Part shown: positions 1 through 64,000 of the stretch, one piece after another
How the letters are laid out: every line of letters starts with the position of its first letter
Numbering within the stretch: position 1 is the first letter of the stretch
From: Streptomyces sp. NA04227
GTDB lineage: Bacteria > Actinomycetota > Actinomycetes > Streptomycetales > Streptomycetaceae
NCBI RefSeq assembly: GCF_013364195.1
Contig: NZ_CP054918.1
Span: forward strand, 5,755,001-5,819,000
Reading direction: 5' to 3'
DNA length: 64,000 bases
Program-made: the position numbers and the translations under genes
Notes under the pieces: model-generated
What the model was told of the DNA's origin: nothing
What the model saw: only the letters and a program-made list of their open reading frames with translations
Databases searched by the model: none

Positions 1-15
1 GGCGACAGGCACCAC

Positions 16-1299
16 ATGAGCACCGAACCGAAGGGCGGACGCAACGCCCAACTCAAGCACACCGGCCTACGCCCGGGCTGGACGACCGGCGCCTGCGCGA
101 CGGCGGCCACCACTGCCGCGTACACCGCCCTGCTCACCGGCGAGTTCCCCGACCCGGTGACGATCACCCTCCCCAAGGGCCAGACTCCCGCTTTCGCGCT
201 CGCTGTGGAGGAGATCGGGGCGCCGGGCGGGCCCGGTGAGCCCCGTGAACCCGGTGAACCCGGTGCGCCCGAGAAAACCACCGCGAAGACCGCCGATGGG
301 GCCGCCGATAAGGCCGCCGTTGGGGTCCCCGATAAGGCCGCCGAAGCGACCGGGGACGGCTTCGCCGAACCCGAGGGACCCGCAGGCAGCTTCGCCATGG
401 CCGGTGTGGTGAAGGACGCGGGGGACGATCCGGATGTGACGCACGGGGCGCTGGTACGGGCCACGGTGCGCCCCGGACCGGCCGGTTCGGGCGTTCACTT
501 CCGCGCGGGCCCCGGCGTGGGTACGGTCACCCGCCCCGGCCTCCCGCTCACCGTCGGCGAACCGGCGATCAACCCGGTGCCCCGGCAGATGATCCGTGAC
601 CACGTGGCCGAGGTGGCCCGGCGCCACGGCGGCACCGGCGACGTGATCGTGGAGATCTCCGTCGACCACGGCGAGGAGATCGCCCGCTCCACCTGGAACC
701 CCCGGCTCGGCATTCTCGGCGGCCTGTCGATCCTCGGCACGACGGGCATCGTGGTCCCGTACTCGTGCTCGGCGTGGATCGACTCCATCCGGCGCGGGGT
801 GGACGTGGCGCGCGCGGCGGGCCGTACCCATGTGGCCGGGTGCACGGGCTCGACCTCGGAGCGGACGGTGGTCGCGGTCCACGCGCTGCCCGAGGACGCA
901 CTCCTGGACATGGGCGACTTCGCGGGCGCCGTCCTGAAGTACATCCGCCGCCACCCGGTAGACCGTCTCACCCTCTGCGGCGGCTTCGCCAAACTCTCCA
1001 AACTGGCCGCGGGCCACCTCGACCTGCACTCCGCCCGCAGCCAGGTCGACAAGTCCTTCCTGGCCGACCTCGCTCGCAGCGGCGGCGCCGACGAGGCCCT
1101 TGCCTCCGAGGTGGCGACCGCCAACACAGGCCTTGCGGCACTGCAGTTGTGCACGGCGGCGGGGGTCCCGCTCGGTGACCTGGTGGCGGTGGCGGCACGC
1201 GATGAGGCGTTGGCGGTGCTGCGGGGGGCGCCGGTGGCGGTGGACGTGATCTGTATTGACCGGGCGGGGAACGTGGTGGGGAGGAGTGAGGTGGGGTGA
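16..1299 (+). CDS. cbiD: cobalt-precorrin-5B C1-methyltransferase CbiD
   Basis: This 427-aa protein is the anaerobic-type cobalamin pathway enzyme that methylates C1 of the corrin ring precursor. The N-terminus carries the family signature RPGWTTGACATAA, followed by ITLPKGQ. Further on, the family core VTRPGLPLTVGEPAINPVP, a glycine-rich GTTGIVVPYS stretch and LCGGFAKLSKLA are all visible. It is longer than the usual 350-380 aa because a Gly/Pro/Glu then Ala/Lys/Asp-rich insert occupies about residues 68-125, where most homologues have a short loop. The ATG start is 15 bases into the window, so the upstream region is missing. The partner genes cobL and cobM lie 3.4 kb away on the other strand. 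Identification is firm; the effect of the insert is unknown. Confidence 0.95.
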   Translation: MSTEPKGGRNAQLKHTGLRPGWTTGACATAATTAAYTALLTGEFPDPVTITLPKGQTPAFALAVEEIGAPGGPGEPREPGEPGAPEKTTAKTADGAADKAAVGVPDKAAEATGDGFAEPEGPAGSFAMAGVVKDAGDDPDVTHGALVRATVRPGPAGSGVHFRAGPGVGTVTRPGLPLTVGEPAINPVPRQMIRDHVAEVARRHGGTGDVIVEISVDHGEEIARSTWNPRLGILGGLSILGTTGIVVPYSCSAWIDSIRRGVDVARAAGRTHVAGCTGSTSERTVVAVHALPEDALLDMGDFAGAVLKYIRRHPVDRLTLCGGFAKLSKLAAGHLDLHSARSQVDKSFLADLARSGGADEALASEVATANTGLAALQLCTAAGVPLGDLVAVAARDEALAVLRGAPVAVDVICIDRAGNVVGRSEVG

Positions 1300-1352
1300 G
1301 CCAGAGTGCTGCGAGGGGCCGAGCCCGAGCAGACCGAACCGTTGACCGCCCT

Positions 1353-1670
1353 TCACACACCGGTTCTCCAACGCACCGCCGACACGAGCGCCAATACCAG
1401 TGGCAGCACCAGCCATCCCCACCCCATGACCTGCCGCACTGAGCGAAGCGACCACAGTGCCACCGCCAGGCCCGAAGCGCCGATGGAGAATACGCACCCC
1501 AATTCGATCGCCGCGTATGCCTCGTCGTCCCACGAGCCTGACGGACGGATCATCACGGCGAACCAACAGAAGAACGCGGAGATGAGCGTAAGCAGGACGA
1601 GAGGAACGGCGAGGACCATCTGAAGGCACCCGCGATCATCGTCCGGGTTGTAGTACGGACCGTGCGTCAA
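1353..1670 (-). CDS. small hypothetical membrane protein
   Basis: A 105-aa protein with about three hydrophobic segments: LAVPLVLLTLISAFFCWFAV, then one around ELGCVFSIGASGLAVALW, then VLPLVLALVSAV near the C-terminus. A short polar N-terminus (YYNPDDDRG) precedes the first helix. The start is uncertain: the longest reading begins with TTG at 1670 and an in-frame ATG lies at 1619 directly before the first helix. I do not recognise a family. It lies in the lineage-specific insert between cbiD and cobM. Confidence 0.5.
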   Translation of the reverse strand: MTHGPYYNPDDDRGCLQMVLAVPLVLLTLISAFFCWFAVMIRPSGSWDDEAYAAIELGCVFSIGASGLAVALWSLRSVRQVMGWGWLVLPLVLALVSAVRWRTGV

Positions 1671-1691
1671 CGCAACGCCTACCTCGCCTCG

Positions 1692-2038
1692 TCAGAGTTG
1701 TTCATGAAGCCCCGCCCGTGCATCAAGCGGGGCGCCGTGCGCCTGCAGCCCGATCCGGCGAATCGCCTCAAGTGGATAGGGAGTTGCCTGGCTCTCCTGC
1801 CGAAATCGGCGAGAGAACTCTCCCATCACCGCGGCGAGGGGCCCGTATCGGACGAAGAGTTCCGTGATCTCCGCGGGAATGTCCTTGGGTGATCTCCCCT
1901 GGGCACAGTCCCGCAAAAACGCCTCACGCTCCTGCGGCTCGTACCCGTACAGGACGACACGGCCAGCCATTTCACCAGATGCGTGACGGTGTAGTGCCGG
2001 GCGTAGGTGCGGTGCCGCAATAATCCGACAGTCGATCC
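1692..2038 (-). pseudogene. truncated, frameshifted copy of the kinase-like gene at 2592-3698
   Basis: The minus-strand translation matches only the last third of the kinase-like protein encoded 0.6 kb away. One frame gives YTVTHLVKWLAV (intact copy YTATHLVNWLAV). A second frame then gives YEPQEREAFLRDCAQG and VMGEFSRRFRQES, almost identical to the intact protein. The frame switch coincides with two extra bases in the segment encoding WLAV. No kinase core is present upstream, and the tail after YPLEAI is unrelated. I read this as a partial duplication that has decayed, so it should not be annotated as an active gene. Confidence 0.8.
1762..2017. repeat. direct repeat copy A (pairs with 2632-2885)
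   Basis: The sequence beginning ATCGCCTCAAGTGGATAGGG recurs at 2632 in the same orientation and stays recognisably similar for about 255 bp with scattered substitutions and one 2-base indel. This copy underlies the kinase pseudogene. Confidence 0.85.
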
Positions 2039-2101
2039 GCCAGACCAAGGACGCGAAGGCACCCGCTCCGACGTCACTCGCGACCACGACTAGGAGAACC
2101 A

Positions 2102-2605
2102 GTGAAGACCAAACATGGTGCCCGCCTCGTCGCACCCTTGGCAATCACCCTGCTGCTGTCCGCATGCTCCAGTCTGGAACCGGACGGTCAAATCAAACAG
2201 GGGCGCGACTGGCACTGGCACCCGAAGGCGGGCGCGGCCGAGACGTCCGCATTCATGAAGGTGACGGTCCCCAAGGACGCCACCGAGACCAAGGGGGCCA
2301 TCCAGGTCAACCCGCGCGAAGACACTTATTTCCTCTCGTTCGTCACCAGCGAGGCGAACGCGGAGAAAATCGCAGAAGACCTGCACTTCGAAGACCCTTT
2401 GAAGGCGGACCAACGCGGCTTCAACGCGCAGGGAAGACCCTTCGGCCACCTCGGGCTGCCCGAACCACAGACGGTGAAGGGCGCACGCTACGCGGGTGTG
2501 TCCCCGGCGGACGTGAATGACCACCGCCGCAAGATCCGGTGGATCGAGATCTACGTGCAGACACTCAAAGCCGAGCGGGCAAGGGTGTATCTCACGGCGT
2601 GGTGA
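2102..2605 (+). CDS. putative lipoprotein, unknown function
   Basis: A 167-aa protein starting with GTG behind a clear AGGAGA ribosome site at about 2092. The N-terminus is a lipoprotein signal: positive MKTKHGAR, a hydrophobic stretch, then lipobox LLSAC. The mature part is hydrophilic and I do not recognise the family; WHWHP near the start and IRWIEIYVQTL near the end are the most distinctive segments. It is bracketed by the two copies of the kinase-tail direct repeat, and its 3' end overlaps the convergent kinase-like gene by 14 bp. It is presumably anchored on the outer face of the membrane. Confidence 0.75.
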   Translation: MKTKHGARLVAPLAITLLLSACSSLEPDGQIKQGRDWHWHPKAGAAETSAFMKVTVPKDATETKGAIQVNPREDTYFLSFVTSEANAEKIAEDLHFEDPLKADQRGFNAQGRPFGHLGLPEPQTVKGARYAGVSPADVNDHRRKIRWIEIYVQTLKAERARVYLTAW

Positions 2606-3698
2606 AGCGAGGACGGCTACGGGCGCGGGGCATCGCCTCAAGTGGATAGGGAGTTGCCCGGCTCTCCTGCCGAAACCGGCGAGAGAACTCCCCCATCACC
2701 GCCGCCACGGGCGCGTACCGAAGGATGACTGCCGCAATTTCCGCGGGAATGTCCTCCGGCATTCTCCCCTGGGCACAGTCCCGCACAAACGCCTCGCGCT
2801 CCTGCGGCCCGTACCCGTACAGGGCGACGGCCAGCCAGTTCACCAGATGTGTGGCGGTGTAGCACCGGTCGTAGGTGCAGTGCCGGTCGTAGAAGTCCGC
2901 CTCGTTTTCGGTGAGTTCGAAGCGGGAGGAGAGGGCGAGGCCGTAGTCGGCGAAGTAGAGCCGACGGCCGTCGGTCAGGATGTTCTGGAAGTGGGCGTCG
3001 AAATGCAGCAGCCCACGGGAGTTCATGAACGAGACTCCGGCTTTCAGCTCCTTGTCGGCCATCGCGCAGGCCCGCTCGGCCGCCGCGCCGCCACCACCAT
3101 CCGCATCCCCGGCACCGGCACCGATCCGGGCGCCCAGCCAGTCGTGCAGGTTCTGCGGGATGTACTCCAGGAACAGCAGGAGGCTCGCCGAGGACTGCTG
3201 GAGGGCCTCGATGCGGTGGCGAATTCCCGATCCGCCTCCCCAGTAGGCGACGGCTCGTTCCACGTCGGACAGTTCCTCGGGAAGCGGCCGACCGGAGTCC
3301 GGCAGCACCCGCCAGTGGTGCATCAGCGGAAATCCCTCGCAGTCTCCCGCGATCACCCAGTTCGTCGTCATGGTGTGCACGGCCAGCTCTCGCCAGGCTC
3401 CGAACCCAGGGCCGCCGATACTGCCGATCCCGTACTGACAGAAGACCGGCAGCCCGAACACGTTCGCCGTGGAGTGCACGTTCTCCGGCCGTCGCTCCAG
3501 ATCGGTCAGGCGTACCTGCTTGACGAAGACCGGTGTTCCGTCGACGTCCAGCAGTCGTGTCTCCCCGCCGATGCCGGAACCGATCGGTGGGGCGGCGTCG
3601 AGCAGCTCGCGCAGTCTGCGGTCACCGCACAGCGCCAGCGAGGAGGAAACGGCACCGTGGGCGGCCAGCCGAGCGCCGCGAGACATGTCGGGGCTCAT
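2592..3698 (-). CDS. protein kinase-like phosphotransferase
   Basis: A 368-aa cytosolic protein with an ATG start 6-7 bases after GGAGGAG. The N-lobe contains TPVFVKQVRLTDLE, consistent with a kinase-type lysine. The catalytic loop reads LLHFDAHFQNIL at about residue 230, with the HxD...N pattern of aminoglycoside-phosphotransferase and protein-kinase folds. FADYGLA follows about 20 residues later in place of DFG. An Ala/Gly/Asp-rich loop interrupts the centre. The substrate is not evident. The gene's tail has been duplicated at 1692-2038. It is tail-to-tail with the lipoprotein gene. Confidence 0.8.
   Translation of the reverse strand: MSPDMSRGARLAAHGAVSSSLALCGDRRLRELLDAAPPIGSGIGGETRLLDVDGTPVFVKQVRLTDLERRPENVHSTANVFGLPVFCQYGIGSIGGPGFGAWRELAVHTMTTNWVIAGDCEGFPLMHHWRVLPDSGRPLPEELSDVERAVAYWGGGSGIRHRIEALQQSSASLLLFLEYIPQNLHDWLGARIGAGAGDADGGGGAAAERACAMADKELKAGVSFMNSRGLLHFDAHFQNILTDGRRLYFADYGLALSSRFELTENEADFYDRHCTYDRCYTATHLVNWLAVALYGYGPQEREAFVRDCAQGRMPEDIPAEIAAVILRYAPVAAVMGEFSRRFRQESRATPYPLEAMPRARSRPRFTTP
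2632..2885. repeat. direct repeat copy B (intact gene side)
   Basis: This partner of the repeat at 1762-2017 lies inside the 3' part of the intact kinase-like gene. The offset is 870 bp, shrinking to 868 after the indel. The two copies flank the lipoprotein gene. Confidence 0.85.
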
Positions 3699-3760
3699 CA
3701 GCTACTCCTCCGACGGTCGACTGCTCGGCCCGGAAAGCCGAGCCACCGTGGACCGGGCGG

Positions 3761-4510
3761 TCACACCTCCGCCACGAGCAACCGATAACCCACATCGAAG
3801 CTGTCCAGAGCGAGCAACTCGGCATGGCGTTGCTCCCAACGGCCGGTCGCCAGGTCGTCCTTGAGCGCTGCCAGGCCAGAGGCAAGGACCTGATCCCCGA
3901 GCTGCGCGAGCATGGAAATCCCCGCGCGCACTTCGGGGTCGAGGTAGGCCTGCGGGCGGCGCCAGAACGCCGCGCCGAATCCGTCCGTGCAGTCGTGCGG
4001 GACGGGGACGGGCTCCTGGCGGGCCCCGCCGAGCAGGGCGGCCAGCCGGTCCATCGGGACCGCGCGAGTGTCGTCGAAGGCGGCGGCCTGGGGAAAGTAG
4101 TCGCGAATGAGCCAGAACCGCTCGCGGAAGAGCTCCTGGTCCCACGTCAGGACGACGACGCGGCGGCGGGCCACCCGGCGGAGTTCGGCGATTCCGGCGG
4201 CCAGGTCGGTCCAGTGGTGCACGGTCAGAATCGCCATGACGGCGTCGGCCGCGTTGTCGCCCACCGGAAGGTGTTCGGCGACAGCGCTCACCGCGGGCGC
4301 TGCCAGGGGCGGGCGTTGAGCGATCATGACCTGGCTCGGCTCGACCGCGAGGACGGTACGCGGAGACTCGGGCTCGTACGAACCGGCACCCGCGCCGACG
4401 TTGATCACGTCCCGGGCATCCCCGAGCGCGGCGTGGATCTGCGCGGCGATGCGGGCATCAGAGCGGCGGGTCTGCCCGTAGGTGGTACCGATCGTGTCGT
4501 AGACGGCCAT
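3761..4510 (-). CDS. class I SAM-dependent methyltransferase
   Basis: A 249-aa protein read from the ATG giving MAVYDTIGTTYGQTR; a longer in-frame reading to 4645 is possible but its N-terminus is not family-like. The SAM-binding glycine motif is VINVGAGAGSYEP, followed by an acidic strand end (LAVEPS) and AEHLPVGDNAADAVMAILTVHHW, the usual post-motif II and III segments of UbiE/COQ5-like enzymes. The substrate is unknown. It is lineage-specific cargo within the split cobalamin region, separated from the kinase-like gene by 62 bp. Confidence 0.85.
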   Translation of the reverse strand: MAVYDTIGTTYGQTRRSDARIAAQIHAALGDARDVINVGAGAGSYEPESPRTVLAVEPSQVMIAQRPPLAAPAVSAVAEHLPVGDNAADAVMAILTVHHWTDLAAGIAELRRVARRRVVVLTWDQELFRERFWLIRDYFPQAAAFDDTRAVPMDRLAALLGGARQEPVPVPHDCTDGFGAAFWRRPQAYLDPEVRAGISMLAQLGDQVLASGLAALKDDLATGRWEQRHAELLALDSFDVGYRLLVAEV

Positions 4511-4687
4511 GCCCGTCAGTATCCGGATCCGCACGAACGCGAGTGGCGAAACCTGGGAACTCGATGTCCCTCGAAGGGCCATGCCCCCGGAAGGATAAGC
4601 GCTTACAGCTGGACACTCGGGGTTACTTCCGCACCGACCGATCAACCGCCGTCGAGCCAGTCCGCGCCCGCTACCCGTCCACGCACC

Positions 4688-5437
4688 TCAGCAGTCGTGC
4701 CGCTCCCGCCCCGGCGAGTACAGGTGGCTGTCCCCGAACTGCTCTGCCCCCAGCGTCCGTCCGACGATGATGACCGCCGTGCGGACCACCCCGGCCGCCT
4801 TCACCTGGTCGGCGATGTCGGCCAGGGTGCCGCGCAGGACGAGTTCGTCGGGGCGGCTGGCCATGGCGACGACGGCGGCCGGGCAGTCGGCGCCGTAGTG
4901 CGGCAGCAGCTCGGAGACGACGCGGTCCGCGTAGCGGGCGGCCAGGTGCAGGACGAGGAGGGCGCCGCTGCGGCCGAGGGTGGCGAGGTCCTCGCCCTCG
5001 GGCATCGCGGTGGCCTGCTGGGCGATACGGGTCAGGATGACGGTCTGGCCGACCGTGGGTACGGTCAGTTCACGCTTGAGCGCGGCCGCCGCGGCTGCGA
5101 ACGCGGGTACCCCGGGCACCACTTCGTACGGCACGCCCGCCCTGTCGAGCCGCCGCATCTGCTCGGCCACCGCGCTGAACACGGACGGGTCGCCCGAGTG
5201 CAGGCGCGCGACGTCGTGCCCGGCCCGGTGCGCGCTCACCAACTCCTCGGTGATCTGGTCCAGATCGAGCTGCGCGGTGTCCACGAGCCGGGCGTCCGGC
5301 GGGCATTCGGCGAGCAGCTCCTTCGGAACCAGGCTGCCCGCGTACAGGCAGACCGGGCAGGACGCGAGGGTGCGGGCGCCGCGCACGGTGATCAGGTCGG
5401 CGGCGCCGGGGCCCGCACCGATGAAGTACACGGTCAT
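4688..5437 (-). CDS. cobM: precorrin-4 C11-methyltransferase CobM/CbiF
   Basis: A 249-aa tetrapyrrole methylase that adds a methyl group at C11 of the corrin precursor using SAM. The start MTVYFIGAGPGAADLITVRG is the family's N-terminal SAM-fold signature. CLYAGSLVP, ARLHSGDPSVFSA and YEVVPGVPAFAAAAA follow in the expected order, with VILTRIAQQ and IIVGRTLG toward the end. It overlaps cobL by the four bases ATGA, so the two are translationally coupled. Confidence 0.95.
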   Translation of the reverse strand: MTVYFIGAGPGAADLITVRGARTLASCPVCLYAGSLVPKELLAECPPDARLVDTAQLDLDQITEELVSAHRAGHDVARLHSGDPSVFSAVAEQMRRLDRAGVPYEVVPGVPAFAAAAAALKRELTVPTVGQTVILTRIAQQATAMPEGEDLATLGRSGALLVLHLAARYADRVVSELLPHYGADCPAAVVAMASRPDELVLRGTLADIADQVKAAGVVRTAVIIVGRTLGAEQFGDSHLYSPGRERHDC

Positions 5438-6834
5438 CTCGCTGCTCCTGAAGGGGAGTTGGGGTTCGCGGAGTTCGCGGGGTTTTCGGAGTTGTCGGGG
5501 TTCGCGGAGTTCTCCGGGTTCGCGGAGCTCTCGAAGCTCTCGAAGCTCTCGACGGGTTTCTGTACGGACCACTGGGTGACCGGCATTGCCTGCCGCCAGC
5601 CGGTGAAGCCGCCCACCGGTACGGCCTGGGCGACGGCGAGCCGCACCAGTTCGCCGCCGTGGCGCCGGTACCAGTCGGCGAGCAACGCCTCGGACTCCAG
5701 GGTCACGGTGTTGGCGACCAGGCGGCCGCCCGCCGGCAGCGCCGCCCAGCAGGCGTCGAGCAGACCGGGTGCGGTCAGGCCGCCGCCGATGAACACCGCG
5801 TCGGGCGGGGTGAGTTGAGGGTCCAGCTCGCTCAGGGCGGCCGGGGCGGCTCCGGTGACGACGTGCAGTGCGGGCACACCGAGGCATTCCGCGTTGCGGC
5901 GGATGCGGGCGGCGCGCTCCGGGTCCCGTTCGACGGTGACCGCCCGGCAGGAGGGATGCGTACGCATCCACTCGACGCCGATCGAGCCCGACCCCCCGCC
6001 GATGTCCCAGAGGAGTTCCCCGGGCGCGGGCGCGAGGGCCGCGAGCGTGGCGGCGCGGACATGGCGCTTGGTGAGCTGCCCGTCGTTCTCGTACGCCTCG
6101 TCGGGCAGTCCGGGAACGGCCCCGAGCCGCAGCGCGCCGGGCGCCCGTACGCACTCCACCGCGACGACGTTGAGCGCGTCCCCGGGCGACTGCCGCCACT
6201 CCTCGGCCGGGGCCCAGGCGGTGATCCGCTCCCCCGCTCCGCCGAGTTGTTCCAGTACGCGCATCCGGCTGGGCCCGTAGCCCCGGTCCCGGAGCAGTCC
6301 GGCGATCTCGGCCGGGGTCCCGCTGCCCGCACTGAGTACGAGGACGCGCCGCCCGTGGTGCAGGGCGGCCGCGAGACGTGCGAGCGGGCGGCCGACCAGG
6401 GTCACGACCTCGGTGTCCTCGACGGGCCAGCCGAGTCGGGCACAGGCGTAGGAGACGGAGGACGGGTGCGGGAGCACGGTCAGTGGCCAGGTGCTCGCCG
6501 TTTCGGGCCCGTGCCCGTAGGTCTCCGTCACGACCTCGGCGAGGGTGCGTCCGATCCCGTGGAAGAAGGGGTCGCCGCTGGCGAGAACCGCGATCCGGCG
6601 GCCTGCGTGAGTGGCCAGGAGCCCCGGCACGGCGGGCCTCAGCGGGGACGGCCACGGTACGCGCTCGCCCGCGCATTCGGCGGGCAGCAGCGCGAGTTGG
6701 CGCGGTCCGGCGATCAGTACCTCTGCGGCGCGGAGTTCGGCGCGCGACCGCTCGGTGAGACCGTCCCAACCGTCGGCACCGATCCCGACGACGCTCAGGT
6801 ACGGGGGCGTGGACGGCGGTGGTGCGGGGCTCAC
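5434..6834 (-). CDS. cobL: precorrin-6Y C5,15-methyltransferase (decarboxylating) CobL (CbiE-CbiT fusion)
   Basis: A 466-aa bifunctional enzyme. The N-terminal CbiE domain starts at LSVVGIGADGWDGL and includes VLASGDPFFHGIGRTL; it belongs to the tetrapyrrole methylase fold. The C-terminal CbiT domain has the methyltransferase motif LLWDIGGGSGSIGVEW and FIGGGLTAPGLLD. I chose GTG at 6834, which has GAGGA 7-8 bases upstream; the open frame extends upstream to 7101 but without family sequence. The last roughly 40 residues are a repetitive Asn/Pro/Ser/Glu/Phe tail outside the CbiT fold. It is followed at once by cobM. Confidence 0.95.
   Translation of the reverse strand: MSPAPPPSTPPYLSVVGIGADGWDGLTERSRAELRAAEVLIAGPRQLALLPAECAGERVPWPSPLRPAVPGLLATHAGRRIAVLASGDPFFHGIGRTLAEVVTETYGHGPETASTWPLTVLPHPSSVSYACARLGWPVEDTEVVTLVGRPLARLAAALHHGRRVLVLSAGSGTPAEIAGLLRDRGYGPSRMRVLEQLGGAGERITAWAPAEEWRQSPGDALNVVAVECVRAPGALRLGAVPGLPDEAYENDGQLTKRHVRAATLAALAPAPGELLWDIGGGSGSIGVEWMRTHPSCRAVTVERDPERAARIRRNAECLGVPALHVVTGAAPAALSELDPQLTPPDAVFIGGGLTAPGLLDACWAALPAGGRLVANTVTLESEALLADWYRRHGGELVRLAVAQAVPVGGFTGWRQAMPVTQWSVQKPVESFESFESSANPENSANPDNSENPANSANPNSPSGAAR
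5447..5557. repeat. imperfect short tandem repeats in cobL tail
   Basis: On the plus strand, units like GGGTTCGCGGAGTT and GAAGCTCTC recur back to back with small variations. They encode the ANPEN/ANPDN/ENPAN and FESFES repeats of the CobL C-terminus. Confidence 0.85.
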
Positions 6835-7031
6835 GGGAGTTCCTCGGGGACGGGGCGGGGCAGCGGGCCGGGCGGGGCCGGTGGGGAACTTTACTGGTCG
6901 TGGACCCGCGGTGGGGTGGATGGGCAGGGCGCGATGGGTCACAAACCGCAGGGCAGGATCCGCAAGTGAGGGTGTCGGGCGGATGGCGCGCGGCCCCGGA
7001 CGCGCGCGGAGTGCGACGGCCTCGCGGCTCC

Positions 7032-7037
7032 TAGACT
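7032..7037 (+). promoter_or_regulatory. -10 box of a likely leaderless promoter
   Basis: TAGACT ends eight bases before the GTG at 7046, with no ribosome site between. This is the arrangement of leaderless actinobacterial transcripts. Confidence 0.5.
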
Positions 7038-7045
7038 CACGGCCC

Positions 7046-7267
7046 GTGAACCAGATCAAATGCACCCAGTGCGGAACCATAGGACTGGAACCGGGCTTCA
7101 TCGAGGACGCCGGTCAGGGCGCGTACGGATACGCACGCTGGATCGCGGGCCCTCTGGAACGCGGCATCTTCGGCGGGGCCAAGCGGCTCGGCCGCCCCCG
7201 GCTGCGCATCGACAGCTTCCGTTGCCCCCACTGCGGCCACCTGGAACTCTTCGCACAGCCCGAGTGA
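7046..7267 (+). CDS. small zinc-ribbon protein
   Basis: A 73-aa protein with two CxxC knuckles: KCTQCG at residues 5-10 and FRCPHCGH at 59-65. Together they form a four-cysteine zinc ribbon around a Gly/Arg-rich middle (YARWIAGPLERGIFGGAKRLG). The GTG start is supported by the -10 box immediately upstream and by the first cysteine pair following at once. The function is unknown; a nucleic-acid or protein-binding adaptor is plausible. It is divergent from cobL with 211 bp between them. Confidence 0.75.
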   Translation: MNQIKCTQCGTIGLEPGFIEDAGQGAYGYARWIAGPLERGIFGGAKRLGRPRLRIDSFRCPHCGHLELFAQPE

Positions 7268-7372
7268 GTCGCGGCGGGCAGTGCCCCATCCCGCTGCCGC
7301 CCGTCGCCCTCGCCGCACCACATCAACCGGCCAGAGATCGGTGCACTTCAACACCCCTTCCTGTCCCACCCG

Positions 7373-7433
7373 TTGACGCTCCCCCTCGCCTCCGATAGGA
7401 ACGCACCGCTCCACCTTCCTGACAACGCTGTCA
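7373..7433 (+). promoter_or_regulatory. candidate promoter and LacI-type operator of the GH85 gene
   Basis: TTGACG at 7373-7378 is followed 17 bases later by TAGGAA, a weak -35/-10 pair. Downstream, TGACAACGCTGTCA at 7420-7433 is a 14-bp near-perfect palindrome (one mismatched pair) with the central CG typical of LacI-family operators. It sits about 40 bp before the ATG at 7472, where it could block transcription. Confidence 0.5.
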
Positions 7434-7471
7434 AACGCCCGGCCGTCGCGGGCACCGAAGGAGACGCATCG

Positions 7472-9685
7472 ATGGTCACCCCCGACACCTCCCATGAATC
7501 GCCCGAGCCGCAGGGCCCCGGCCCCGGCTCCCTCCCCCACCGCCCCCTGGACCGCCGCGCCTTCCTCAGGCTCCTGACCGCCGCGGGGGTCACCGTCTCC
7601 CTCGCCGGAACGGCCACGCTCGCCGGACCCTGGGTCGGCACGGCACTCGCCGATGTGGAGGAGGGGCGGCCGAGGGCGCCGCACCAGCCGTATCTGCACG
7701 GGTACAACGCCGCTGGGCTCCTGTCGTGGACGCCGGAGAGTGATCCGTACGCGAAGTACTTCCGTTCCCGGGTGCCGCTGGCCACCCGCATCGCACCGTT
7801 CGCCGCGACGCAGGCCAATCCGGCGCTGCGCACCGAGGCCCGGGTGATGAACATGTCCTACGACTACGACAACGCGTTCTTCAGCGCGTACCGGTCCAAC
7901 GACCAGTACGCGCGGCGCCTGTTGCGCTTTTGGCAGTACTCCGATCTGTACAGCTCCTGGCACGGCATGCCGGTCTGGGGGTCGCCCACCGAGGAGCCGG
8001 AGCACGGGCTCATCAATCTGCCCAACCCCGCCTACACGGACGCGGCGCACCGCAACGGCGTGCTGTCGCTGGGCGGTTGGTTCTGGCCGCGGAGCGGGGA
8101 GTTCGCCGCGTATCTGGAGCAGCGGACGGACGGGTCGTTCCCGGTCGCGGACAAACTCCTGGAAATCGCCGACTACTTCGGCTTCGACGGCTACTTCGTC
8201 AACCAGGAGGCGGCGATCCCGAAGGCGGACGCCACCCGCCTGATGGCCTTCCTCACCTACCTGCGCACGCAGGCCCCCGACCACTTCCACATGCAGTGGT
8301 ACGACAGCCTGACCACGAGCGGGCAGCTCGACTACCAGAACGAGTTCAACGAGGCCAACGCGCCCTGGCTGGAGCACGACGGGCAGCAGGTCAACCACAG
8401 CATCTTCATCAACTACGCCTGGAACGCGGAGCGCGTGGCGAACTCGGTGGCCACCGCCGAGAAGCTCGGCATGGACGTCCACGAGCGGGTCCACCTCGGC
8501 ACCGAGAACGAGAAGTACGGCTTCAACCCGCCCTACGACACCCGTCTCGTCTTTCCCGAGGGCGGCCGGGCCCGTACCAGCTGGGCGCTTTTCGGCACCC
8601 ACATGGCCTGGGCCAACAACCCGGACCGCAGCGACCCGGACAAGCAGCGGAACACCTTCGTACGGGAACGGCACTACTGGTCGGGGCCGAACGAGGACCC
8701 GACCCGGACCGGCCGTACCGAGTACGAGCCCTGGCCCGACGACGGAAAGCCGCGCGACGCGGACAACCACCGCAAGTGGGACGGCGTCGCGCACTACATC
8801 ACCGAGCGGTCGGTGATCGGCGCGTTCCCCTTCGTCACCCGGTTCAACACCGGCCACGGCCGCGCCTTCTTCCTGGACGGCGTGCGCCGCTCCGGGGCCG
8901 AGTGGAACAACGCGGGTGCCCAGGACATCCTGCCCACCTGGCAGTGGTGGGTCCGCAGCGGTGGCAGCGAGCCGCCACTGACCGTCGACTACGACCACAC
9001 CGTGGCCTACGACGGCGGCACCTCCCTGCTCGTCTCCGGCACGCTGGGCCCCGAAAACCCCACCACCGTACGGCTGTTCAAGACCGAGCTGCCCCTCGGC
9101 GGCGGCGAAAGCGCCCGCCTCGTCCTGCGTACCGGCCGGGCACGGCAGGAGAGCGGTCTGTCCCTCGGGCTCGCGTTCCGGGACGCACCGGAGGAGTTCG
9201 TCTGGCTCCCGGCGGGGCGCACGGGCAGCGGGGACTGGACCACGGTGCGGCTGCCGCTCGACGCCCACGCCGGGCGCACCATCGCCGCCGTGGCGATCCG
9301 GGCGGCCGCCCCGTCCGGCAGCACGAAACGCTCCGCGTACCGACTCAACCTCGGCGAACTGGCCTTCCTCCCCGCCGGTACACCGACCGCCCCCGCCGCC
9401 CCCACCGGCTTCCGGGTCGACGCGGTGCACCCGGCCACCGACCGCACCTCGGCCGAACTCTTCCTGTCCTGGCACCTCGACCGCACCGGGGTCTGGTACT
9501 ACGACGTACTCCGCGAACGCGCCGACGGCTCCCCGGAACCGCTCGGCCGGGTCTACGACGAGGTGCACTACGTCAAGTCGCTGGTCCGGGAGGGCGAGGA
9601 GACGAGCACGGTGCTGCGGTTGGTCGCGGTGGGGAGGGACGGGGAGCGGTCGGAGGGGGCGACGGCTCGGGTGGACTGGACGTAG
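7472..9685 (+). CDS. secreted GH85 endo-beta-N-acetylglucosaminidase
   Basis: A 737-aa enzyme expected to cut the chitobiose core of N-glycans. The ATG at 7472 has GAAGGAGA just upstream and gives an N-terminus with the Tat motif DRRAFLR, a hydrophobic segment and an Ala-x-Ala cleavage region, so export by the Tat route is likely. The GH85 catalytic region reads FDGYFVNQE, with the Asn (about N244) and Glu (about E246) pair of this family's substrate-assisted mechanism. WGSPTEEPEHG, LGGWFWPRSGEF and HMQWYDSL are further family-like segments. The C-terminal 200 residues look like beta-sandwich and Fn3-like modules. The LacI-type operator upstream suggests sugar-induced expression. Confidence 0.92.
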   Translation: MVTPDTSHESPEPQGPGPGSLPHRPLDRRAFLRLLTAAGVTVSLAGTATLAGPWVGTALADVEEGRPRAPHQPYLHGYNAAGLLSWTPESDPYAKYFRSRVPLATRIAPFAATQANPALRTEARVMNMSYDYDNAFFSAYRSNDQYARRLLRFWQYSDLYSSWHGMPVWGSPTEEPEHGLINLPNPAYTDAAHRNGVLSLGGWFWPRSGEFAAYLEQRTDGSFPVADKLLEIADYFGFDGYFVNQEAAIPKADATRLMAFLTYLRTQAPDHFHMQWYDSLTTSGQLDYQNEFNEANAPWLEHDGQQVNHSIFINYAWNAERVANSVATAEKLGMDVHERVHLGTENEKYGFNPPYDTRLVFPEGGRARTSWALFGTHMAWANNPDRSDPDKQRNTFVRERHYWSGPNEDPTRTGRTEYEPWPDDGKPRDADNHRKWDGVAHYITERSVIGAFPFVTRFNTGHGRAFFLDGVRRSGAEWNNAGAQDILPTWQWWVRSGGSEPPLTVDYDHTVAYDGGTSLLVSGTLGPENPTTVRLFKTELPLGGGESARLVLRTGRARQESGLSLGLAFRDAPEEFVWLPAGRTGSGDWTTVRLPLDAHAGRTIAAVAIRAAAPSGSTKRSAYRLNLGELAFLPAGTPTAPAAPTGFRVDAVHPATDRTSAELFLSWHLDRTGVWYYDVLRERADGSPEPLGRVYDEVHYVKSLVREGEETSTVLRLVAVGRDGERSEGATARVDWT

Positions 9686-9785
9686 CGGCGCGGCAGACTG
9701 CCGAGGCCGGCCGACGTACGGGTAAGGGGAAGCAGCGAGGCAGCAGAGGGCCGCCCTTGCCGCCTCCACACAAGAGACAGCAGCC

Positions 9786-9834
9786 GAGAGGGCCTCCAAG
9801 TCCGGTGTGATGTCCGGGACTTGGAGGCCCTCTC
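9786..9834. terminator. bidirectional terminator between GH85 and RNase HI genes
   Basis: Two perfect 18-base arms, 9786-9803 and 9817-9834, flank a 13-base loop. The arms start GAGAGGGCCTCC and end GGAGGCCCTCTC. The hairpin lies between two convergent genes, and the sequence after it is only mildly T-rich. Confidence 0.85.
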
Positions 9835-9881
9835 GTTGTCGTTACGTGTGCCGTCGCGGTCGGGCGGATGCCCGGGGGCGC

Positions 9882-10616
9882 TCAGCCCCCGGCCGCCCCC
9901 ACCCGGCACTCCGGATGCCCCCACCCCTCGTCGTTCTTGGCGATGGACTCCCCCACCGCGTACGAGCGGCCGCAGCGGCACCGGCCCGGGAACTTCGCCT
10001 TCAGGGTGCGGCCGGAGGAGGCGCCCGTGGCGCGGCGGCGGTTGGTGCCCGCGGGACCGCCGGACGCACTCGAGGACCACCCCGAGCGGCTGCGGCCGCC
10101 CGGAGCGCCCGATTTGGCGGACGGGGCCGAGGCCGGGGGTTCCGGGGAGCCCTGGTCGGTGCCCGCCGGGGTCTGGAGCTGGGCGGCCTGGCTGGCCGCG
10201 CGGTCGGCGAGGTCGTTGAGTACGTCGCCGTCGACCTGGTGGGCGGGGACGTAGCGGAAGTCGACCGAGCGGCCCTGGAGCAGGTCGTCGATGCGGACGA
10301 CGAGGTCCTGGTTGGCCACCGGCTTTCCGGCGGCGGTCTTCCAGCCCTTGCGCTTCCAGCCGGGCAGCCAGGTGGTGACCGCCTTCATCGCGTACTGGGA
10401 GTCCATCCGGATCTCCACCGGGACCGCGGGGTCCAGCTCGGTCAACAGGCGTTCCAGGGCTGTGAGTTCGGCGACGTTGTTGGTCGCCGTGCCCAGCGGT
10501 CCCGCCTCCCAGCGGACCGGGACCTCCGCCTCGTCGGCGATCACCCAGGCCCAGCCCGCCGGACCCGGGTTTCCCTTCGACGCCCCGTCGCACGCCGCGA
10601 TCAATCGTTCAGCCAT
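9882..10616 (-). CDS. rnhA: ribonuclease HI with C-terminal cysteine extension
   Basis: A 244-aa protein. The first 150 residues are RNase HI, which removes the RNA strand of RNA-DNA hybrids. The four acidic catalytic residues are visible: D10 (CDGASKGNPG), E50 (NNVAELTALE), D72 (MDSQYAMK) and D138 (NDLADRA). A low-complexity Ser/Gly/Pro linker of about 50 residues follows. A C-terminal module GRCRCGRSYAVGES...GHPEC then has Cys/His spacing suggesting metal binding. The extension is not part of classic RNase HI. Confidence 0.93.
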   Translation of the reverse strand: MAERLIAACDGASKGNPGPAGWAWVIADEAEVPVRWEAGPLGTATNNVAELTALERLLTELDPAVPVEIRMDSQYAMKAVTTWLPGWKRKGWKTAAGKPVANQDLVVRIDDLLQGRSVDFRYVPAHQVDGDVLNDLADRAASQAAQLQTPAGTDQGSPEPPASAPSAKSGAPGGRSRSGWSSSASGGPAGTNRRRATGASSGRTLKAKFPGRCRCGRSYAVGESIAKNDEGWGHPECRVGAAGG

Positions 10617-11197
10617 GCCTCAGATCATCGCAGCCGTGGCGGTGTGCCGTGCGCCGCCCGCCGGGCGCTCACTCTCCCCAGAGGGTGCCCCGAAGCCCCC
10701 GCACACACGACGGCCGGAGGTGAACGCCGTTCCCGGAGGTGCGCGGCGTCGGATTGCCGGAATCCTGGGGCCATAGAAAACGATTGCTTCAACTATCTAC
10801 TTCTTTCGCTTCTCGCCGGCCATCTCACACGCATCTCGCACCCCTCTCGCACCCATAAACCAGCATCGGCCGTCCGGATTCCGGACATGTTTCCCGAACT
10901 CTGCTGTTGGCATATTCTCCGGGGACCCGGACCCTGACAACTCGCATCGGTCCACGACAACGCGCCGTACCGCGGAGTCCCGGCAACGCAATTCGCCGTA
11001 CACGGGGGTGTACGCAATCGCCATACCCCTGACACTCCGTTCGATCGCCAGTAGTGTGTGCCCCGCTCCCGCGAGGCCTCACGGGAGGATTGACGGAATC
11101 GCGCACTGCTTGGGCGGCTGCGGCGGAATGGCGTTTTCACCCTGGGGTGTGGGTGGCGAGCCGGGAGCCGCGCGCGGATTCGGAACGGGGGAAACGT
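10617..11197. other. 581-bp intergenic region with one clear promoter
   Basis: No convincing gene is visible. CTGACA at 11029-11034, a 17-base spacer and TAGTGT at 11052-11057 form a good vegetative promoter reading right, about 140 bp before the gene at 11198. The middle part (about 10770-10920) is less GC-rich than its surroundings. No RNA gene was recognised. Confidence 0.5.
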
Positions 11198-12154
11198 ATG
11201 GCTGCTCGGTCGTTCGCGGGCCAGTACGTCTGGCATCCGGCGGCCGACGACGGGCAGTTGGCCGGGGCCTGCGTGGACGTGCGCGCGGGACGTTATCTCA
11301 GCGCCCAGGACGTACTGCGGGAGTGCCGCGGCGACTTCGGGCTGCGCGCCCACCGTTCCCTGGTCCTCGCCTCCGAGGCCGCCGATTCCGATCTCGCCGA
11401 ACGGTGGCTCGACGAGGAGCCCAATCCGGAGTCGACGCTGCTGTGGGCGCGGGTGGCGATGCTGCGCGCGCTGCGCACGGCCGAGCAACAGGACGAGCGG
11501 GCGCAGCAGTTGACCCGTATCGCGTTCGCCGCGTGTGAGCGTGCCTCGGTGATGTTTCCGGCCGATCCGACGCCGTGGGTGGCCCAGTTGGCGCTGGCCC
11601 GGCTGGACGGAATGCGCGATCCGGCGCCCGAGGGGCTGATGACCGGGCCGCCCGGACCCTGGCGGCTCTTCGTCAAGATCCTGCGTCTGGACCCCTGGCA
11701 CCGCGAGGCCCACCACCGGCTGCTCGCGTACTACTTCGCGCGCAACGGCGGTTCCGCCAGCGCCCGTTGGGACGTGGCGACCTTCCTCAGCCACCGCGCG
11801 CCCCCGGAGTCGGCGATCCGGATGCTGCCACTGGTGGCGCTCGTCGAGGACTACGACCCGGCCATACCGCTGTCCGCCCGCGTCTGGGCGCAGCCGCAGT
11901 GGCGCAAGACCGCCCTCGGCATCTACCACGGATGGTTCCCGCAGGTCGGGGAGTACCGGTTCACGCCGGTGCTCGACCTCGCCTACCTCGCGCACGCCCT
12001 GTTCATGGCGCGCTGCGAGTTCGAGGCGCGGTCGGTGCTCACGGCGATGGGCCCGTACGCCTCCCGTATGCCGTGGCAGGCCTTCGGCGATCCGGCGGAC
12101 CAGCTCAGCAGAACGCGGCGCCAGTGCGGACTTCCGGTGCCGTCCTCAACCTGA
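11198..12154 (+). CDS. conserved hypothetical protein, helical repeat-like
   Basis: A 318-aa soluble protein. I chose ATG 11198 because GGGGGAA precedes it; the frame extends upstream but there overlaps the predicted leader. It is rich in Ala, Arg, Trp and Leu, with repeated helical pieces such as DVLRECRGDFGLRAHRSLVLASEAADSDLAERWLDE and a KILRLDPWHREAHHRLLAYYFARN segment that recalls tetratricopeptide-type repeats. I recognise no catalytic motif. The following permease gene is 177 bp downstream, so the two may be cotranscribed. Confidence 0.7.
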   Translation: MAARSFAGQYVWHPAADDGQLAGACVDVRAGRYLSAQDVLRECRGDFGLRAHRSLVLASEAADSDLAERWLDEEPNPESTLLWARVAMLRALRTAEQQDERAQQLTRIAFAACERASVMFPADPTPWVAQLALARLDGMRDPAPEGLMTGPPGPWRLFVKILRLDPWHREAHHRLLAYYFARNGGSASARWDVATFLSHRAPPESAIRMLPLVALVEDYDPAIPLSARVWAQPQWRKTALGIYHGWFPQVGEYRFTPVLDLAYLAHALFMARCEFEARSVLTAMGPYASRMPWQAFGDPADQLSRTRRQCGLPVPSST

Positions 12155-12217
12155 GGCGGTCGCGGGGCGGCCCTCGCGAGGCGAAGGCCCCGGCGCACGC
12201 CCCCACGACCGCGACTT

Positions 12218-12303
12218 CGACCTCAACTCGCCCCACGACCTCAACTCCCCCCTCGACCTCGTCAGACGTCCCTCCCGACCCGACCCTCCCCATCGACCTC
12301 AAC
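12218..12303. repeat. 18-bp tandem repeat upstream of the permease
   Basis: CGACCTCAAC occurs at 12218 and 12236, CGACCTC at 12254 in the same 18-bp register, and CGACCTCAAC again at 12294. The array is noncoding and ends 28 bp before the permease start. Confidence 0.7.
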
Positions 12304-12331
12304 CCCCCATCCGGAAAGAAAGGTTGCGGCT

Positions 12332-13870
12332 GTGTTCGAGCGCACCATCCGCCGCAGGTCGGTCCCACGCCCCGCGGCCCCGCTCACGCTCGACGACGAC
12401 GCGACGCTGCATGCCATGGGATATCCGCGGAAACTCACCCGGCGTTTCCGCGCGTTCGACAATTTCGCGATCTCCTTCACGATCATCAACATCATTTCCG
12501 GCATTTTCTCCTCCTTCGGAATGGGAATGAATGCCGGAGGTCCGCGCATCATGGTGTTCGGCTGGATCGGCGTTTCGGTGATGGTGCTCTTCGTGGGCGC
12601 CGCCATGGCCGAAATCGCCTCGGCCTATCCGACGAGCGGGGCCCTCTATTTCTCCGCCGGGAAACTCGCGAAACGACACAAGGGCGCCTGGTCCTGGTAC
12701 ACGGGCTGGCTGAACTTCGTCGGACAGGTAGGCGGTACGGCCGCGACCGGATACGCGGCGGCCACCTTCATCCAGGCGTACATCTCGATGCAGTGGAGCG
12801 ACTACGACCCGACACTCGAACGCACGGTGCTGATCACCGCGGCCGTCCTGTTCGTCCAGGCACTCGCGAACACCTACACGGTGCATCTGATCGCCGTCCT
12901 GAACAGGATCTCCGTGTGGTGGCTGCTCATCGGCATGCTGATCATCGTGACCACGCTGGCCTTCGTGCCCGATCAGCATCAGTCCGCGGGCTTCGTCACC
13001 CACTACGCCAACAACACCGGCTTCGACAATGCGGTGTACGCGGGAATGCTGGGCCTGCTGGTGACCAGCTGGACATTCACCGGATTCGACGGCAGCTTCC
13101 ACATGTCGGAGGAGACCGTGAAGGCAACGGTCAATGCACCGAAGGGAATTGTGCGGGCGATCGGCTGCTCGGCGATCAGCGGTCTGGTGCTGATGCTCGC
13201 GTTGGTCTACGCCATTGGGGACTACTCGGCCCAGGCCGGTTCGAGCGCCCCACCGGTTCGGGTACTCGTCGACGCACTCGGCACGGGCACCGCGAAACTG
13301 CTGCTGCTCATTGTGATCGGCGCGATGCTCTTCTGCGGACTCGCCAATATGACGAGCAACACCCGCCAGATCTTCGCCTTCGCGCGGGACGGCGCGATGC
13401 CCGGATCCCAGCTGTGGCACTCGGTCTCGCCGCGTACCCGTACCCCCGTGAAGGCGGTCTGGCTGGCCGCCGCCTGCTCCCTCGTCCTGGTGATTCCCGG
13501 CTGGTGGTCGCACGTGGCGTTCACGGCCGTCGTCAGCGTCAATGTCGTCGGCCTGTTCCTCGCCTACGCGGTACCGATCTATCTGCGACTGCGCCTGGGC
13601 GACGAGTTCCGGCCCGGACCCTGGAACCTGGGCCGCTACGGACGTCCCGTCGCGGCCGTGGCGGTGGCCTGGATCCTGTTCAGCAGCGTGCTGTTCATGC
13701 TCCCGCACGTCTCGCCCATCACCGCGCGGTCCTTCAACTACGCGCCGATCGCGCTCGGCGTCGTCCTCGTCCTCGCTACCGTGTGGTGGTTCGCCACCGC
13801 CCGCAGGCGCTTCAGGGGCCCGGTCAGCTACGGCCGCCCCGACGAGGTCGCCGCCATGGACCTGATCTGA
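12332..13870 (+). CDS. APC-family amino-acid/amine permease
   Basis: A 512-aa integral membrane transporter starting with GTG, nine bases after a GAAAGG ribosome site. About twelve hydrophobic helices can be traced. The first region reads FDNFAISFTIINIISGIFSSF, followed by EIASAYPTSGALYFSAGKLA. These resemble the bacterial amino acid transporter/GABA permease branch of the APC superfamily. GMLGLLVTSWTFTGFDGSFHMSEET and FAFARDGAMPGS are further family landmarks. The substrate cannot be fixed from sequence. The GNAT gene starts 74 bp downstream and may be in the same operon. Confidence 0.9.
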   Translation: MFERTIRRRSVPRPAAPLTLDDDATLHAMGYPRKLTRRFRAFDNFAISFTIINIISGIFSSFGMGMNAGGPRIMVFGWIGVSVMVLFVGAAMAEIASAYPTSGALYFSAGKLAKRHKGAWSWYTGWLNFVGQVGGTAATGYAAATFIQAYISMQWSDYDPTLERTVLITAAVLFVQALANTYTVHLIAVLNRISVWWLLIGMLIIVTTLAFVPDQHQSAGFVTHYANNTGFDNAVYAGMLGLLVTSWTFTGFDGSFHMSEETVKATVNAPKGIVRAIGCSAISGLVLMLALVYAIGDYSAQAGSSAPPVRVLVDALGTGTAKLLLLIVIGAMLFCGLANMTSNTRQIFAFARDGAMPGSQLWHSVSPRTRTPVKAVWLAAACSLVLVIPGWWSHVAFTAVVSVNVVGLFLAYAVPIYLRLRLGDEFRPGPWNLGRYGRPVAAVAVAWILFSSVLFMLPHVSPITARSFNYAPIALGVVLVLATVWWFATARRRFRGPVSYGRPDEVAAMDLI

Positions 13871-13944
13871 GCGGCCACCTCCCGGCAGGCCACGGTCCGT
13901 ACGCCCCCCCGCAGGCCCCACCACGAAAGGGACGTTCACCACCG

Positions 13945-14814
13945 ATGACTTCCGAAGCTTCCGAACTCGTCCTCAGCCAGGCCTCGTTGGAGCAGTGGCA
14001 GCAGGTGGTGGACTGGGCCGCCGCCGAGCAGTGGAACCCGGGTGTCAACGACATAGAGGGTTTTCACCCCACCGATCCGCAGGGCTTCTTCCTCGGCCGG
14101 TTCGAGGGACGGACCGTCTCGGCCATCTCGGTCGTCAACTACTCCCCGCGCTACGCCTTCCTCGGCTACTACCTGGTGCACCCGGCCTTCCGCGGCCGCG
14201 GCCTCGGCCTCGCGACCTGGCGCGCCGCCTTCTCCCACGCCGAGGACCGGGTGGTCGGCCTGGACGCGGTGCCCGCGCAGACCGAGACGTACAAGCGCTC
14301 GGGCTTCCACGCACGCTACGAGAACCTGCGCTTCGCGGGCCGCCCCGGCACCGACCCGGCCGCCACCCGCCACCTCGACGTGCGGCAGGTGAGCCAGGAC
14401 CCGGACCTCCTCACCGCCGTCGCCGCCTACGACGCGCGCTGCTTCCCCGCACCGCGCCCCGCCTTCGTCCGGCGCTGGCTCACCGGCCCGGGCCACCACG
14501 CCTACGTCCACCTCAGGGACGGCGCGGTCGCGGGTTACGCCGTCATGCGTCCCGCCCACGAGGGCAGGCGCGTGGGCCCCCTGTTCGCCGACTCCCGCGA
14601 GGGCGCCGAGGCCCTCCTCGACTCCCTCGCCGCGCACCTCGCCCCCGACGAGGAACTGTGGATCGACGTACCCGAACCCCGCACCGAAGCCATGTCCCTG
14701 GTCACCGAACGCGGCCTGGAACAGCGCTCGGTGACCACCCGCATGTACACGGACCCCGCGCAGCCGACGCGCCTGGAGGGGACGTTCGGGGTGACGAGTC
14801 TGGAACTGGGGTGA
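13945..14814 (+). CDS. GNAT-family N-acetyltransferase (two-domain)
   Basis: A 289-aa protein beginning MTSEASELVLSQAS. The N-terminal half is a GNAT fold with the acetyl-CoA loop VHPAFRGRGLGLATW (R/Q-x-x-G-x-G/A pattern) and a YKRSGFHARYEN segment. The C-terminal half (DARCFPAPRPAFVRRWL to SVTTRMY) resembles the second domain found in YitH-like acetyltransferases. The acceptor substrate is unknown, though the position behind a permease suggests an imported amine or amino acid. Confidence 0.85.
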   Translation: MTSEASELVLSQASLEQWQQVVDWAAAEQWNPGVNDIEGFHPTDPQGFFLGRFEGRTVSAISVVNYSPRYAFLGYYLVHPAFRGRGLGLATWRAAFSHAEDRVVGLDAVPAQTETYKRSGFHARYENLRFAGRPGTDPAATRHLDVRQVSQDPDLLTAVAAYDARCFPAPRPAFVRRWLTGPGHHAYVHLRDGAVAGYAVMRPAHEGRRVGPLFADSREGAEALLDSLAAHLAPDEELWIDVPEPRTEAMSLVTERGLEQRSVTTRMYTDPAQPTRLEGTFGVTSLELG

Positions 14815-14841
14815 GGCGCGGCTGCGGCAACTCACGGGCTC

Positions 14842-15723
14842 TCAACCGCCCGGCTTCGTCCCGATCACGACCGTGGCGCCCCGCTCCTCGTCCTCCACGA
14901 CGCGCGGCACCAGGCCGTCCACGGCGAACTGCCGGGCGGCGGCCGCGGCCTGGCGGCCGCTCGTCTCGCTGAGCAGACATCCGCCCGGGGCGAGCCAGAG
15001 CAGGGCCTCGGCGCTCACCCTGCGGAGTACGTCGAGCCCGTCACCACCGCCGTCGAGCGCGGTCACGGGCTCGTACTCGCGTGCTTCCGGCGGCAGCAGC
15101 CCGAGTTCGCCGGTGGGCACGTACGGGACGTTGGCGGTCAGTATGTCGACGCGGCCGCGCAGTTCGGCCGGGAGCGCCGCGTACAGATCCCCCTGGTGAA
15201 CCAGGCCGCCCGCCGCGCCCAGATTGCGCCGGGCACAGTCCACCGCGGCGGGGTCCAGATCGGCCGCGTGGAGTTCCGCCTCACCGAGCGCCTCGGCCAG
15301 CGCCAGACCGAGCGCGCCGCTGCCGCAGCACAGATCGACCACGACGGCGCCCGGCCCCGCCGGCTCCAGCGCACACTCGACCAGGAACTCACTGCGTCTG
15401 CGCGGCACGAACACACCGGGGGCTACGGCCACCCGCAGCCCTCTGAACTCGGCCCAGCCCAGGACGTGTTCGAGCGGAAGCCCCGCGATCCGGCGCCGCG
15501 TCATCTCCTCCAGTTCGCCGGGACCGCCCGCCGCCCCCACGAGCAGCGCGGCCTCCTCCTCGGCGAAGACACAGCCGGAGGCACGCAGGCGCTCCACCAA
15601 CAACAAACCGGACGGGGAGGGAGGAGAGAAGGGCGCCGGAGAAGGAGTCGAAGGCGACGTCGCGGAAGAACGAGAAGAGCGAGAAGAAAGCGAAGAACCA
15701 GACGCGAGAGAAGACGGAGACAT
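14842..15723 (-). CDS. PrmC/HemK-related protein glutamine methyltransferase
   Basis: A 293-aa protein with an ATG at 15723 that has GAAAGG eight bases upstream. After an unusual Ser/Pro-rich N-terminus (about residues 1-36), the PrmC fold is clear: GLPLEHVLGWAEFRGLRVAV, FVPRRRSEFLVE, and the SAM motif VVDLCCGSGALGLALAE. The active-site motif reads NVPYVP where PrmC has NPPY. This matches the putative N5-glutamine methyltransferase branch rather than PrmC itself. The target is unknown. The low-complexity N-terminus corresponds to a purine-rich tract on the plus strand. Confidence 0.85.
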   Translation of the reverse strand: MSPSSLASGSSLSSRSSRSSATSPSTPSPAPFSPPSPSGLLLVERLRASGCVFAEEEAALLVGAAGGPGELEEMTRRRIAGLPLEHVLGWAEFRGLRVAVAPGVFVPRRRSEFLVECALEPAGPGAVVVDLCCGSGALGLALAEALGEAELHAADLDPAAVDCARRNLGAAGGLVHQGDLYAALPAELRGRVDILTANVPYVPTGELGLLPPEAREYEPVTALDGGGDGLDVLRRVSAEALLWLAPGGCLLSETSGRQAAAAARQFAVDGLVPRVVEDEERGATVVIGTKPGG

Positions 15724-16088
15724 CGGAGCGGCCTTTCGGGTGGTCGAAGGGCGCTCGCCGTTCATCCCCGGGGGTCGGACCCCGTGGTCGGGAGGCTGGA
15801 GCGCCCTGCCTGACGTGCGTGGATGGGGCTCACCTCCTCGGTCGCGTGGTGCGGAGGCCACACAGTACCGAACCCCGTCCGGACCCGCACACCCGCGGTG
15901 GCTCCCGCCGGGCGGCCGGGGCTCGGACAGCCCAGCACGTCTGGCGTACACCCCCGGCGCGGCGTGAGGTGGGGGTTGGACACAGTCCCGGCGGGCAGGC
16001 GCGAGGGCCCGGGCACCCAGGCGGGTGGACCGGTCCCACCGGTCCCGGACCGCTGGGACGGCAGGAAGGCGGGACGGAAAGGACTGTG
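15724..16088. other. 365-bp divergent intergenic region
   Basis: This lies between the PrmC-related gene (minus) and the FAD/Rieske gene (plus). It contains short GGTCC/GGACC inverted pieces (for example ACCGGTCCCACCGGTCC at about 16029) but no convincing promoter or RNA. On the minus strand a 23-codon open frame starts with GTG beside GAGGAG at about 15834; the spacing is poor and I do not call it. Confidence 0.4.
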
Positions 16089-17627
16089 ATGGCGGAGCAC
16101 CCTCCCCTGCCGGGGGACGGCGAGTCGTACTGGATGCACACCACTCCCACGACGTCCTACGCGCCGCTGGCGGACGACGGCGCCGAGGTGGACGTGGCGG
16201 TGGTCGGGGGCGGTATGGCAGGGCTGAGTACCGCCTGGGAGCTGGCCCTGGCCGGGCGTTCGGTGGCGGTGCTCGAGGCGGACCGCATCGCGGCGGGGGT
16301 CAGTGGGCACACGACGGCCAAGCTGAGTGCTCAACACGGCGCGGTGTACGCGCACTTGAGGCGTACCCGGGGCGCGGAGGGCGCGCGCTGGTACGCGACC
16401 TCGCAACTGGAGGCCGTGGAGCGGGTGTTCGCGACGGTGGCCGAACTCGGCATCGACTGCGCGCTCGAACGGGCGCCCTCCTTCGTCTACGCCCGGGACC
16501 AGGCCGCGGTACCGGGCCTGCGCGAGGAGGCCGAGGCCGCCCAAGAGGCCGGGCTCGACGCGGAGTTCGTCACCACGACCGGTCTGCCCTTCGAGATCGC
16601 CGGTGCGGTACGGGCCGGGAACCAGGCGCAGTTCCATCCGCGGGCCTATCTCCTGGCGCTGGCCGAGGAGTTGAGCCGTCGAGGGGCCCGCGTCCACGAA
16701 CGCACCCGGGTCACCGGGCTCACCGAGGGCTCGCCCTGCCGCCTGACCACCGAGTCGGGGGCCACGCTCACCGCACGCGATGTCGTCGTGGCCACCCACC
16801 ATCCGGTCTTCGACCGGGCCCTGCTCTTCGCCCGGCTCTCGCCCTGGCGCGAACTGGTGGTCGCGGCGCCGCTCGACGCGGCGGCCGATCCGGGCGGCAT
16901 GTACCTCACGACCGAGGACCACAAGCGCTCCGTCCGTACGGCGCCGCTGCCCGACGGACAGCGGCTGCTGATCGTGACCGGGGAGGAGTTCACCCCGGGC
17001 GCGGGCGGGATCGCCGAGCGGTTCCTGCGTCTGGAGCGGTGGATGTGGGAGCACTTCCCGGTCACCGAGACGCGCTACCGCTGGGCGGCGCAGGACCTCG
17101 ACCCGAGCGACACCGTCGCCATGGCCGGGCTCTTCCACCCCGGCGCCCGGCACACCTACGTGGCCACCGGCTTCGGCGGCTGGGGCATGAGCGGCGGCGT
17201 ACTGGCCGGGCGGCTGATCTCGGACCTGGTGCAGGGCCGCGAGCCGGTATGGGCGCCGCTGTACGACCCGCGACGGCTGTGGCCCGCACTCCGCGAGGCA
17301 CCGAACCTGCTGCGCCAACAGGCCGATGTGGCCCAGCACTTCGTCGGCGACCGGCTGCGCACCCGGCACCCGGACCAGGTCGGCGACATCCCGCCGGGCG
17401 AGGGCGCCGTCGTACGGATCGACGGCCGCAGGTGCGCCGTGTACCGCGACGAGGACGGCACCACGCACGCGGTCTCGGCCCGGTGTACGCACCTGGGCTG
17501 CCTGGTCGCCTTCAACGACGCGGAACGCACCTGGGAGTGCCCGTGCCACGGCTCGCGGTTCGCGATCGACGGCTCCGTACTCCAGGGTCCTGCCGTACGA
17601 CCCCTTGAGCCGTGTGACCCACAGTGA
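16089..17627 (+). CDS. FAD-dependent oxidoreductase with C-terminal Rieske domain
   Basis: A 512-aa protein with ATG 16089 preceded by AAAGGA. The N-terminal dinucleotide-binding fold reads VAVVGGGMAGLSTAWELALAG (about residues 36-56) and matches the DadA/GlpO-like DAO family. Near residue 360 is YVATGFGGWGMSGGVLAGRL, the usual FAD-closing segment. From about residue 430 a Rieske module carries CTHLGC and CPCHGSRF, the two Cys-His pairs of a 2Fe-2S cluster. Such fusions are known in actinobacteria; electron flow between cluster and flavin is inferred and the substrate is unknown. No signal peptide is visible. Confidence 0.92.
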   Translation: MAEHPPLPGDGESYWMHTTPTTSYAPLADDGAEVDVAVVGGGMAGLSTAWELALAGRSVAVLEADRIAAGVSGHTTAKLSAQHGAVYAHLRRTRGAEGARWYATSQLEAVERVFATVAELGIDCALERAPSFVYARDQAAVPGLREEAEAAQEAGLDAEFVTTTGLPFEIAGAVRAGNQAQFHPRAYLLALAEELSRRGARVHERTRVTGLTEGSPCRLTTESGATLTARDVVVATHHPVFDRALLFARLSPWRELVVAAPLDAAADPGGMYLTTEDHKRSVRTAPLPDGQRLLIVTGEEFTPGAGGIAERFLRLERWMWEHFPVTETRYRWAAQDLDPSDTVAMAGLFHPGARHTYVATGFGGWGMSGGVLAGRLISDLVQGREPVWAPLYDPRRLWPALREAPNLLRQQADVAQHFVGDRLRTRHPDQVGDIPPGEGAVVRIDGRRCAVYRDEDGTTHAVSARCTHLGCLVAFNDAERTWECPCHGSRFAIDGSVLQGPAVRPLEPCDPQ

Positions 17628-17806
17628 CCCGCGATGAGCGCGGCGAAGCGGTACGTACGTCCACTGGTGCGGCGGCGGCGAGGGGAGGACCGTAGGAACA
17701 ACGGGAGCACCGGCCGAACCGACCGGCGCGACTGACGCGACCGGGCCGCGAGCGGCGGCAGGGCAGCACCGAGCGCTCCGGTACGCGAGACAGCAAAGGA
17801 GTCCTC

Positions 17807-18034
17807 ATGGCTCGCACAGATCGTCCCAACCCGATGAGCCACCCGAACCGGCCCCCGCGCACGGCGGCCGAGCAGGCCGTGGCCGAGGTCGAGGCGGCCG
17901 AGATCACCGACGCCCTCGGCGAAGAGGAGTGGGGCCTGCGCCCCGGCACCGCGACCCGTGAGGCCTTCTCACCCGATGTCGGCAACGAGGAGTCTCTTCG
18001 GGGCGGGCAGGGTGGGCGGGGATTCGGTAGTTGA
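17807..18034 (+). CDS. small hypothetical protein
   Basis: A 75-aa polar protein preceded by AAAGGAG with ideal spacing to ATG 17807, which is the main reason for calling it. The middle (EQAVAEVEAAEITDALGEEEW) should be helical and acidic; both ends are Pro/Gly-rich and probably disordered. There are no cysteines or membrane segments. The function is unknown. Confidence 0.65.
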   Translation: MARTDRPNPMSHPNRPPRTAAEQAVAEVEAAEITDALGEEEWGLRPGTATREAFSPDVGNEESLRGGQGGRGFGS

Positions 18035-18190
18035 GCACAGGAGCCGACCGAGCAGCCCCGTCCGGTGCCTGGCCGCCAGCTTGACGGCCGGGCCACCGGA
18101 GCGTCACAAGCCCGAAACACTGTCCGGACATCACCCCCGCGCGTCGCATCATGACCCCCGAACAGCAACACGAACTCTCTCGGGGGAACG

Positions 18191-18736
18191 ATGCGCACCC
18201 GCACCACCATCGCCATGGCAGCTCTCGCCTTAGCGCTCAGCGCCTGCGGTGACGACAAAAGGGACCTAGACCTCCCGCCTCGACCTACGCGGCCTGAGGC
18301 GCAGCGTCCGGCCAAACTGAACGTCGGTGATACCTACCGCTATGACGACGGCGTCGAAGTCAAAGTGCTCAGTATCAGCCGGATCACTGAGTTCGGTAAG
18401 TGGGACGACAAGCCCCCTCAAGACAAAGTGACTCTGTTCCGTGTCACATGGATGGTCAGCAACGGCGGCAAAGACGAATTCGGCCTCGACGATCTCAGCC
18501 CTCAATGTGAGGGCGCCAAGGGCGGATTCGCCGGCCACGCCTATATTGACAAGGGCTCAAAGCCCCGGAAGGACCGTAGTCTCGCACCCACAACTACGGA
18601 AACCTTCACCGAAGAGGCCACGCTCGCTCATAACCTCGGCAAAACTGTAAAATGCCGCCTAAACCGCATTGACATCGGCGCGGAGAGCGGCGAAATGGGC
18701 GGCGAATACACCAGTTGGACCGGCGACATCAAGTAG
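18191..18736 (+). CDS. putative lipoprotein with DUF4352-like fold
   Basis: A 181-aa protein with start ATG 18191 behind GGGGGAA. The signal MRTRTTIAMAALALALSAC ends in a lipobox, so it is expected to be membrane-anchored outside. The mature domain VGDTYRYDDGVEVKVLSISRI followed by VTLFRVTWMVSNGG resembles the immunoglobulin-like Telokin/DUF4352 family. Base composition is lower in GC than the neighbours, as is that of the decayed region that follows, which suggests acquired DNA. Confidence 0.75.
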   Translation: MRTRTTIAMAALALALSACGDDKRDLDLPPRPTRPEAQRPAKLNVGDTYRYDDGVEVKVLSISRITEFGKWDDKPPQDKVTLFRVTWMVSNGGKDEFGLDDLSPQCEGAKGGFAGHAYIDKGSKPRKDRSLAPTTTETFTEEATLAHNLGKTVKCRLNRIDIGAESGEMGGEYTSWTGDIK

Positions 18737-18780
18737 AACGCACTCGCAGTACCCAAGGGTCCCGCCGTTGCTTTAGTTCT

Positions 18781-19701
18781 AGTGGTCGTTGCAACACCCC
18801 AGTTCAAGGGGTGTCATGGACTTCGAGATCCGCAAGAACAGGACGTCACGGGGGCCGAAGCCGCTGCTCCGTGAGCGGGCCGCATACTTCCAGCTCATGG
18901 AGCAGGGCTACAGCACCCGCGAAGCGGCCCGGATCGTTGGCATCGACCGCCGTACGGGCAAGAAGTGGCGCAATGGTCACCAAAGGGGCCGCAAGGTAGC
19001 CCCTCCGATCTACCCGGAGTACGGGCACAGGCCCGTGGCCGGGGAACATCCGGAGGAGCCGCCTTGCGGCCCGTCGCGGTATCTCCAGGAACAGGACCGC
19101 ATCCACATCGCCGACCGGCTGCGCGAGAAGGCGTCCGTCCGGCAGATAGCCGCAGAGCTGGGCCGCAGCCCCTCCACGATCAGCCGCGAGATACGCCGCA
19201 ACCGCCGGGCCATGCCCAAGGGCGGCTTTGCCTACCAGCCGTTCCATGCCCACCGTCGTGCCGAACGGCGCCACCCCCGGCCCAAGTTGGGCAAGATCGG
19301 GCAGAGCCCCGAACTGCGGGATTTCATCCAGCGGCACCTGACCATGCGGTGGAGTCCAGAGCAGATCTGCAACGCTCTGCGGACACGTTTTCCCGACCGG
19401 TCGGACATGCACGTGACCCACGAGACGATCTACCAGGCCCTCTACGTCCAAGGCCGCGGAGCACTCCGCCGGGAACCGACCCGCTCACTTCGCACTGGAC
19501 GAGCTCGCCGGCGCCCGCACCGCAACGCTCACAAGCGCATCTCCCGCGCCATCAAGGACATGGTTCTGATCAGCGAACGCCCCGCCGAAGCCGCCGACCG
19601 GGCCGTCCCCGGCCACTGGGAGGGCGACCTCATCATCGGCAAGGACGGCCGCTCAGCTATCGGCACCCTGGTCGAGCGGTCCACCCGCTACGTGATGCTC
19701 G
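18781..19701 (+). mobile_element. truncated IS30-family element, transposase 3' end lost
   Basis: The reading frame from ATG 18816 gives an IS30-type transposase. It has an N-terminal helix-turn-helix region (YSTREAARIVGIDRRTGKKW), a second HTH (SVRQIAAELGRSPSTISREIRRN), WSPEQICNALRTRFPD and HVTHETIYQALYVQGRG. The catalytic domain begins with GHWEGDLIIGKDGRSAIGTLVERSTRY, which supplies the first Asp of the DDE triad. Homology ends at about 19700, so the second Asp and the Glu are missing; the frame runs on for about 80 unrelated residues to 19922. A possible left terminal repeat, AGTGGTCGTTGCAACACC, starts at 18781. No right end was found. It cannot be active. Confidence 0.88.
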
Positions 19702-20562
19702 CGCAGTTCCTTCTCGTACTGCTTATCCAGGACCGCGATGGCATTGGTGAGACCGATTGGGATACGCAATGTGCCTCCGCGACAGCAAGGCGGACTTCCT
19801 GGTCCGAGGGAGCCGGCTGGCGTGGCCCGGGTGGGGTCAGCGCCATCGCGCATTCTCGGGTGTGGCGTAGGGGTGCCCGGCAGTGTGCATGCACCGGCTC
19901 CACTTGCGCACTGCCACGGTGAAGCGAGGGTCTGCGTGGACGCGTTGGCGGCGCAGGTCGGGCAACGACTCGACGGTGGTCTGTGCTTGGAACCAGGCTT
20001 TGAGGTCGCCGTAGAGCGTGCGCTCTGCCTCCGACTGGCAGCCTTGACTGCTGCGGTTGAGCACCATTCCGTCCGGTGTCTTGGCTGTCAGGCCGTTCGG
20101 GCGCGGGCCGTTGGCGGCGGTGAGCGCTGCGCGCTTACGCTCGGGTGGCAGGCTGCGGAAGTAACGTTGGTTGGGGTCGTTCTTTGATCCCCCCAATTCT
20201 CGCTGCAGCCCGCTCCCGTATCCGTGCTTAGCCGCCCACGGGAGGTCATCGACGGCGTACGGGAACTCCCGTGCCTCGGGAAGCGGATTCTCGCGCGTTA
20301 CCTGGTATTCGAAGCCCTGCCTGCGCATGCAGTCACGGAGCAGGATCTGCTCCGCCGCGTGCAGAACCGTCCCCTCCTCCGCCGTCAGTGGGCGGACCTC
20401 GGAAACCGGCACTGGTCGGTCACCGGGAGCAGGGGAGGCGTCTCGCTTTGGTGAGTCGCCTGCCACTTGGGCCGCAGCCAAACCGGCAAGGCCGATGCTC
20501 ACGAGCATGGTGGCGGCGACGCGGTACCGACTGGCGCTGGTTCCCCTCAGCCTCCCGGGCAC
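19698..20562 (-). pseudogene. frameshifted, truncated secreted-protein gene next to the IS30 remnant
   Basis: The minus-strand gene starts plausibly at GTG 20562 behind AGGGAG, with an export-type N-terminus (MLVSIGLAGLAAAQVAG). The mature part contains DCMRRQGFEYQ, a cysteine-paired pattern usual in Streptomyces secreted hypotheticals. The first frame stops at 19837 after HPYATPENAR. Homologous-looking sequence then resumes in a second frame (SDQEVRLAVAEAHCVSQS) and again in a third (GLTNAIAVLDKQYEKELRE), giving at least two frameshifts. The gene ends abruptly where the IS30 transposase sequence begins at about 19700. It is best read as a dead gene. Confidence 0.75.
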
Positions 20563-20582
20563 GGCACTCCCTCTCTTGTGAA

Positions 20583-20718
20583 GGTCGCTCCCTTGGAAGC
20601 GAGCGGTCGTTCCTGTATGGCCGTGCGAAAGGCGGCCGGTTGGGTCTATGTCTACGTCCTCAATGACCAGTTGAAGGGCCGTACGGGCTGGATCGCCAAG
20701 AAACACCTCGCCGACTGA
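20583..20718 (+). pseudogene. SH3-like domain remnant
   Basis: The translation AAGWVYVYVLNDQLKGRTGW followed by IAKKHLAD and a stop looks like the end of a bacterial SH3 domain that lost its upstream portion. A short frame could start at ATG 20617 (33 aa), but no ribosome site or signal peptide is present. It adds to the evidence for decay around the IS30 element. Confidence 0.5.
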
Positions 20719-21114
20719 CTCACCCCCGGCGATCATCCGGCCCTCCGTCGCCGCACCTGGTGCTGCCACAGCCCGCAGTTGTCGACGGCCCGATCTCCAT
20801 GAAGACGTGCCCCAACGCAGCGGCCTTAGGGTGGGGCGTTCTCGGGGCCTGTCGTTCTCACGGCCTGTCGTTTGGATCAAGCACGCTGGGCCCGCCAAGG
20901 GTCTTGGCCGATCATCCGCGGATCGTCTGCGGGTGACCGGCCACGGTCGCGGTCACCCGATACCCGGTACCCGATGCCAGGCCGAACTCCTAAGCGGGCC
21001 CCGGGTTTTCGCCTCCATCGCCGCCTTCACCACCTTCGCTGTCTTCCCCACCTTCGTCACCTGCGATCCAAGCTGCCGCTCCCGGCTGCCGCCGCCGCAG
21101 GCCGACCCACCCCC
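20719..21114. other. 396-bp region without a recognisable gene
   Basis: No gene is supported between the SH3 remnant and the end of ku. A short direct repeat GGCCTGTCGTT occurs twice at about 20845-20875. Open frames here are composition artefacts. Confidence 0.4.
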
Positions 21115-22287
21115 TCAGGAAGCCTTCCGCCGCGAACTAGCCTTCTTCGCAGTCGACTTGGCCGCCGTCGACTTCGCGGCCCCCTTGCCGCCCGTGGTCT
21201 TGGCGGTGGACTTGGCCCTCGTGGACGTCGTGGACTTGGCCGTCTTCTTCGCGGCTGTTCCGCCGGAGGCCGTCTTCGACGCGGTCGCCGTCTTCTTCGG
21301 CGCCGATGCCGAACGGGCCCCGGCCGTCGACTTCTTGGCCGTGGTCTTCTTCGCGGTGCGCTTCGTGGCGGAGGTGGACTTCTTGCCGCCGACGTCCTTG
21401 GGGGTCGCCGGGGCCGAGCGGCGGGAGCGGGTGCCGGACGACTTGCGGGGCAGTCGGGTCACCTCCGCCATCTCCTCGGCGGCCTGCTCGGCGGCCTTGC
21501 CGCCGCCCTCGGCGCGGGCCTCCTGAGCGGCGCGTACCGAGCTCTGCAGGGCGGACATCAGGTCGAGGACCTTGCCCTCGCCGCGCTCCGGCGCGGGGGC
21601 GGGGGGCAGGGCGCCGCCCGCCTTGGCGGCGATGAGTTCCTCGACGGCGTCGCGGTAGTCGTCGTGCAGGCTGTCGAGATCGACCTCGCCCAGGGTGTCC
21701 ATCAGGGCGTCGGCCAGGTCGAGTTCGGCGTCGCGGACGGTCACCTCGGCGTCCGGGGCCACCTCGTCGGTCGCGCGGATCTCGTCGGGCCAGAGCAGGC
21801 CGTGCATGGCGATGACGTCGTCGACGACGCGCAGCATGCCGAGCCGCTCCCGTCCCCGTAGCGCGAACTTGGCGATCGCGACCTTCTGGCTGCGCTTGAG
21901 CGCCTCGCGCAGCAGGGTGTACGGCTTCGTGGCCGGGGCGCCGTTGGCGGCGAGGTAGTAGGCGGCGTCCATCTGGAGCGGGTCGATGCGGTCGGCCGGG
22001 ACGAAGGAGACGATCTCGATGGTCTTGGCGGTCTGGATCGGCAGCGAGGCCAGGTCCTCGTCGGTGAGCGGGATGATCGAGCCGTCCACGTCCTCGTAGC
22101 CCTTGCCGATCTCGGACTGGCTGACCTCACGGTCCTCCAGCTCGCAGACCTTGCGGTAGCGGATGCGGCCGCCGTCCTCGGTGTGGATCTGCCGGAACGC
22201 GACGTTGTGGCTCTCGGTGGCGTTCACGACCTTGATCGGGATGCTGACCAGGCCGAAGGAGATAGCACCGTTCCAGATGGATCGCAC
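21115..22287 (-). CDS. ku: non-homologous end-joining protein Ku
   Basis: A 390-aa protein starting with GTG behind AAAGGTGA. It opens with RSIWNGAISFGLVSIPIKVV, the bacterial Ku signature, and continues with FRQIHTEDGGRIRYRKVCE and LPLTDEDL-type elements through the ring-forming core to about residue 255. It binds DNA ends and recruits LigD. The last roughly 110 residues are a Lys/Ala/Ser/Thr-rich basic tail with repeats such as KKTTAKKSTAG, longer than in minimal bacterial Ku proteins and likely to bind DNA on its own. It is divergently paired with ligD, sharing a 115-bp promoter region. Confidence 0.96.
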   Translation of the reverse strand: MRSIWNGAISFGLVSIPIKVVNATESHNVAFRQIHTEDGGRIRYRKVCELEDREVSQSEIGKGYEDVDGSIIPLTDEDLASLPIQTAKTIEIVSFVPADRIDPLQMDAAYYLAANGAPATKPYTLLREALKRSQKVAIAKFALRGRERLGMLRVVDDVIAMHGLLWPDEIRATDEVAPDAEVTVRDAELDLADALMDTLGEVDLDSLHDDYRDAVEELIAAKAGGALPPAPAPERGEGKVLDLMSALQSSVRAAQEARAEGGGKAAEQAAEEMAEVTRLPRKSSGTRSRRSAPATPKDVGGKKSTSATKRTAKKTTAKKSTAGARSASAPKKTATASKTASGGTAAKKTAKSTTSTRAKSTAKTTGGKGAAKSTAAKSTAKKASSRRKAS

Positions 22288-22402
22288 GTTCTGTCACCTT
22301 TGCTGGCAGCCGCCGCCCGGCACGGGGCGCGGTACGTACAGGTTCGCCGGTAGTCCTCAGCTCCGATGGAGTTTGGGATGGTTTCCGTGGGATTCTCATC
22401 GT

Positions 22403-23284
22403 ATGACGCCCATCACCGAGGTGGAGGGGCGACGGCTGGCGCTCAGCAACCTCGACAAGGTCCTGTATCCGGCGCACCACTTCACCAAAGGCGAGGTGGT
22501 CCACTACTACGCGACGACCGCCGGCTCCCTGCTCGCCCACCTCCACAACCGCCCGGTGTCCTTCCTGCGCTTCCCCGACGGGCCCGACGGACAGCTCTTC
22601 TTCACCAAGAACGTGCCGCCCGGCACCCCCGACTGGATCGGTACCGCCGAGGTCCCCCATTCGGACGGACCGGCCCGGCAGGTGCTCGTACAGGATCTGG
22701 CGACCCTGGTCTGGGCGGCCAATCTGGTGATCGAGTTCCACACCCCGCAGTGGCAGGCGGACGCCCCGGGGCAGGCGGACCGGCTCGTCATCGACCTGGA
22801 CCCCGGCTCGCCCGCCACGGTGGTCGAGTGCTGCGAGGTCGCCCTGTGGCTGCGCGAGCGGCTGGCCGCGGACGGTATCGAGGCCTTCGCGAAGACCTCC
22901 GGGGCCAAGGGCCTGCATCTGCTCGCACCCCTTGAGCGCACCCCCTCCGCGGACGTCACCGCCTACGCCAAGCGGCTCGCCGTCGAGGCGGAGCAGGCAC
23001 TACCCCGCCTCGTCACGCATCGGATGACCAAGAGCCTGCGCCCGGGCAAGGTCTTCGTCGACTTCAGCCAGAACGCGGCGGCCAAGACCACGGCGACGCC
23101 CTACACCCTGCGGGCCCGCCCCGACCCCGCCGTGTCCACACCGGTCACCTGGGAAGAGGTCACCGACTGCCAAAATCCGGCCCAACTCCACTTCCTGGCA
23201 GGCGATATCGCCCCACGACTCCAGGACTACGGCGACCTCCTGGCCCCGCTCCTCAACCCGAACCGGGCGAGGGCGCTGCCCTGA
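22403..23284 (+). CDS. ligD: LigD-type DNA polymerase/primase domain protein
   Basis: A 293-aa protein beginning MTPITEVEGRRLALSNLDKV. It contains only the polymerase (primase-like) module of LigD, with no ligase or phosphoesterase domain. Characteristic segments are FLRFPDGPDGQLFFTKNVPP, VWAANLVIEFHTPQW, the metal-binding VIDLDPG, AFAKTSGAKGLHLLAPL and KVFVDFSQNAAAKTT. It presumably fills gaps or adds nucleotides at ends held by Ku. ATP-dependent ligase activity must come from another gene. The symbol refers to the domain family. Confidence 0.93.
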   Translation: MTPITEVEGRRLALSNLDKVLYPAHHFTKGEVVHYYATTAGSLLAHLHNRPVSFLRFPDGPDGQLFFTKNVPPGTPDWIGTAEVPHSDGPARQVLVQDLATLVWAANLVIEFHTPQWQADAPGQADRLVIDLDPGSPATVVECCEVALWLRERLAADGIEAFAKTSGAKGLHLLAPLERTPSADVTAYAKRLAVEAEQALPRLVTHRMTKSLRPGKVFVDFSQNAAAKTTATPYTLRARPDPAVSTPVTWEEVTDCQNPAQLHFLAGDIAPRLQDYGDLLAPLLNPNRARALP

Positions 23285-23454
23285 GCCCGGGGGCGCGCCG
23301 ACACGGTCGGCGGGTCCGCACCCCGCCCACACCTCGACGCCCACACTCGACCACGCTGGACCACACGCGCAACCCAACGGTTGCGATAGGCCTCCCCCAG
23401 TGCAACCATGGGGTAGCACGACATTCCCTACGCACCCCAAGGACGGGACCGGAA

Positions 23455-23907
23455 ATGACCAAGGACAGGATCGAACGCGAGATCACCATCGACGCCTCCG
23501 TCGAGCACGTGTGGGCCGTACTCACGGAGCCGGAGCACGTCGGCAACTGGTTCGGCCAGGGCAGCCCGGCCCAGATCGACCTGCGGCCCGGCGGCATCAT
23601 GGAGCTCGACCACGGCGAGCACGGACAGTTCCCCACCAAGATCGTCACCGTCGACCCGCCGCACCGCTTCGCCTACCTGTGGGCCAGCGGCTACCCCGGC
23701 GACGTCGCGGTGCCCGGCAACGCCACCCTCGTCGAGTTCACGCTCACCGCGGAGGGCGAGGGGACCCTGCTGCGCGTGGTCGAGAGCGGCTTCGCGGAGG
23801 TGCCGGTGCCCGAGGGGCGCCACGAGGCCTCGTACGAGAGCCACGAGGGCGGCTGGACGGACATGGTCAAGATCCTGCGTACGTACGCGGAGCAGGCGGG
23901 CCGGTGA
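23455..23907 (+). CDS. SRPBCC/AHSA1-family protein
   Basis: A 150-aa protein with the START-like lipid/hydrophobic-ligand fold of the AHSA1 group. The N-terminal DRIEREITIDASVEHVWAVLTEPEHVGNWFG is diagnostic. RPGGIMELDHGEHG, VDPPHRFAYLW and the C-terminal GGWTDMVKILRTYAEQ follow as usual. It overlaps the next gene by four bases (GTGA). SRPBCC-ArsR pairs of this kind are common in actinobacteria and are usually co-regulated. Confidence 0.9.
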   Translation: MTKDRIEREITIDASVEHVWAVLTEPEHVGNWFGQGSPAQIDLRPGGIMELDHGEHGQFPTKIVTVDPPHRFAYLWASGYPGDVAVPGNATLVEFTLTAEGEGTLLRVVESGFAEVPVPEGRHEASYESHEGGWTDMVKILRTYAEQAGR

Positions 23908-24383
23908 ATCGGGGTTCCGACCCCGCCGACCCCGTTGCCCCCGCCGACCCCGCTGACCCGGCCGCCGCCGCGACCGAGACCGAGACCGAGACCGACGAAG
24001 TGGGCCAGGTGGTCGCGGCGCTCGCCGACCCCACCCGGCGCAGGCTGCTCGACACGCTCGCGGCGCTCGGCGAGGCCACGGCGACCCGGCTCGCGGAGGA
24101 CCTGCCGGTCAGCCGCCAGGCGATCGTGAAGCACCTGGGCGTACTGGACCGGGCGGGGCTGGTCAGCCATCGGCGCGCGGGCCGCGAGTCGCGTTACACC
24201 GTGCGCCCGGAGGGCTTGGACGCCACGGCGCGCTGGATGCGCCGCCTGGCTTCGGAGTGGGACACCCGCCTCGCGGCCGTCAAACGCATCGCGGAGGCGG
24301 CGGAGGGCCGGGCTGGCGACGGCAGCGGCAGCGGCAGCGGCAGCGGCAGGAACGTGAAGTCACGTACACAGCAAGGAAGTTGA
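23904..24383 (+). CDS. ArsR-family transcriptional regulator
   Basis: A 159-aa winged-helix regulator with GTG start inside the stop codon of the SRPBCC gene. The DNA-binding region is VVAALADPTRRRLLDTLAAL...LPVSRQAIVKHLGVLDRAGLV. There are no cysteines of the metal-sensing type, so it probably does not sense metals. Both ends are low-complexity: an Asp/Pro/Ala stretch with (ET)n at residues 22-30, and (GS)n near the C-terminus from a (GGCAGC)n microsatellite at about 24321-24350. It likely controls its own operon. Confidence 0.88.
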   Translation: MNRGSDPADPVAPADPADPAAAATETETETDEVGQVVAALADPTRRRLLDTLAALGEATATRLAEDLPVSRQAIVKHLGVLDRAGLVSHRRAGRESRYTVRPEGLDATARWMRRLASEWDTRLAAVKRIAEAAEGRAGDGSGSGSGSGRNVKSRTQQGS

Positions 24384-24422
24384 AGCCCACCCCCCTCCAT
24401 CCGCATGAACACGCTCCCCCAA

Positions 24423-25247
24423 CTACGCCCGCAGCCACGTGGATCGGTCCCGCGCCAACGCGAACACCGCGTCCACGTCGGCCGGTTTGAGCACGCCGCC
24501 TTCGTAGCCGAGGGCGGTGATCCCGGCGTCCCGCAGTACGCGCACGTCACGGGCGGACTCCGTCCGGTGCACCTCGGCCGGGCCGAGCAGGACGAGGGCG
24601 GGGCGGACCTCGACGTCCAGGACGTAGGCCGCGCGGTCGGCGGAGGAACGCAGCGGGCGCAGGAGCGGTTGTGGTGCGCGGCGGCCGAGGCGGACGGCGG
24701 TGCCGCTGATCCGGACCCGCTGCCGGTGGGCCCGCAGGGGCTGGAGTACCAGGACGCCGCCGGGGCCGACGATCAGATGGCGGACGCGGTCGCCGCCCGG
24801 CAGCGAGAAGGAGTGCAGGGTGCGCCAGCCGCCCGCCTCCAGCAGGTCGAGGGCCGCGCCGACCTCCTGTTCCGCGGCGAGTTCGGCGCGGCGCGGGTCG
24901 GGGCGCAGCCGGGACAGGTGACCGGAGAGGGGGCCGGGCCGGTGTTCGAGCTCGGCCAGGAGCGTCTCGCCGGGGCGGTTGGGGGCCAGGTCGTCGTCCG
25001 GGTGAAGGGCCATGCGGGCGATTTCCGCCCGGCTCGGCACCGGCGGCGGGCCCACGGTGACCGAGCCGCTCAGGAAGGGTTCGAGCGCTTCGAGCACGGC
25101 TTCCCGCTCGACTCTGTCGAGCACGCTCACCCGTCCCGACTCCCGGTCATACCAGGCGAGTTGGCGCCCGTCGGGACGCGTGACGTACCACCACTGACGG
25201 CCGTTCCGCCGGACCGGAACGACGCGGAGACCGCTCAAGACCATCAC
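24423..25247 (-). CDS. hypothetical protein, NERD-like
   Basis: A 274-aa protein that begins MMVLSGLRVVPVRRNGRQWWYV, with either GTG 25247 or ATG 25244 as start. The central part, EQEVGAALDLLEAGGWRTLHSFSLPGGDRVRHLIVGPGGVLVLQP, follows the pattern of the NERD domain: Gly-x-x-V, a helix, the G-x-D-x-D/H-like turn and HLIVGPGGVLVL. NERD proteins are often nuclease-related, but I cannot see a complete active site. No signal peptide or membrane helix is evident. Confidence 0.7.
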   Translation of the reverse strand: MMVLSGLRVVPVRRNGRQWWYVTRPDGRQLAWYDRESGRVSVLDRVEREAVLEALEPFLSGSVTVGPPPVPSRAEIARMALHPDDDLAPNRPGETLLAELEHRPGPLSGHLSRLRPDPRRAELAAEQEVGAALDLLEAGGWRTLHSFSLPGGDRVRHLIVGPGGVLVLQPLRAHRQRVRISGTAVRLGRRAPQPLLRPLRSSADRAAYVLDVEVRPALVLLGPAEVHRTESARDVRVLRDAGITALGYEGGVLKPADVDAVFALARDRSTWLRA

Positions 25248-25391
25248 CCCCGTTCATGGGACCAGGACAGCCGCCCGGGCGGCAAGGCGAACCGGGCCGA
25301 CCGGTGGCGGCCCAGTCAACCGGGCGGAGATGTCCGGGAGTTGGCGGCGGATCGCATCGGGAGCGATCTTGCGATGACCGTACGTGATCTT

Positions 25392-25420
25392 TTGCGCACA
25401 AAATGTGCACGAATTAGCGT
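25392..25420 (+). promoter_or_regulatory. promoter with an internal palindrome
   Basis: TTGCGC (25392-25397) and TAGCGT (25415-25420) are 17 bases apart. Within that spacer, GCACAAAATGTGC at 25396-25408 has perfect 5-bp arms around AAA. A repressor binding there would cover the promoter of the secreted SH3 protein gene. Confidence 0.5.
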
Positions 25421-25464
25421 GAACAAGGTCATATTCACCCACTGACTCCGCCTATGGAGGTCAC

Positions 25465-25923
25465 ATGTCCGTGCGGTCCCTCGCCACCCGGATCGGTATA
25501 ACTGCCGCCGGTGGCGCACTCGCCGTCCTCGCCACCAGCGGTGCGGCCCTCGCGACCGACCCCGACCACGAGCCGGCAGTCGGCCCGGACGTCTCGGCCT
25601 CCCAGGCCGAGACGGACTGGTCCGAGGTCTCGGGCCAGATGCGCGAGCACGACGACAGCCGCTTCTACAACGACGGCCGTCACCACCGTCACTACAAGGG
25701 CCGGGTCATCGCCAGGAGCGGACTGCTCCTGCGTGACGCGCCCACCCGGAGCGCGGACGTGGTCCGCTCCGAGCCGTACGGCGCGATCGTCCACATCTTC
25801 TGCAAGACCAAGGGCGACAACGTCGACGGCAACTGGCGCTGGTACCTCCTGACGGACGGCACCTGGGCCTGGGGCTCCGCGCGCTACATCGAGAACATCG
25901 GTCCGGCCCCGCGCTGGTGCTGA
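25465..25923 (+). CDS. secreted SH3-domain-like protein
   Basis: A 152-aa protein with GGAGG six bases before the ATG. Residues 1-31 form a Sec signal ending ALA. The mature N-terminus is polar and His/Asp-rich (RFYNDGRHHRHYKG). From about residue 80 a bacterial SH3-type unit can be followed: GLLLRDAPTRSADVVR, then YGAIVHIFCKTKGDNVDG, then WAWGSARYIENIG. Two cysteines (in HIFCKT and at the C-terminus) could form a disulphide. It probably acts in the cell wall. Confidence 0.8.
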   Translation: MSVRSLATRIGITAAGGALAVLATSGAALATDPDHEPAVGPDVSASQAETDWSEVSGQMREHDDSRFYNDGRHHRHYKGRVIARSGLLLRDAPTRSADVVRSEPYGAIVHIFCKTKGDNVDGNWRWYLLTDGTWAWGSARYIENIGPAPRWC

Positions 25924-25939
25924 CGTTCCCTGACAGAAC

Positions 25940-25968
25940 AGGACATTGCGTCCGGCGCTTGTTACGTT
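25940..25968 (+). promoter_or_regulatory. candidate leaderless promoter of the FtsW/RodA gene
   Basis: AGGACA (25940-25945), a 17-base spacer and TACGTT (25963-25968) end seven bases before ATG 25976. No ribosome site is present, so a leaderless mRNA is likely. Confidence 0.4.
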
Positions 25969-25975
25969 CCCGGGC

Positions 25976-27322
25976 ATGACCGGAACGACGGCGGACGCGG
26001 CCCCACCGGCCGCGTACCGCTCTCCCCGGGGACGCGGCACCGAGCTCGGTCTGCTCGTCCTCGCCGTGCTTCTCCCTGCCTGGGGCTACTGCGCCCTGGG
26101 CCTGGCGAAGACCGGCACGCTCCCGCCCGGCGCCGCCACCTGCGGCGCCGGGCTCGGTGTGTCCGCCCTGCTCGCCCATCTGGTGGTGCGGTGGCGCGCC
26201 CCGTACGCCGATCCGCTGCTGCTGCCGATCGCCGTACTGCTCAACGGCATCGGCCTGGTCCTGCTGCACCGGCTCGACCTGGAGCGCGGCACGGCGCCCG
26301 CCGCCCCGGCCCAACTTCTGTGGTCCGCCCTGGGAATCGGCTGCGCGCTCGCCGTACTCCTGCTGCTGCGCGACCACCGGACGCTGCGCCGCTACTCGTA
26401 CGTATGCGTGGTGAGCGCCCTGGGACTGCTGCTCGCGCCGGTCTTCTTCCCGCCGGTCAACGGGGCCCGGCTGTGGGTGCACATGGGTGAACTCTCGTTC
26501 CAGCCGGGCGAGTTCGCCAAGATCCTGCTGGTCGTCTTCTTCGCGGGCCATCTGGCCGCCGGGCGCGCCCTGAGCCGCAGGGGCCGTCGGCTCACCTGGC
26601 TGCACCTGCCCACCGGCCGCCTGCTCGGCCCGGTCCTGACGGTGTGGCTGCTCAGCGTCCTCGTCCTGATCCTGGAACGCGACCTCGGCACCTCGCTGCT
26701 GTTCTTCGGCGTCTTCATCGCCCTGCTCTACGCGGCCACCGGCCGCCTCGGCTGGATCGCGGCCGGACTGCTGCTCGGCTCGGCGGGGGCGGTCCTCGTC
26801 GGCACGTACGAGCCGCATGTCCACACCCGGATCGCCGACTGGCTGCACCCGTTCGCGTCCATCGAGGCGGGGGCGGGTGCGGGGCAGCTCGCGCAGTCGC
26901 TGTTCGCCTTCGGGGCGGGCGGGGCCACCGGCACCGGACTGGGCCTGGGGCACTCGGAGTTGATCGGTTTCGCCGCCACCTCGGACTTCGTCCTGTCCAC
27001 GGCCGGCGAGGAACTCGGCCTCGCCGGACTCGTCGCCCTGCTGCTGCTCTACGCGCTCCTCGTCGAGCGCGGCTACCGCGCCGGGCTCGGCCTCGGCGAC
27101 GCCTTCGGCAAGCTGCTCGCCACCGGCCTCGCCACCACCGTCGCGCTCCAGGTCTTCGTCATCGCGGGCGGGGTGACCGGACTGATCCCGCTCACCGGTA
27201 TGCCGATGCCCTTCCTCGCCCAGGGCGGCTCCTCGGTGGTCACCAACTGGATCCTGGTCGGACTGCTGCTGCGGCTGAGCGACACCGCCGGACGCCGCCG
27301 GGCCGAGGCGGCCACCCCGTGA
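25976..27322 (+). CDS. FtsW/RodA/SpoVE-family peptidoglycan polymerase
   Basis: A 448-aa multi-spanning SEDS protein with about ten helices. Landmarks are NGARLWVHMGELSFQPGEFAKILLVVFFAGHLA, VLILERDLGTSLLFFGVF, the extracellular loop with GLGLGHSELIGFAATSDFVLSTAGEELG, and PLTGMPMPFLAQGGSSVVTNW. SEDS proteins polymerise glycan strands together with a class B PBP, and that partner is encoded immediately downstream with a GTGA overlap. This is probably not the main divisional ftsW because the dcw cluster genes are absent here. Confidence 0.94.
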   Translation: MTGTTADAAPPAAYRSPRGRGTELGLLVLAVLLPAWGYCALGLAKTGTLPPGAATCGAGLGVSALLAHLVVRWRAPYADPLLLPIAVLLNGIGLVLLHRLDLERGTAPAAPAQLLWSALGIGCALAVLLLLRDHRTLRRYSYVCVVSALGLLLAPVFFPPVNGARLWVHMGELSFQPGEFAKILLVVFFAGHLAAGRALSRRGRRLTWLHLPTGRLLGPVLTVWLLSVLVLILERDLGTSLLFFGVFIALLYAATGRLGWIAAGLLLGSAGAVLVGTYEPHVHTRIADWLHPFASIEAGAGAGQLAQSLFAFGAGGATGTGLGLGHSELIGFAATSDFVLSTAGEELGLAGLVALLLLYALLVERGYRAGLGLGDAFGKLLATGLATTVALQVFVIAGGVTGLIPLTGMPMPFLAQGGSSVVTNWILVGLLLRLSDTAGRRRAEAATP

Positions 27323-28812
27323 CCGGCCCGGACGAGGACACCATCGGCCCCCGCATCCGCCATCTCGCCCTGCTCTGCGCCCTGCTGCTGCTCGCCCTCC
27401 TCGTCAACACCGCCCGCCTCCAGCTGACCGAGTCCGAGGACCTGCGGTCCAACAGCGCCAACCGGCGGCAGAGCATCGAGCGCTACGACCGGCCGCGCGG
27501 GGAGATCCTCGCCGGCGGCCGCCCGGTCACCGGCTCCCGCGACACCGGCGAGAACCTGCGCTACGAACGCACCTACCGCAGCGGCCCGATGTACGCGCCG
27601 GTGACCGGCTTCGACTCCCAGGTGTACGGCACCTCCTTGCTGGAGCGCGCGGAGGATCCGGTACTCAGCGGCACCGACCCGCGGCTCGCCCCTTTCGGCT
27701 CGCTCGCGGCGCTCGGCGGGCAGCGGGTGCGCAGCCCGGGCGGCCGGGTGGTCACCACCGTGCGGCCCGCCGCGCAGCGCGCCGCCTTCGAGGGACTCGA
27801 CGGGCGCAAGGGCGCGGTGGCCGCGCTGGACCCCACCACCGGCCGCATCCTCGCCCTGGTCTCCTCGCCCTCCTACGACCCGGACCTGCTCTCCGGTACG
27901 GACGCCTCGGTGGCCCGGGCCTGGGAACGGCTGAACGCCGACCCGGACAAGCCGATGCTCAACCGGGCCATCCGCCAGACCTATCCGCCCGGTTCGACCT
28001 TCAAGGTGGTCACCGCCGCCGCGGCCCTGGACGCCGGACGCGTACGCGACCTCGACGCGCCGACCCGCTCCCCCGACCCGTACCGCCTGCCCGGCACCGA
28101 CCGGTGGCTGTCCAACGAGGCCAAGGGCTGCCGCGACGCCTCGCTGCGCGACGCCTTCACCTGGTCCTGCAACACGGTGTTCGCGAAGCTCGGGGTCCGG
28201 ACCGGGCTGAAGGCGATGGTCCGCGCCGCGGAGCGCTTCGGCTTCAACGACGCGGGGCTGCGCATCCCTTCGGCGGTCACCCCGAGCACCTTCGACACCG
28301 AGATGGACGCCTCCCAGCTCGCGATGTCCTCGATCGGCCAGTTCGACACCCGGGCCACTCCCCTCCAGATGGCGACGCTCGCGGGGGCGGTGGCCACGGG
28401 CGGGGTGATCCGGCCGCCGTACCTGGTGGACAAGGTCACCACGCGGGACGGCAGAACGGTACGCACCGGCGGCGGCGCGGGCGGCACCCGGCAGGCCATG
28501 TCGCCGTCGACCGCGGCGAAGCTGCGCTCGCTGATGACCGGCGTGGTGGACGAGGGCAGCGGGCGCCGGGCCCGGATCCCCGGCGTACGGGTGGGCGGCA
28601 AGACCGGCACCGCTCAGCACGGCGTCGACAACTCCGGTACGCCCTATGCCTGGTTCATCTCGTGGGCGAAGCGCCCGGACGACAGTCGGCCGAAGGTGGC
28701 GGTCGCCGTGGTGGTGGAGGACGCGCGGGCGAAGCGGAGCGAGATCAGCGGCGGGGGCGTGGCGGCGCCGATCGCGAAGGCGGTGATGCGGGCGGTGCTG
28801 GACGGGAGGTGA
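27319..28812 (+). CDS. class B penicillin-binding protein (transpeptidase)
   Basis: A 497-aa protein with one N-terminal membrane anchor (HLALLCALLLLALLVNTARL), a short dimerisation-type region, and a transpeptidase domain. The three active-site motifs are present: STFK with Ser at about 226, SCN at 283-285, and KTGT starting at about 428. RGEILAGGRPV near residue 58 and FGSLAALGGQRV are typical of the PbpA/FtsI-like group. It crosslinks peptidoglycan outside the membrane and is coupled to the SEDS gene by a 4-base overlap. Confidence 0.95.
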   Translation: MTGPDEDTIGPRIRHLALLCALLLLALLVNTARLQLTESEDLRSNSANRRQSIERYDRPRGEILAGGRPVTGSRDTGENLRYERTYRSGPMYAPVTGFDSQVYGTSLLERAEDPVLSGTDPRLAPFGSLAALGGQRVRSPGGRVVTTVRPAAQRAAFEGLDGRKGAVAALDPTTGRILALVSSPSYDPDLLSGTDASVARAWERLNADPDKPMLNRAIRQTYPPGSTFKVVTAAAALDAGRVRDLDAPTRSPDPYRLPGTDRWLSNEAKGCRDASLRDAFTWSCNTVFAKLGVRTGLKAMVRAAERFGFNDAGLRIPSAVTPSTFDTEMDASQLAMSSIGQFDTRATPLQMATLAGAVATGGVIRPPYLVDKVTTRDGRTVRTGGGAGGTRQAMSPSTAAKLRSLMTGVVDEGSGRRARIPGVRVGGKTGTAQHGVDNSGTPYAWFISWAKRPDDSRPKVAVAVVVEDARAKRSEISGGGVAAPIAKAVMRAVLDGR

Positions 28813-28864
28813 GGCGACCGTCCCGCCTCAGCCCCACCTCAGCCCCGCCTCGATGACAACCCAA

Positions 28865-28902
28865 GGTTGACACTCCACTGGGTGTCAACCTACGGTTGAC
28901 AC
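28865..28902 (+). promoter_or_regulatory. leaderless promoter overlapped by three GGTTGACAC boxes
   Basis: GGTTGACAC occurs at 28865-28873, its inverse GTGTCAACC at 28882-28890, and GGTTGACAC again at 28894-28902. The ATG at 28903 follows directly. TTGACA (28867-28872) and TACGGT (28891-28896) form a -35/-10 pair with an 18-base spacer. Transcription would start at or near the ATG, so the boxes overlap both promoter elements. Confidence 0.7.
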
Positions 28903-29643
28903 ATGAGCGAACCCGTACGCCTCACGAGTCAGGTCCGGCTGGACGACCTGATCGAGGCCATCAAGAAGGTCCACACCGACGTACTCGAGCAGCTCAGCGA
29001 CGCCGTGGTCGCCGCGGACCACCTGGGCGATGTGGCCGACCATCTCATCGGGCACTTCGTCGACCAGGCCCGCCGCTCCGGCGCCTCCTGGGCCGACATC
29101 GGCCGCAGCATGGGCGTCACCCGGCAAGCGGCCCAGAAGCGCTTCGTGCCGAAGGAACCGGGCGACGCCTCGGCCCTCGACCCGAACGAGGGCTTCAACC
29201 GGTTCACCCCGCGCGCCCGCAACGCGGTGATGGCCTCGCAGAACGCCGCCCGCGAGGCCGCGCACGCCGAGATCCGCCCCGCACACCTCGTCCTGGCCCT
29301 GCTCACCGACCCCGAATCCCTCGGCATGCACGCCGTCACCGCACTCGGCGTCCCGCTCGACGATCTGCGCAGGGCGGCCACCGAGTCACTGCCCGCCCCC
29401 GCGGCCGAGGTCCCCGAACTCATTCCGTACGACACCGACGCACGCAAGGTCCTGGAGCTCACCTTCCGCCAGGCACTGCGCCTCGGCCACAACTACATCG
29501 GCACCGAGCACCTGCTCCTCTCCCTCCTGGAACACGAGGACGGCAGCGGCCCGCTCTCGGACAGCGGCCTGGACCGGGAGCGGCTCGAAGCGGAGATCGT
29601 CACGCTGATCGACTCGCTCACCGCGCCCCCGCCGGGCAAGTGA
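28903..29643 (+). CDS. Clp N-terminal repeat domain protein with N-terminal HTH-like region
   Basis: A 246-aa protein. Residues 35-85 (GHFVDQARRSGASWADIGRSMGVTRQAAQKRF) look like a DNA-binding helix-turn-helix. From about residue 100 there is a double Clp-N repeat: FTPRARNAVMASQNAAREAAHAEIRPAHLVLALLTD and a second unit LTFRQALRLGHNYIGTEHLLLSLLEHEDG. There is no AAA+ ATPase domain, so it is not a ClpC unfoldase. The HTH plus the repeated boxes in its own leaderless promoter suggest an autoregulated repressor that might use the Clp-N part as a sensor or adaptor. This is inference. Confidence 0.88.
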   Translation: MSEPVRLTSQVRLDDLIEAIKKVHTDVLEQLSDAVVAADHLGDVADHLIGHFVDQARRSGASWADIGRSMGVTRQAAQKRFVPKEPGDASALDPNEGFNRFTPRARNAVMASQNAAREAAHAEIRPAHLVLALLTDPESLGMHAVTALGVPLDDLRRAATESLPAPAAEVPELIPYDTDARKVLELTFRQALRLGHNYIGTEHLLLSLLEHEDGSGPLSDSGLDRERLEAEIVTLIDSLTAPPPGK

Positions 29644-29749
29644 GGCGCGGGGCGAGGGCTGAGCGGCCGACGGCACCCGCCCACCCTCGCCCCTCCACAC
29701 ACCACCGCCTCGCTCGCAGGTGACGGCTCAACAACTCGTGCGCAAGGGA

Positions 29750-29780
29750 TTGACGACCTTACTGACAGGCAGTCTCATAA
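29750..29780 (+). promoter_or_regulatory. candidate promoter and TetR-type operator of the AurF-like gene
   Basis: TTGACG (29750-29755) is followed after 17-19 bases by an AT-rich TCTCATAA segment. In the spacer, ACTGACAGGCAGT at 29761-29773 is an imperfect palindrome with ACTG/CAGT arms, a frequent form of TetR-family operator. A TetR gene lies just downstream of the regulated gene. Confidence 0.45.
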
Positions 29781-29839
29781 GGATCGAGGCCGCCCTCGGG
29801 GGCGCGGCCCCGAGATCCCCGCACGAAGAGGTGCCGAAC

Positions 29840-30769
29840 ATGACGAGCCCGACCCGCACCGAGCTGCTCAGGGACTCCCTCGGTCTGCTCAAGGACCGCG
29901 AGGAGACCGCACTGCGCCTGCTCGACTCCTCGGCGAGGCACTCCTTCGATCCGGACAAGGAGCTCGACTGGGAGGCCCCCTTCGCGCCCGACAAGTGGTT
30001 CTGGCCGCCGGAACTCGTCTCCCTCTACGACACCCCGCTGTGGCGGCGGATGTCCGAGGAACAGCGGATGGACCTGGCCCGGCACGAGGCCGCCTCGCTG
30101 GCCTCGCTCGGCATCTGGTTCGAGCTGATCCTCATCCAGCTGCTCGCCCGCCACATCTACGACAAGTCGCTGACCAGCAACCACACCCGGTACGCACTCA
30201 CCGAGATAGCCGACGAGTGCCGTCACTCGATGATGTTCGCGCGCCTCATCAACCGCGCCGAGGTGCCCTCGTACCCGGTGTCACGGCTGAACCACAACCT
30301 GGCGCGCGTACTGAAGACGGTCTCCACCACCCCCGGCTCCTTCGCCTGCACCCTGCTCGGCGAGGAGATCCTGGACTGGATGCAGCGACTGACCTTCCCG
30401 GACGAGCGGGTCCAGCCGCTGGTGCGCGGCGTGACCCGGATCCACGTCATCGAGGAGGCCCGGCACGTCCGCTACGCCCGCGAGGAGCTGCGCCGCCAGA
30501 TGGCCACGGCACCGCGCTGGGAGAAGCAGCTCACCATCATCAGCGCGGGCGAGGCGGCCCGGGTCTTCTCGGTCGCCTTCGTCAACCCGCAGGTCTACAC
30601 GGACGTCGGACTCGACCGCAGGCAGGCCCTCGCCCAGGTCAGGGCGAGCGGCCACCGCCGCGAGATCATGCAGACCGGCGCCCGCCGCCTGACCGACTTC
30701 CTCGACGACATCGGTCTGATGCAGGGCGTCGGCCGTACGTTGTGGCGCAGCTCCGGGTTGCTCGCCTGA
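29840..30769 (+). CDS. AurF-like di-iron oxygenase family protein
   Basis: A 309-aa soluble, mostly helical protein, ATG 29840 behind GAAGAGG. The ligand motifs of the AurF (p-aminobenzoate N-oxygenase) family are visible in order: ARHEAASLASLGIWFE, ALTEIADECRHSMMFARL, LLGEEILDW and HVIEEARHVRYAREEL. They supply the Glu/His set of a di-iron centre. AurF itself oxidises an aryl amine. The substrate here is unknown and no biosynthetic genes are adjacent. The following TetR gene and the operator-like palindrome upstream suggest paired regulation. Confidence 0.88.
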   Translation: MTSPTRTELLRDSLGLLKDREETALRLLDSSARHSFDPDKELDWEAPFAPDKWFWPPELVSLYDTPLWRRMSEEQRMDLARHEAASLASLGIWFELILIQLLARHIYDKSLTSNHTRYALTEIADECRHSMMFARLINRAEVPSYPVSRLNHNLARVLKTVSTTPGSFACTLLGEEILDWMQRLTFPDERVQPLVRGVTRIHVIEEARHVRYAREELRRQMATAPRWEKQLTIISAGEAARVFSVAFVNPQVYTDVGLDRRQALAQVRASGHRREIMQTGARRLTDFLDDIGLMQGVGRTLWRSSGLLA

Positions 30770-30966
30770 ACCGCGACGCGGATCGGGAAGCGCACGCGAA
30801 GGCCCGCCTGAACCGGGTGGTCGCCGGTCCGCAGCGGGAGGCCGCCGGCCGGAGCCGACAGCGCCCGTGCGCACGCCCCGTACACCCGCCGTGCGCCGGG
30901 TGTGCGCCCACCGGTCACTCCGGGGCGCCGGACCGCCCGGCGGCCGCTCCGGTTACGCTGCCTGGC

Positions 30967-31692
30967 ATGACCTCGGCAGCCACCCCACGCGCCTATCGGC
31001 GGCTCAGTGTGGAGGAGCGGCGTGCCCAGCTCATCGACACCGCGCTGAACCTCTTCGCGCACCGCGTCCCCGAGGACGTCTCACTGGACGACGTGGCCGA
31101 GGCCGCCGGAGTCTCCCGCCCGCTCGTCTACCGCTACTTCCCCGGCGGCAAGCAGCAGTTGTACGAGGCCGCCCTGCGCTCGGCGGCCGACGTCCTGGAG
31201 AACTGCTTCGCCGAGCCCGAGGAGGGCCCGCTCACCGAGCGCCTGGCCCGGGCCCTGACCCGCTACCTGACCTTCGTCGACGAGCACGACGCCGGGTTCA
31301 GCGCCCTGCTCCAGGGCGGCAGCGTCGCGGAGACCTCGCGTACCACCGCCATCGTCGACGAGGTCCGCCGCGCCGCCGCCGAGCACATCCTCAGCCACCT
31401 CGGCGCCCGCGAGCCCGGCCGCCAGCTCCGGATGACCGTACGGATGTGGATCACCGCCGTCGAGGGCGCCTCCCTCATCTGGCTGGACGAGGACAAGTCC
31501 GTACCGCGCGACGAACTGTGCGACTGGATGGTCGAGAACCTCATGCTCATGCTGGCGGTGACCGCGGGCCGCGACCGGCAGACGGCCGACGTGGTCCGCT
31601 ATGCCCTCTCCCTGGAAGTCGAGGACGGTCGCATGAGCCACCTCGCGGGCAGGCTTCTGCCGCTGGTGACGGGTGCGGCGCATTTGGTGTGA
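30967..31692 (+). CDS. TetR-family transcriptional regulator
   Basis: A 241-aa regulator. The N-terminal DNA-binding domain reads RRAQLIDTALNLFAHR...VSLDDVAEAAGVSRPLVYRYFPGGKQQLYEAAL. The C-terminal domain is helical and family-variable. A TACGCT box at 30954-30959 ends seven bases before the ATG, consistent with a leaderless transcript. It lies 197 bp after the AurF-like gene on the same strand and probably regulates it. Confidence 0.92.
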   Translation: MTSAATPRAYRRLSVEERRAQLIDTALNLFAHRVPEDVSLDDVAEAAGVSRPLVYRYFPGGKQQLYEAALRSAADVLENCFAEPEEGPLTERLARALTRYLTFVDEHDAGFSALLQGGSVAETSRTTAIVDEVRRAAAEHILSHLGAREPGRQLRMTVRMWITAVEGASLIWLDEDKSVPRDELCDWMVENLMLMLAVTAGRDRQTADVVRYALSLEVEDGRMSHLAGRLLPLVTGAAHLV

Positions 31693-31743
31693 GGGTGGGG
31701 CAGGGGGGCGGTCGAGGGTGTGGGCGTTGTGGGATCGGGGCGG

Positions 31744-32058
31744 TTACCCGCGACTTCGCGACCCTCGGCGCCTGGCTTCAACAGCCGTACTGAATCGTGG
31801 GCCTGAGGCATCTCCGCGGTGCCTCCCATGTCGCCAAAGGACATGAACGACACGGACCACCGCGAGCGCTCCGGCAACCCAGGCCCCCGCGAGAACCAGC
31901 GCGCTCTCGACGGCGTGCGGGAGGTCCCAGACAGCGGCCGGTCCGGCGATCGTTCCGAAGACGACGGCGCCGAGGAAGCACGCGCTCAGCAGTGCGTAGC
32001 CGATCTCGACCGTGCTCTCGTCCCGTTCGGCCTGGGTCCGTCGTAGCGGCGTCGTCAT
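31744..32058 (-). CDS. small membrane protein (DUF6332-like)
   Basis: A 104-aa protein starting MTTPLRRTQAERDESTVEIGYA. Two membrane helices follow: ALLSACFLGAVVFGTIAG and ALVLAGAWVAGALAVVRVV, then a basic cytoplasmic tail. The arrangement, including the QAERDxxTVEIGYA start, resembles a small Streptomyces-specific family I recall as DUF6332. The function is unknown. It is divergent from the gene at 32151 with 92 bp between them. Confidence 0.7.
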   Translation of the reverse strand: MTTPLRRTQAERDESTVEIGYALLSACFLGAVVFGTIAGPAAVWDLPHAVESALVLAGAWVAGALAVVRVVHVLWRHGRHRGDASGPRFSTAVEARRRGSRSRG

Positions 32059-32150
32059 GGCCGAAGAATCTCACTCGGGCCGACCGGCGGTCCATACGGT
32101 CGGCTCGGGCCCCGGCACCGCCCCACCCCTCGCCCTGTGACACTGGACCC

Positions 32151-32426
32151 GTGAGAAGCGAAGCGACCCCCTTCGTCGGTGGGCCTCTGGACGGGCGGGT
32201 GCTCGACGTGCTGGTCGGCGCGACCGGGCATCCGCCGAAGTGGTACCGCGTGCCCGTGCCGCACCCCGAGGGTGGCGAGCCGACCGTGCTCGTCTACCGC
32301 CGGGTGGCACTCGCGCCCAGTCCCCGGCTCGGGCTGCACCGCGGATGGCGTTACGAGTACGACCCCGAGGGGGATCCGGACGGCGGGCCGAAGTGGCCGT
32401 GGAGCCGTCGGCACGGATGGCGGTGA
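32151..32426 (+). CDS. small conserved hypothetical protein
   Basis: A 91-aa protein beginning at GTG 32151 with no ribosome site, possibly leaderless. It has a TPFVGGPLDGRVLDV start and a YRVPVPHPEGGEPTVLVYRRVAL middle, ending in a Trp/Gly/Pro-rich GWRYEYDPEGDPDGGPKWPW. It resembles short Streptomyces proteins of unknown function. There is no signal peptide or membrane segment. Confidence 0.65.
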   Translation: MRSEATPFVGGPLDGRVLDVLVGATGHPPKWYRVPVPHPEGGEPTVLVYRRVALAPSPRLGLHRGWRYEYDPEGDPDGGPKWPWSRRHGWR

Positions 32427-32569
32427 CACGGGCGTTCGCACCGTCCGGTCCGCCTCTGGACGAGTGACCTGTACCCGTGGCACCGGCCCGGGTGCGCTCG
32501 CGGACGGGTGTGCCGACCGATGCTCGGCGCAGCGGGGCGGACCCTCCGTCCCGTTCCGGAGGTGATGAC

Positions 32570-33832
32570 GTGTCAGGCAGACATGTGCGGTGGGTCTGCA
32601 CGGCGGCCACCGCGGGTCTGGTGGCCGGTGCCCTCGCCACCGCGCCCGGTACGGCCGAGGCGGCGCCCGCGGTGCCCGGCCCCGGGGAGAGTTCGGTGGC
32701 CGAACTGCTCACGGAACTCCAGGGGCTGTACCGGCGCACCCAGCAGACCACCGAGCGGTACCAGTCCGCCGCCGAGCGGCTCAAGCGGCAGCGGACCAAG
32801 GTCAAGGGGCTCAACCGCGAACTCGCGACCGCCCGGACCGCGCTGCACCAGGGACGGCTCAAGGCCGGGCAACTGGCGCGGGAGCAGTACCAGGGACGCA
32901 GCGGACTCTCCCCGTACCTGCGACTGCTGCTCGCCCGGGACCCGCAGCAGGCGCTGGACGAGAGCCATGTGATCGGGCGGCTCTCCGAGCGGCGGACCGC
33001 CCTGGTGGAACGGCTGGAGCGGACCGAGCACCGCACGGCGCACCTCAGCCACGAGGCCCGCAAGGCGCTCGGCGAACAGCGCAAGCTCACCGGGCGTCTG
33101 GGGCGCCAGCGGGACGCGGTGCACGGGCAGCTCAAGCGGGTCGAGGAACTGCTCGCCGGGCTCGGCCCGGACCAGTTGTCCTCTCTCGCGCACCCCTCGC
33201 CGCCGCTCCTTGGCCCCGGACTCGGCACGGCCCAGCGGTCCTTCCTCACCGCGGGGGCGCAGAGCGGCCACCGGCTGCCCTCGCGCGCCGGCGACCGGGC
33301 CGTGCGGTACGCGGTGCGGCAGATCGGCAAGCCCTATCGGTGGGGCGCGGCCGGGCCCGGCGCGTTCGACTGCTCGGGGCTCACCTCGAAGGCCTGGCGG
33401 CACGCGGGCCGGGCCATCCCCCGCACCAGTCAGGACCAGTGGCGCAGGCTGCCCCATGTGCCGATGTCCGAACTGCGGCCCGGCGACCTGGTCGTGTACT
33501 TCCCCGGCGCCACCCATGTCGCCGTCTACCTCGGCGGCGGACTGGTCGTCCAGGCCCCGCGCCCCGGGGCGAGCGTCAAGGTCTCGCCCCTGGCCTCCAA
33601 CCCGCCGATCGGCGCCGTACGCCCCGATCCGGGCGCCCCGGCCGTCACGAACTGGAGCCCCCCTGCCCTGCCGAAGAACGCCATGGCGGGATCGGATCAG
33701 GGGTTCGGCGGGAGTGGACCGGGCGGACCGGATGGGCCAGGCAGGCCCCACCGGGGTTACGGGGGCGGTGTGGTTCCGGGTGCCCGCTACGCCTGCGGGG
33801 CCGCCGCGGCGACCTGGGCCAGGTACGCCTGA
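32570..33832 (+). CDS. secreted NlpC/P60 peptidoglycan hydrolase
   Basis: A 420-aa protein with a near-ideal GGAGGTGA site before GTG 32570. It has a Sec signal (VCTAATAGLVAGALATAPGTAEA), a long coiled coil at about residues 40-190 (heptads of Leu/Arg/Glu with ELLTELQGLYRRTQQTTERYQ), and a C-terminal NlpC/P60 domain. The catalytic cysteine is in GAFDCSGLTSKAW and the histidine in PGATHVAVYLGGG. RipA/RipC-like actinobacterial endopeptidases share this layout. The last 15 codons overlap the 3' end of the convergent flavoprotein gene by 46 bp. Confidence 0.93.
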   Translation: MSGRHVRWVCTAATAGLVAGALATAPGTAEAAPAVPGPGESSVAELLTELQGLYRRTQQTTERYQSAAERLKRQRTKVKGLNRELATARTALHQGRLKAGQLAREQYQGRSGLSPYLRLLLARDPQQALDESHVIGRLSERRTALVERLERTEHRTAHLSHEARKALGEQRKLTGRLGRQRDAVHGQLKRVEELLAGLGPDQLSSLAHPSPPLLGPGLGTAQRSFLTAGAQSGHRLPSRAGDRAVRYAVRQIGKPYRWGAAGPGAFDCSGLTSKAWRHAGRAIPRTSQDQWRRLPHVPMSELRPGDLVVYFPGATHVAVYLGGGLVVQAPRPGASVKVSPLASNPPIGAVRPDPGAPAVTNWSPPALPKNAMAGSDQGFGGSGPGGPDGPGRPHRGYGGGVVPGARYACGAAAATWARYA

Positions 33833-35058
33833 GTCTTCGCCGGGTCGAAGAAGTAGTTCTCGAAGTCGGAGGGGTCGTTGAAGCCGTTCACGAAACGGTC
33901 GGCGACGGGCGGGAGTTGACCGGCGGCGCCGATGAGGTTCAGGACGTGCTCCGGCGGGGCGCCGAGCATGGCGTTGGTCCACTTGGTCACGTGCTGGGCG
34001 CTGTCCCAGTAGCGGTCGAAGGTCCGCTGCATCCAGTCCGCGTCGAACTCCTTGTCGCCGTGCTCCACGATGGCGGCGAGATAGGCGGCGGCGCACTTGG
34101 CCGCGGAGTTCGAACCCTGGCCGGTGATGGGGTCGTTGGCGACCACGACATCGGCGACGCCGAGCACCGCGCCGCCCGAGGGCAGCCGTCCGACGGGCTT
34201 GCGCACGGTGGGTGCGTACCGGCCCGAGAGCGTGCCCCCGGCATCGGTCAGCTCGACCTTGGTGGCGCGGGCGTACTCCCAGGGCGTGAACCGCTCCATG
34301 AGCGCCAGGGTCAGCTTCAGGTGCTCGGCGGGGTCCTGCACCGAACCGAAGACGTCCAGCGGCCCGCCCGGGATGCCCTCCCAGAACAGGATGTCCGCGC
34401 GGCCCGAGGTGGTCAGGGTCGGCATCACGAACAGTTCGCCGACGCCGGGCACCAGGTTGCAGCGGACCGACTCGGTGTCGGGCAGCTCGGGCCGGTAGCC
34501 GAGGCCGGTCACATAGGAGACGGCCAGGGCGCGCTGTGGGGCGTCGTACGGGGAGCGGGACGCGTCGCGCTCGAACATCGAGACCAGCTCGCCCTTGCCC
34601 GCGGAGACCAGGACCAGGTCGTACGTACGGGAGAAGAAGTCCAGGTCGGACACGGTGGCGCCGTGGATGACGATCTGGCCGCCGCGGTCCGCGAAGGTGT
34701 CCATCCAGCCCGCCATCTTCAGGCGCTGGTCGACGGACTGCGCGAAGCCGTCCAGGGTGCCGGCCCAGTCGATGATCCGCGGCAGCGGCCCCTCGGGGGC
34801 GTCCTCGGACGGCGGGCCCGCGACCGAGACACCGAGGGCGGTGATCTTCGGCGCCTCGTTCTCCCAGAAGTTCAGGCCGAGTTCGCGCTCGTGGCCGAGG
34901 GCGATCGGGAACATGCACTGGGTCGACATGACCCGGCCCGAACGGATCTCCTCGGCGGTCCTGTTGGACATCAGGGTGACCTCGTACCCGTGCGACTGGA
35001 GGCCGAGGGCGAGCTGGAGTCCGGACTGACCGGCTCCTACGACGAGTATTTTCCGCAT
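33787..35058 (-). CDS. styrene monooxygenase-like FAD-dependent protein (StyA/IndA type)
   Basis: A 423-aa flavoprotein whose N-terminus MRKILVVGAGQSGLQLALGL is a classic FAD-binding Rossmann motif. NRTAEEIRSGRVMSTQCMFPIALGHERELGLNFW is strongly reminiscent of the StyA/SMOA monooxygenase group. GVADVVVANDPITGQGSNSAAKCAAAYLAAI corresponds to the second FAD-contact segment. Such enzymes need a separate flavin reductase, which is not seen nearby. AGGAGA precedes the ATG. It lies 202 bp downstream of the conservon GTPase gene on the same strand and probably belongs to that transcript. Confidence 0.88.
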   Translation of the reverse strand: MRKILVVGAGQSGLQLALGLQSHGYEVTLMSNRTAEEIRSGRVMSTQCMFPIALGHERELGLNFWENEAPKITALGVSVAGPPSEDAPEGPLPRIIDWAGTLDGFAQSVDQRLKMAGWMDTFADRGGQIVIHGATVSDLDFFSRTYDLVLVSAGKGELVSMFERDASRSPYDAPQRALAVSYVTGLGYRPELPDTESVRCNLVPGVGELFVMPTLTTSGRADILFWEGIPGGPLDVFGSVQDPAEHLKLTLALMERFTPWEYARATKVELTDAGGTLSGRYAPTVRKPVGRLPSGGAVLGVADVVVANDPITGQGSNSAAKCAAAYLAAIVEHGDKEFDADWMQRTFDRYWDSAQHVTKWTNAMLGAPPEHVLNLIGAAGQLPPVADRFVNGFNDPSDFENYFFDPAKTQAYLAQVAAAAPQA

Positions 35059-35260
35059 GGCGGGTGCTTCTCCTACGGGGAGGGGGACGGGGACAGGGAC
35101 GGGGCAGGTGGGGGCGGGAGACCGTGTGGCGCGCGGGCTCGGGCACCGGCGCGAACGCGGGCGCGCGGGCAGGGATCGCGCCCCCTCGGGCCCCGACCCG
35201 TGCTCACACCCGTGCCGGTGCCCGTACGCATGCCCGTACCCGTGCCCATACCGACGCGAC
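35059..35260. repeat. GC-rich short repeats between conservon GTPase and flavoprotein genes
   Basis: Plus-strand GGACGGGGAC/AGGGACGGGG units lie at about 35075-35105. A second array of CCCGT(A/G)CC-type units (CCCGTGCCGGTGCCCGTACG and variants) lies at about 35205-35250. No gene is visible. The repeats fill a spacer that in other conservons is short. Confidence 0.7.
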
Positions 35261-35929
35261 CTACGCGCCGTCGGTGTCCGGCTCCGGGCTGAGTTCGAGT
35301 GCGTGACGGACCAGGGTGAGCAGCGTCTCGATGGCCGGGACCCGTTTACGCGCGTCCATCACGAGAACGGGGATCCGGGTCGGCACGCTCAACGCCTCCC
35401 GCACGTCCGCCTCGTCGAACCTCTCGGTGCCCTCGAAGTGGTTGACGGCGACGATGTACGGCAGTCCGCAGCTCTCGAAGTAGTCGAGCGCCGGGAAGCA
35501 TTCGGCCAGGCGCCGGGTGTCGGCGAGGACCACCGCGCCGATCGCACCGCGCACCAGGTCGTCCCACATGAACCAGAAGCGCTGCTGGCCCGGGGTGCCG
35601 AAGAGGTAGAGGACCAGGTCGTCGTCGAGGGTGATGCGCCCGTAGTCCATGGCGACCGTGGTGCTGGTCTTCTCCGGCGTCGCGGACAGGTCGTCCGTAC
35701 CGGTGGAGGCCTCGGTCATCAGAGCCTCGGTCTGCAACGGCGTGATCTCCGAGACCGTGGTCACCATCGTCGTCTTGCCGACGCCGAATCCGCCCGCCAC
35801 CACGATCTTGGTGGCTATCGGCGCCCGGGTACGGTCCAGCTGCCAGGACCGCAGTTCCTCCTCGGACACGGGCTCCCGCGCTGCGGACAGGCCCTCGGCG
35901 GTGGACAGTTCAGAGACGGCGGAGTCCAT
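35261..35929 (-). CDS. conservon Ras-like GTPase (CvnD)
   Basis: A 222-aa ATP/GTP-binding protein. The P-loop is KIVVAGGFGVGKTTMV, followed by TTTVAMDYGRI, LFGTPGQQRFWFMW (G3) and VAVNHFEG (G4 region). It matches the fourth product of Streptomyces conservons, MglA-related small GTPases. ATG 35929 lies inside the end of the upstream DUF742 gene (20-bp overlap), so translation is coupled. It presumably works with the kinase-like membrane protein and the two small partners at the membrane. Confidence 0.92.
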   Translation of the reverse strand: MDSAVSELSTAEGLSAAREPVSEEELRSWQLDRTRAPIATKIVVAGGFGVGKTTMVTTVSEITPLQTEALMTEASTGTDDLSATPEKTSTTVAMDYGRITLDDDLVLYLFGTPGQQRFWFMWDDLVRGAIGAVVLADTRRLAECFPALDYFESCGLPYIVAVNHFEGTERFDEADVREALSVPTRIPVLVMDARKRVPAIETLLTLVRHALELSPEPDTDGA

Positions 35930-36308
35930 CCAGCACCCTTTCAAGCAGTGCGCGGTCCGGCTGGCCCGGGCCGTGACCGGTTCCGTACACACGGATCTTT
36001 CCCTGGTCGGCGAGATCGCTGAGCAGCACCCGGACCACGCCGAGCGGCATCCTCAGCAGGGCGGCGACCTCGGCCACAGTACGCATCCGGCGGCAGAGTT
36101 CGACGATCGCCCGCATCTCCGGCATGACCCGGGTGGACAGCGAACCCCTGACCAGCTCGGGGCGCTCCGGGGGAGCTTCGAGCGCCGCCACGAAGGTCTC
36201 CACGAGCAGCACGTGCCCGAAGCGGGTACGGCCGCCGGTGAGCGAATAGGGCCGTACCCGGGCGGGCTTGGCGTCGCCACCGCGGGAGGGGAGCTTGGGC
36301 GTGCTCAC
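35910..36308 (-). CDS. conservon DUF742 protein (CvnC)
   Basis: A 132-aa protein with GTG start in a GTGA overlap with the roadblock gene. It contains RPYSLTGGRTRFGHVLLVETFVAAL and then ARRMRTVAEVAALLRMPLGVVRVLLSDLADQG-like sequence with a winged-helix character, ending in the ERVLDGLRRL box typical of DUF742. It is the third member of the conservon. Confidence 0.93.
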   Translation of the reverse strand: MSTPKLPSRGGDAKPARVRPYSLTGGRTRFGHVLLVETFVAALEAPPERPELVRGSLSTRVMPEMRAIVELCRRMRTVAEVAALLRMPLGVVRVLLSDLADQGKIRVYGTGHGPGQPDRALLERVLDGLRRL

Positions 36309-36880
36309 TGTGCGCTCTCCATCGACAGACGCAGTTCGCTGCGGAGTTCGGGAGTGAGGACATGCCCGGCCCGTCCGACGAAGAGGGCCATGTGGTACGC
36401 GACGACGCTCATGTCGCAGTCGGGCGCGGCGTGCGCGCCGAGCAGCGAGCCGTCGCTGATCGACATCACGAACAGGTTGCCCTGCTCCATCGCGATCATC
36501 GTCTGCTTGACCTTGCCGCCGTCCATCAGCTTGGCGGCGCCGATGGTGAGGCTGCCGATCCCGGCCATCAGCGTGGCGAGGTCGCCGCTCGAACCCTGCG
36601 GCCCCTGGCCGCCGGGTGCCTGCGGACGGGACCGGTCCGGACGGCCGGTGGCCTCCTTGCGTCCCGCGCGCTCGCCCCGCGCGGCACGCTCGTGGTCCGA
36701 GGTGAGCAGCAGCAGACCGTCCGAGGAGACGACCGCCACCGAGCGCAGTCCGGGCACCTCCTCCACCAGATTGGTCAGCAGCCACTGAAGGTTCTGGGCC
36801 TCACTGCTCAGTCTCGGCTGCTCGCGCGGTGGTCCGTTCTCCGATCGGCCGTTACGGGACGTGCGCATGGGAGCAGTCAA
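36305..36880 (-). CDS. conservon roadblock/LC7 protein (CvnB)
   Basis: A 191-aa Roadblock/LC7 protein. NLQWLLTNLVEEVPGLRSVAVVSSDGLLLLTS opens the fold, and IGSLTIGAAKLMDGGKVKQTMIAMEQGNLFVMSI is the core. Between them sits an Arg/Gly/Pro-rich insertion of about 35 residues (RGERAGRKEATGRPDRSRPQ). I prefer TTG 36880, which overlaps the upstream stop codon as TTGA and has GGAGG seven bases upstream; ATG 36868 is the alternative (187 aa). It likely regulates the CvnD GTPase. Confidence 0.9.
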   Translation of the reverse strand: MTAPMRTSRNGRSENGPPREQPRLSSEAQNLQWLLTNLVEEVPGLRSVAVVSSDGLLLLTSDHERAARGERAGRKEATGRPDRSRPQAPGGQGPQGSSGDLATLMAGIGSLTIGAAKLMDGGKVKQTMIAMEQGNLFVMSISDGSLLGAHAAPDCDMSVVAYHMALFVGRAGHVLTPELRSELRLSMESAQ

Positions 36881-39800
36881 CTGGTTGCCTCCTCGACTGG
36901 GTCCCCCGGTGCTTGGTGCTCGGCGGTCTTCTCGGCGAACTCGGCGTCGGCGTCCCGTCGGCCCGCGAGCGAGCCGCGGTGGAAACCACCGAGCCTGCGG
37001 CGCAGTTCCTGGGGGTCGACGCCGCCACTGCGCGGTGCCGGTGCCGGAACGGGTGCCGCGATCCTCGGCGTCCGCTTCGGCAGCCCCTTGTCCGTGACCC
37101 GGTTCCACTGGGCGGGTTCCGGGCCCGTGCCCTGGATCGGGGGGCCTTCGGCCGCGGGTTCGGGGCTCTCGGCGGGATCCGTCGGCGACGGCTCGGTGTT
37201 CGACGGCGGCCCGGCGTCCGTCGGTTGCGGCCCGGCATCCGTGGGCTGCGGGCCACTGTCCGTCGCCTGCGGTCCGGCGTCGGTCAGCGGCGGCCCGAGC
37301 GGCAGGGTCTCGTCGTCGGCGCGCTCGTGGCGGTCGGGGCCTATGGCGTACGGGTCGTCCGTGCCGTACGCGTCCTCGGCGGCGCGCTGCCGGGGCAGGA
37401 CGTCCGAGGGGATCGGCACGTCCGCGGGCTCGCGCTGCTCGGGGTCGGTGCGCGGGGCGGTGGCGTACGGTCCGTCGGCGAAGGGGGAGGGTTCGTACGA
37501 GGCGGCCGTGGAGTGCTCTTCGGGGACGGCTGTGGGGTCCTGGGAGTCGGGGTCCTGGAAGTCGGGGCCCTGGGAGTGCTGGTCCTGGGAGTCGTGATCC
37601 TGGGATCCGTCGTCCAGGGGCCCGTAGTCCAGGGACCCGTAGTCCAGGGACCCGTGATCCAGGGGTGCAGAGTCCGAGGGCTCTCGGTCCACGGATACGT
37701 AATCCGCGGCTCCCCGGTCCGAGGACCGTCCGTCCGAGAACCCTCCGTCCGAGGACTCACCGCCCTCGGACTCCGCCTCGGCCTCGGACTCCGCCTCAGC
37801 TTCGGCCTCAGCCGCCCTGATCGCCCGCTCCGCCGCAGCGATCAGGGGATCCCGGGCTCCGGCACCCGCGGACATCCGTACCGACGTGGACTGTTGGACC
37901 GTCTCGGCCTCAGCCACCACATCGGCCTCGGAGGCCACGTCCTCGGACACCACTTCAGCAGCGGCCTCGGGATCGGCGTCGGCCACCACCGCTCCGGCCT
38001 CGACCTCGGCCTCGCCCTCCGCCCCCTCCTGCCCGGCGCCCCGCACCCGCCCCGAACGCCCCGCCAGCGCATTGGAGTTGGACTCCGCCTCGAAGCCGGG
38101 CAGGCGCAGGCCGGGCGTGGTGCCGGGGACGGGGGCGGACTGCTGCGGTGCCTTGGTGGCGGCGGGGGCCGCGGTGAGGACGGTCTTCGGGAGGACGAGG
38201 ACGGCGGCGACACCGCCGGTCTTCTGCGCCCGCAACTGCACCCGTACACGCAGTCGGTGGGCGAGGCGGCCCGCCACGTAGAGGCCGAGTCCGAGGCCGC
38301 CCTCGGGGTCCTCGTCCTCGGATCTGATGTAGGGCTCGTCGGGGTCGAAGTCGCACAGGCGCGCGTTGAGGGCGCGCAGCCGTTCCGTGTCGAGGCCGAT
38401 GCCCTCGTCGGCGGCGGAGAGCATGATGTCGCCGTTCTCCAGGAGCCAGCCGGAGATCTCGACCGGAGTGTCCGGCGGGGAGAACGCGGCGGCGTTGTCG
38501 AGGAGTTCGGCGAGGAGGTGGCTGAGGTCGTCGGCGGCGAAGCCCGCGATGTGGGCGTGCGCGGGCAGGGCGGTGACCCGGACCCGTTCGTAGCGCTCGA
38601 TCTCGCTGACGGCGGCGCGGACCACGTCGATCAGCGGGACGGGTCCGGGGTCGGGCTGGCGGTGCTCGGTGCCCGCGAGGACGAGGAGGTTCTCGCTGTG
38701 CCGCCGCATCAGGGTGGCGAAGTGGTCGAGCTTGAAGAGGGTGGACAGCCGGTCCGGGTCCTGCTCGCGGTCCTCCAGCCGTTCGATGACGGCCAGTTGG
38801 CGCTCCACGAGTCCGAGGGTGCGCAGCGCCAGGCTGACGAAGGTGGAGTGGACGTTGTGTTCCATCCGCTCCAGCTGGGCCTGGGTGTGGGCGAGTTGCT
38901 CGCGCAGGCCCTCGCGCTCCTCGGCGAGCATCTGCCGCTGTCCGATGAGGTGGCGGCGCTCGCCGTCGAGGGTGCCGATGCGCTCGTGCAGGGCGATCGC
39001 GTGCGCGTGCAGGGCGTTGACCGAGTCGACCACCCCGGCGAACTCGTCGTTCCTGCCGGTGAAGCGGATCGGCTCCTCGGTCGCGGGCTCGGCCGCGACC
39101 CGCGCCGAGCCGATGCGCAGCACCGCGAGCGGCCGGGTGACCGAGCGGAAGGTGGCCATCGAGAAACCGGCGGCGAGCAGGACGCAGAGGCCGAGCAGTA
39201 CGGCCCGGATCTCCAGGGCGGTGACGTCCTCGTCGCGCAGTTCGGCGAGTTGCTCGCTGCGCCGGACGTTCAGGGAGGACTCGGCGCCGCGCATCGTCTC
39301 GATACGGGCGACCAGGGCCCGGTCCACCTTGCCGCGGTCCAGGCCGAGTTCGCTCTTGGAGAGGGCGGGCTCGTCGGTGAGCCGGGCCAGGTAGTCCTCG
39401 GCGTCGCCGACGCGGGAGCCGGTCACCGTCGAGTCGTAGGAGGCCACCGACTTGGCGGGCGCGTTGTCGTGGAAGTCGGCGAGCGCCACCTCGGAGCGCT
39501 GGTGCGCGCGCTGGGCGGCCTCGGTGAGCGCGCGGCGCCGCTCGCGGTCGGTGCGCGACTCCTCGTACTCGGTCCTCGGCAGTCCGGTGACCGGGTCGAT
39601 GACGGTGATCTCGGTGCCGCGCGGCATCGACAGCGCGGCGAGCAGCAGCCCGCGGGCGGCCGAGGACTGCTGTACGGCGGTGTCGAGTTCGGCGAGTGCG
39701 TGCGAGCCGCCGGGGGCCCGGGCGGGGATCCGCTCGGCGAGCCTCTCGGCGAGCTGGTGCAGGGCGGTGAGGGTCTTGGTGTAGGCGCGGTGCGCGTCGA

Positions 39801-40272
39801 GTGCCCCGGTGCCCTTCTGCTGGGCGGTACGCCGGGCGGCGGGGAGGGTGTCGAGGGCGCGGCGCAGGTCGTCGGGTGCGTCCACCCGCAGTTCGCGTAC
39901 CTGGCGGTCCACCCGCGCGCGGTGCTTGCTGCCGGGCTCGACACCGTTGCGCTCGCCCGCGGCCAGCCGGGCGGTGACCTCGTCGCGTTCGTCGGCCAGG
40001 GCGTGGGCGAGGGCCAGCGCGGACTGGGTCTGCTCGGAGAGCGTCAACAGGTCCTGGGAGTCGCTGAGATCACCGGAGGCGGCGAGGATCCCGGGTGCCC
40101 CGGCTCCGGCCACCGCGGCGGCCACCACGGCCACGGCGACGACCAGTCTGTTGCGCACTCGCGCGCGACGCCTGCCGCCGGACGTGGCGGCCTCCTGGGA
40201 GTCCGCCTGCGCGCCCTTGCTCCGAGGCCGCATTTTTTGCACCGGTGCTCGCAATCCTGACTCGTCCGCCAC
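36877..40272 (-). CDS. conservon sensor histidine kinase-like protein (CvnA) with nitrate/nitrite-sensing-type domain
   Basis: A 1131-aa membrane protein. A first helix (LVVAVAVVAAAVAGAGA, about residues 43-60) precedes a large extracellular NIT-type sensor domain to about residue 345. A second helix (AVLLGLCVLLAAGFSMATF) leads into a HAMP-like linker. The catalytic part has a DHp-like helix (KLDHFATLMRRHSENLLVLAG) and an ATPase domain with LLAELLDNAAAFSPPD and GLGLGLYVAGRLAHRL. About 450 C-terminal residues are disordered, Glu/Ala- then Ser/Asp/Gln-rich, with a tandem section near the middle. GTG 40272 is the longest start; ATG 40233 is an alternative. It is the first gene of the conservon operon. 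Confidence 0.9.
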   Translation of the reverse strand: MADESGLRAPVQKMRPRSKGAQADSQEAATSGGRRRARVRNRLVVAVAVVAAAVAGAGAPGILAASGDLSDSQDLLTLSEQTQSALALAHALADERDEVTARLAAGERNGVEPGSKHRARVDRQVRELRVDAPDDLRRALDTLPAARRTAQQKGTGALDAHRAYTKTLTALHQLAERLAERIPARAPGGSHALAELDTAVQQSSAARGLLLAALSMPRGTEITVIDPVTGLPRTEYEESRTDRERRRALTEAAQRAHQRSEVALADFHDNAPAKSVASYDSTVTGSRVGDAEDYLARLTDEPALSKSELGLDRGKVDRALVARIETMRGAESSLNVRRSEQLAELRDEDVTALEIRAVLLGLCVLLAAGFSMATFRSVTRPLAVLRIGSARVAAEPATEEPIRFTGRNDEFAGVVDSVNALHAHAIALHERIGTLDGERRHLIGQRQMLAEEREGLREQLAHTQAQLERMEHNVHSTFVSLALRTLGLVERQLAVIERLEDREQDPDRLSTLFKLDHFATLMRRHSENLLVLAGTEHRQPDPGPVPLIDVVRAAVSEIERYERVRVTALPAHAHIAGFAADDLSHLLAELLDNAAAFSPPDTPVEISGWLLENGDIMLSAADEGIGLDTERLRALNARLCDFDPDEPYIRSEDEDPEGGLGLGLYVAGRLAHRLRVRVQLRAQKTGGVAAVLVLPKTVLTAAPAATKAPQQSAPVPGTTPGLRLPGFEAESNSNALAGRSGRVRGAGQEGAEGEAEVEAGAVVADADPEAAAEVVSEDVASEADVVAEAETVQQSTSVRMSAGAGARDPLIAAAERAIRAAEAEAEAESEAEAESEGGESSDGGFSDGRSSDRGAADYVSVDREPSDSAPLDHGSLDYGSLDYGPLDDGSQDHDSQDQHSQGPDFQDPDSQDPTAVPEEHSTAASYEPSPFADGPYATAPRTDPEQREPADVPIPSDVLPRQRAAEDAYGTDDPYAIGPDRHERADDETLPLGPPLTDAGPQATDSGPQPTDAGPQPTDAGPPSNTEPSPTDPAESPEPAAEGPPIQGTGPEPAQWNRVTDKGLPKRTPRIAAPVPAPAPRSGGVDPQELRRRLGGFHRGSLAGRRDADAEFAEKTAEHQAPGDPVEEATS
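37525..37690. repeat. tandem repeat array inside cvnA
   Basis: On the plus strand, units close to GTCCTGGGAGTCGGG and GTAGTCCAGGGACCC repeat about ten times in imperfect 15-bp register. They encode DSQDPDSQD- and LDYGSLDYG-type repeats in the disordered tail. Confidence 0.85.
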
Positions 40273-40622
40273 TCAGCCCGGGTGACGATCCGTCAACTCG
40301 AGCGCCCTACCCGGTACGGCACCCGACCATTCCAGCGCCCGTGAACCGTGAACGCACATCGCCCCACCGGCCACGTGAAGGAGTGAACATCGAGCGAGAG
40401 TTGACGGGCAAGTCGCGCCCGCGCGCCCGTGAGCCCTCATTCAAGCCACGGGTGGACGGGGCTCGCGGGCTTTGGCAGGATGCGCCTTTGCGCTTTTCCC
40501 GGAGGGTCTCATTCCGGGCCATTCCAGGCGGCTGACCTGTGCATACGCCTGCATTCCCGGGCGCCGCACCACAGTGACCCGGGCAACGGCACCCGGTACC
40601 CCGGCTCGGGCAGACTGGCCCC
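40273..40622. other. 350-bp divergent intergenic region
   Basis: This lies between the conservon start (minus) and the PP2C-like gene (plus). CAGACT at 40611-40616 ends six bases before ATG 40623 and is a likely leaderless -10 box; no clear -35 is seen. No gene, RNA or terminator could be supported in the remainder. Confidence 0.45.
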
Positions 40623-41411
40623 ATGCGCATCGAACTCGCGACCCGGCCCGGCGAGGCGGCCCGCCCCAACGAGGACTATCTGTCGATCGCCGTTCCCGCG
40701 TCGGGCCTCGGTGGAACGCTGGTCCTGCTGGACGGGGTGACCCCACCGAAGGGGGACTACGGATGTGTGCACTCGGTGCCGTGGTTCACCGCGCGGCTCG
40801 GCGGCGCCCTGGGTGAACTGTCCGTTTCCCGACGAGATCTGACGCTGACTCAGATTCTGGCCAAGGCAATCCGCCGCACCGCCGATTCACACTCCCAAAC
40901 CTGTGACCTTTCTCACTCCCGCACCCCTCAGGCGACCGTGGTCCTCGCCCGCTGGGACGACACACATCTGGAACTTCTCGTACTGTCCGACTCCGCTCTG
41001 CTCGTCGAGCACCCGGACGGCGCCGTCACCGCGTACCTCGACGACCGCATCGGCCGTCTGCCGCACGGCAGTCTGGCCAGCGCGGCCCGGGTGGACGCGG
41101 ATCTGCGCAACAAGGAGGGCGGCTTCTTCACGGCCGCGGCCGATCCCTCGGTCGCGGACCGCGCGGTGACCGCCGTTCTGCCGCGCGCCGAGGTGAGCGC
41201 CCTCGCCGCGCTGACCGACGGCGCGACCCGCTGGGTGGAGAAGTTCCGCGAGGGCAACTGGCGGGACTGCTTCGCGCTGATCCGCAAGGAGGGCGGCGAG
41301 GCGCTCATCGACCGGGTGCGCGCCCTGGAACTCGCGGACATCGAGGAACGGATCTTTCTGCGCCACGGCAAGACACATGACGATGTGGCCGTGGGGTTCG
41401 TGGAGTTCTGA
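40623..41411 (+). CDS. PP2C-like serine/threonine phosphatase family protein
   Basis: A 262-aa cytosolic protein starting MRIELATRPGEAARPNEDYL. The PNEDYLSI...GGTLVLLDGV pattern matches motif 1-2 of PP2C phosphatases. VVLARWDDTHLELLVLSDSALLVEH matches the GDS region, and TDGATRWVE with KTHDDVAVGFVEF supplies the late acidic motifs. The fold assignment is good. Some metal ligands are conservative variants of the textbook ones, so activity is likely but not certain. Nothing indicates its target. Confidence 0.75.
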   Translation: MRIELATRPGEAARPNEDYLSIAVPASGLGGTLVLLDGVTPPKGDYGCVHSVPWFTARLGGALGELSVSRRDLTLTQILAKAIRRTADSHSQTCDLSHSRTPQATVVLARWDDTHLELLVLSDSALLVEHPDGAVTAYLDDRIGRLPHGSLASAARVDADLRNKEGGFFTAAADPSVADRAVTAVLPRAEVSALAALTDGATRWVEKFREGNWRDCFALIRKEGGEALIDRVRALELADIEERIFLRHGKTHDDVAVGFVEF

Positions 41412-41550
41412 GGGCCACGGGGGCTCTGGGGGTTCCGGGGCTCCCAGGGAGTGGGGCGCTCGTACGGGTTCCTCGCGTGGTGCGGCGCGGCGCGGCACCG
41501 GAGGGTCGCCGATCCCGCCCGCCACCGGCCTCACCCTCACCGCCCCCGGC

Positions 41551-42072
41551 TCACCGCCGGGACTCCTCCCCCGAGTCCTGCGCGGCGTTCAACTTGCCGA
41601 GCAGCCGGGCCAGTTCGGCGACCTCGGTACGGTCCCAGTCCGCGAGGCGGTGTACATAGCGCTTGCGCCGGGCGTCGCGTACGGCGCGGAAGCGGCTGCG
41701 GCCGGGTTCGGTGAGCCGGATCAGGGAGGCGCGGCCGTCGGCCGGGTCCGGCTCGCGGGTGACGATGCCGAGCTCCTCCAGGGCGCGCAGCTGGCGGCTC
41801 ACGGTGGCCTTGCCGACGCCGATGAACGCGGCGAGTTCGGTGGCCCGCCGGGCGCCGGACTGTTCCAGACACTGGAGCAGCCCGTAGGCCGCGGGCTCCA
41901 GGTCGGGGTGCATCTCGCGCGCCATCTCGCCGGAGGTGGCGCGGGCCCGGCGCAGCAGCAGGCCCATCTCCCGTTCCAGGGCGAGGAATTCGGGGTCGGC
42001 ACCCGCGGCGGCCGCCTCCTGCCCGGCACCGCGTCCCGCGGCGTTCTCGTTCTCGTGCACGTCAGCGCCCAT
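41551..42072 (-). CDS. MarR-family transcriptional regulator
   Basis: A 173-aa winged-helix protein. ATG 42072 begins MGADVHENENAAG; the open frame reaches 42195 but that part is promoter-like. The core contains LEPAAYGLLQCLEQSGARRATELAAFIGVGKATVSRQLRALEELGIVTREPDPADGRASLIRLTEPG, a full MarR DNA-binding domain with wing. It is divergent from the GH25 gene, and the shared region contains a DasR-like palindrome. Confidence 0.9.
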   Translation of the reverse strand: MGADVHENENAAGRGAGQEAAAAGADPEFLALEREMGLLLRRARATSGEMAREMHPDLEPAAYGLLQCLEQSGARRATELAAFIGVGKATVSRQLRALEELGIVTREPDPADGRASLIRLTEPGRSRFRAVRDARRKRYVHRLADWDRTEVAELARLLGKLNAAQDSGEESRR

Positions 42073-42153
42073 CCTGCCCGGCCCCGCGCGAGGCCCTGTC
42101 GCGGAAAAATCCCCGCCGCGGTCCGACGTCACCGCAGCTCTTACCAGTATTTC

Positions 42154-42169
42154 CCAGGTCTGGACCAAC
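42154..42169. promoter_or_regulatory. DasR-like palindrome between MarR and GH25 genes
   Basis: CCAGGTCTGGACCAAC contains GGTCTGGACCA, which differs by one base from the core GGTCTAGACCA of the DasR (N-acetylglucosamine repressor) operator. It is about 160 bp upstream of the lysozyme gene and 82 bp upstream of marR. Confidence 0.45.
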
Positions 42170-42327
42170 GGCGTGCTCCGGGCCCCCTTCCCCATGGGGT
42201 TCTACGTGCGTAGCTTCAGTAATGACATGCCACCGACAAGCGCTCCCCCCAACAGCCCGTCGGACCACGGCAGTCGCCCACTGAGCTCGCCCCTCTCCCG
42301 AGCTCCAGAGGCCCTTCGGAGGCACGA

Positions 42328-43161
42328 ATGCCCGTGCAGAGATCCGGATCCCCCCGCCGCTCACGCCGCACCGTGTTCGGCGTCCTGCTCGCAGTTCTCT
42401 CACTGCTCCTGACCCTCCCCGCCGCGGCCGCCGACGGCTCCCCCGCCGCCAAGCCCCAGCGCGGCTCCGCCCACCTCGGAATGGGTGTCATCCCGCACGA
42501 CGGCCAGGGCCCGCTGCCCCTGGGCGTCACGGCGGAACAGACCGAGGGCGTCGACGTCAGCAGCCACCAGGGCAATGTGAACTGGCCCGCGCTGTGGTCC
42601 AGCGGCGTGAAGTGGGCCTACGTCAAGGCCACCGAGGGGACGTACTACGAGAACCCCTACTTCGCGCAGCAGTACAACGGCTCGTACAACGTCGGCATGA
42701 TCCGCGGCGCGTACCACTTCGCCACCCCGAACACGGCCTCCGGCGCGGCACAGGCCGACTTCTTCGTGAACAACGGCGGCGGCTGGTCGCGGGACGGCAA
42801 GACGCTGCCGGGCGCGCTGGACATCGAGTGGAACCCGTACGGCGCGCAGTGCTACGGCCTGTCGCAGGCCACCATGGTCGCCTGGATCTGGGACTTCGTG
42901 AACCGCTACAAGGCCCGCACCGGCCGCTACCCAGTGATCTACACGGCCACCAGTTGGTGGAAGACCTGCACCGGCAACTACGCCGGGTTCGCCGTCAACC
43001 ACCCACTGTGGATCGCCCGTTACAACACCAGCCCGGGCGAGCTCCCGGCCGGCTGGGGCTTCCAGACGATGTGGCAGTACACCTCCTCGGGACCGATCGT
43101 CGGCGACCACAACAAGTTCAACGGCGCCTACGACCGCGTCGTGGCGCTCGCCAACGGCTGA
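42328..43161 (+). CDS. secreted GH25 lysozyme (N-acetylmuramidase)
   Basis: A 277-aa enzyme. Residues 1-36 form an export signal (RSRRTVFGVLLAVLSLLLTLPAAAA). The GH25 domain begins with the catalytic-Asp motif EGVDVSSHQGNVNW and continues with WAYVKATEGTYYENPYF and YHFATPNTASGAAQADFFV. LDIEWNPYGAQCYG supplies the second carboxylate. WIARYNTSPGELPAGWGFQTMWQYTS closes the barrel. It resembles the cellosyl-type lysozymes of streptomycetes and should cut peptidoglycan outside the cell. Confidence 0.95.
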   Translation: MPVQRSGSPRRSRRTVFGVLLAVLSLLLTLPAAAADGSPAAKPQRGSAHLGMGVIPHDGQGPLPLGVTAEQTEGVDVSSHQGNVNWPALWSSGVKWAYVKATEGTYYENPYFAQQYNGSYNVGMIRGAYHFATPNTASGAAQADFFVNNGGGWSRDGKTLPGALDIEWNPYGAQCYGLSQATMVAWIWDFVNRYKARTGRYPVIYTATSWWKTCTGNYAGFAVNHPLWIARYNTSPGELPAGWGFQTMWQYTSSGPIVGDHNKFNGAYDRVVALANG

Positions 43162-43180
43162 GCCCCGACCGGGACATACC

Positions 43181-43222
43181 CGTGTCCCCGTCCGCCACCG
43201 GGTGGTGACGGACGGGGACACG
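43181..43222. terminator. strong hairpin between convergent GH25 and lon genes
   Basis: The 14-base arms CGTGTCCCCGTCCG (43181-43194) and CGGACGGGGACACG (43209-43222) are perfectly complementary. CCACC...GGTGG inside can extend the stem. It serves both convergent genes. Confidence 0.9.
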
Positions 43223-43265
43223 CACGGTCGTGGACCGAGGGACGCTCGGGCCACGACCGGACGGC

Positions 43266-45758
43266 TCAGGCCGCGACCGGGATCCGCTCGACCCCGTCCA
43301 TGGCCGGTTCCAGGGCCAGTTCGAGCACCTGTCGGACATCCGAGACGGCGTGCACGTCGAGCTTGTCGAGCACCTCGGCGGGGACGTCGTCCAGGTCCGC
43401 CTCGTTGCGCTTGGGGATCACCACCGTGGTGAGGCCCGCGCGGTGCGCGGCGAGCAGCTTCTGCTTCACGCCGCCGATCGGCAGCACCCGCCCGGTCAGC
43501 GAGACCTCGCCGGTCATCGCCACGTCCGTCCGTACCTGCCGCCCGCTGAGCAGCGAGGCCAGCGCCGTCGTCATGGTGACACCGGCACTCGGCCCGTCCT
43601 TGGGCACCGCCCCGGCCGGGAAGTGGATGTGCACGCCGCGGTCCTTCAAGTCCGCGACGGGCAGCTCCAGTTCGGCCCCGCGCGAGCGCAGGAAGGACAG
43701 CGCGATCTGCGCCGACTCCTTCATCACGTCGCCGAGCTGACCGGTCAGGGTCAGACCCGAGGCACCGGTCTCCGGATCGGCCAGCGAGGCCTCCACGTAC
43801 AGCACGTCGCCGCCCGCCCCGGTGACCGCGAGGCCGGTCGCCACGCCCGGCACCGACGTACGGCGCTCGGCCGGGTCCTGCGCCGACTCCGGCACATGGT
43901 GCGGCCGTCCGATCAGGCCCCGCAGATCCGCGTCGGTGACCGTGAACGGCAGTTCGCGCTTGCCGAGTTCGTGCTCGGCCGCGATCTTGCGCAGCAGCCG
44001 GGCGAGAGAACGTTCCAGGTCGCGTACGCCCGCCTCACGCGTGTACTCACCCGCGAGCTTGCGCAACGCCCCGTCGTCCAGGGCCACTTCACCACTCTCC
44101 AGTCCGGCCCGCTCCAACTGGCGCGGCAGCAGGTGGTCCCGGGCGATGACGACCTTCTCCTCCTCGGTGTACCCGTCCAGCCTGACCAGTTCCATCCGGT
44201 CGAGCAGCGCCTCCGGAATGGCTTCCAGGACGTTGGCGGTGGCAAGGAAGACCACGTCGCTCAGGTCGAGTTCGACCTCCAGGTAGTGGTCGCGGAAGGT
44301 GTGGTTCTGCGCCGGGTCGAGCACTTCGAGCAGCGCCGCGGCCGGGTCGCCGCGGAAGTCGGAGCCCACCTTGTCGATCTCGTCGAGCAGCACCACCGGG
44401 TTCATCGACCCGGCCTCCTTGATGGCCCGCACGATCCGCCCGGGCAGCGCCCCGACGTACGTACGCCGGTGGCCGCGGATCTCCGCCTCGTCCCGTACGC
44501 CGCCGAGCGCCACCCGCACGAACTCACGGCCCATCGCGTGCGCCACGGACTCGCCGAGCGAGGTCTTGCCGACGCCGGGCGGCCCGACGAGCGCGAGCAC
44601 CGCGCCTCCCGCCCGTCGCCCGCCACCACCCTCGACCGAGGCGCTCTGCGCCGCCCCTTGGTTGAGCCGCCCGCCGACCAGGCCCAGACCGCGGTCCGCG
44701 CGGCGCTTGCGCACGGCCAGGTACTGGGTGATGCGTTCCTTCACGTCGTCCAGGCCTGCGTGCTCGGCGTCCAGCACCGCCTGCGCGCCCCTGATGTCGT
44801 ACGCGTCCTCGGTGCGGACGTTCCACGGCAGTTCGAGCACCGTGTCCAGCCAGGTGCGGATCCAGGAGCCCTCGGGGCTCTGGTCGCTGGACCGCTCCAG
44901 CTTCTCGACCTCCTTGAGCGCGGCCTCGCGCACCTTCTCGGGCAGGTCGGCGGCCTCCACCCGGGCCCGGTAGTCGTCGGACCCGTCCTCGCCGCCCTCG
45001 CCGTTCAGCTCGCGCAACTCCTTGCGTACGGCGTCCAGTTGGCGCCGCAGCAGGAACTCGCGCTGCTGCTTGTCGACGCCCTCCTGGACGTCCTTGGCGA
45101 TGGACTCGGCCACCTCCTGCTCGGCCAGGTGCGCGCGCAGCTGCTCGGTGGCGAGCTTGAGCCGGGCGACCGGGTCGGAGGTCTCCAGGAGTTCGATCTT
45201 CTGGGCCGTGCTGAGGAAGGGCGAGTAACCGGAGTTGTCCGCGAGCCGCGCGACGTCGCCGCTGTCGGCGAGCTGCTGCACCCGGTCCACGATCTGCCAG
45301 GCCCCGCGGTCGCGCAGCCAGCTCGTGGCCAGCGCCTTGTACTCGGTTACCAGTTCGGTGATCGCACCAGGCAGGGGCTCGGGCAGCTTCTCCTCGATCC
45401 GCAGGCCCTCCACCCACAGCGCGGCGCCCGGCCCGGTGGTACCCGCACCGATGCGGACCCGGTCGTGCCCACGGATCAGCGCACCCGGATCACCGTCGGA
45501 CAGCCGCCCGACCTGCTCCACGGTGCCGAGCACACCGGTGCTCGCGTACGTGCCGTCGACGCGCGGGACCAGCAGCACCCGCGGCTTGCCCGGCTCGTTG
45601 CGCGCGGCCACCTGTGCGGCCTCGACCGCGGCCCGTACGTCGTTGTCGTTCAGGTCCAGCGGGACCACCATCCCGGGCAGCACGACCTCGTCGTCGAGCG
45701 GCAGCACGGGCAGGGTGAGCGTGCTCGGCACCCTGTTTTCACCGGACTCAGCAGCCAT
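43266..45758 (-). CDS. lon: ATP-dependent protease Lon
   Basis: An 830-aa LonA protease. GGGGAG precedes the ATG. The substrate-binding N-domain starts [21 protein letters not shown]. The AAA+ module has Walker [13 protein letters not shown] and Walker [14 protein letters not shown]. The C-terminal protease has the catalytic serine in [11 protein letters not shown] and the lysine in [14 protein letters not shown]. Around residue 355 there is a Gly/Ala-rich insertion just before the ATPase domain. A HAIR-like inverted repeat lies upstream, consistent with known HspR control of lon in streptomycetes. It degrades damaged and regulatory proteins. Confidence 0.97.
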
Positions 45759-45779
45759 GATCTCCCCTTCGGCAGTCAA

Positions 45780-45800
45780 GTTGAGCGATACCCACTCAAT
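45780..45800 (-). promoter_or_regulatory. HAIR-like HspR operator upstream of lon
   Basis: GTTGAGC, seven bases, then ACTCAAT match the HspR consensus CTTGAGT-N7-ACTCAAG at 11 of 14 arm positions with exact spacing. It lies 22 bp before the lon start codon. Confidence 0.65.
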
Positions 45801-46035
45801 GCTTGTGAGCCTGGGGATGTTCCCCAACGGTTGTTCGCTGTGAGCGATCGCTACGGCGGCGAGGGTGACGACTGGGGCGTACGGGAGGGAACGTCCGGGT
45901 TCGCCGGGCGCATTCCGCGTACCACCTCGCACCGCCTCCCGGGCGCCGAAATTCCGTGGCAGAGGGGGCGCACCCCCGCCTACTCTCGGCCCGCCCGCGC
46001 TCCGCGCGGCACCCGATCCGCGACAGGAGCGACGC

Positions 46036-46626
46036 TTGCCCTCCCTTCCTTCCCCTCCTCCTCCCTCTTCTCCTTCTTCCTCTGGCGCTCCCACCCCTCC
46101 GATCTCTCCCCCTCCTCCCTCCTCTCCCTCCGCTCCCGCTCCCCTTGTCACCGAGCGACTGGAGCTGCGGCCGTGGACGGACGAGGAACTGGACGCGGTC
46201 GTGGCGAATACCCGGCTGCCGCACTGGGCCGAGGACTTTCCCGCCGAGGGGGACACCGTGATCGCGGGGTTCCTGCGGGAGCGGCCGGAGGCTCTCGGGG
46301 AGTTCGGGCACCGAACGGTGAGCGAGCGGGAGACCGGGCTGGTCGTCGGATCGATTGGCTTGTTCTGGCCACCCTTGGAGGGGCGACTCGAGATCGGCTA
46401 CGGCATCGTCGCCTCCCGCCGCGGCCTCGGTTACGCGACCGAGGCGACCCGCGCGCTCGCCGCGCACGGACTGACCGCGCCGGGCGTGCGCACCGTCGAG
46501 GCCCAGGTGGAAACGGCCAATCCGGCCTCCGTCCGCGTACTGGAGAAGGCCGGAATGCGCCTGCTCGACCGGGACGGGGAGATGGTGAGGTACGGCCTCG
46601 GCGCCCCGGCCCCCAGCGAGGACTGA
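46036..46626 (+). CDS. GNAT-family N-acetyltransferase (RimJ-type)
   Basis: A 196-aa protein. TTG 46036 is preceded by AGGAG at ideal spacing. After a roughly 35-residue Pro/Ser-rich N-terminus from a pyrimidine tract, the fold starts at LVTERLELRPWTDEELDAVV. It contains GSIGLFWPPLEGRLEIGYGIVASRRGLGYATEATRAL, the acetyl-CoA site of the RimJ/RimL group, and NPASVRVLEKAGMRL. A start near residue 36 would remove the tail, but no better ribosome site was seen. Confidence 0.85.
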   Translation: MPSLPSPPPPSSPSSSGAPTPPISPPPPSSPSAPAPLVTERLELRPWTDEELDAVVANTRLPHWAEDFPAEGDTVIAGFLRERPEALGEFGHRTVSERETGLVVGSIGLFWPPLEGRLEIGYGIVASRRGLGYATEATRALAAHGLTAPGVRTVEAQVETANPASVRVLEKAGMRLLDRDGEMVRYGLGAPAPSED

Positions 46627-46707
46627 CCCGCACTCCGCTCAGCGCACCGGCGACAGCGGTCGTACGGATTCGGCCACTGTCGGAGGCGTACGGCACAGTG
46701 GACGGCC

Positions 46708-47442
46708 ATGAACGCGAACAACGCGCACTCCGTCGCGGGCACCAAAAGCGGCACGCGCACGGGCACGTACGAGCCCGAGGCGCCGGAGGTGCTCGACCGG
46801 CGCGAGGGTCCGTACGGCGAGGTGGTGCTTCGCCGCCACGGCGGGCTGCTGCAGATCATCGCCAACGGGTGCTTCCTGATGGACACCTCCGACGGGCGCT
46901 CCGAGCGGCTGCTCGTGGACGCGGCGCTCGGCGCGCTCGACGGGCGGCCGGACCCGGCGCTGCTGATCGGCGGGCTCGGGGTCGGCTTCTCGCTGGCGCA
47001 TGCCGCGGGCGAGCCGCGCTGGGGACGGATCACGGTGGTCGAGCGGGAGCAGGCCATCGTCGACTGGCATCTGGACGGCCCGCTCGGCGAGCTCTCCCGC
47101 GCGGCGCTCGCGGATCCGCGAGCGTCGATCGCCCGTACCGACCTGCTCGCCCACCTCCGGGACGACCGGGCGCCGCGGTACGACGTCCTCTGCCTGGACA
47201 TCGACAACGGTCCGGACTGGACGGTGACCGAGGACAACGACGGGCTGTACTCGCCGTCGGGGCTCGCCGTCTGCAAACGCCGCCTCACGCCCGGCGGGGT
47301 GCTTGCCATCTGGTCGGCCAAGCCCTCGCCCGCGTTCGAGGCGGCACTGCGGGACGCGGGGTACGAACAGGTACGTACCGAAGAAATCACGGTTGCGCGG
47401 GGCGTACCGGACGCCGTGCACCTCGCGGTGAGGCCTGGATAG
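46708..47442 (+). CDS. spermidine synthase-like SAM-fold protein
   Basis: A 244-aa protein with the polyamine-synthase type Rossmann fold: LLIGGLGVGFSLAHAAGEPRWGRITVVEREQAIVDW, then YDVLCLDIDNGPDWTVTEDNDGLYS and LTPGGVLAIWSAKPSPAFEAAL. It lacks the N-terminal aminopropyltransferase domain of SpeE, so it is probably a methyltransferase or a non-enzymatic homologue. ATG 46708 has no ribosome site. Confidence 0.8.
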   Translation: MNANNAHSVAGTKSGTRTGTYEPEAPEVLDRREGPYGEVVLRRHGGLLQIIANGCFLMDTSDGRSERLLVDAALGALDGRPDPALLIGGLGVGFSLAHAAGEPRWGRITVVEREQAIVDWHLDGPLGELSRAALADPRASIARTDLLAHLRDDRAPRYDVLCLDIDNGPDWTVTEDNDGLYSPSGLAVCKRRLTPGGVLAIWSAKPSPAFEAALRDAGYEQVRTEEITVARGVPDAVHLAVRPG

Positions 47443-47487
47443 CCGCGAGGCGGTTACTGCCCGTACTCTGCTGAGCGACCGGATCAA

Positions 47488-47506
47488 TCAGACGTGTTCA
47501 GACGTG
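47488..47506 (+). promoter_or_regulatory. 10-bp direct repeat, OmpR-type regulator site candidate
   Basis: TCAGACGTG occurs at 47488-47496 and again at 47498-47506, exactly one helical turn apart, 57 bp before the response regulator gene. A TACTCT box lies at 47464-47469. Confidence 0.5.
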
Positions 47507-47562
47507 CAGCGCAACCGTGGAATCATGCCAGGATTCCGGAAAGCACAGTCAGGGGCGGGGCG

Positions 47563-48303
47563 ATGGAGCAGACACAGACCTCCCACAACGGCACCGGTAC
47601 GGCCGCACCGGGTGCCCAGCGACGGGTTCTCGTCGTCGAGGACGATCCGACGATCGTGGACGCCGTCTCCGCCCGGCTGCGCGCCGAGGGATTCCTGGTG
47701 CAAACCGCGGGCGACGGACCCTCGGCCGTGGACACCGCGGAGGCCTGGCAGCCCGATCTGCTGATCCTCGACATCATGCTGCCGGGCTTCGACGGCCTGG
47801 AGGTGTGCCGCCGGGTGCAGGCCCAGCGCCCGGTGCCGGTGCTGATGCTCACCGCGCGGGACGACGAGACGGACATGCTGGTCGGCCTCGGCGTGGGCGC
47901 CGACGACTACATGACCAAGCCGTTCTCGATGCGCGAGCTGGCCGCCCGGGTGCACGTACTGCTGCGCCGGGTCGAGCGTGCCGCGCTGGCCGCGGCGACA
48001 CCGCGCAGCGGCATCCTCCGGCTCGGCGAACTGGAGATCGACCACTCGCAGCGGCGGGTACGGGTGCGCAGCGAGGACGTGCACCTCACGCCGACCGAGT
48101 TCGACCTGCTCGTGTGCCTGGCGAACACGCCGCGCGCCGTGCTCTCCCGTGAGCAGCTGCTCGCCGAGGTCTGGGACTGGGCGGACGCCTCCGGCACCCG
48201 CACCGTCGACAGCCACATCAAGGCACTGCGCCGGAAGATCGGCGCCGAGCGGATCCGTACGGTGCACGGCGTGGGCTACGCCCTGGAGACGCCGACTCCA
48301 TGA
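47563..48303 (+). CDS. OmpR/PhoB-family response regulator
   Basis: A 246-aa regulator. The receiver domain has the acidic pocket RVLVVEDDPTIV, the phosphorylation site in DLLILDIMLPGFDGLEV, the Thr in LMLTARDDE and the Lys in YMTKPFSMREL. The C-terminal winged helix has HLTPTEFDLLVCLANTPRAVLSREQLLAEVW and TRTVDSHIKALRRKIG. It overlaps the kinase gene by ATGA. The paired direct repeats upstream fit autoregulation. Confidence 0.96.
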   Translation: MEQTQTSHNGTGTAAPGAQRRVLVVEDDPTIVDAVSARLRAEGFLVQTAGDGPSAVDTAEAWQPDLLILDIMLPGFDGLEVCRRVQAQRPVPVLMLTARDDETDMLVGLGVGADDYMTKPFSMRELAARVHVLLRRVERAALAAATPRSGILRLGELEIDHSQRRVRVRSEDVHLTPTEFDLLVCLANTPRAVLSREQLLAEVWDWADASGTRTVDSHIKALRRKIGAERIRTVHGVGYALETPTP

Positions 48304-49445
48304 CCGGCGCGGACGACCGGCACTGCGGCGTCGCGGCCTGGTACGCCAAGGCCCGCAGCCGGCTGTGGCCGCGGCCGTTCTCGGTGAAGGCCAAGCTCGG
48401 CACGCTGGTCGTCGTCTCCGTGTTCATCACCACGGGTCTGCTGATGATCGCCGTCCGCACCGAGACCGAGCTGCGGTTCATCACGGTGTTCTCGGTGATC
48501 GCCACCTTGCTGATCACCCAGTTCGTGGCGCACTCGCTGACCGCGCCGCTGGACGAGATGAACATCGTGGCCCGCTCGATCTCCAACGGTGACTACACCC
48601 GGCGGGTCCGCGGCGCCGACCGCCTGGACGAGCTGGGCGACCTGGCCTCCACGATCAACCGCATGGCCGACGACCTGGAGGCACAGGACCGCCAGCGCAA
48701 GGAGCTGGTGGCGAATGTCTCGCACGAGCTGCGCACCCCGATCGCCGCGCTGCGCGCCGTCCTGGAGAACGTCGTGGACGGTGTCTCCAGCGCCGACCCG
48801 GAGACCATGCGGACGGCCCTGAAGCAGACCGAGCGCCTGGGCCGCCTGGTCGAGACGCTGCTCGACCTGTCGCGGCTGGACAACGGCGTGGTCCCGCTCA
48901 AGGCCCGCCGCTTCGAGGTCTGGCCCTATCTCTCCGGAGTCCTGAAGGAGGCCCAGCTCAGCGGCTCGGCCGCCTCGCAGCGCGGCGGCATGACCTCGGG
49001 CTCGGGCCGCCACACCCGTACCGACGTCCATCTGCACCTGGACGTCTCGCCGCCGGAGCTGACCGCGCACGCCGACCCGGAGCGCATCCACCAGGTGGTG
49101 GCGAATCTCATCGACAACGCCGTGAAGCACTCTCCGCCGCACGGGCGGGTGACGGTACGTGCCCGCCGCGGATACCACCCCGAGTCCCTGGAGCTGGAGG
49201 TCTTGGACGAGGGGCCCGGCATCCCGGAGTCCGAGTGGCACCGCGTCTTCGAGCGGTTCAACCGGGGCAGCCACGGCCACCCGGCGAAGGGGCAGGGCGC
49301 GGGCAGCGACGGCGGGACCGGGCTCGGGCTCGCCATCGCGCGCTGGGCGGTGGATCTGCACGGCGGCGCGATCGGAGTGGCCGAATCACCTCGGGGCTGC
49401 CGGATCCAGGTCACTCTGCCGGGCCTGACGCCTCCGCTGAGTTGA
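48300..49445 (+). CDS. sensor histidine kinase
   Basis: A 381-aa membrane kinase. Two helices ([18 protein letters not shown] and [19 protein letters not shown]) are separated by only a few residues, so there is almost no extracellular sensor domain. HAMP follows ([22 protein letters not shown]). The H-box is [23 protein letters not shown]. The N-box [16 protein letters not shown] and the G-boxes [11 protein letters not shown] and [19 protein letters not shown] complete it. The signal is unknown; membrane state or an intracellular cue is more likely than a soluble external ligand. Confidence 0.96.
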
Positions 49446-49472
49446 CGTAGAGTTCGAAGCGGAGCGGCTGGA

Positions 49473-49493
49473 TCCGGACGCGGGGCGTCCGGA
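49473..49493. terminator. hairpin after the two-component operon
   Basis: TCCGGACGC (49473-49481) and GCGTCCGGA (49485-49493) form a perfect 9-bp stem with a three-base loop, 28 bp after the kinase stop codon. Confidence 0.7.
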
Positions 49494-49725
49494 ATTGCCG
49501 CAGGCGAGCGCGGCGGGCCCGGAAAACGTGGCCGGAAGCCGCCCGTCGGCCTTTTCACCTGCGGCGAACCGCGTTTGTTTCCCGCCATTTCCACGCCTGA
49601 AACACACATTCCGATGTGACTTACGTGACGGATCAGCGGCCCGGCCTGCATCTCAGGGCCGGGGAGGCGTAGCCTTTATTTCCGCTGTCCATCACCTTGT
49701 GAAGCGGAAGAGGGCGGTTGCCGCC

Positions 49726-52700
49726 GTGTCGCCACAGTCCCCCAGTAACCCGAGTGTCTCTACCGAGGACCAAGACGGGCAGGGCAAGAACCCTGCTGCC
49801 GCGTTCGGTCCCAATGAGTGGCTCGTCGACGAGATCTATCAGCAGTACCTCCAGGACCCGAACTCGGTAGACCGTGCCTGGTGGGACTTCTTCGCCGACT
49901 ACAAGCCGGGTGGCGGTGCCACCCAGGCCAAGCCGGCCACGGCGCCCCCGAGCACCGAGCCCGCCGCACCGGCGGCCCAGGCCGCCCCCGCGGCTCCGGC
50001 CGCGCCCGCGGAGCCCGCTCCGGCTCCGGCCGCTCCGGCGCCCGCGAAGCAGGCCCCGGCCCCGGCCGCCAAGCCCGCACCGGCCAAGGCCGCGCCCGCC
50101 GCGAAGCCCGCCGCCGAAGGCGCCGAGGCACCGGCCGGACCGGAGTTCGTGACCCTGCGCGGCCCCTCGGCCGCCGTCGCGAAGAACATGAACGCCTCGC
50201 TGGAGCTGCCGACCGCCACCTCGGTCCGCGCCGTCCCGGTGAAGCTGCTGTTCGACAACCGGATCGTCATCAACAACCACCTCAAGCGCGCCCGGGGCGG
50301 GAAGATCTCCTTCACGCACCTGATCGGCTACGCGATGGTGCAGGCGATCAAGGCCATGCCGTCCATGAACAACTCCTTCGCGGAGAAGGACGGCAAGCCG
50401 ACCCTGGTCAAGCCGGAGCACGTGAACCTCGGCCTCGCCATCGACCTGGTCAAGCCGAACGGCGACCGCCAGCTCGTGGTCGCCGCGATCAAGGCCGCCG
50501 AGACGCTGAACTTCTTCGAGTTCTGGCAGGCCTACGAGGACATCGTCCGTCGCGCCCGCGACAACAAGCTGACGATGGACGACTTCACCGGCGTCACCGT
50601 CTCGCTGACCAACCCGGGCGGCATCGGCACCGTGCACTCCGTGCCGCGCCTGATGCCCGGCCAGTCCGTGATCATGGGCGTCGGCGCCATGGAGTACCCG
50701 GCCGAGTACCAGGGCACGTCCCAGGACACCCTGAACCAGCTGGGCATCTCCAAGGTCATGACCCTGACCTCGACCTACGACCACCGGGTCATCCAGGGCG
50801 CGGCCTCCGGCGAGTTCCTGCGCAACGTCGCGAACCTGCTGCTCGGCCAGAACGACTTCTACGACGAGATCTTCGAGTCGCTGCGGATCCCGTACGAGCC
50901 GGTCCGCTGGAACCGTGACATCGACGCCTCGCACGACGACGACGTCACCAAGGCCGCCCGGGTCTTCGAGCTGATCCACTCCTACCGGGTCCGCGGCCAC
51001 GTCATGGCCGACACCGACCCGCTGGAGTACAAGCAGCGCAAGCACCCCGACCTGGACATCGCCGAGCACGGCCTCACCCTGTGGGACCTGGAGCGCGAGT
51101 TCGCGGTCGGCGGCTTCTCCGGCAAGTCGATGATGAAGCTGCGCGACATCCTCGGCGTGCTGCGCGACTCGTACTGCCGCACCACCGGCATCGAGTTCAT
51201 GCACATCCAGGACCCGAAGCAGCGCAAGTGGATCCAGGACCGCATCGAGCGCCCGCACTCCAAGCCGGAGCGCGAGGAGCAGCTGCGGATCCTGCGCCGC
51301 CTGAACGCCGCCGAGGCCTTCGAAACCTTCCTGCAGACGAAGTACGTCGGCCAGAAGCGCTTCTCGCTCGAGGGTGGCGAATCGGTCATCCCGCTGCTCG
51401 ACGCGGTCATCGACTCGGCTGCCGAGAACCGGCTCGACGAGGTCGTCATCGGCATGGCCCACCGCGGCCGGCTGAACGTCCTGGCCAACATCGTCGGCAA
51501 GTCGTACGCGCAGATCTTCCGCGAGTTCGAGGGCAACCTCGACCCGAAGTCGATGCACGGCTCCGGCGACGTGAAGTACCACCTGGGCGCCGAGGGCACC
51601 TTCACCGGTCTCGACGGCGAGCAGATCAAGGTCTCGCTGGCCGCCAACCCCTCGCACCTGGAGGCGGTCGACCCGGTTCTGGAGGGCGTCGCCCGCGCCA
51701 AGCAGGACATCATCAACAAGGGCGGCACGGACTTCACGGTCCTGCCGGTCGCGCTGCACGGCGACGCGGCCTTCGCGGGCCAGGGCGTGGTGGCCGAGAC
51801 CCTGAACATGTCGCAGCTGCGCGGCTACCGCACCGGCGGCACCGTGCACATCGTCATCAACAACCAGGTCGGCTTCACCGCGGCCCCCGAGTCCTCGCGC
51901 TCGTCGATGTACTCCACCGACGTGGCCCGCATGATCGAGGCGCCGATCTTCCACGTGAACGGCGACGACCCGGAGGCCGTTGTCCGCGTCGCGCGGCTCG
52001 CCTTCGAGTTCCGTCAGGCGTTCAACAAGGACGTCGTGATCGACCTGATCTGCTACCGCAGGCGCGGTCACAACGAGTCGGACAACCCGGCCTTCACCCA
52101 GCCGCTGATGTACGACCTGATCGACAAGAAGCGCTCGGTGCGCAAGCTCTACACCGAGTCCCTCATCGGTCGCGGCGACATCACCCTGGAAGAGGCCGAG
52201 CAGGCGCTGCAGGACTACCAGGGTCAGCTGGAGAAGGTCTTCACCGAGGTCCGCGAGGCCACCTCGCACTCCTCCGAGGCCCATGTCCCGGACCCGCAGG
52301 CCGAGTTCCCGGTCGCCGTGACCACCGCGATCTCCCAGGAGGTCGTCAAGCGGATCGCCGAGTCCCAGGTCAACATCCCCGACCGGGTCACCGTGCACCC
52401 GCGGCTGCTGCCGCAGCTGCAGCGGCGCGCGACCATGGTCGAGGACGACACCATCGACTGGGGCATGGGCGAGACCCTGGCCATCGGTTCGCTGCTGCTC
52501 GAGGGCACCCCGGTCCGGCTGTCCGGCCAGGACTCGCGCCGTGGCACCTTCGGCCAGCGGCACGCGGTCCTGATCGACCGGGAGACCGGCGAGGACTACA
52601 CCCCGCTGCTGTACCTCTCCGAGGACCAGGCGCGCTACAACGTCTACGACTCGCTGCTCTCCGAGTACGCGGCGATGGGCTTCGAGTACGGCTACTCGCT

Positions 52701-53502
52701 GGCCCGTCCCGAGTCGCTGGTCATGTGGGAGGCGCAGTTCGGTGACTTCGTCAACGGCGCGCAGACCGTCGTCGACGAGTTCATCTCCTCCGCCGAGCAG
52801 AAGTGGGGCCAGACCTCCGGCGTCACCCTGCTGCTGCCGCACGGCTACGAGGGCCAGGGCCCGGACCACTCGTCCGCCCGCCCGGAGCGCTTCCTCCAGC
52901 TCTGCGCGCAGAACAACATGACCGTCGCGATGCCGACGCTGCCCTCGAACTACTTCCACCTGCTGCGCTGGCAGGTGCACAACCCGCACCACAAGCCGCT
53001 GGTCGTCTTCACCCCGAAGTCGATGCTGCGTCTGAAGGCCGCGGCCTCCAAGACGGAGGAGTTCACCTCGGGCGGGTTCCGTCCGGTCATCGGGGACAGC
53101 GAGGTCGACCCGGCGAAGGTGCGAAAGGTCGTGTTCTGCGCGGGCAAGGTCTTCTACGACCTGGCAGCCGAGCGCGCCAAGCGCAAGGCCGAGGACGTCG
53201 CCATCATCCGCCTCGAGCGCCTGTACCCGCTGCCGGGTGCCGAGCTCCAGGCGGAGGTCAACAAGTACCCGAACGCCGAGAAGTACCTGTGGACCCAGGA
53301 GGAGCCCGCGAACCAGGGCGCCTGGCCGTTCATCGCGCTCACCCTGATCGACCACCTGGACCTGGCGGTCGGCGCCGACATCCCGCACGACGAGCGACTG
53401 CGCCGTATCTCGCGCCCGCACTCCTCGTCCCCCGCGGTCGGCTCCGCCAAGCGCCACCAGGCCGAGCAGGAGCAGCTGGTGCGCGAGGTCTTCGAGGCCT
53501 GA
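49726..53502 (+). CDS. kgd: multifunctional 2-oxoglutarate dehydrogenase (E1 with succinyltransferase-like domain), Kgd
   Basis: A 1258-aa enzyme of the actinobacterial Kgd/OdhA type. GTG 49726 gives [10 protein letters not shown]. The E1 N-terminal segment [19 protein letters not shown] is followed by an Ala/Pro/Lys linker (about residues 65-135). An acyltransferase (E2-like) domain carries the catalytic [16 protein letters not shown] at about 351. The thiamine-diphosphate dehydrogenase has [19 protein letters not shown] and [17 protein letters not shown], and a transketolase-like part follows. It converts 2-oxoglutarate in the TCA cycle, usually with a separate E2/E3. A long unrelated open frame on the opposite strand is a composition artefact. 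Confidence 0.98.
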
Positions 53503-53540
53503 GCCAGAAGCGGCCGGTGAGAGACCGGCGCACAGCAGTA

Positions 53541-53582
53541 CGGGAGGGCCCGTTCCGCGCATCCGCGGGGCGGGCTCTCCCG
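53541..53582 (+). terminator. terminator after kgd
   Basis: A 19-bp stem with three G-U pairs: CGGGAGGGCCCG... pairs with ...CGGGCTCTCCCG around a three-base loop, followed by TTGT. It begins 38 bp after the kgd stop. Confidence 0.8.
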
Positions 53583-53626
53583 CTTGTCGTGGGGCGGTCG
53601 CAGCCGGAGTCGGCCGTGTCCGGGCG

Positions 53627-53648
53627 GGTCAGGTCAGGTCAGGTCAGG
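53627..53648. repeat. GGTCA pentanucleotide repeat, four copies
   Basis: GGTCA is repeated four times without variation. On the minus strand the first unit provides the TGA stop of the YCII-like gene. Confidence 0.9.
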
Positions 53649-54192
53649 AAGGCCGTCCGCCGAAGTGCCAGTTGTGCACCTCGACAGCGGCGTACCGGTC
53701 CTCGGTCAGGACGGCGCGCGCCGTTGCCTCGTCCGGTGCCCGGACCAGTGCCGCCGTACCCAGCCAGGTGGTTCCGTCGTCGGCCAGCAGCGGCCCGTAG
53801 GCGATCGGTTCGTCCCGGCCGGGCGGCACCGCGAGATCGGCGGGCCCTCCCGCGCCCAGGCCGAGGACCAGGTAGCGGTTGCCGCCGCTCCGGCCGCCGG
53901 GGAAGTCCCACATGGTGCGCCCGAGCAGGTTGCGCCACCGCCGAAGCAGCACGTCCCGGTAGGCGCCCGCCTGGTAGTTGGGCTCGTCGAAGGCGAACGC
54001 ACGAGCGGCGGCGGGATCCGGCAGGTCGAGGATGTGCACGCTTCCGGTGGGTGTGCCGTCCTCGGCCAGGGTCGGGCCCCGGGCGATCATCTCCTTCGCG
54101 TACCGGTCCATGTAGGACAAGTGGTCCTCGTTCAGCTTGTCGCGCAGTGCTGCGGAGCCGGGGCGGTCGCGGTGGTAGCAGAGGAACTCCAT
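53644..54192 (-). CDS. YCII-related protein (two repeats)
   Basis: A 182-aa protein from ATG 54192 (MEFLCYHRDRPGSAALR). Two YCII-like ferredoxin-fold units can be traced. The first runs from LNEDHLSYMDRYAKEMIARGPTLAEDGTPTGSVHILDL to YQAGAYRDV. The second runs from YGPLLADDGTTWLGTAALVRAPDEATARAVLTEDRY to VEVHNWHFGG. The His-Asp type residues of YciI are present in the first unit. The role is unknown, probably a small dehydratase-like or lactone-type enzyme. Confidence 0.82.
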   Translation of the reverse strand: MEFLCYHRDRPGSAALRDKLNEDHLSYMDRYAKEMIARGPTLAEDGTPTGSVHILDLPDPAAARAFAFDEPNYQAGAYRDVLLRRWRNLLGRTMWDFPGGRSGGNRYLVLGLGAGGPADLAVPPGRDEPIAYGPLLADDGTTWLGTAALVRAPDEATARAVLTEDRYAAVEVHNWHFGGRPS

Positions 54193-54263
54193 GCCCAAAG
54201 GATCTCCGTGGCCGGGAGGCCGGGTCCAGCGGGTTTCCCCGCAGGCGGCGGTGGGCCCCGGCC

Positions 54264-57149
54264 TCAGATCGGCTGCGGCTCGAAGTCCCAGCCGCTCAGC
54301 GACTCGGGGGCGTGCGTGGCGCGTTCCAGGCCCTGGGTCAGTGGGTGTCCGGTGCCGAGGACGGCGACGGCGCGTGGATGGGCGTCGTGGGCGAGCGCGA
54401 GGGCCTCGTCCCGCTGCCCGGCGCGGGCCAGGGCGGCGACGCCGTTGTGGGCGCAGCCGAGGGCCCAGGGGTGGTCGCGGCCCACCGCCGTGTTCATCCG
54501 GTCGCGGTTGCGGCGGGAGAGTTCGAGTGCGGCGTCCAGGTCACCGGCGTCCCGCAGCAGCAGGGTGACGTTGTCGCGGGCGCCGATGGTGTACGGGTGG
54601 TCCTCGCCCTGGAGGGCGGCGTACAACGTGGCGGTGCTCTCCGCGAGTTCGCGGGCCTGCTCGGCCTGTCCGAGTTCGCGCAGCAGCATCGCGTAGTCGC
54701 AGGAGACCATCAGCGAGTCGGGGTGCTGGCCGCCGCGTCGCTTGAGCGACTTCTCGCGGACCTTGCCCATCATGGCGCGCGCGAAGTGGACGTCGCCCAT
54801 GCGCCGGGCGCACAGGGCCAGGTTGTGTTCCGCCCACAGGGTCTTGCTGTGGGTGCGGTCCAGGATCTGGCTGTGCAGGCGGGAGTTGTGCTCCTGGTTG
54901 CGCAGGGCTGGTTCGTACGCGCCGAGCAGCCGTAGTGTCCAGGCCTTGGCCATGGCGGAGTAGAGCGTGGTCGGGTGCTTGGGGCCGAGCAACTGCTCGC
55001 GGGCGTCGTGGATTTCCTCGTGCAGCGCGAGCGAGTCGCGGTAGCGGCCGAGGAGTCCGAGGGCCACGGCGAGGTTGCTGCGGATGTTGAGGGTGCGCGG
55101 CACCGTGGTGTCGCCGAGTTCGACGCCGGCGCCGCGCGCGGCGTCCTCGAACAGGGCGCGGGCCTCCTCGTACTTGCCCAGCGTCATCAGGGTGCCGCCG
55201 AGCCCGTCCTTGGCGCGGATGAGTTCGATGGGCCGTACGCCGGGTGTCTCGCGCAGCCGGTCCAGGGTCTGGCGGCCCACGAACTCGGCGTCCGTGTGGC
55301 GGCCCAGCCTGCGCAGCATGTTGGCCTGCTGGTGGACGGCGACCAGGACGGAGCGGTCGGTGGGTCTTGAGGTGGCGCTCCAGGACTCCACGGCCATCCG
55401 GCTGAGCCACCAGCCGTCGTGGTACTCGCCGCGCATCCGCAGGTACTCGACGCAGTTCAGGACGAGTTCGCGGACGTCCTCGTCGGTGGAGGCCAGAGCG
55501 CCGGAGGGCTCCAGGTGCGGGATGAGTTCGGCGTAGCGCGCCCAGTTGCCCGCCTGGCCGGGTTCGCGCGGGTCGGCGGCGACGAGGACCTGGCGGGCGG
55601 CGGCCGAGTGCCGCTCGCGGTCCTTCGGGGACTGGATGCCGACCACGTACCGGTGGAAGAGCCGGTGCATGCGCAGGGTGCTGACGCGTTCGATGCCGAG
55701 CCTGCCGGGCTCGTACTCCAGGCGCATCGAGGTGACCTCGGAGAGCTTGCGCAGCGCGGTGTTCCAGTCGCTCGGCTCGGCGACGAGCTCGCGCAGCGTG
55801 GGCGGCAGGTCGCTGGGCCGCGCGGACTGGAGCAGTCGTACGGGCACCAGTTCCGGGGAGAAGCAGGCAAGCAGGTTGAGCAGGTGCCAGGCGTCGGCGG
55901 CGTCGTCGCGCAGGGTGTTGAGTGTCTTGGCCCAGGCGACCTGGAAGCTCTCCGGGTAGTCGGCGGACTCCAGGACACCGAAGCCGTCCGGCTTGCCGCG
56001 CCGGATGTCGCGGACGTAGTCGGGCACCGAGGCGGTGGGCGTGATGTCGAGCCAGGCGCTCATCTGGTCGAGGAGCAGCGGCACGTCCTCGACGGCGGCG
56101 GCGAGCTGGTCGGCCTCGTCCTCGCTGAGCCGGGCGGTGCGGCGGCCGACGAAGGCGACGGACTCGTGCCGCTCGAAGGCGCCGACCGGCAGGGGCTTTC
56201 CGTACGCGGCCCACTCGGCGTGCAGCGAGGTGATCAGGACGTGGCCGCGGCCGTCGGGGACCAGATCGCCGAGCTTGTCGGGGGTGGTGGCGCCGTCGAG
56301 GACGAGCAGCCAGGGCCGGGCGGTGTCGGCCAGTTCGGCGCGGACCGCGTGGATGACGGTGTCGAGCTGCCCCGAGGCGTCGACGCCGAGGTGCCCGGCG
56401 AGCGCGGCGAACTGCTCCCTGGCGGTACGGCGGTTGGCGGCGGTGACCCACCAGACGATGTCGTACTCGCCCTTGAAGCGGTGGACGTACTCCAGCGCGA
56501 GCTGGGTCTTGCCGTAGCCGCCGGGGCCGTGCAGGACGACGGTGCCGCCGTCGGCGCGCAGCTGGGCGAACGTGTCGTGGACGCTCTCCAAGAGGTGGGT
56601 GCGGCCGGTGAAGCGGTGGTTGCGGCGCTGGGTGTTCCAGACGTCCGGGTGGTCGTCGGGGAAGCGGGGCCCGCGGGAGAGGTCGACCTCGGCCGGGCGG
56701 CCACCGAGCCCCAGGCAGTGAAGGACCCGGCGGCGTGCCGCCTGCGGATCGAGTCCGCGCAACTGCACCGGGCCGAGGGCGGTCACGGCCGGGGGCAGCG
56801 CCTGTGCGGCGATGCTCACGGCGGCCAGGCGCGTGCCGTACCGGTCCATGGCCTCGCGCAGCACGGCGGCCCAGGCGCGGGAGCGTTCACTGCCGAGCCG
56901 CTCGTGCCAGTCGTCGACGACGACCAGGACCTTGCCCGGCGCCCGGAGCAGATCGGCCAGGGCGTCCCCGGTGTGCGGCCGGTCGAGCGGGTTCCAGCGG
57001 ATGAGCGCGGTGGCGCCGCCCGCCGCCCGGATCTGGTGGGCGATCCAGTGGGCCCAGGACTCGCTCTGCCCGGCGAAGACCACCGTGATGTGGGCACGCT
57101 CTTGGTGGGCACGCTCTTCCTGGGAACGCCCTTCGCTGTCCCGCCCCAT
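54264..57149 (-). CDS. fxsT: TIR-like / NB-ARC / TPR STAND protein (FxsT-type)
   Basis: A 961-aa protein from ATG 57149, with AAGGAG seven bases upstream. The N-terminus (HITVVFAGQSESWAHWIAHQIRAAG...VLVVVDDWHERLG) resembles a TIR-type fold, although I cannot identify a certain catalytic Glu. A short linker leads to an NB-ARC STAND ATPase with P-loop VVLHGPGGYGKTQLALEYVH at about residue 208 and DTARPWLLVLDGA as Walker B. From about residue 590 there are many tetratricopeptide repeats (for example LRRLGRHTDAEFVGRQTL and LLGRYRDSLALHEEIHDAREQLLGPKHP). The family accompanies FxsA/FxsB peptides. It has its own promoter but lies directly behind fxsB. Confidence 0.9.
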   Translation of the reverse strand: MGRDSEGRSQEERAHQERAHITVVFAGQSESWAHWIAHQIRAAGGATALIRWNPLDRPHTGDALADLLRAPGKVLVVVDDWHERLGSERSRAWAAVLREAMDRYGTRLAAVSIAAQALPPAVTALGPVQLRGLDPQAARRRVLHCLGLGGRPAEVDLSRGPRFPDDHPDVWNTQRRNHRFTGRTHLLESVHDTFAQLRADGGTVVLHGPGGYGKTQLALEYVHRFKGEYDIVWWVTAANRRTAREQFAALAGHLGVDASGQLDTVIHAVRAELADTARPWLLVLDGATTPDKLGDLVPDGRGHVLITSLHAEWAAYGKPLPVGAFERHESVAFVGRRTARLSEDEADQLAAAVEDVPLLLDQMSAWLDITPTASVPDYVRDIRRGKPDGFGVLESADYPESFQVAWAKTLNTLRDDAADAWHLLNLLACFSPELVPVRLLQSARPSDLPPTLRELVAEPSDWNTALRKLSEVTSMRLEYEPGRLGIERVSTLRMHRLFHRYVVGIQSPKDRERHSAAARQVLVAADPREPGQAGNWARYAELIPHLEPSGALASTDEDVRELVLNCVEYLRMRGEYHDGWWLSRMAVESWSATSRPTDRSVLVAVHQQANMLRRLGRHTDAEFVGRQTLDRLRETPGVRPIELIRAKDGLGGTLMTLGKYEEARALFEDAARGAGVELGDTTVPRTLNIRSNLAVALGLLGRYRDSLALHEEIHDAREQLLGPKHPTTLYSAMAKAWTLRLLGAYEPALRNQEHNSRLHSQILDRTHSKTLWAEHNLALCARRMGDVHFARAMMGKVREKSLKRRGGQHPDSLMVSCDYAMLLRELGQAEQARELAESTATLYAALQGEDHPYTIGARDNVTLLLRDAGDLDAALELSRRNRDRMNTAVGRDHPWALGCAHNGVAALARAGQRDEALALAHDAHPRAVAVLGTGHPLTQGLERATHAPESLSGWDFEPQPI

Positions 57150-57182
57150 TGCCCCGCTCCTTCGCCGGACCGACCAACCGTT

Positions 57183-57207
57183 ACGCACAGTGCAGCCAAT
57201 TGTGCGT
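57183..57207 (-). promoter_or_regulatory. palindrome and promoter of the STAND gene
   Basis: ACGCACA (57183-57189) and TGTGCGT (57201-57207) are perfect 7-bp arms 11 bases apart. On the minus strand TTGACG overlaps one arm and a TGCGTA -10-like box the other, 17 bases apart. Binding would block this internal promoter between fxsB and fxsT. Confidence 0.6.
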
Positions 57208-57217
57208 CAAGTGCACG

Positions 57218-58444
57218 TTAACGAGGGCCGGTTGAGGCATTTGTGAGTCGGCCCGCGATGTGACGCACGAGTCGTTCCAGGTCCGCGCAGTACACGCTGG
57301 GGTGGCGGAATCCGCTGCCCTCGGCGTACCGGTGCACATAGTTCCCGCCGCCGCAGACCCCGAGCACGGCACAGGAGCTGCACTCGGGCGCGCGCCCTTC
57401 GACGCCGAGCTGACGGGCCGCGACGCCGGGGTGGCGCAGGGCCTCGTCGAAGCTGTGCGCGAAGACGTCCAGGCCGGTGCCGGGCGCCCCGGGGTAGGCC
57501 GACTTCAGCGAGTCCACCTGCTCGATGGCGCCGTCGGTGTCGACCACCACGGCCACCAGCGGGGAGAGCCCCACCGCCTCGGCGCTGCTGTCCAGGCCGT
57601 GCAGCAGCGCCGCGATCTCGCGGAACAGCCGGATCCGGGTGCGCATCCGGTCCGCCTCCCACCAGGCGTCGAAGAGCGCGGCCAGCCAGTCCCCGTACGG
57701 AGTCGGCCGCGGCCGGTGCCGCCCGGGCGCCGCGTCCCTGGGCAGGCCGGGCGGCGGCGCGGCCCAGTTGCCGTGCGGCAGCAGGAAGTCGACGCCGGGC
57801 GGGGCGAGTTCGAGCAGCGAGGTGTAGACGTCGACGGGGTCGGCGGCGAGGTCGATGGTGCACAGGATGCCCGCGTACGCGTCGGGGTGCGCGGCGAGCA
57901 GCCGGGCCGCGGCGCGGGCGGCGGGCCAGGCCGGGCGGCCCGCGTGGTCGGTGCGGCGGGCGTTGTGCGCGGCCCGGCCGCCGTCCAGGCTGAGCCCGAC
58001 CCGGATCCCCGCCGCCGCGAGCCGCCCGAGCCGGTCGGGGCTGAGCAGGGTGCCGTTGGTCTGCACGGTGGCGGTGATCTCGCAGTCGCCGGGAACCGCC
58101 GCGCGCACCGCGGCCAGGTAGTCGAGCACCGGCCCGGGCCCGGTCAACAGCGGTTCGCCGCCGTGCAGTTCGATACGGATCGCGGGCAGCCGGTGGGTAC
58201 GTACGTGCTCGGCGATCCGGTCCGCGGTGCGCCGTACGGTCGACTCGGGCACCCGGCTCGGCCGCTCGCGCCAACTGGTGTCCGGGGAGCGGTAGATGTA
58301 GCAGTACGCGCAGTCGAGATTGCAGCGCCCGTGCACCTTGAGCACGAACTGCCGGAAGGGAACGGCGGGCGCCGACTCGGCGGTGAGGCTGTGGTGCGGC
58401 CACTGCGGGTGGGTCGGGTGCGCCAGGTTCGGCGCGGCGGTCAT
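57218..58444 (-). CDS. fxsB: FxsB-family radical SAM/SPASM peptide maturase
   Basis: A 408-aa radical SAM enzyme, start ATG 58444 overlapping the fxsA stop (ATGA). The cluster motif is GRCNLDCAYCYIY (CxxxCxxC) at about residue 40. ELHGGEPLLTGPG is the GGE motif and ATVQTNGTLLS follows. The C-terminal SPASM region has CSSCAVLGVCGGGNYVHRY and VYCADLERLV, the cysteines for auxiliary clusters. FxsB-type enzymes are reported to join an aromatic side chain to a nearby residue, forming a three-residue cyclophane in a short C-terminal motif of the partner peptide. Confidence 0.93.
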   Translation of the reverse strand: MTAAPNLAHPTHPQWPHHSLTAESAPAVPFRQFVLKVHGRCNLDCAYCYIYRSPDTSWRERPSRVPESTVRRTADRIAEHVRTHRLPAIRIELHGGEPLLTGPGPVLDYLAAVRAAVPGDCEITATVQTNGTLLSPDRLGRLAAAGIRVGLSLDGGRAAHNARRTDHAGRPAWPAARAAARLLAAHPDAYAGILCTIDLAADPVDVYTSLLELAPPGVDFLLPHGNWAAPPPGLPRDAAPGRHRPRPTPYGDWLAALFDAWWEADRMRTRIRLFREIAALLHGLDSSAEAVGLSPLVAVVVDTDGAIEQVDSLKSAYPGAPGTGLDVFAHSFDEALRHPGVAARQLGVEGRAPECSSCAVLGVCGGGNYVHRYAEGSGFRHPSVYCADLERLVRHIAGRLTNASTGPR

Positions 58445-58608
58445 GGGCTGTCCTCGTACCGGGCGAGTACCGGCTCAGGGGAGCGGGCACGCTCGGCCAG
58501 TTCGCCGAGCAGCGCGGCGTACACGGGGTGTCCGTCCGCCGCCGCCTCGGGGAGCGGGGGCAGGGCGGGCAGGGGCGTGCCGCGGCTGTCGTCGTCGAGG
58601 ACGGTCAT
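58441..58608 (-). CDS. fxsA: FxsA-like ribosomal peptide precursor with divergent C-terminus
   Basis: A 55-aa peptide too short for most gene callers. It starts ATG 58608 within the stop of the vWA gene (ATGA) and ends in the ATGA overlap with fxsB. The N-terminus is MTVLDDDSRGTPLPALPPLP, followed by a helical part (HPVYAALLGELAERAR) and the tail VLARYEDSP. Canonical relatives end in F-x-S-x-x; here the corresponding five residues are Y-E-D-S-P, with Tyr for Phe and Asp for Ser. It is the only candidate substrate for the adjacent radical SAM enzyme. Confidence 0.8.
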   Translation of the reverse strand: MTVLDDDSRGTPLPALPPLPEAAADGHPVYAALLGELAERARSPEPVLARYEDSP

Positions 58609-61600
58609 GCTTCTCCTAGGAGGGATTGCAGACGGATCAGGGCCATGCGCAGTTCGTCGCTGGTGGGGGTCGGCGAGGAGTCGTCCGCCGGGAGGGACAG
58701 CGAGGCGAGGAGGGCGCCCTGGCCGCCGGTGAAGGCGGCGGGGTCGCTCTCGCGCAGTTCTCGCAGCGCCTCCCGGTAGGCGCCGAACGCCCTTCCCGTC
58801 TCGCCGAGTTGCTCCAGGACCGTGCTGAGGCTGGTCAGCGCGCGGGCCAGCTCCTGGGAGTCCTCGGCCTCGCGCGCGGCGTCCGCGCCGCCCCGGAAGT
58901 ACTCGACGGCCTTGCGCAGCAGCCGGTTCGTCCTGGTGCGCGCCCCGAGCAGGGCGGAGGCGGAGCCACGGCTGCGCAGGGCCCTGGCACGCAGCCGCGA
59001 GTCGTGCGACTCGCGGGCGACGGCGCCCAGTATCCAGTCGGCCTCGTGCAGATCGGCGAGGACTTCCTGGACGTCGAACCGGTGGATGTGCGCCAGGGCC
59101 AGGGCGAGTCGGCGCCGGTCCCGGTCCGGGTCCTGGGCGGAGGTGGCGTCCAGGACGTCGCGCAGGGCGCGTACGGCGGCGTCGGTGTCGGTGTGGGAGC
59201 GGGTCGCCAGGCCCTGGGCGGCGAGCCGGGCGCCGAGTTGCTCCAGGAGCGGGGTGTGCCGGGGGTCGTCCTGGGAGAGCAGGGAGAGGGACTTCTCCAG
59301 GTGGTCTATGGCCTGTTGGCGGTCCTCGGCGCTGCCGGTGGCGCGGTAGTGCTGCCAGTGGACGTGGGCCGCGCGACGGTGGCATTCGAGGAGCAGGACG
59401 GGTTCGGTACCGGCCACGGCCAGGGCGTCCGACAGTGCTTCGGCGGCCAGCAGCCAGTGGCGGTCCGCTCCTCCGTAGGCCGTTCTCATCAGACAGAGGG
59501 CGTCGGCGCGGTCGAGCAGGGCAGAGCACTGTTCGAAAGTGTCGAGGGTGCCCGGGGACACCGCTCGCCGGAAGTCGGCGGCCGCGCCCAGGGCCAGTTC
59601 GGGGCCCAGCTCACGGCGGTCGAGGCCACTCTCGCCGCGGTTCGGCCCGGCGAGGGAGCCCGCGGGCACCTCGACGTCGCCCTGCCCGCAGGCGTAGCGC
59701 GCCAGTCGCAGCCGCAGTTGCGCGCGCAGCAGCAGGCCCTGTGCCCGCCAGGGTGGCCGGGTCAGCGGTTCGGTGGCCGCCAGGGCGCGTGCCATGTACT
59801 GCTCGTACCAGGTGTGGGGTGCGGCCTCGGCCTCCACCCAGTCGTCCTCCGGGTCCCCGCTGAGGCGCACCCGGCGTACGTCGGGCCGGGCGCGGAATCC
59901 GTCCGCGGCCGCGATGCGCGCGCCTATCACCGCGTACCGGGCCAGCAAGGTGACCAGCAACTGCGTGGCCCGCCAGGCGGGATCGGCGGGGACTTCGGGC
60001 CGTGCCACCGAGAGGATTCCGCCGAGTACCACCACCGCCTCGTTGATCAGGAAGAACTCCGCCCACAGCGCGGCGAGCGGATCGTCGGGGCCGAGTTCCA
60101 GTGCGCGCCGCCGGGCCTCCTCGGGCACCGTCGGCGCTCCGACGCCGTGGCGCCGGGCCTGGGCCGCGCTCTCCGCGAGGGTCTCGGCGAGCGTCACCCG
60201 GGCCCGGAGCCACTCGGCGCTGCCCGGGTCCCGGTGTCCGATGCCCATGGCCGTCTGGCGTGCCGCGGCCAGGTCGGCCGCGTCGCCGCGCACCCGGTAG
60301 CGCAGGAGCAGCGCCCGGGCGAGGGCTTCGTGCGTCAGGGCCAGTGCGTCGAGCGGCTGTTCGGTGACACCCGCCTGCGCCATCTCCCTCGCCCAGGCCA
60401 GCCCCTCACCGCGCTCCGCGCGCGCGACCGCCTCCTGCGCCCGCGCCCTGAGTGCGTCCGTTTCCGCACGGACGGCGGTCGCCAACAGCGCGACGGCCCG
60501 GTCGAGTTCGGCCGGCTCCTCGTGCAGCCGGTAGCGCTCCCAGGCCGCGAGCGCCTCCTCCCGGATCGCCCCCGCCGCGGCCGGTCGCGGCTCCTCGCCC
60601 GCGGTCTCCGGCTCGACGTCGCGTGGCAGATACCGCCGCAGCACCCGCCCCGACACCTCGGCGAACGCCCGGACTTGGGGGTGCGGGGCGGGGGCACCGG
60701 TCGCGGCGGTGGTGGTGCCCGGCTCGGTGTCGAGGGCCACCGCGAGCGCCGGGAAGCTGTGCGCCGTACGGCCGAAGCGGCGTTCCAGGTAGGCGGAGCA
60801 GTACTTGTGCAGCAGGCGGGCCTCGTCCTCGGGGAGGTGGTCGAGGAGTGCGTCCTCCACGCCGTCCAGGAAGCGGTAGGCGACGGGGGCTTCGGAGTCT
60901 TCGGCACCGGCCGCCTCCGCCGCGGTCTCGGCGTTCTCCGCCTCCTCGGCCGACCGGTCGCGTTCGAGCAGTCCGCCGAGCAGCACCTCGGCCAGTACCT
61001 CGGGCCCGGTGCCCGCGAGCATGGCGCGCTGCACCAGTTGCATCACGGGCAGGGTGGTGGGCACGGCGGCGAGGTAGACGGCCAGCTGCCAGGCGAGCGG
61101 GGACGCGGAGCGCCTGAAGGCCCGTACGCGCGCGTCGCCCGCGAGATCCTGGCGGGCCCTGACCGGGGAGCGCGAGGCGGGGTGCCAGGCCTCGGCGAAC
61201 CCGGCCGCCGCCTCCAGGGACTGCCCGGTCGCCCCGGCGGACACCAGGCGCGCCCAGCCCTCCACCGAGGAGCGGCGCAGCGCGAGCACCGGTACCGGGG
61301 TCGCGCCCTGGCGGGTGCCGCCGCGCTGCCCCGTCGGCTCGAAGTCCAGCCTCCCGGCGGGCCCTTCGCGCCGGTGCAGCACGCCCCGGCGGGCCGGCAG
61401 ATGGGTGCGCAGCCACATCCGCTGCGGCAGCGGCTGCACCACGGCGACCGGGGCGAGCGTGCCCCAGGCGTGCAGCAGTCGCTGCATATGGCCGCTGCGC
61501 CACATCGGGCCCGCGCAGTCGCTGAGTACGAGGGTCAGGCGGCGTCCGGTGGGATCGGTCAGCCCGTGGGGGTCCTGGAGAGGTGCGCCGGGCCGGGCGG

Positions 61601-62333
61601 ACGGGGTGTGGCCGGGGCGTCCGCCGGGGCCCTCGTGCAGGTAGCGCACCTGCACCTCGCGGAAGGCGCCGGCCCGTTCGCAGACCTGGCGCAGTTCGAC
61701 GAGTGCCTGTTCCCACACCACCGTCGAGGTGGACAGGTCCATGAGCAGCAGCAGCCGGGCCGACCGGCGGCGGGCGTGCCGCAGCACCGGGACCACCAGG
61801 CCGGTGTCCGCCGCGCGTTCGGCGGTGGACTGTTCGTCCAGTACGCGCGGGGCGCTGCGGGCCGGGGCGCGGTAGTGCTGCAGGGGTCGTAACGCGCGCT
61901 GGAGTCCGAGCGGGTCGGGCAGCAAGGCGGCGGTGGGCGCGGGGACCGGTGCGCCCGGCGCCGCGGCGCCCTCGCCGCCGGTGCCCATGGGCACGAACAG
62001 CCGTGCCCGGTGTGCCGGTGGCGCCGTGAGACGGGGTTCGGGGGCGGGGACGAGCGGGGGCGAGGGCTGCTCCGGGGAGTCGCCGGAAGAGGCCGCCGCA
62101 GGTCCGGGGACACGCCCCGGAACGGCGGCCACCGGGCCGTCACCACCACTGTCCCCGTCCGCCGACATCCGGGCGGCCAGCCACAGGGCGTCCGCCAACT
62201 CCTCGGCGGTGGGCGTGAGTTCGGCTTCCCGCAGCCGGGCGACGAGCGCGATCAGGGCGTGCCGCGCGGCCGGGGCGGCACCACCTGGGGTGTCCGTCCC
62301 GGCCGGGCGCTCGTCCCTCGGGAAGCCGGTCAT
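58605..62333 (-). CDS. vWA-like / SAV_2336-type large regulatory protein with helical repeats
   Basis: A 1242-aa protein. After a disordered Pro/Ala/Gly-rich region (residues 50-150), a von Willebrand A-like domain is visible: ARLLLLMDLSTST at about residue 199 has the D-x-S-x-S metal site, and LTLVLSDCAGPMWRSGHM the following strand. A conserved block (QDLAGDARVRAFRRSASPLAWQLAVYLAAVPTTLPVMQLVQ) then matches the actinobacterial SAV_2336 N-terminal family. The C-terminal half is tetratricopeptide-like. It overlaps fxsA by ATGA and follows the MoxR gene by 7 bp, so vWA, MoxR and the upstream protein form one unit. Confidence 0.85.
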   Translation of the reverse strand: MTGFPRDERPAGTDTPGGAAPAARHALIALVARLREAELTPTAEELADALWLAARMSADGDSGGDGPVAAVPGRVPGPAAASSGDSPEQPSPPLVPAPEPRLTAPPAHRARLFVPMGTGGEGAAAPGAPVPAPTAALLPDPLGLQRALRPLQHYRAPARSAPRVLDEQSTAERAADTGLVVPVLRHARRRSARLLLLMDLSTSTVVWEQALVELRQVCERAGAFREVQVRYLHEGPGGRPGHTPSARPGAPLQDPHGLTDPTGRRLTLVLSDCAGPMWRSGHMQRLLHAWGTLAPVAVVQPLPQRMWLRTHLPARRGVLHRREGPAGRLDFEPTGQRGGTRQGATPVPVLALRRSSVEGWARLVSAGATGQSLEAAAGFAEAWHPASRSPVRARQDLAGDARVRAFRRSASPLAWQLAVYLAAVPTTLPVMQLVQRAMLAGTGPEVLAEVLLGGLLERDRSAEEAENAETAAEAAGAEDSEAPVAYRFLDGVEDALLDHLPEDEARLLHKYCSAYLERRFGRTAHSFPALAVALDTEPGTTTAATGAPAPHPQVRAFAEVSGRVLRRYLPRDVEPETAGEEPRPAAAGAIREEALAAWERYRLHEEPAELDRAVALLATAVRAETDALRARAQEAVARAERGEGLAWAREMAQAGVTEQPLDALALTHEALARALLLRYRVRGDAADLAAARQTAMGIGHRDPGSAEWLRARVTLAETLAESAAQARRHGVGAPTVPEEARRRALELGPDDPLAALWAEFFLINEAVVVLGGILSVARPEVPADPAWRATQLLVTLLARYAVIGARIAAADGFRARPDVRRVRLSGDPEDDWVEAEAAPHTWYEQYMARALAATEPLTRPPWRAQGLLLRAQLRLRLARYACGQGDVEVPAGSLAGPNRGESGLDRRELGPELALGAAADFRRAVSPGTLDTFEQCSALLDRADALCLMRTAYGGADRHWLLAAEALSDALAVAGTEPVLLLECHRRAAHVHWQHYRATGSAEDRQQAIDHLEKSLSLLSQDDPRHTPLLEQLGARLAAQGLATRSHTDTDAAVRALRDVLDATSAQDPDRDRRRLALALAHIHRFDVQEVLADLHEADWILGAVARESHDSRLRARALRSRGSASALLGARTRTNRLLRKAVEYFRGGADAAREAEDSQELARALTSLSTVLEQLGETGRAFGAYREALRELRESDPAAFTGGQGALLASLSLPADDSSPTPTSDELRMALIRLQSLLGEA

Positions 62334-62340
62334 GTCGTCG

Positions 62341-63342
62341 CTACCGTGGCCCGCGGTCCAGTGGCCGCATCAGGAGCCCCGCGATCTCCTCGCGGCGCCT
62401 TGGCTCCTGCCGTGCGGTGTGCTGGGCCAGGAAGATGGCGTTCAGGAGCTGGTCGGTGGGCCGCAGCGCACCGTCCGACTCGGCCTGGGTGAACTGGCCG
62501 ACGAGGTCGAGGTTCTCGTCGTAGGACTCGGCGCCGAAGTGGGCCAGGATCATCGCGGCGAGCCGCTGGTCGCGCGGCGGTTCCAGATCCAGCGGGACAC
62601 AGCGGCGCAGCAGCGGGGCGGGGAACTCGCGCTCGCGGTTGCTGGTCATCACCACGACGGGGAACGCGCGACAGCGCACCCGGCCGCCGGTGACCGGCAC
62701 CCGGCGGCCGTCGTCGGTGAGCACGTGCACGGTCTCCTGGCCCGGCCGGTCGGCGATGCGTTCCAGCTCCGGGATGCCGAACTCGCCCTCCTCCAGGACG
62801 TTCAGGAGGTCGTTGGGCAGGTCGATGTCGCTCTTGTCGAGCTCGTCGATGAGCAGCACCCGGGGCCGGTCGGTGGCCAGGAGCGCGGTGCCCAGCGGCC
62901 CGAGCCGGAGGTAGCGGCCGATGTCCTCGGCCTGGCCCGAGCCGAGCTGGTTGTCCTGGAGCCGCCCGATCGCGTCGTAGGTGTAGAGCCCGTCCTTGAG
63001 TTCGCTGCGGCTGACCACGGCCCACTGCAGGACCCGGCCGAGCCCGAGTTCGTGCGCCAGGGAGTGGGCGAGCGTGCTCTTGCCGGAGCCCGGCTCGCCG
63101 GTGACCAGGAGGGGGCGGCGCAAGTAGAGGGCGGCGTTGACGAGTTCGAGGGTCTCGGTCTCCTGTACCGGCATGGGTACCGGGGACTCGCCGAGCCGCC
63201 GCAGCGAGGCGCTGTCCAGCGGCGGCACCTCGTACTCCACCGGCTCGGCGTCGAAGGCGCGCCACGGCGGCGGGGCGGGCAGCCGGCCGATCCGGCCGGG
63301 ATCGGGGCCGCCTGCGCCCTGGTAGACGAACCATCCGGTCAC
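62341..63342 (-). CDS. MoxR-type AAA+ ATPase
   Basis: A 333-aa ATPase from GTG 63342 (GAGGAG six bases upstream). Walker A is LLVTGEPGSGKSTLAHSLAH at about residue 80. Walker B is RVLLIDELDKSDIDLPNDLLNVLEEGEF. FPVVVMTSNREREFPAPLLRRCV carries sensor 1 and the arginine finger. MoxR ATPases work with vWA-domain proteins, and such a protein is encoded next. It is part of the minus-strand conflict-type operon. Confidence 0.93.
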   Translation of the reverse strand: MTGWFVYQGAGGPDPGRIGRLPAPPPWRAFDAEPVEYEVPPLDSASLRRLGESPVPMPVQETETLELVNAALYLRRPLLVTGEPGSGKSTLAHSLAHELGLGRVLQWAVVSRSELKDGLYTYDAIGRLQDNQLGSGQAEDIGRYLRLGPLGTALLATDRPRVLLIDELDKSDIDLPNDLLNVLEEGEFGIPELERIADRPGQETVHVLTDDGRRVPVTGGRVRCRAFPVVVMTSNREREFPAPLLRRCVPLDLEPPRDQRLAAMILAHFGAESYDENLDLVGQFTQAESDGALRPTDQLLNAIFLAQHTARQEPRRREEIAGLLMRPLDRGPR

Positions 63343-63458
63343 GGCTTGCTCCTCGTCGACGGTCGGTGGCTGACCACGAACTGGCCGACAGGGCGGCGGG
63401 CACCCACAACGGGCCCCTGGGAATGTACCCACCCAGCGCCAGGTAACAGTTGATTTCC

Positions 63459-63484
63459 GGCCATACAGCCATGCTGTTTTGGCC
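63459..63484 (-). promoter_or_regulatory. imperfect palindrome upstream of the MoxR gene
   Basis: GGCC-AT-ACAGC-CAT-GCTGT-TTT-GGCC reads as nested inverted repeats in the 247-bp spacer between the window-edge gene and moxR. It could be an operator for an operon start at moxR. No clear -35/-10 was found. Confidence 0.4.
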
Positions 63485-63589
63485 CTTCGCAGTCCGAGTC
63501 GTAGGGGGACTGCCGGGTCGTACGGGACGGAGGGCACGTACCGGGGCGCGTACCCGAGCGGGTGCGCGGCGGCGTGCGGAGGCGGCCCG

Positions 63590-64000
63590 TCACGGCGGGG
63601 AATCCGCGGGCTCGGCGTCCTCGGGCGGCAGCGGCCGGTCGGGGTCGTCGTAGAGCAGGGCGACCGGTTCGGCCCAGCGCAGCCCGTCGTGGCCGCGGCT
63701 GATGTCGTGCCGGATGTGCCGCAGCCGGTCGGGCAGTTCGGCCGGTGAGCAGAGATCCCCGAACAACCGCTCCACTCCCGCGTGCAGGTCCTCGCAGTCC
63801 GCGTGGCAGCCGCCGACCGCGTGCCCCTCGATGTCCCACAGCGCCATGCCGTGCCCGCTGTCCAGCGCCAGCCGCATCACCTTGCGGCCGAGACCGCGCC
63901 CGGCGGGCCTGCACATCACGGGCACGCTGGTGGCCGCGAGACCGTGGAAGTACCGCCCCCGCGGCTCCCGGTCCCGCTCGGGCACCCGCTGCGCGACCCA
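63590..64000 (-). CDS. VMAP-like protein, C-terminal part only (window edge)
   Basis: An open frame that enters from beyond 64000 and stops at 63590, giving 136 visible residues. It contains VMRLALDSGHGMALWDIEGHAVGGC, LPDRLRHIRHDI and VALLYDDPDRPLPPED. These recall the C-terminal domain of vWA-MoxR-associated proteins (VMAP-C), where an 'ALW' strand, a Leu-Pro-x-x-Val/Leu-Arg helix and a final 'LLWDDPDRLP'-like strand are typical. The N-terminal effector part, for example a protease or caspase-like domain, is outside the window. The assignment rests on a remembered family pattern. Confidence 0.65.
   Translation of the reverse strand, partial: WVAQRVPERDREPRGRYFHGLAATSVPVMCRPAGRGLGRKVMRLALDSGHGMALWDIEGHAVGGCHADCEDLHAGVERLFGDLCSPAELPDRLRHIRHDISRGHDGLRWAEPVALLYDDPDRPLPPEDAEPADSPP

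Follow-up and report, generated by a model that had tools for sequence, protein, structure and literature searches.

Judged by sequence, the genes of a MoxR ATPase, a vWA protein, a precursor peptide, an FxsB maturase and an NLR-like ATPase form one tight set in Streptomyces sp. NA04227, placed after the genes of a Trypco1 protein and a trypsin-VMAP protein. The locus keeps one chromosomal position near kgd, as a mobile defence island would not. We tentatively read it as a peptide-linked NLR switch residing in the chromosome, which we hold to be possible though somewhat short of probable. The layout has already been described; this version of it differs in the peptide tail. The combination of genes is not new, since the available sections of the 2020 eLife paper (PMC7159879) already present an architecture of a VMAP ternary system with a peptide module.

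Gene order and conserved residues

The window is the whole analysed stretch of 64,000 nt (GCF_013364195.1, NZ_CP054918.1, 5,755,001-5,819,000), in which the locus spans positions 54,264-64,000. Including one gene beyond the window, the unit reads Trypco1, trypsin-VMAP, MoxR, vWA/SAV_2336, precursor peptide, FxsB, TIR-NB-ARC-TPR. Its features are:

63590..64000, minus strand: C-terminal part of VMAP (VMAP-C, PF20028); rest of the gene beyond the window
L004:12591-14648: full VMAP gene, 685 aa, with a trypsin-like N-terminus
63458..63463, minus strand: upstream half of a TGGCCG...CGGCCA inverted repeat, a candidate operator, flanking the promoter-like element
63425..63447, minus strand: SigB-family-type promoter-like element, GTTA (63447-63444), 13 bases, GGGTAC (63430-63425)
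63343..63420, minus strand: conserved non-coding moxR leader, containing the second half-repeat TCGGCCAG (63388-63381)
62341..63342, minus strand: MoxR AAA+ ATPase, GTG start (AAA_5; Walker A/B)
58605..62333, minus strand: vWA/SAV_2336-type protein, 1242 aa (NF041121; MIDAS Asp)
58441..58608, minus strand: precursor peptide, 55 aa, tail ...LARYEDSP (NF041709, below cut-off)
58450..58458, minus strand: predicted cyclophane triplet Tyr-Glu-Asp, residues 51-53 ([YHF]-[EDS]-[DN] kept in relatives)
57218..58444, minus strand: FxsB-family radical SAM/SPASM maturase, 408 aa (TIGR04269)
54264..57188, minus strand: TIR-like/NB-ARC/TPR (NLR-like) protein, up to 974 aa (NF040586; TIR-like fold)

The preliminary description had given six minus-strand genes in this order, joined from moxR to fxsB by 7-bp gaps or ATGA overlaps, and both points are borne out: 7 bp lie between moxR and the vWA gene, and the vWA-peptide and peptide-FxsB junctions are 4-base ATGA overlaps. 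FxsB and the NLR-like gene are about 29 bp apart, while the 250-bp gap between VMAP and moxR is not tight and holds the promoter-like element. The systems had also been called fused, which is right for adjacent genes and wrong for a single protein. The edge gene had been called VMAP-like, a missing VMAP-C match being named as an outcome that would refute the whole proposal; the 136 aa inside the window match PF20028 at E 1.8e-16. Extension of the sequence past position 64000 reveals a 685-aa Trypsin_2-VMAP protein (PF20028 at E 3.5e-31 and 109.3 bits, cut-off 27; Trypsin_2 at E 2.3e-14), preceded by the Trypco1 gene.

The component families retain their functional residues. The protease triad of VMAP is kept in every aligned row with letters at the position (H47 57/57, D105 60/60, S179 61/61); apart from its trypsin-like domain, no protease is recognised among the genes of the unit. 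MoxR matches AAA_5 at 34.9 bits (cut-off 22) and carries the Walker A GK (64/64) and Walker B DE (63/63) of AAA+ ATPases. The assignment of its neighbour to the vWA/SAV_2336 type is upheld by NF041121 (SAV_2336_NTERM, 419 bits, cut-off 200); both MIDAS aspartates are invariant (Asp199 64/64, Asp272 65/65) and the two serines are kept in 54 and 55 of 63 sequences. In VMAP ternary systems with a separate AP-ATPase, TPRs are expected to be fused to the vWA protein; Pfam has no family matching this 1242-aa protein at E<=0.01.

The TIR-like/NB-ARC/TPR call likewise holds for the last gene, with FxSxx_TPR (NF040586) at 698 bits (cut-off 300), strong Pfam TPR matches and a TIR-like fold; TIR_2 (24.2 bits, cut-off 28) and NB-ARC (23.0, cut-off 23.5) both fall below their cut-offs. 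The P-loop GK, the Walker B Asp and the MHD-type His of STAND/AP-ATPases are present in 78/78 homologues each. In these invariant residues and in its C-terminal TPRs the protein resembles the bacterial NLR-related STAND defence ATPases, from which it differs in that none of the PADLOC models matches it and the expected TIR Glu is missing. TIR NADases carry their catalytic Glu four residues after a conserved Trp (the W-x3-E rule). The Trp (W106) is kept in 77/78 homologues, with W+4 occupied by Leu in 71, Phe in 3, Val in 2, Pro in 1 and Ala in 1; at this position, assigned by sequence, Glu occurs in 0/78. A Glu two residues further on is kept in 33/77. Across the aligned relatives the TIR Glu is absent, but the functional residues of the ATPases, of the radical SAM enzyme and of the protease persist, as does the MIDAS Asp.

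The published system, in the available sections of PMC7159879, shares with this locus VMAP, MoxR, vWA, a small peptide, a radical SAM-SPASM enzyme and a separate TIR-AP-ATPase-TPR gene downstream of the peptide genes, represented here by the NF040586 protein with its TIR-like fold. The present locus differs in its tail, which is YxD and not FxSxx, in having no HExxH gene, with none over cut-off elsewhere in the genome, and in a TIR that lacks the expected Glu. The legend of Figure 4 in that paper describes components of the peptide module and of the Trypco-trypsin kind as mutually exclusive; both are present here, possibly as an exception.

Peptide tails and modifying enzymes

The peptide had been described as FxsA-like, a name that does not survive inspection: its tail is Tyr-Glu-Asp-Ser-Pro (RYEDSP end), not FxSxx, and TIGR04268 (FxSxx-COOH) has no match to the 55-aa precursor. 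The neighbouring maturase does belong with FxSxx-COOH/FxsB systems, scoring 416 bits against TIGR04269 (cut-off 370), and its relatives keep the radical SAM CxxxCxxC (78/78) and the SPASM cysteines (79/79, 78/79, 78/78 and 78/78). The precursor carries the Tyr-x-Asp tail of YxD-tail cyclophane RiPPs, and its only NCBIfam match is NF041709 ('YxD-tail'), at 30.1 bits against a cut-off of 55; because of this score the precursor is not filed as a member of the family, only as working like one. With the YxD-tail triceptides (YxdB, PMC11002830; NF041709) it shares the C-terminal Tyr-x-Asp tail and a radical SAM/SPASM maturase, a likeness of enzyme class; it differs from them in this score, in its VMAP ternary operon and in a crosslink that is predicted. 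Inspected by eye, the precursor displays no hydrophobic signal stretch. A trypsin cut after Arg50 (LAR/YEDSP) was considered, and that Arg is not conserved.

Related loci display the same tail. A match to the peptide profile lies near FxsB in 74/79 of them; 62/63 group peptides match the NF041709 model at E<=0.01, and 26/63 also match TIGR04268 at that threshold. A permissive pattern, [Y/H/F]-x-[D/N] within the last 32 residues and followed by 2 to 14 residues, occurs in 59/59 peptides of loci without an HExxH gene, and so does the triplet [YHF]-[EDS]-[DN], the window being included in both counts. The aromatic position is Y in 50, H in 6 and F in 3, and the third position is D in 58 and N in 1. 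Taken as a pattern of residues, this tail is the motif of Tyr-Asp cyclophanes. For the six 'His' tails (AYHED) a Tyr-His-Glu ring is a possible alternative.

No zincin-like HExxH gene lies in the locus, where FxsB is directly followed by the NLR-like gene, and a whole-genome search with TIGR04267 yields no enzyme above the cut-off of 40 (best score 14.9 bits). Leader trimming by a metallopeptidase was rejected, there being no such gene over cut-off and the HExxH 'metallopeptidase' family being labelled peptide beta-hydroxylase by NCBIfam. An HESGH string in locus L033 was not counted as an HExxH gene because it lies inside the NLR gene stretch. Tails near HExxH genes are of another type: Trp occurs near the tail in 16/16 HExxH loci with an extracted peptide, against 0/59 others with W-x-F or W-x-x-F. 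In two further genomes the locus, again beside kgd, has an HExxH enzyme in place of FxsB; one of their peptides has a weak profile match (E 0.0008) and the other none (E 0.29). The VMAP-MoxR-vWA and NLR-like genes beside kgd are accompanied by FxsB alone with Y-x-D tails, by FxsB plus the HExxH hydroxylase with Trp-type tails, or by HExxH alone with neither tail type. The association of HExxH with tail type is mostly a matter of common descent, because it needs only two changes on the FxsB tree.

Promoter-like element and chromosomal setting

The SigB-type promoter-like element before moxR is conserved at the sequence level. GGGTAY occurs in 35/61 upstream segments against 246/7083 other segments of the same loci, and GNNT-N13-16-GGGTAY, a SigB-family consensus taken from the available sections of PMC8346170, in 18/61 against 42/7083; in the window itself the -35 is GTTA and departs from GNNT. 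Genome-wide the promoter pattern has one exact site, at this locus, and 8 with 3 mismatches, a total of 9 against 4 for the reversed control. TGGCCG stands at near-equal distance from the MoxR P-loop in 20/61 sequences, window included, and column identity in the moxR leader is 0.71-0.83 (15-base bins, 20 relatives). A structured RNA leader was rejected (RNAalifold covariation term -0.16; both-side change in 1/23 pairs; fold z -0.28 on the window's strand), and Rfam has no match at E<=1 in positions 53000-64000. A promoter/operator is the favoured reading of this stretch. The available sections of PMC7159879 make no mention of a promoter or sigma factor.

We surveyed 296 genomes class-wide, with 79 FxsB places and neighbours within 12 kb. 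FxsB has an NLR-like gene as a neighbour in at least 68/79 places, a lower bound with 11/79 having no listed NLR in that range, and VMAP-C in 14/79, so the ternary module is an optional part. Rare adjacency of moxR/vWA and fxsAB, the other outcome named as refuting the proposal, is not what the genus of the window shows, where VMAP-C lies within range in 11/26 FxsB places and in 11/16 with frames under 700 aa; class-wide the count is just 14/79, so the linkage is a trait of one lineage, not a general rule. FxsB frames of at least 700 aa make up 17/79 survey places, none near VMAP-C. In another set of 79 loci, fetched by FxsB similarity and biased towards near relatives, VMAP, MoxR, vWA, FxsB and NLR are all present in 59. 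kgd and the NLR gene are no more than ~4 kb apart in 54/59 complete loci (L059 not measured), and the upstream flank gene is kept in 58/79; these conserved flanks argue against a mobile island. Phage records yield no match to FxsB at E<=1e-20; for the NLR-like protein, a single weak match (32% identity, 11.9-Mb record) turns up in the plasmid set at E<=1e-80.

Possible roles of the locus

The conserved gene set, the gene overlaps and the two genomes with a different peptide-modifying enzyme support the first proposal that the modified peptide is part of the circuit. In the peptide-linked switch, FxsB would tie Tyr51 to the beta-carbon of Asp53, producing a C-terminal Tyr-Glu-Asp cyclophane, and the trypsin-like domain of VMAP might trim the leader or act as a triggered protease. 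The MoxR-vWA pair may bind the acidic cyclophane tail at the MIDAS site and set a threshold; the modified peptide would be the ligand holding, or releasing, the STAND ATPase of the NLR-like protein. The degenerate TIR would serve assembly, not NAD cleavage, and cells under stress or infection might in the end stop growing or die. The Tyr51-Asp53 crosslink and the peptide as NLR ligand are the steps we would bet on. Points against the switch are the sub-cut-off score of the precursor with the YxD model, the weak or missing profile matches of the two peptides at HExxH-only loci, and the 11/79 FxsB places with no listed NLR within 12 kb. An immune function of the locus is plausible, and its constant position by kgd would also suit a housekeeping or developmental role.

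Such a role is the substance of a somewhat unlikely alternative, in which a peptide-NLR switch under a SigB-family promoter governs growth or differentiation as a regulator of stress or development. The conserved element before moxR, the constancy of kgd and of the upstream flank gene, and the scarcity of FxsB and NLR matches in phage and plasmid records favour it, against the patchy presence (VMAP-linked FxsB in 11/28 genus genomes), the module swapping and the argument, in the available sections of PMC7159879, that the VMAP family is a conflict system. The same sections propose 'a peptide toxin or signal', in keeping with an exported toxin or intercellular signal whose receptor or immunity factor is the NLR-like protein; with no signal stretch visible in the precursor and 0/7 genes of the unit matching a transporter family, this appears distinctly improbable. 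Killing by NAD depletion, by a canonical TIR-NADase NLR, would suit a TIR-like fold on a STAND ATPase, but W106 persists and W+4 is never Glu; since the expected catalytic Glu is absent throughout, such an effector is very improbable. That unrelated modules merely lie side by side is hardly credible: FxsB does occur without VMAP-C within 12 kb in 65/79 places, and against this stand the 4-base overlaps, the 59 loci with all five components and the fixed element before moxR.

A bolder form of the peptide-linked switch, which we consider unlikely, is a fixed, immune-like chromosomal switch for which the ribosomal peptide must carry a chemical mark, though no particular one. Inside the cell a TIR-dead NLR would read this modification as a 'self' tag, and the sensor with the trypsin-like domain would guard it, so that a RiPP would form the basis of a bacterial guard/decoy system; the three marking modules beside kgd would then be interchangeable.

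To our knowledge, the chemistry of FxsB-group cyclophane peptides has been worked out but no role is known for them, and VMAP systems, for which roles have been predicted, have no known ligand. By joining the two in a fixed place, with natural swaps of the peptide-modifying module and in many culturable Streptomyces, S. coelicoflavus (L083) among them, the locus opens both questions to experiment. Should the peptide control the NLR-like ATPase, RiPP chemistry would serve signalling or immunity within the bacterial cell and not antibiotic production alone.

Gene content and chromosomal place of the locus

The gene order VMAP-MoxR-vWA-peptide-FxsB-NLR proposed for the minus strand in the preliminary description is borne out by coordinates and family matches. 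The tight junctions claimed from moxR to fxsB are likewise present: moxR and the vWA gene are separated by 7 bp, and four-base overlaps join the vWA gene to the peptide gene and the peptide gene to fxsB. The edge gene described as VMAP-like encodes, in its full frame, a Trypsin_2-VMAP protein, spaced 250 bp from moxR.

Features of the locus in transcription order (L004 is the locus record extending past the window edge)
L004:14641-15720, minus strand, beyond the window: Trypco1, first in transcription order (PF19493, 60.9 bits)
ends at 63590, minus strand: Trypsin_2-VMAP protein, 685 aa, start beyond the window
63341-63463, upstream of moxR: SigB-type promoter-like element, inverted repeat and highly conserved leader
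63342-62341, minus strand: MoxR
62333-58605, minus strand: vWA/SAV_2336 protein
58608-58441, minus strand: precursor peptide, 55 aa
58444-57218, minus strand: FxsB
57188-54264, minus strand: TIR-like/NB-ARC/TPR (NLR-like) protein

None of the PADLOC models matched the VMAP end, the vWA protein, the peptide or the NLR; MoxR matched other ATPases weakly, and FxsB likewise viperins. The genome is a single contig of 7.9 Mb, and its nearest FxsB relatives belong to Streptomyces. The 79 fetched loci were chosen for similarity to this FxsB (the best 80 of 84 matches), a sample biased accordingly. All five components (VMAP, MoxR, vWA, FxsB and NLR) occur in 59 of them, in the gene order of the window by coordinates except in L059, where the NLR and ternary genes are inverted relative to FxsB and the peptide also lies on the other strand. 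Several of the other loci stop at contig edges; a close ternary core (VMAP-MoxR-vWA) is absent from L039, L045, L049, L068, L051, L053, L054 and L076.

Of the 59 complete loci, 54 have the 2-oxoglutarate decarboxylase/dehydrogenase gene kgd nearby; its distance past the NLR gene, measured in 53, is 0.06-4.0 kb. The gene upstream of Trypco1, presumably of the DUF4097 type, is kept in 58/79. Between it and Trypco1 lie two frames (L004:15825-18345) for which none of the 79 related loci has a match (E<=1e-10), perhaps a local insertion. Phage records contain no FxsB match at E<=1e-20, and in the plasmid set the NLR matches once, weakly, at E<=1e-80.

Regular partners of the maturase

Across 296 genomes drawn evenly from the class, with each family searched at its own E-value limit, matches were found to FxsB in 58 genomes, VMAP-C in 50, NF040586 (the NLR family) in 88 and SAV_2336 in 53. 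An NF040586 gene lies within 12 kb of FxsB in at least 68 of 79 FxsB places, against 14 of 79 for VMAP-C. The places near VMAP-C number 11/26 in the genus of the window and 3/53 elsewhere in the class, two of the three sharing one VMAP-C. None of the 17 places with FxsB in frames of at least 700 aa is near VMAP-C by the same distance. Counted in reverse, FxsB accompanies 11 of the 34 VMAP-C places of the genus; according to PMC7159879, about 20% of actinobacterial VMAP systems have peptide modules. The linkage counts indicate that the NLR-like protein is the regular partner of the peptide, and that the VMAP core is an addition of one lineage.

Other NLR layouts were also observed. At L045:9802-19359 a YED peptide, FxsB, a TIR_2 protein and a MoxR-like ATPase are followed by a protein of 1630 aa in which some 650 unassigned residues precede TIR-NB-ARC-TPR; this NLR may be fused to a sensor part. 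FxsB and peptide of L039, L049 and L068 are related to those of L045. One YED peptide-FxsB pair with three consecutive NLR-like matches downstream is found in L105 (G163:C12:75000-92000), which, judged from spacing and peptide, appears to be the L045 locus seen over a greater length.

Peptide tails and marking modules

The peptide had been described as FxsA-like; its C-terminal end, LARYEDSP, is instead of the YxD type. Its sole NCBIfam match is NF041709, 'YxD-tail cyclophane-containing RiPP peptide', and at 30.1 bits against a cut-off of 55 it is not a member by that model. With a profile built from relatives, a peptide was located close to FxsB in 74/79 fetched loci, or 75 when the window is counted; none was near FxsB in L059, L069, L072, L075 or L076, and in L059 and L075 a matching peptide is present elsewhere in the locus. 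Among 63 of the 75 peptides picked for alignment, window included, NF041709 is matched by 62 and the FxSxx-COOH model TIGR04268 by 26 (E<=0.01). In the 59 peptides of HExxH-less loci, window included, the aromatic tail position is Tyr in 50, His in 6 and Phe in 3, and the third position of the motif is Asp in 58 and Asn in 1. According to the review PMC11002830, Phe, Tyr and His occur as ring partners in three-residue cyclophanes, and YxdB joins C3 of Tyr to C-beta of Asp.

In the peptide frame of L006 (3700-3880), the nearest relative, only the tail VVARYEDAP fits the profile well and the leader is unlike the family, a candidate frameshift or sequencing error. L032, L035, L038, L051, L053, L054 and L056 carry an additional precursor-like gene 3' of the NLR-like gene, 4.4-4.6 kb past the start of the FxsB match, with tails such as AFYEDGPYQL.

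An HExxH frame occurs within 3.5 kb downstream of FxsB in 18/79 loci, and 16 of these frames separate FxsB from the NLR-like gene; the one protein scanned matches TIGR04267, 'aKG-HExxH-type peptide beta-hydroxylase', at 174 bits (cut-off 40). All 16 peptides extracted from these 18 loci have Trp within the last 22 residues, and 15 carry W-x-F or W-x-x-F (L070 has GWQS), a motif found in 0/59 peptides of HExxH-less loci. Two further genomes of the genus, spotted by VMAP, SAV_2336 and NLR occurring together without FxsB, keep MoxR, vWA, VMAP and NLR at a kgd-adjoining locus (28-58% identity to those of the window) with an HExxH gene (TIGR04267, 148 and 139 bits) and no FxsB. The HExxH gene is preceded in both by a short ORF whose leader looks related by eye; neither ORF has a Y-x-D tail, and against the peptide profile one matches weakly (E 0.0008) and the other does not (E 0.29), leaving both peptide calls weak. 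Three marking modules occur across these loci: FxsB alone, FxsB with HExxH, and HExxH alone. The genome of the window has no TIGR04267 match above cut-off.

The element before moxR and the standing of the locus

The element upstream of moxR is common to 20 relatives, gap-free, with column identity of 0.71-0.83 per 15-base bin, a conservative range because L063 and L077 fit poorly. Codon rhythm is not clear in it, and the first moxR codons likewise show little. It contains GGGTAY, in most cases preceded, at a distance of 14 bases, by GTGT or a word close to it. Although related loci are not independent, GGGTAY occurs in 35/61 moxR upstream windows against 246/7083 other windows of the same loci (mean 5.1 of 61 after shuffling), and, with the same dependence, GNNT-N13-16-GGGTAY in 18/61 against 42/7083. 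Promoters of S. coelicolor SigB homologues are described in PMC8346170 as having GTTT or GNNT, then a spacer, then a -10 that begins with GGG. The window's own copy is GTTA-N13-GGGTAC, with a weaker -35, flanked on both sides by the repeat TGGCCG...CGGCCA; the -10 and leader pattern has only one exact copy in the genome. A covarying RNA was rejected, the alignment showing no covariation.

A 2022 study of triceptide maturases from actinobacteria, listed among the references of PMC10885120, may cover part of the chemistry. In the literature searched, mostly open-access, no title or abstract opening reported a YxD-tailed peptide within a VMAP operon, the promoter of such an operon or experimental work on it. 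The gene combination is already published (PMC7159879); that paper terms the HExxH protein a metallopeptidase and places it at the core of the peptide module, whereas the locus of the window has no HExxH gene. The locus is real, well conserved and largely described in outline already; as a variant it is marked by another type of peptide tail, the lack of an HExxH enzyme, a degenerate TIR, and a promoter-like element of the stress type. Because modules are swapped naturally at one locus, the role of the peptide is testable.
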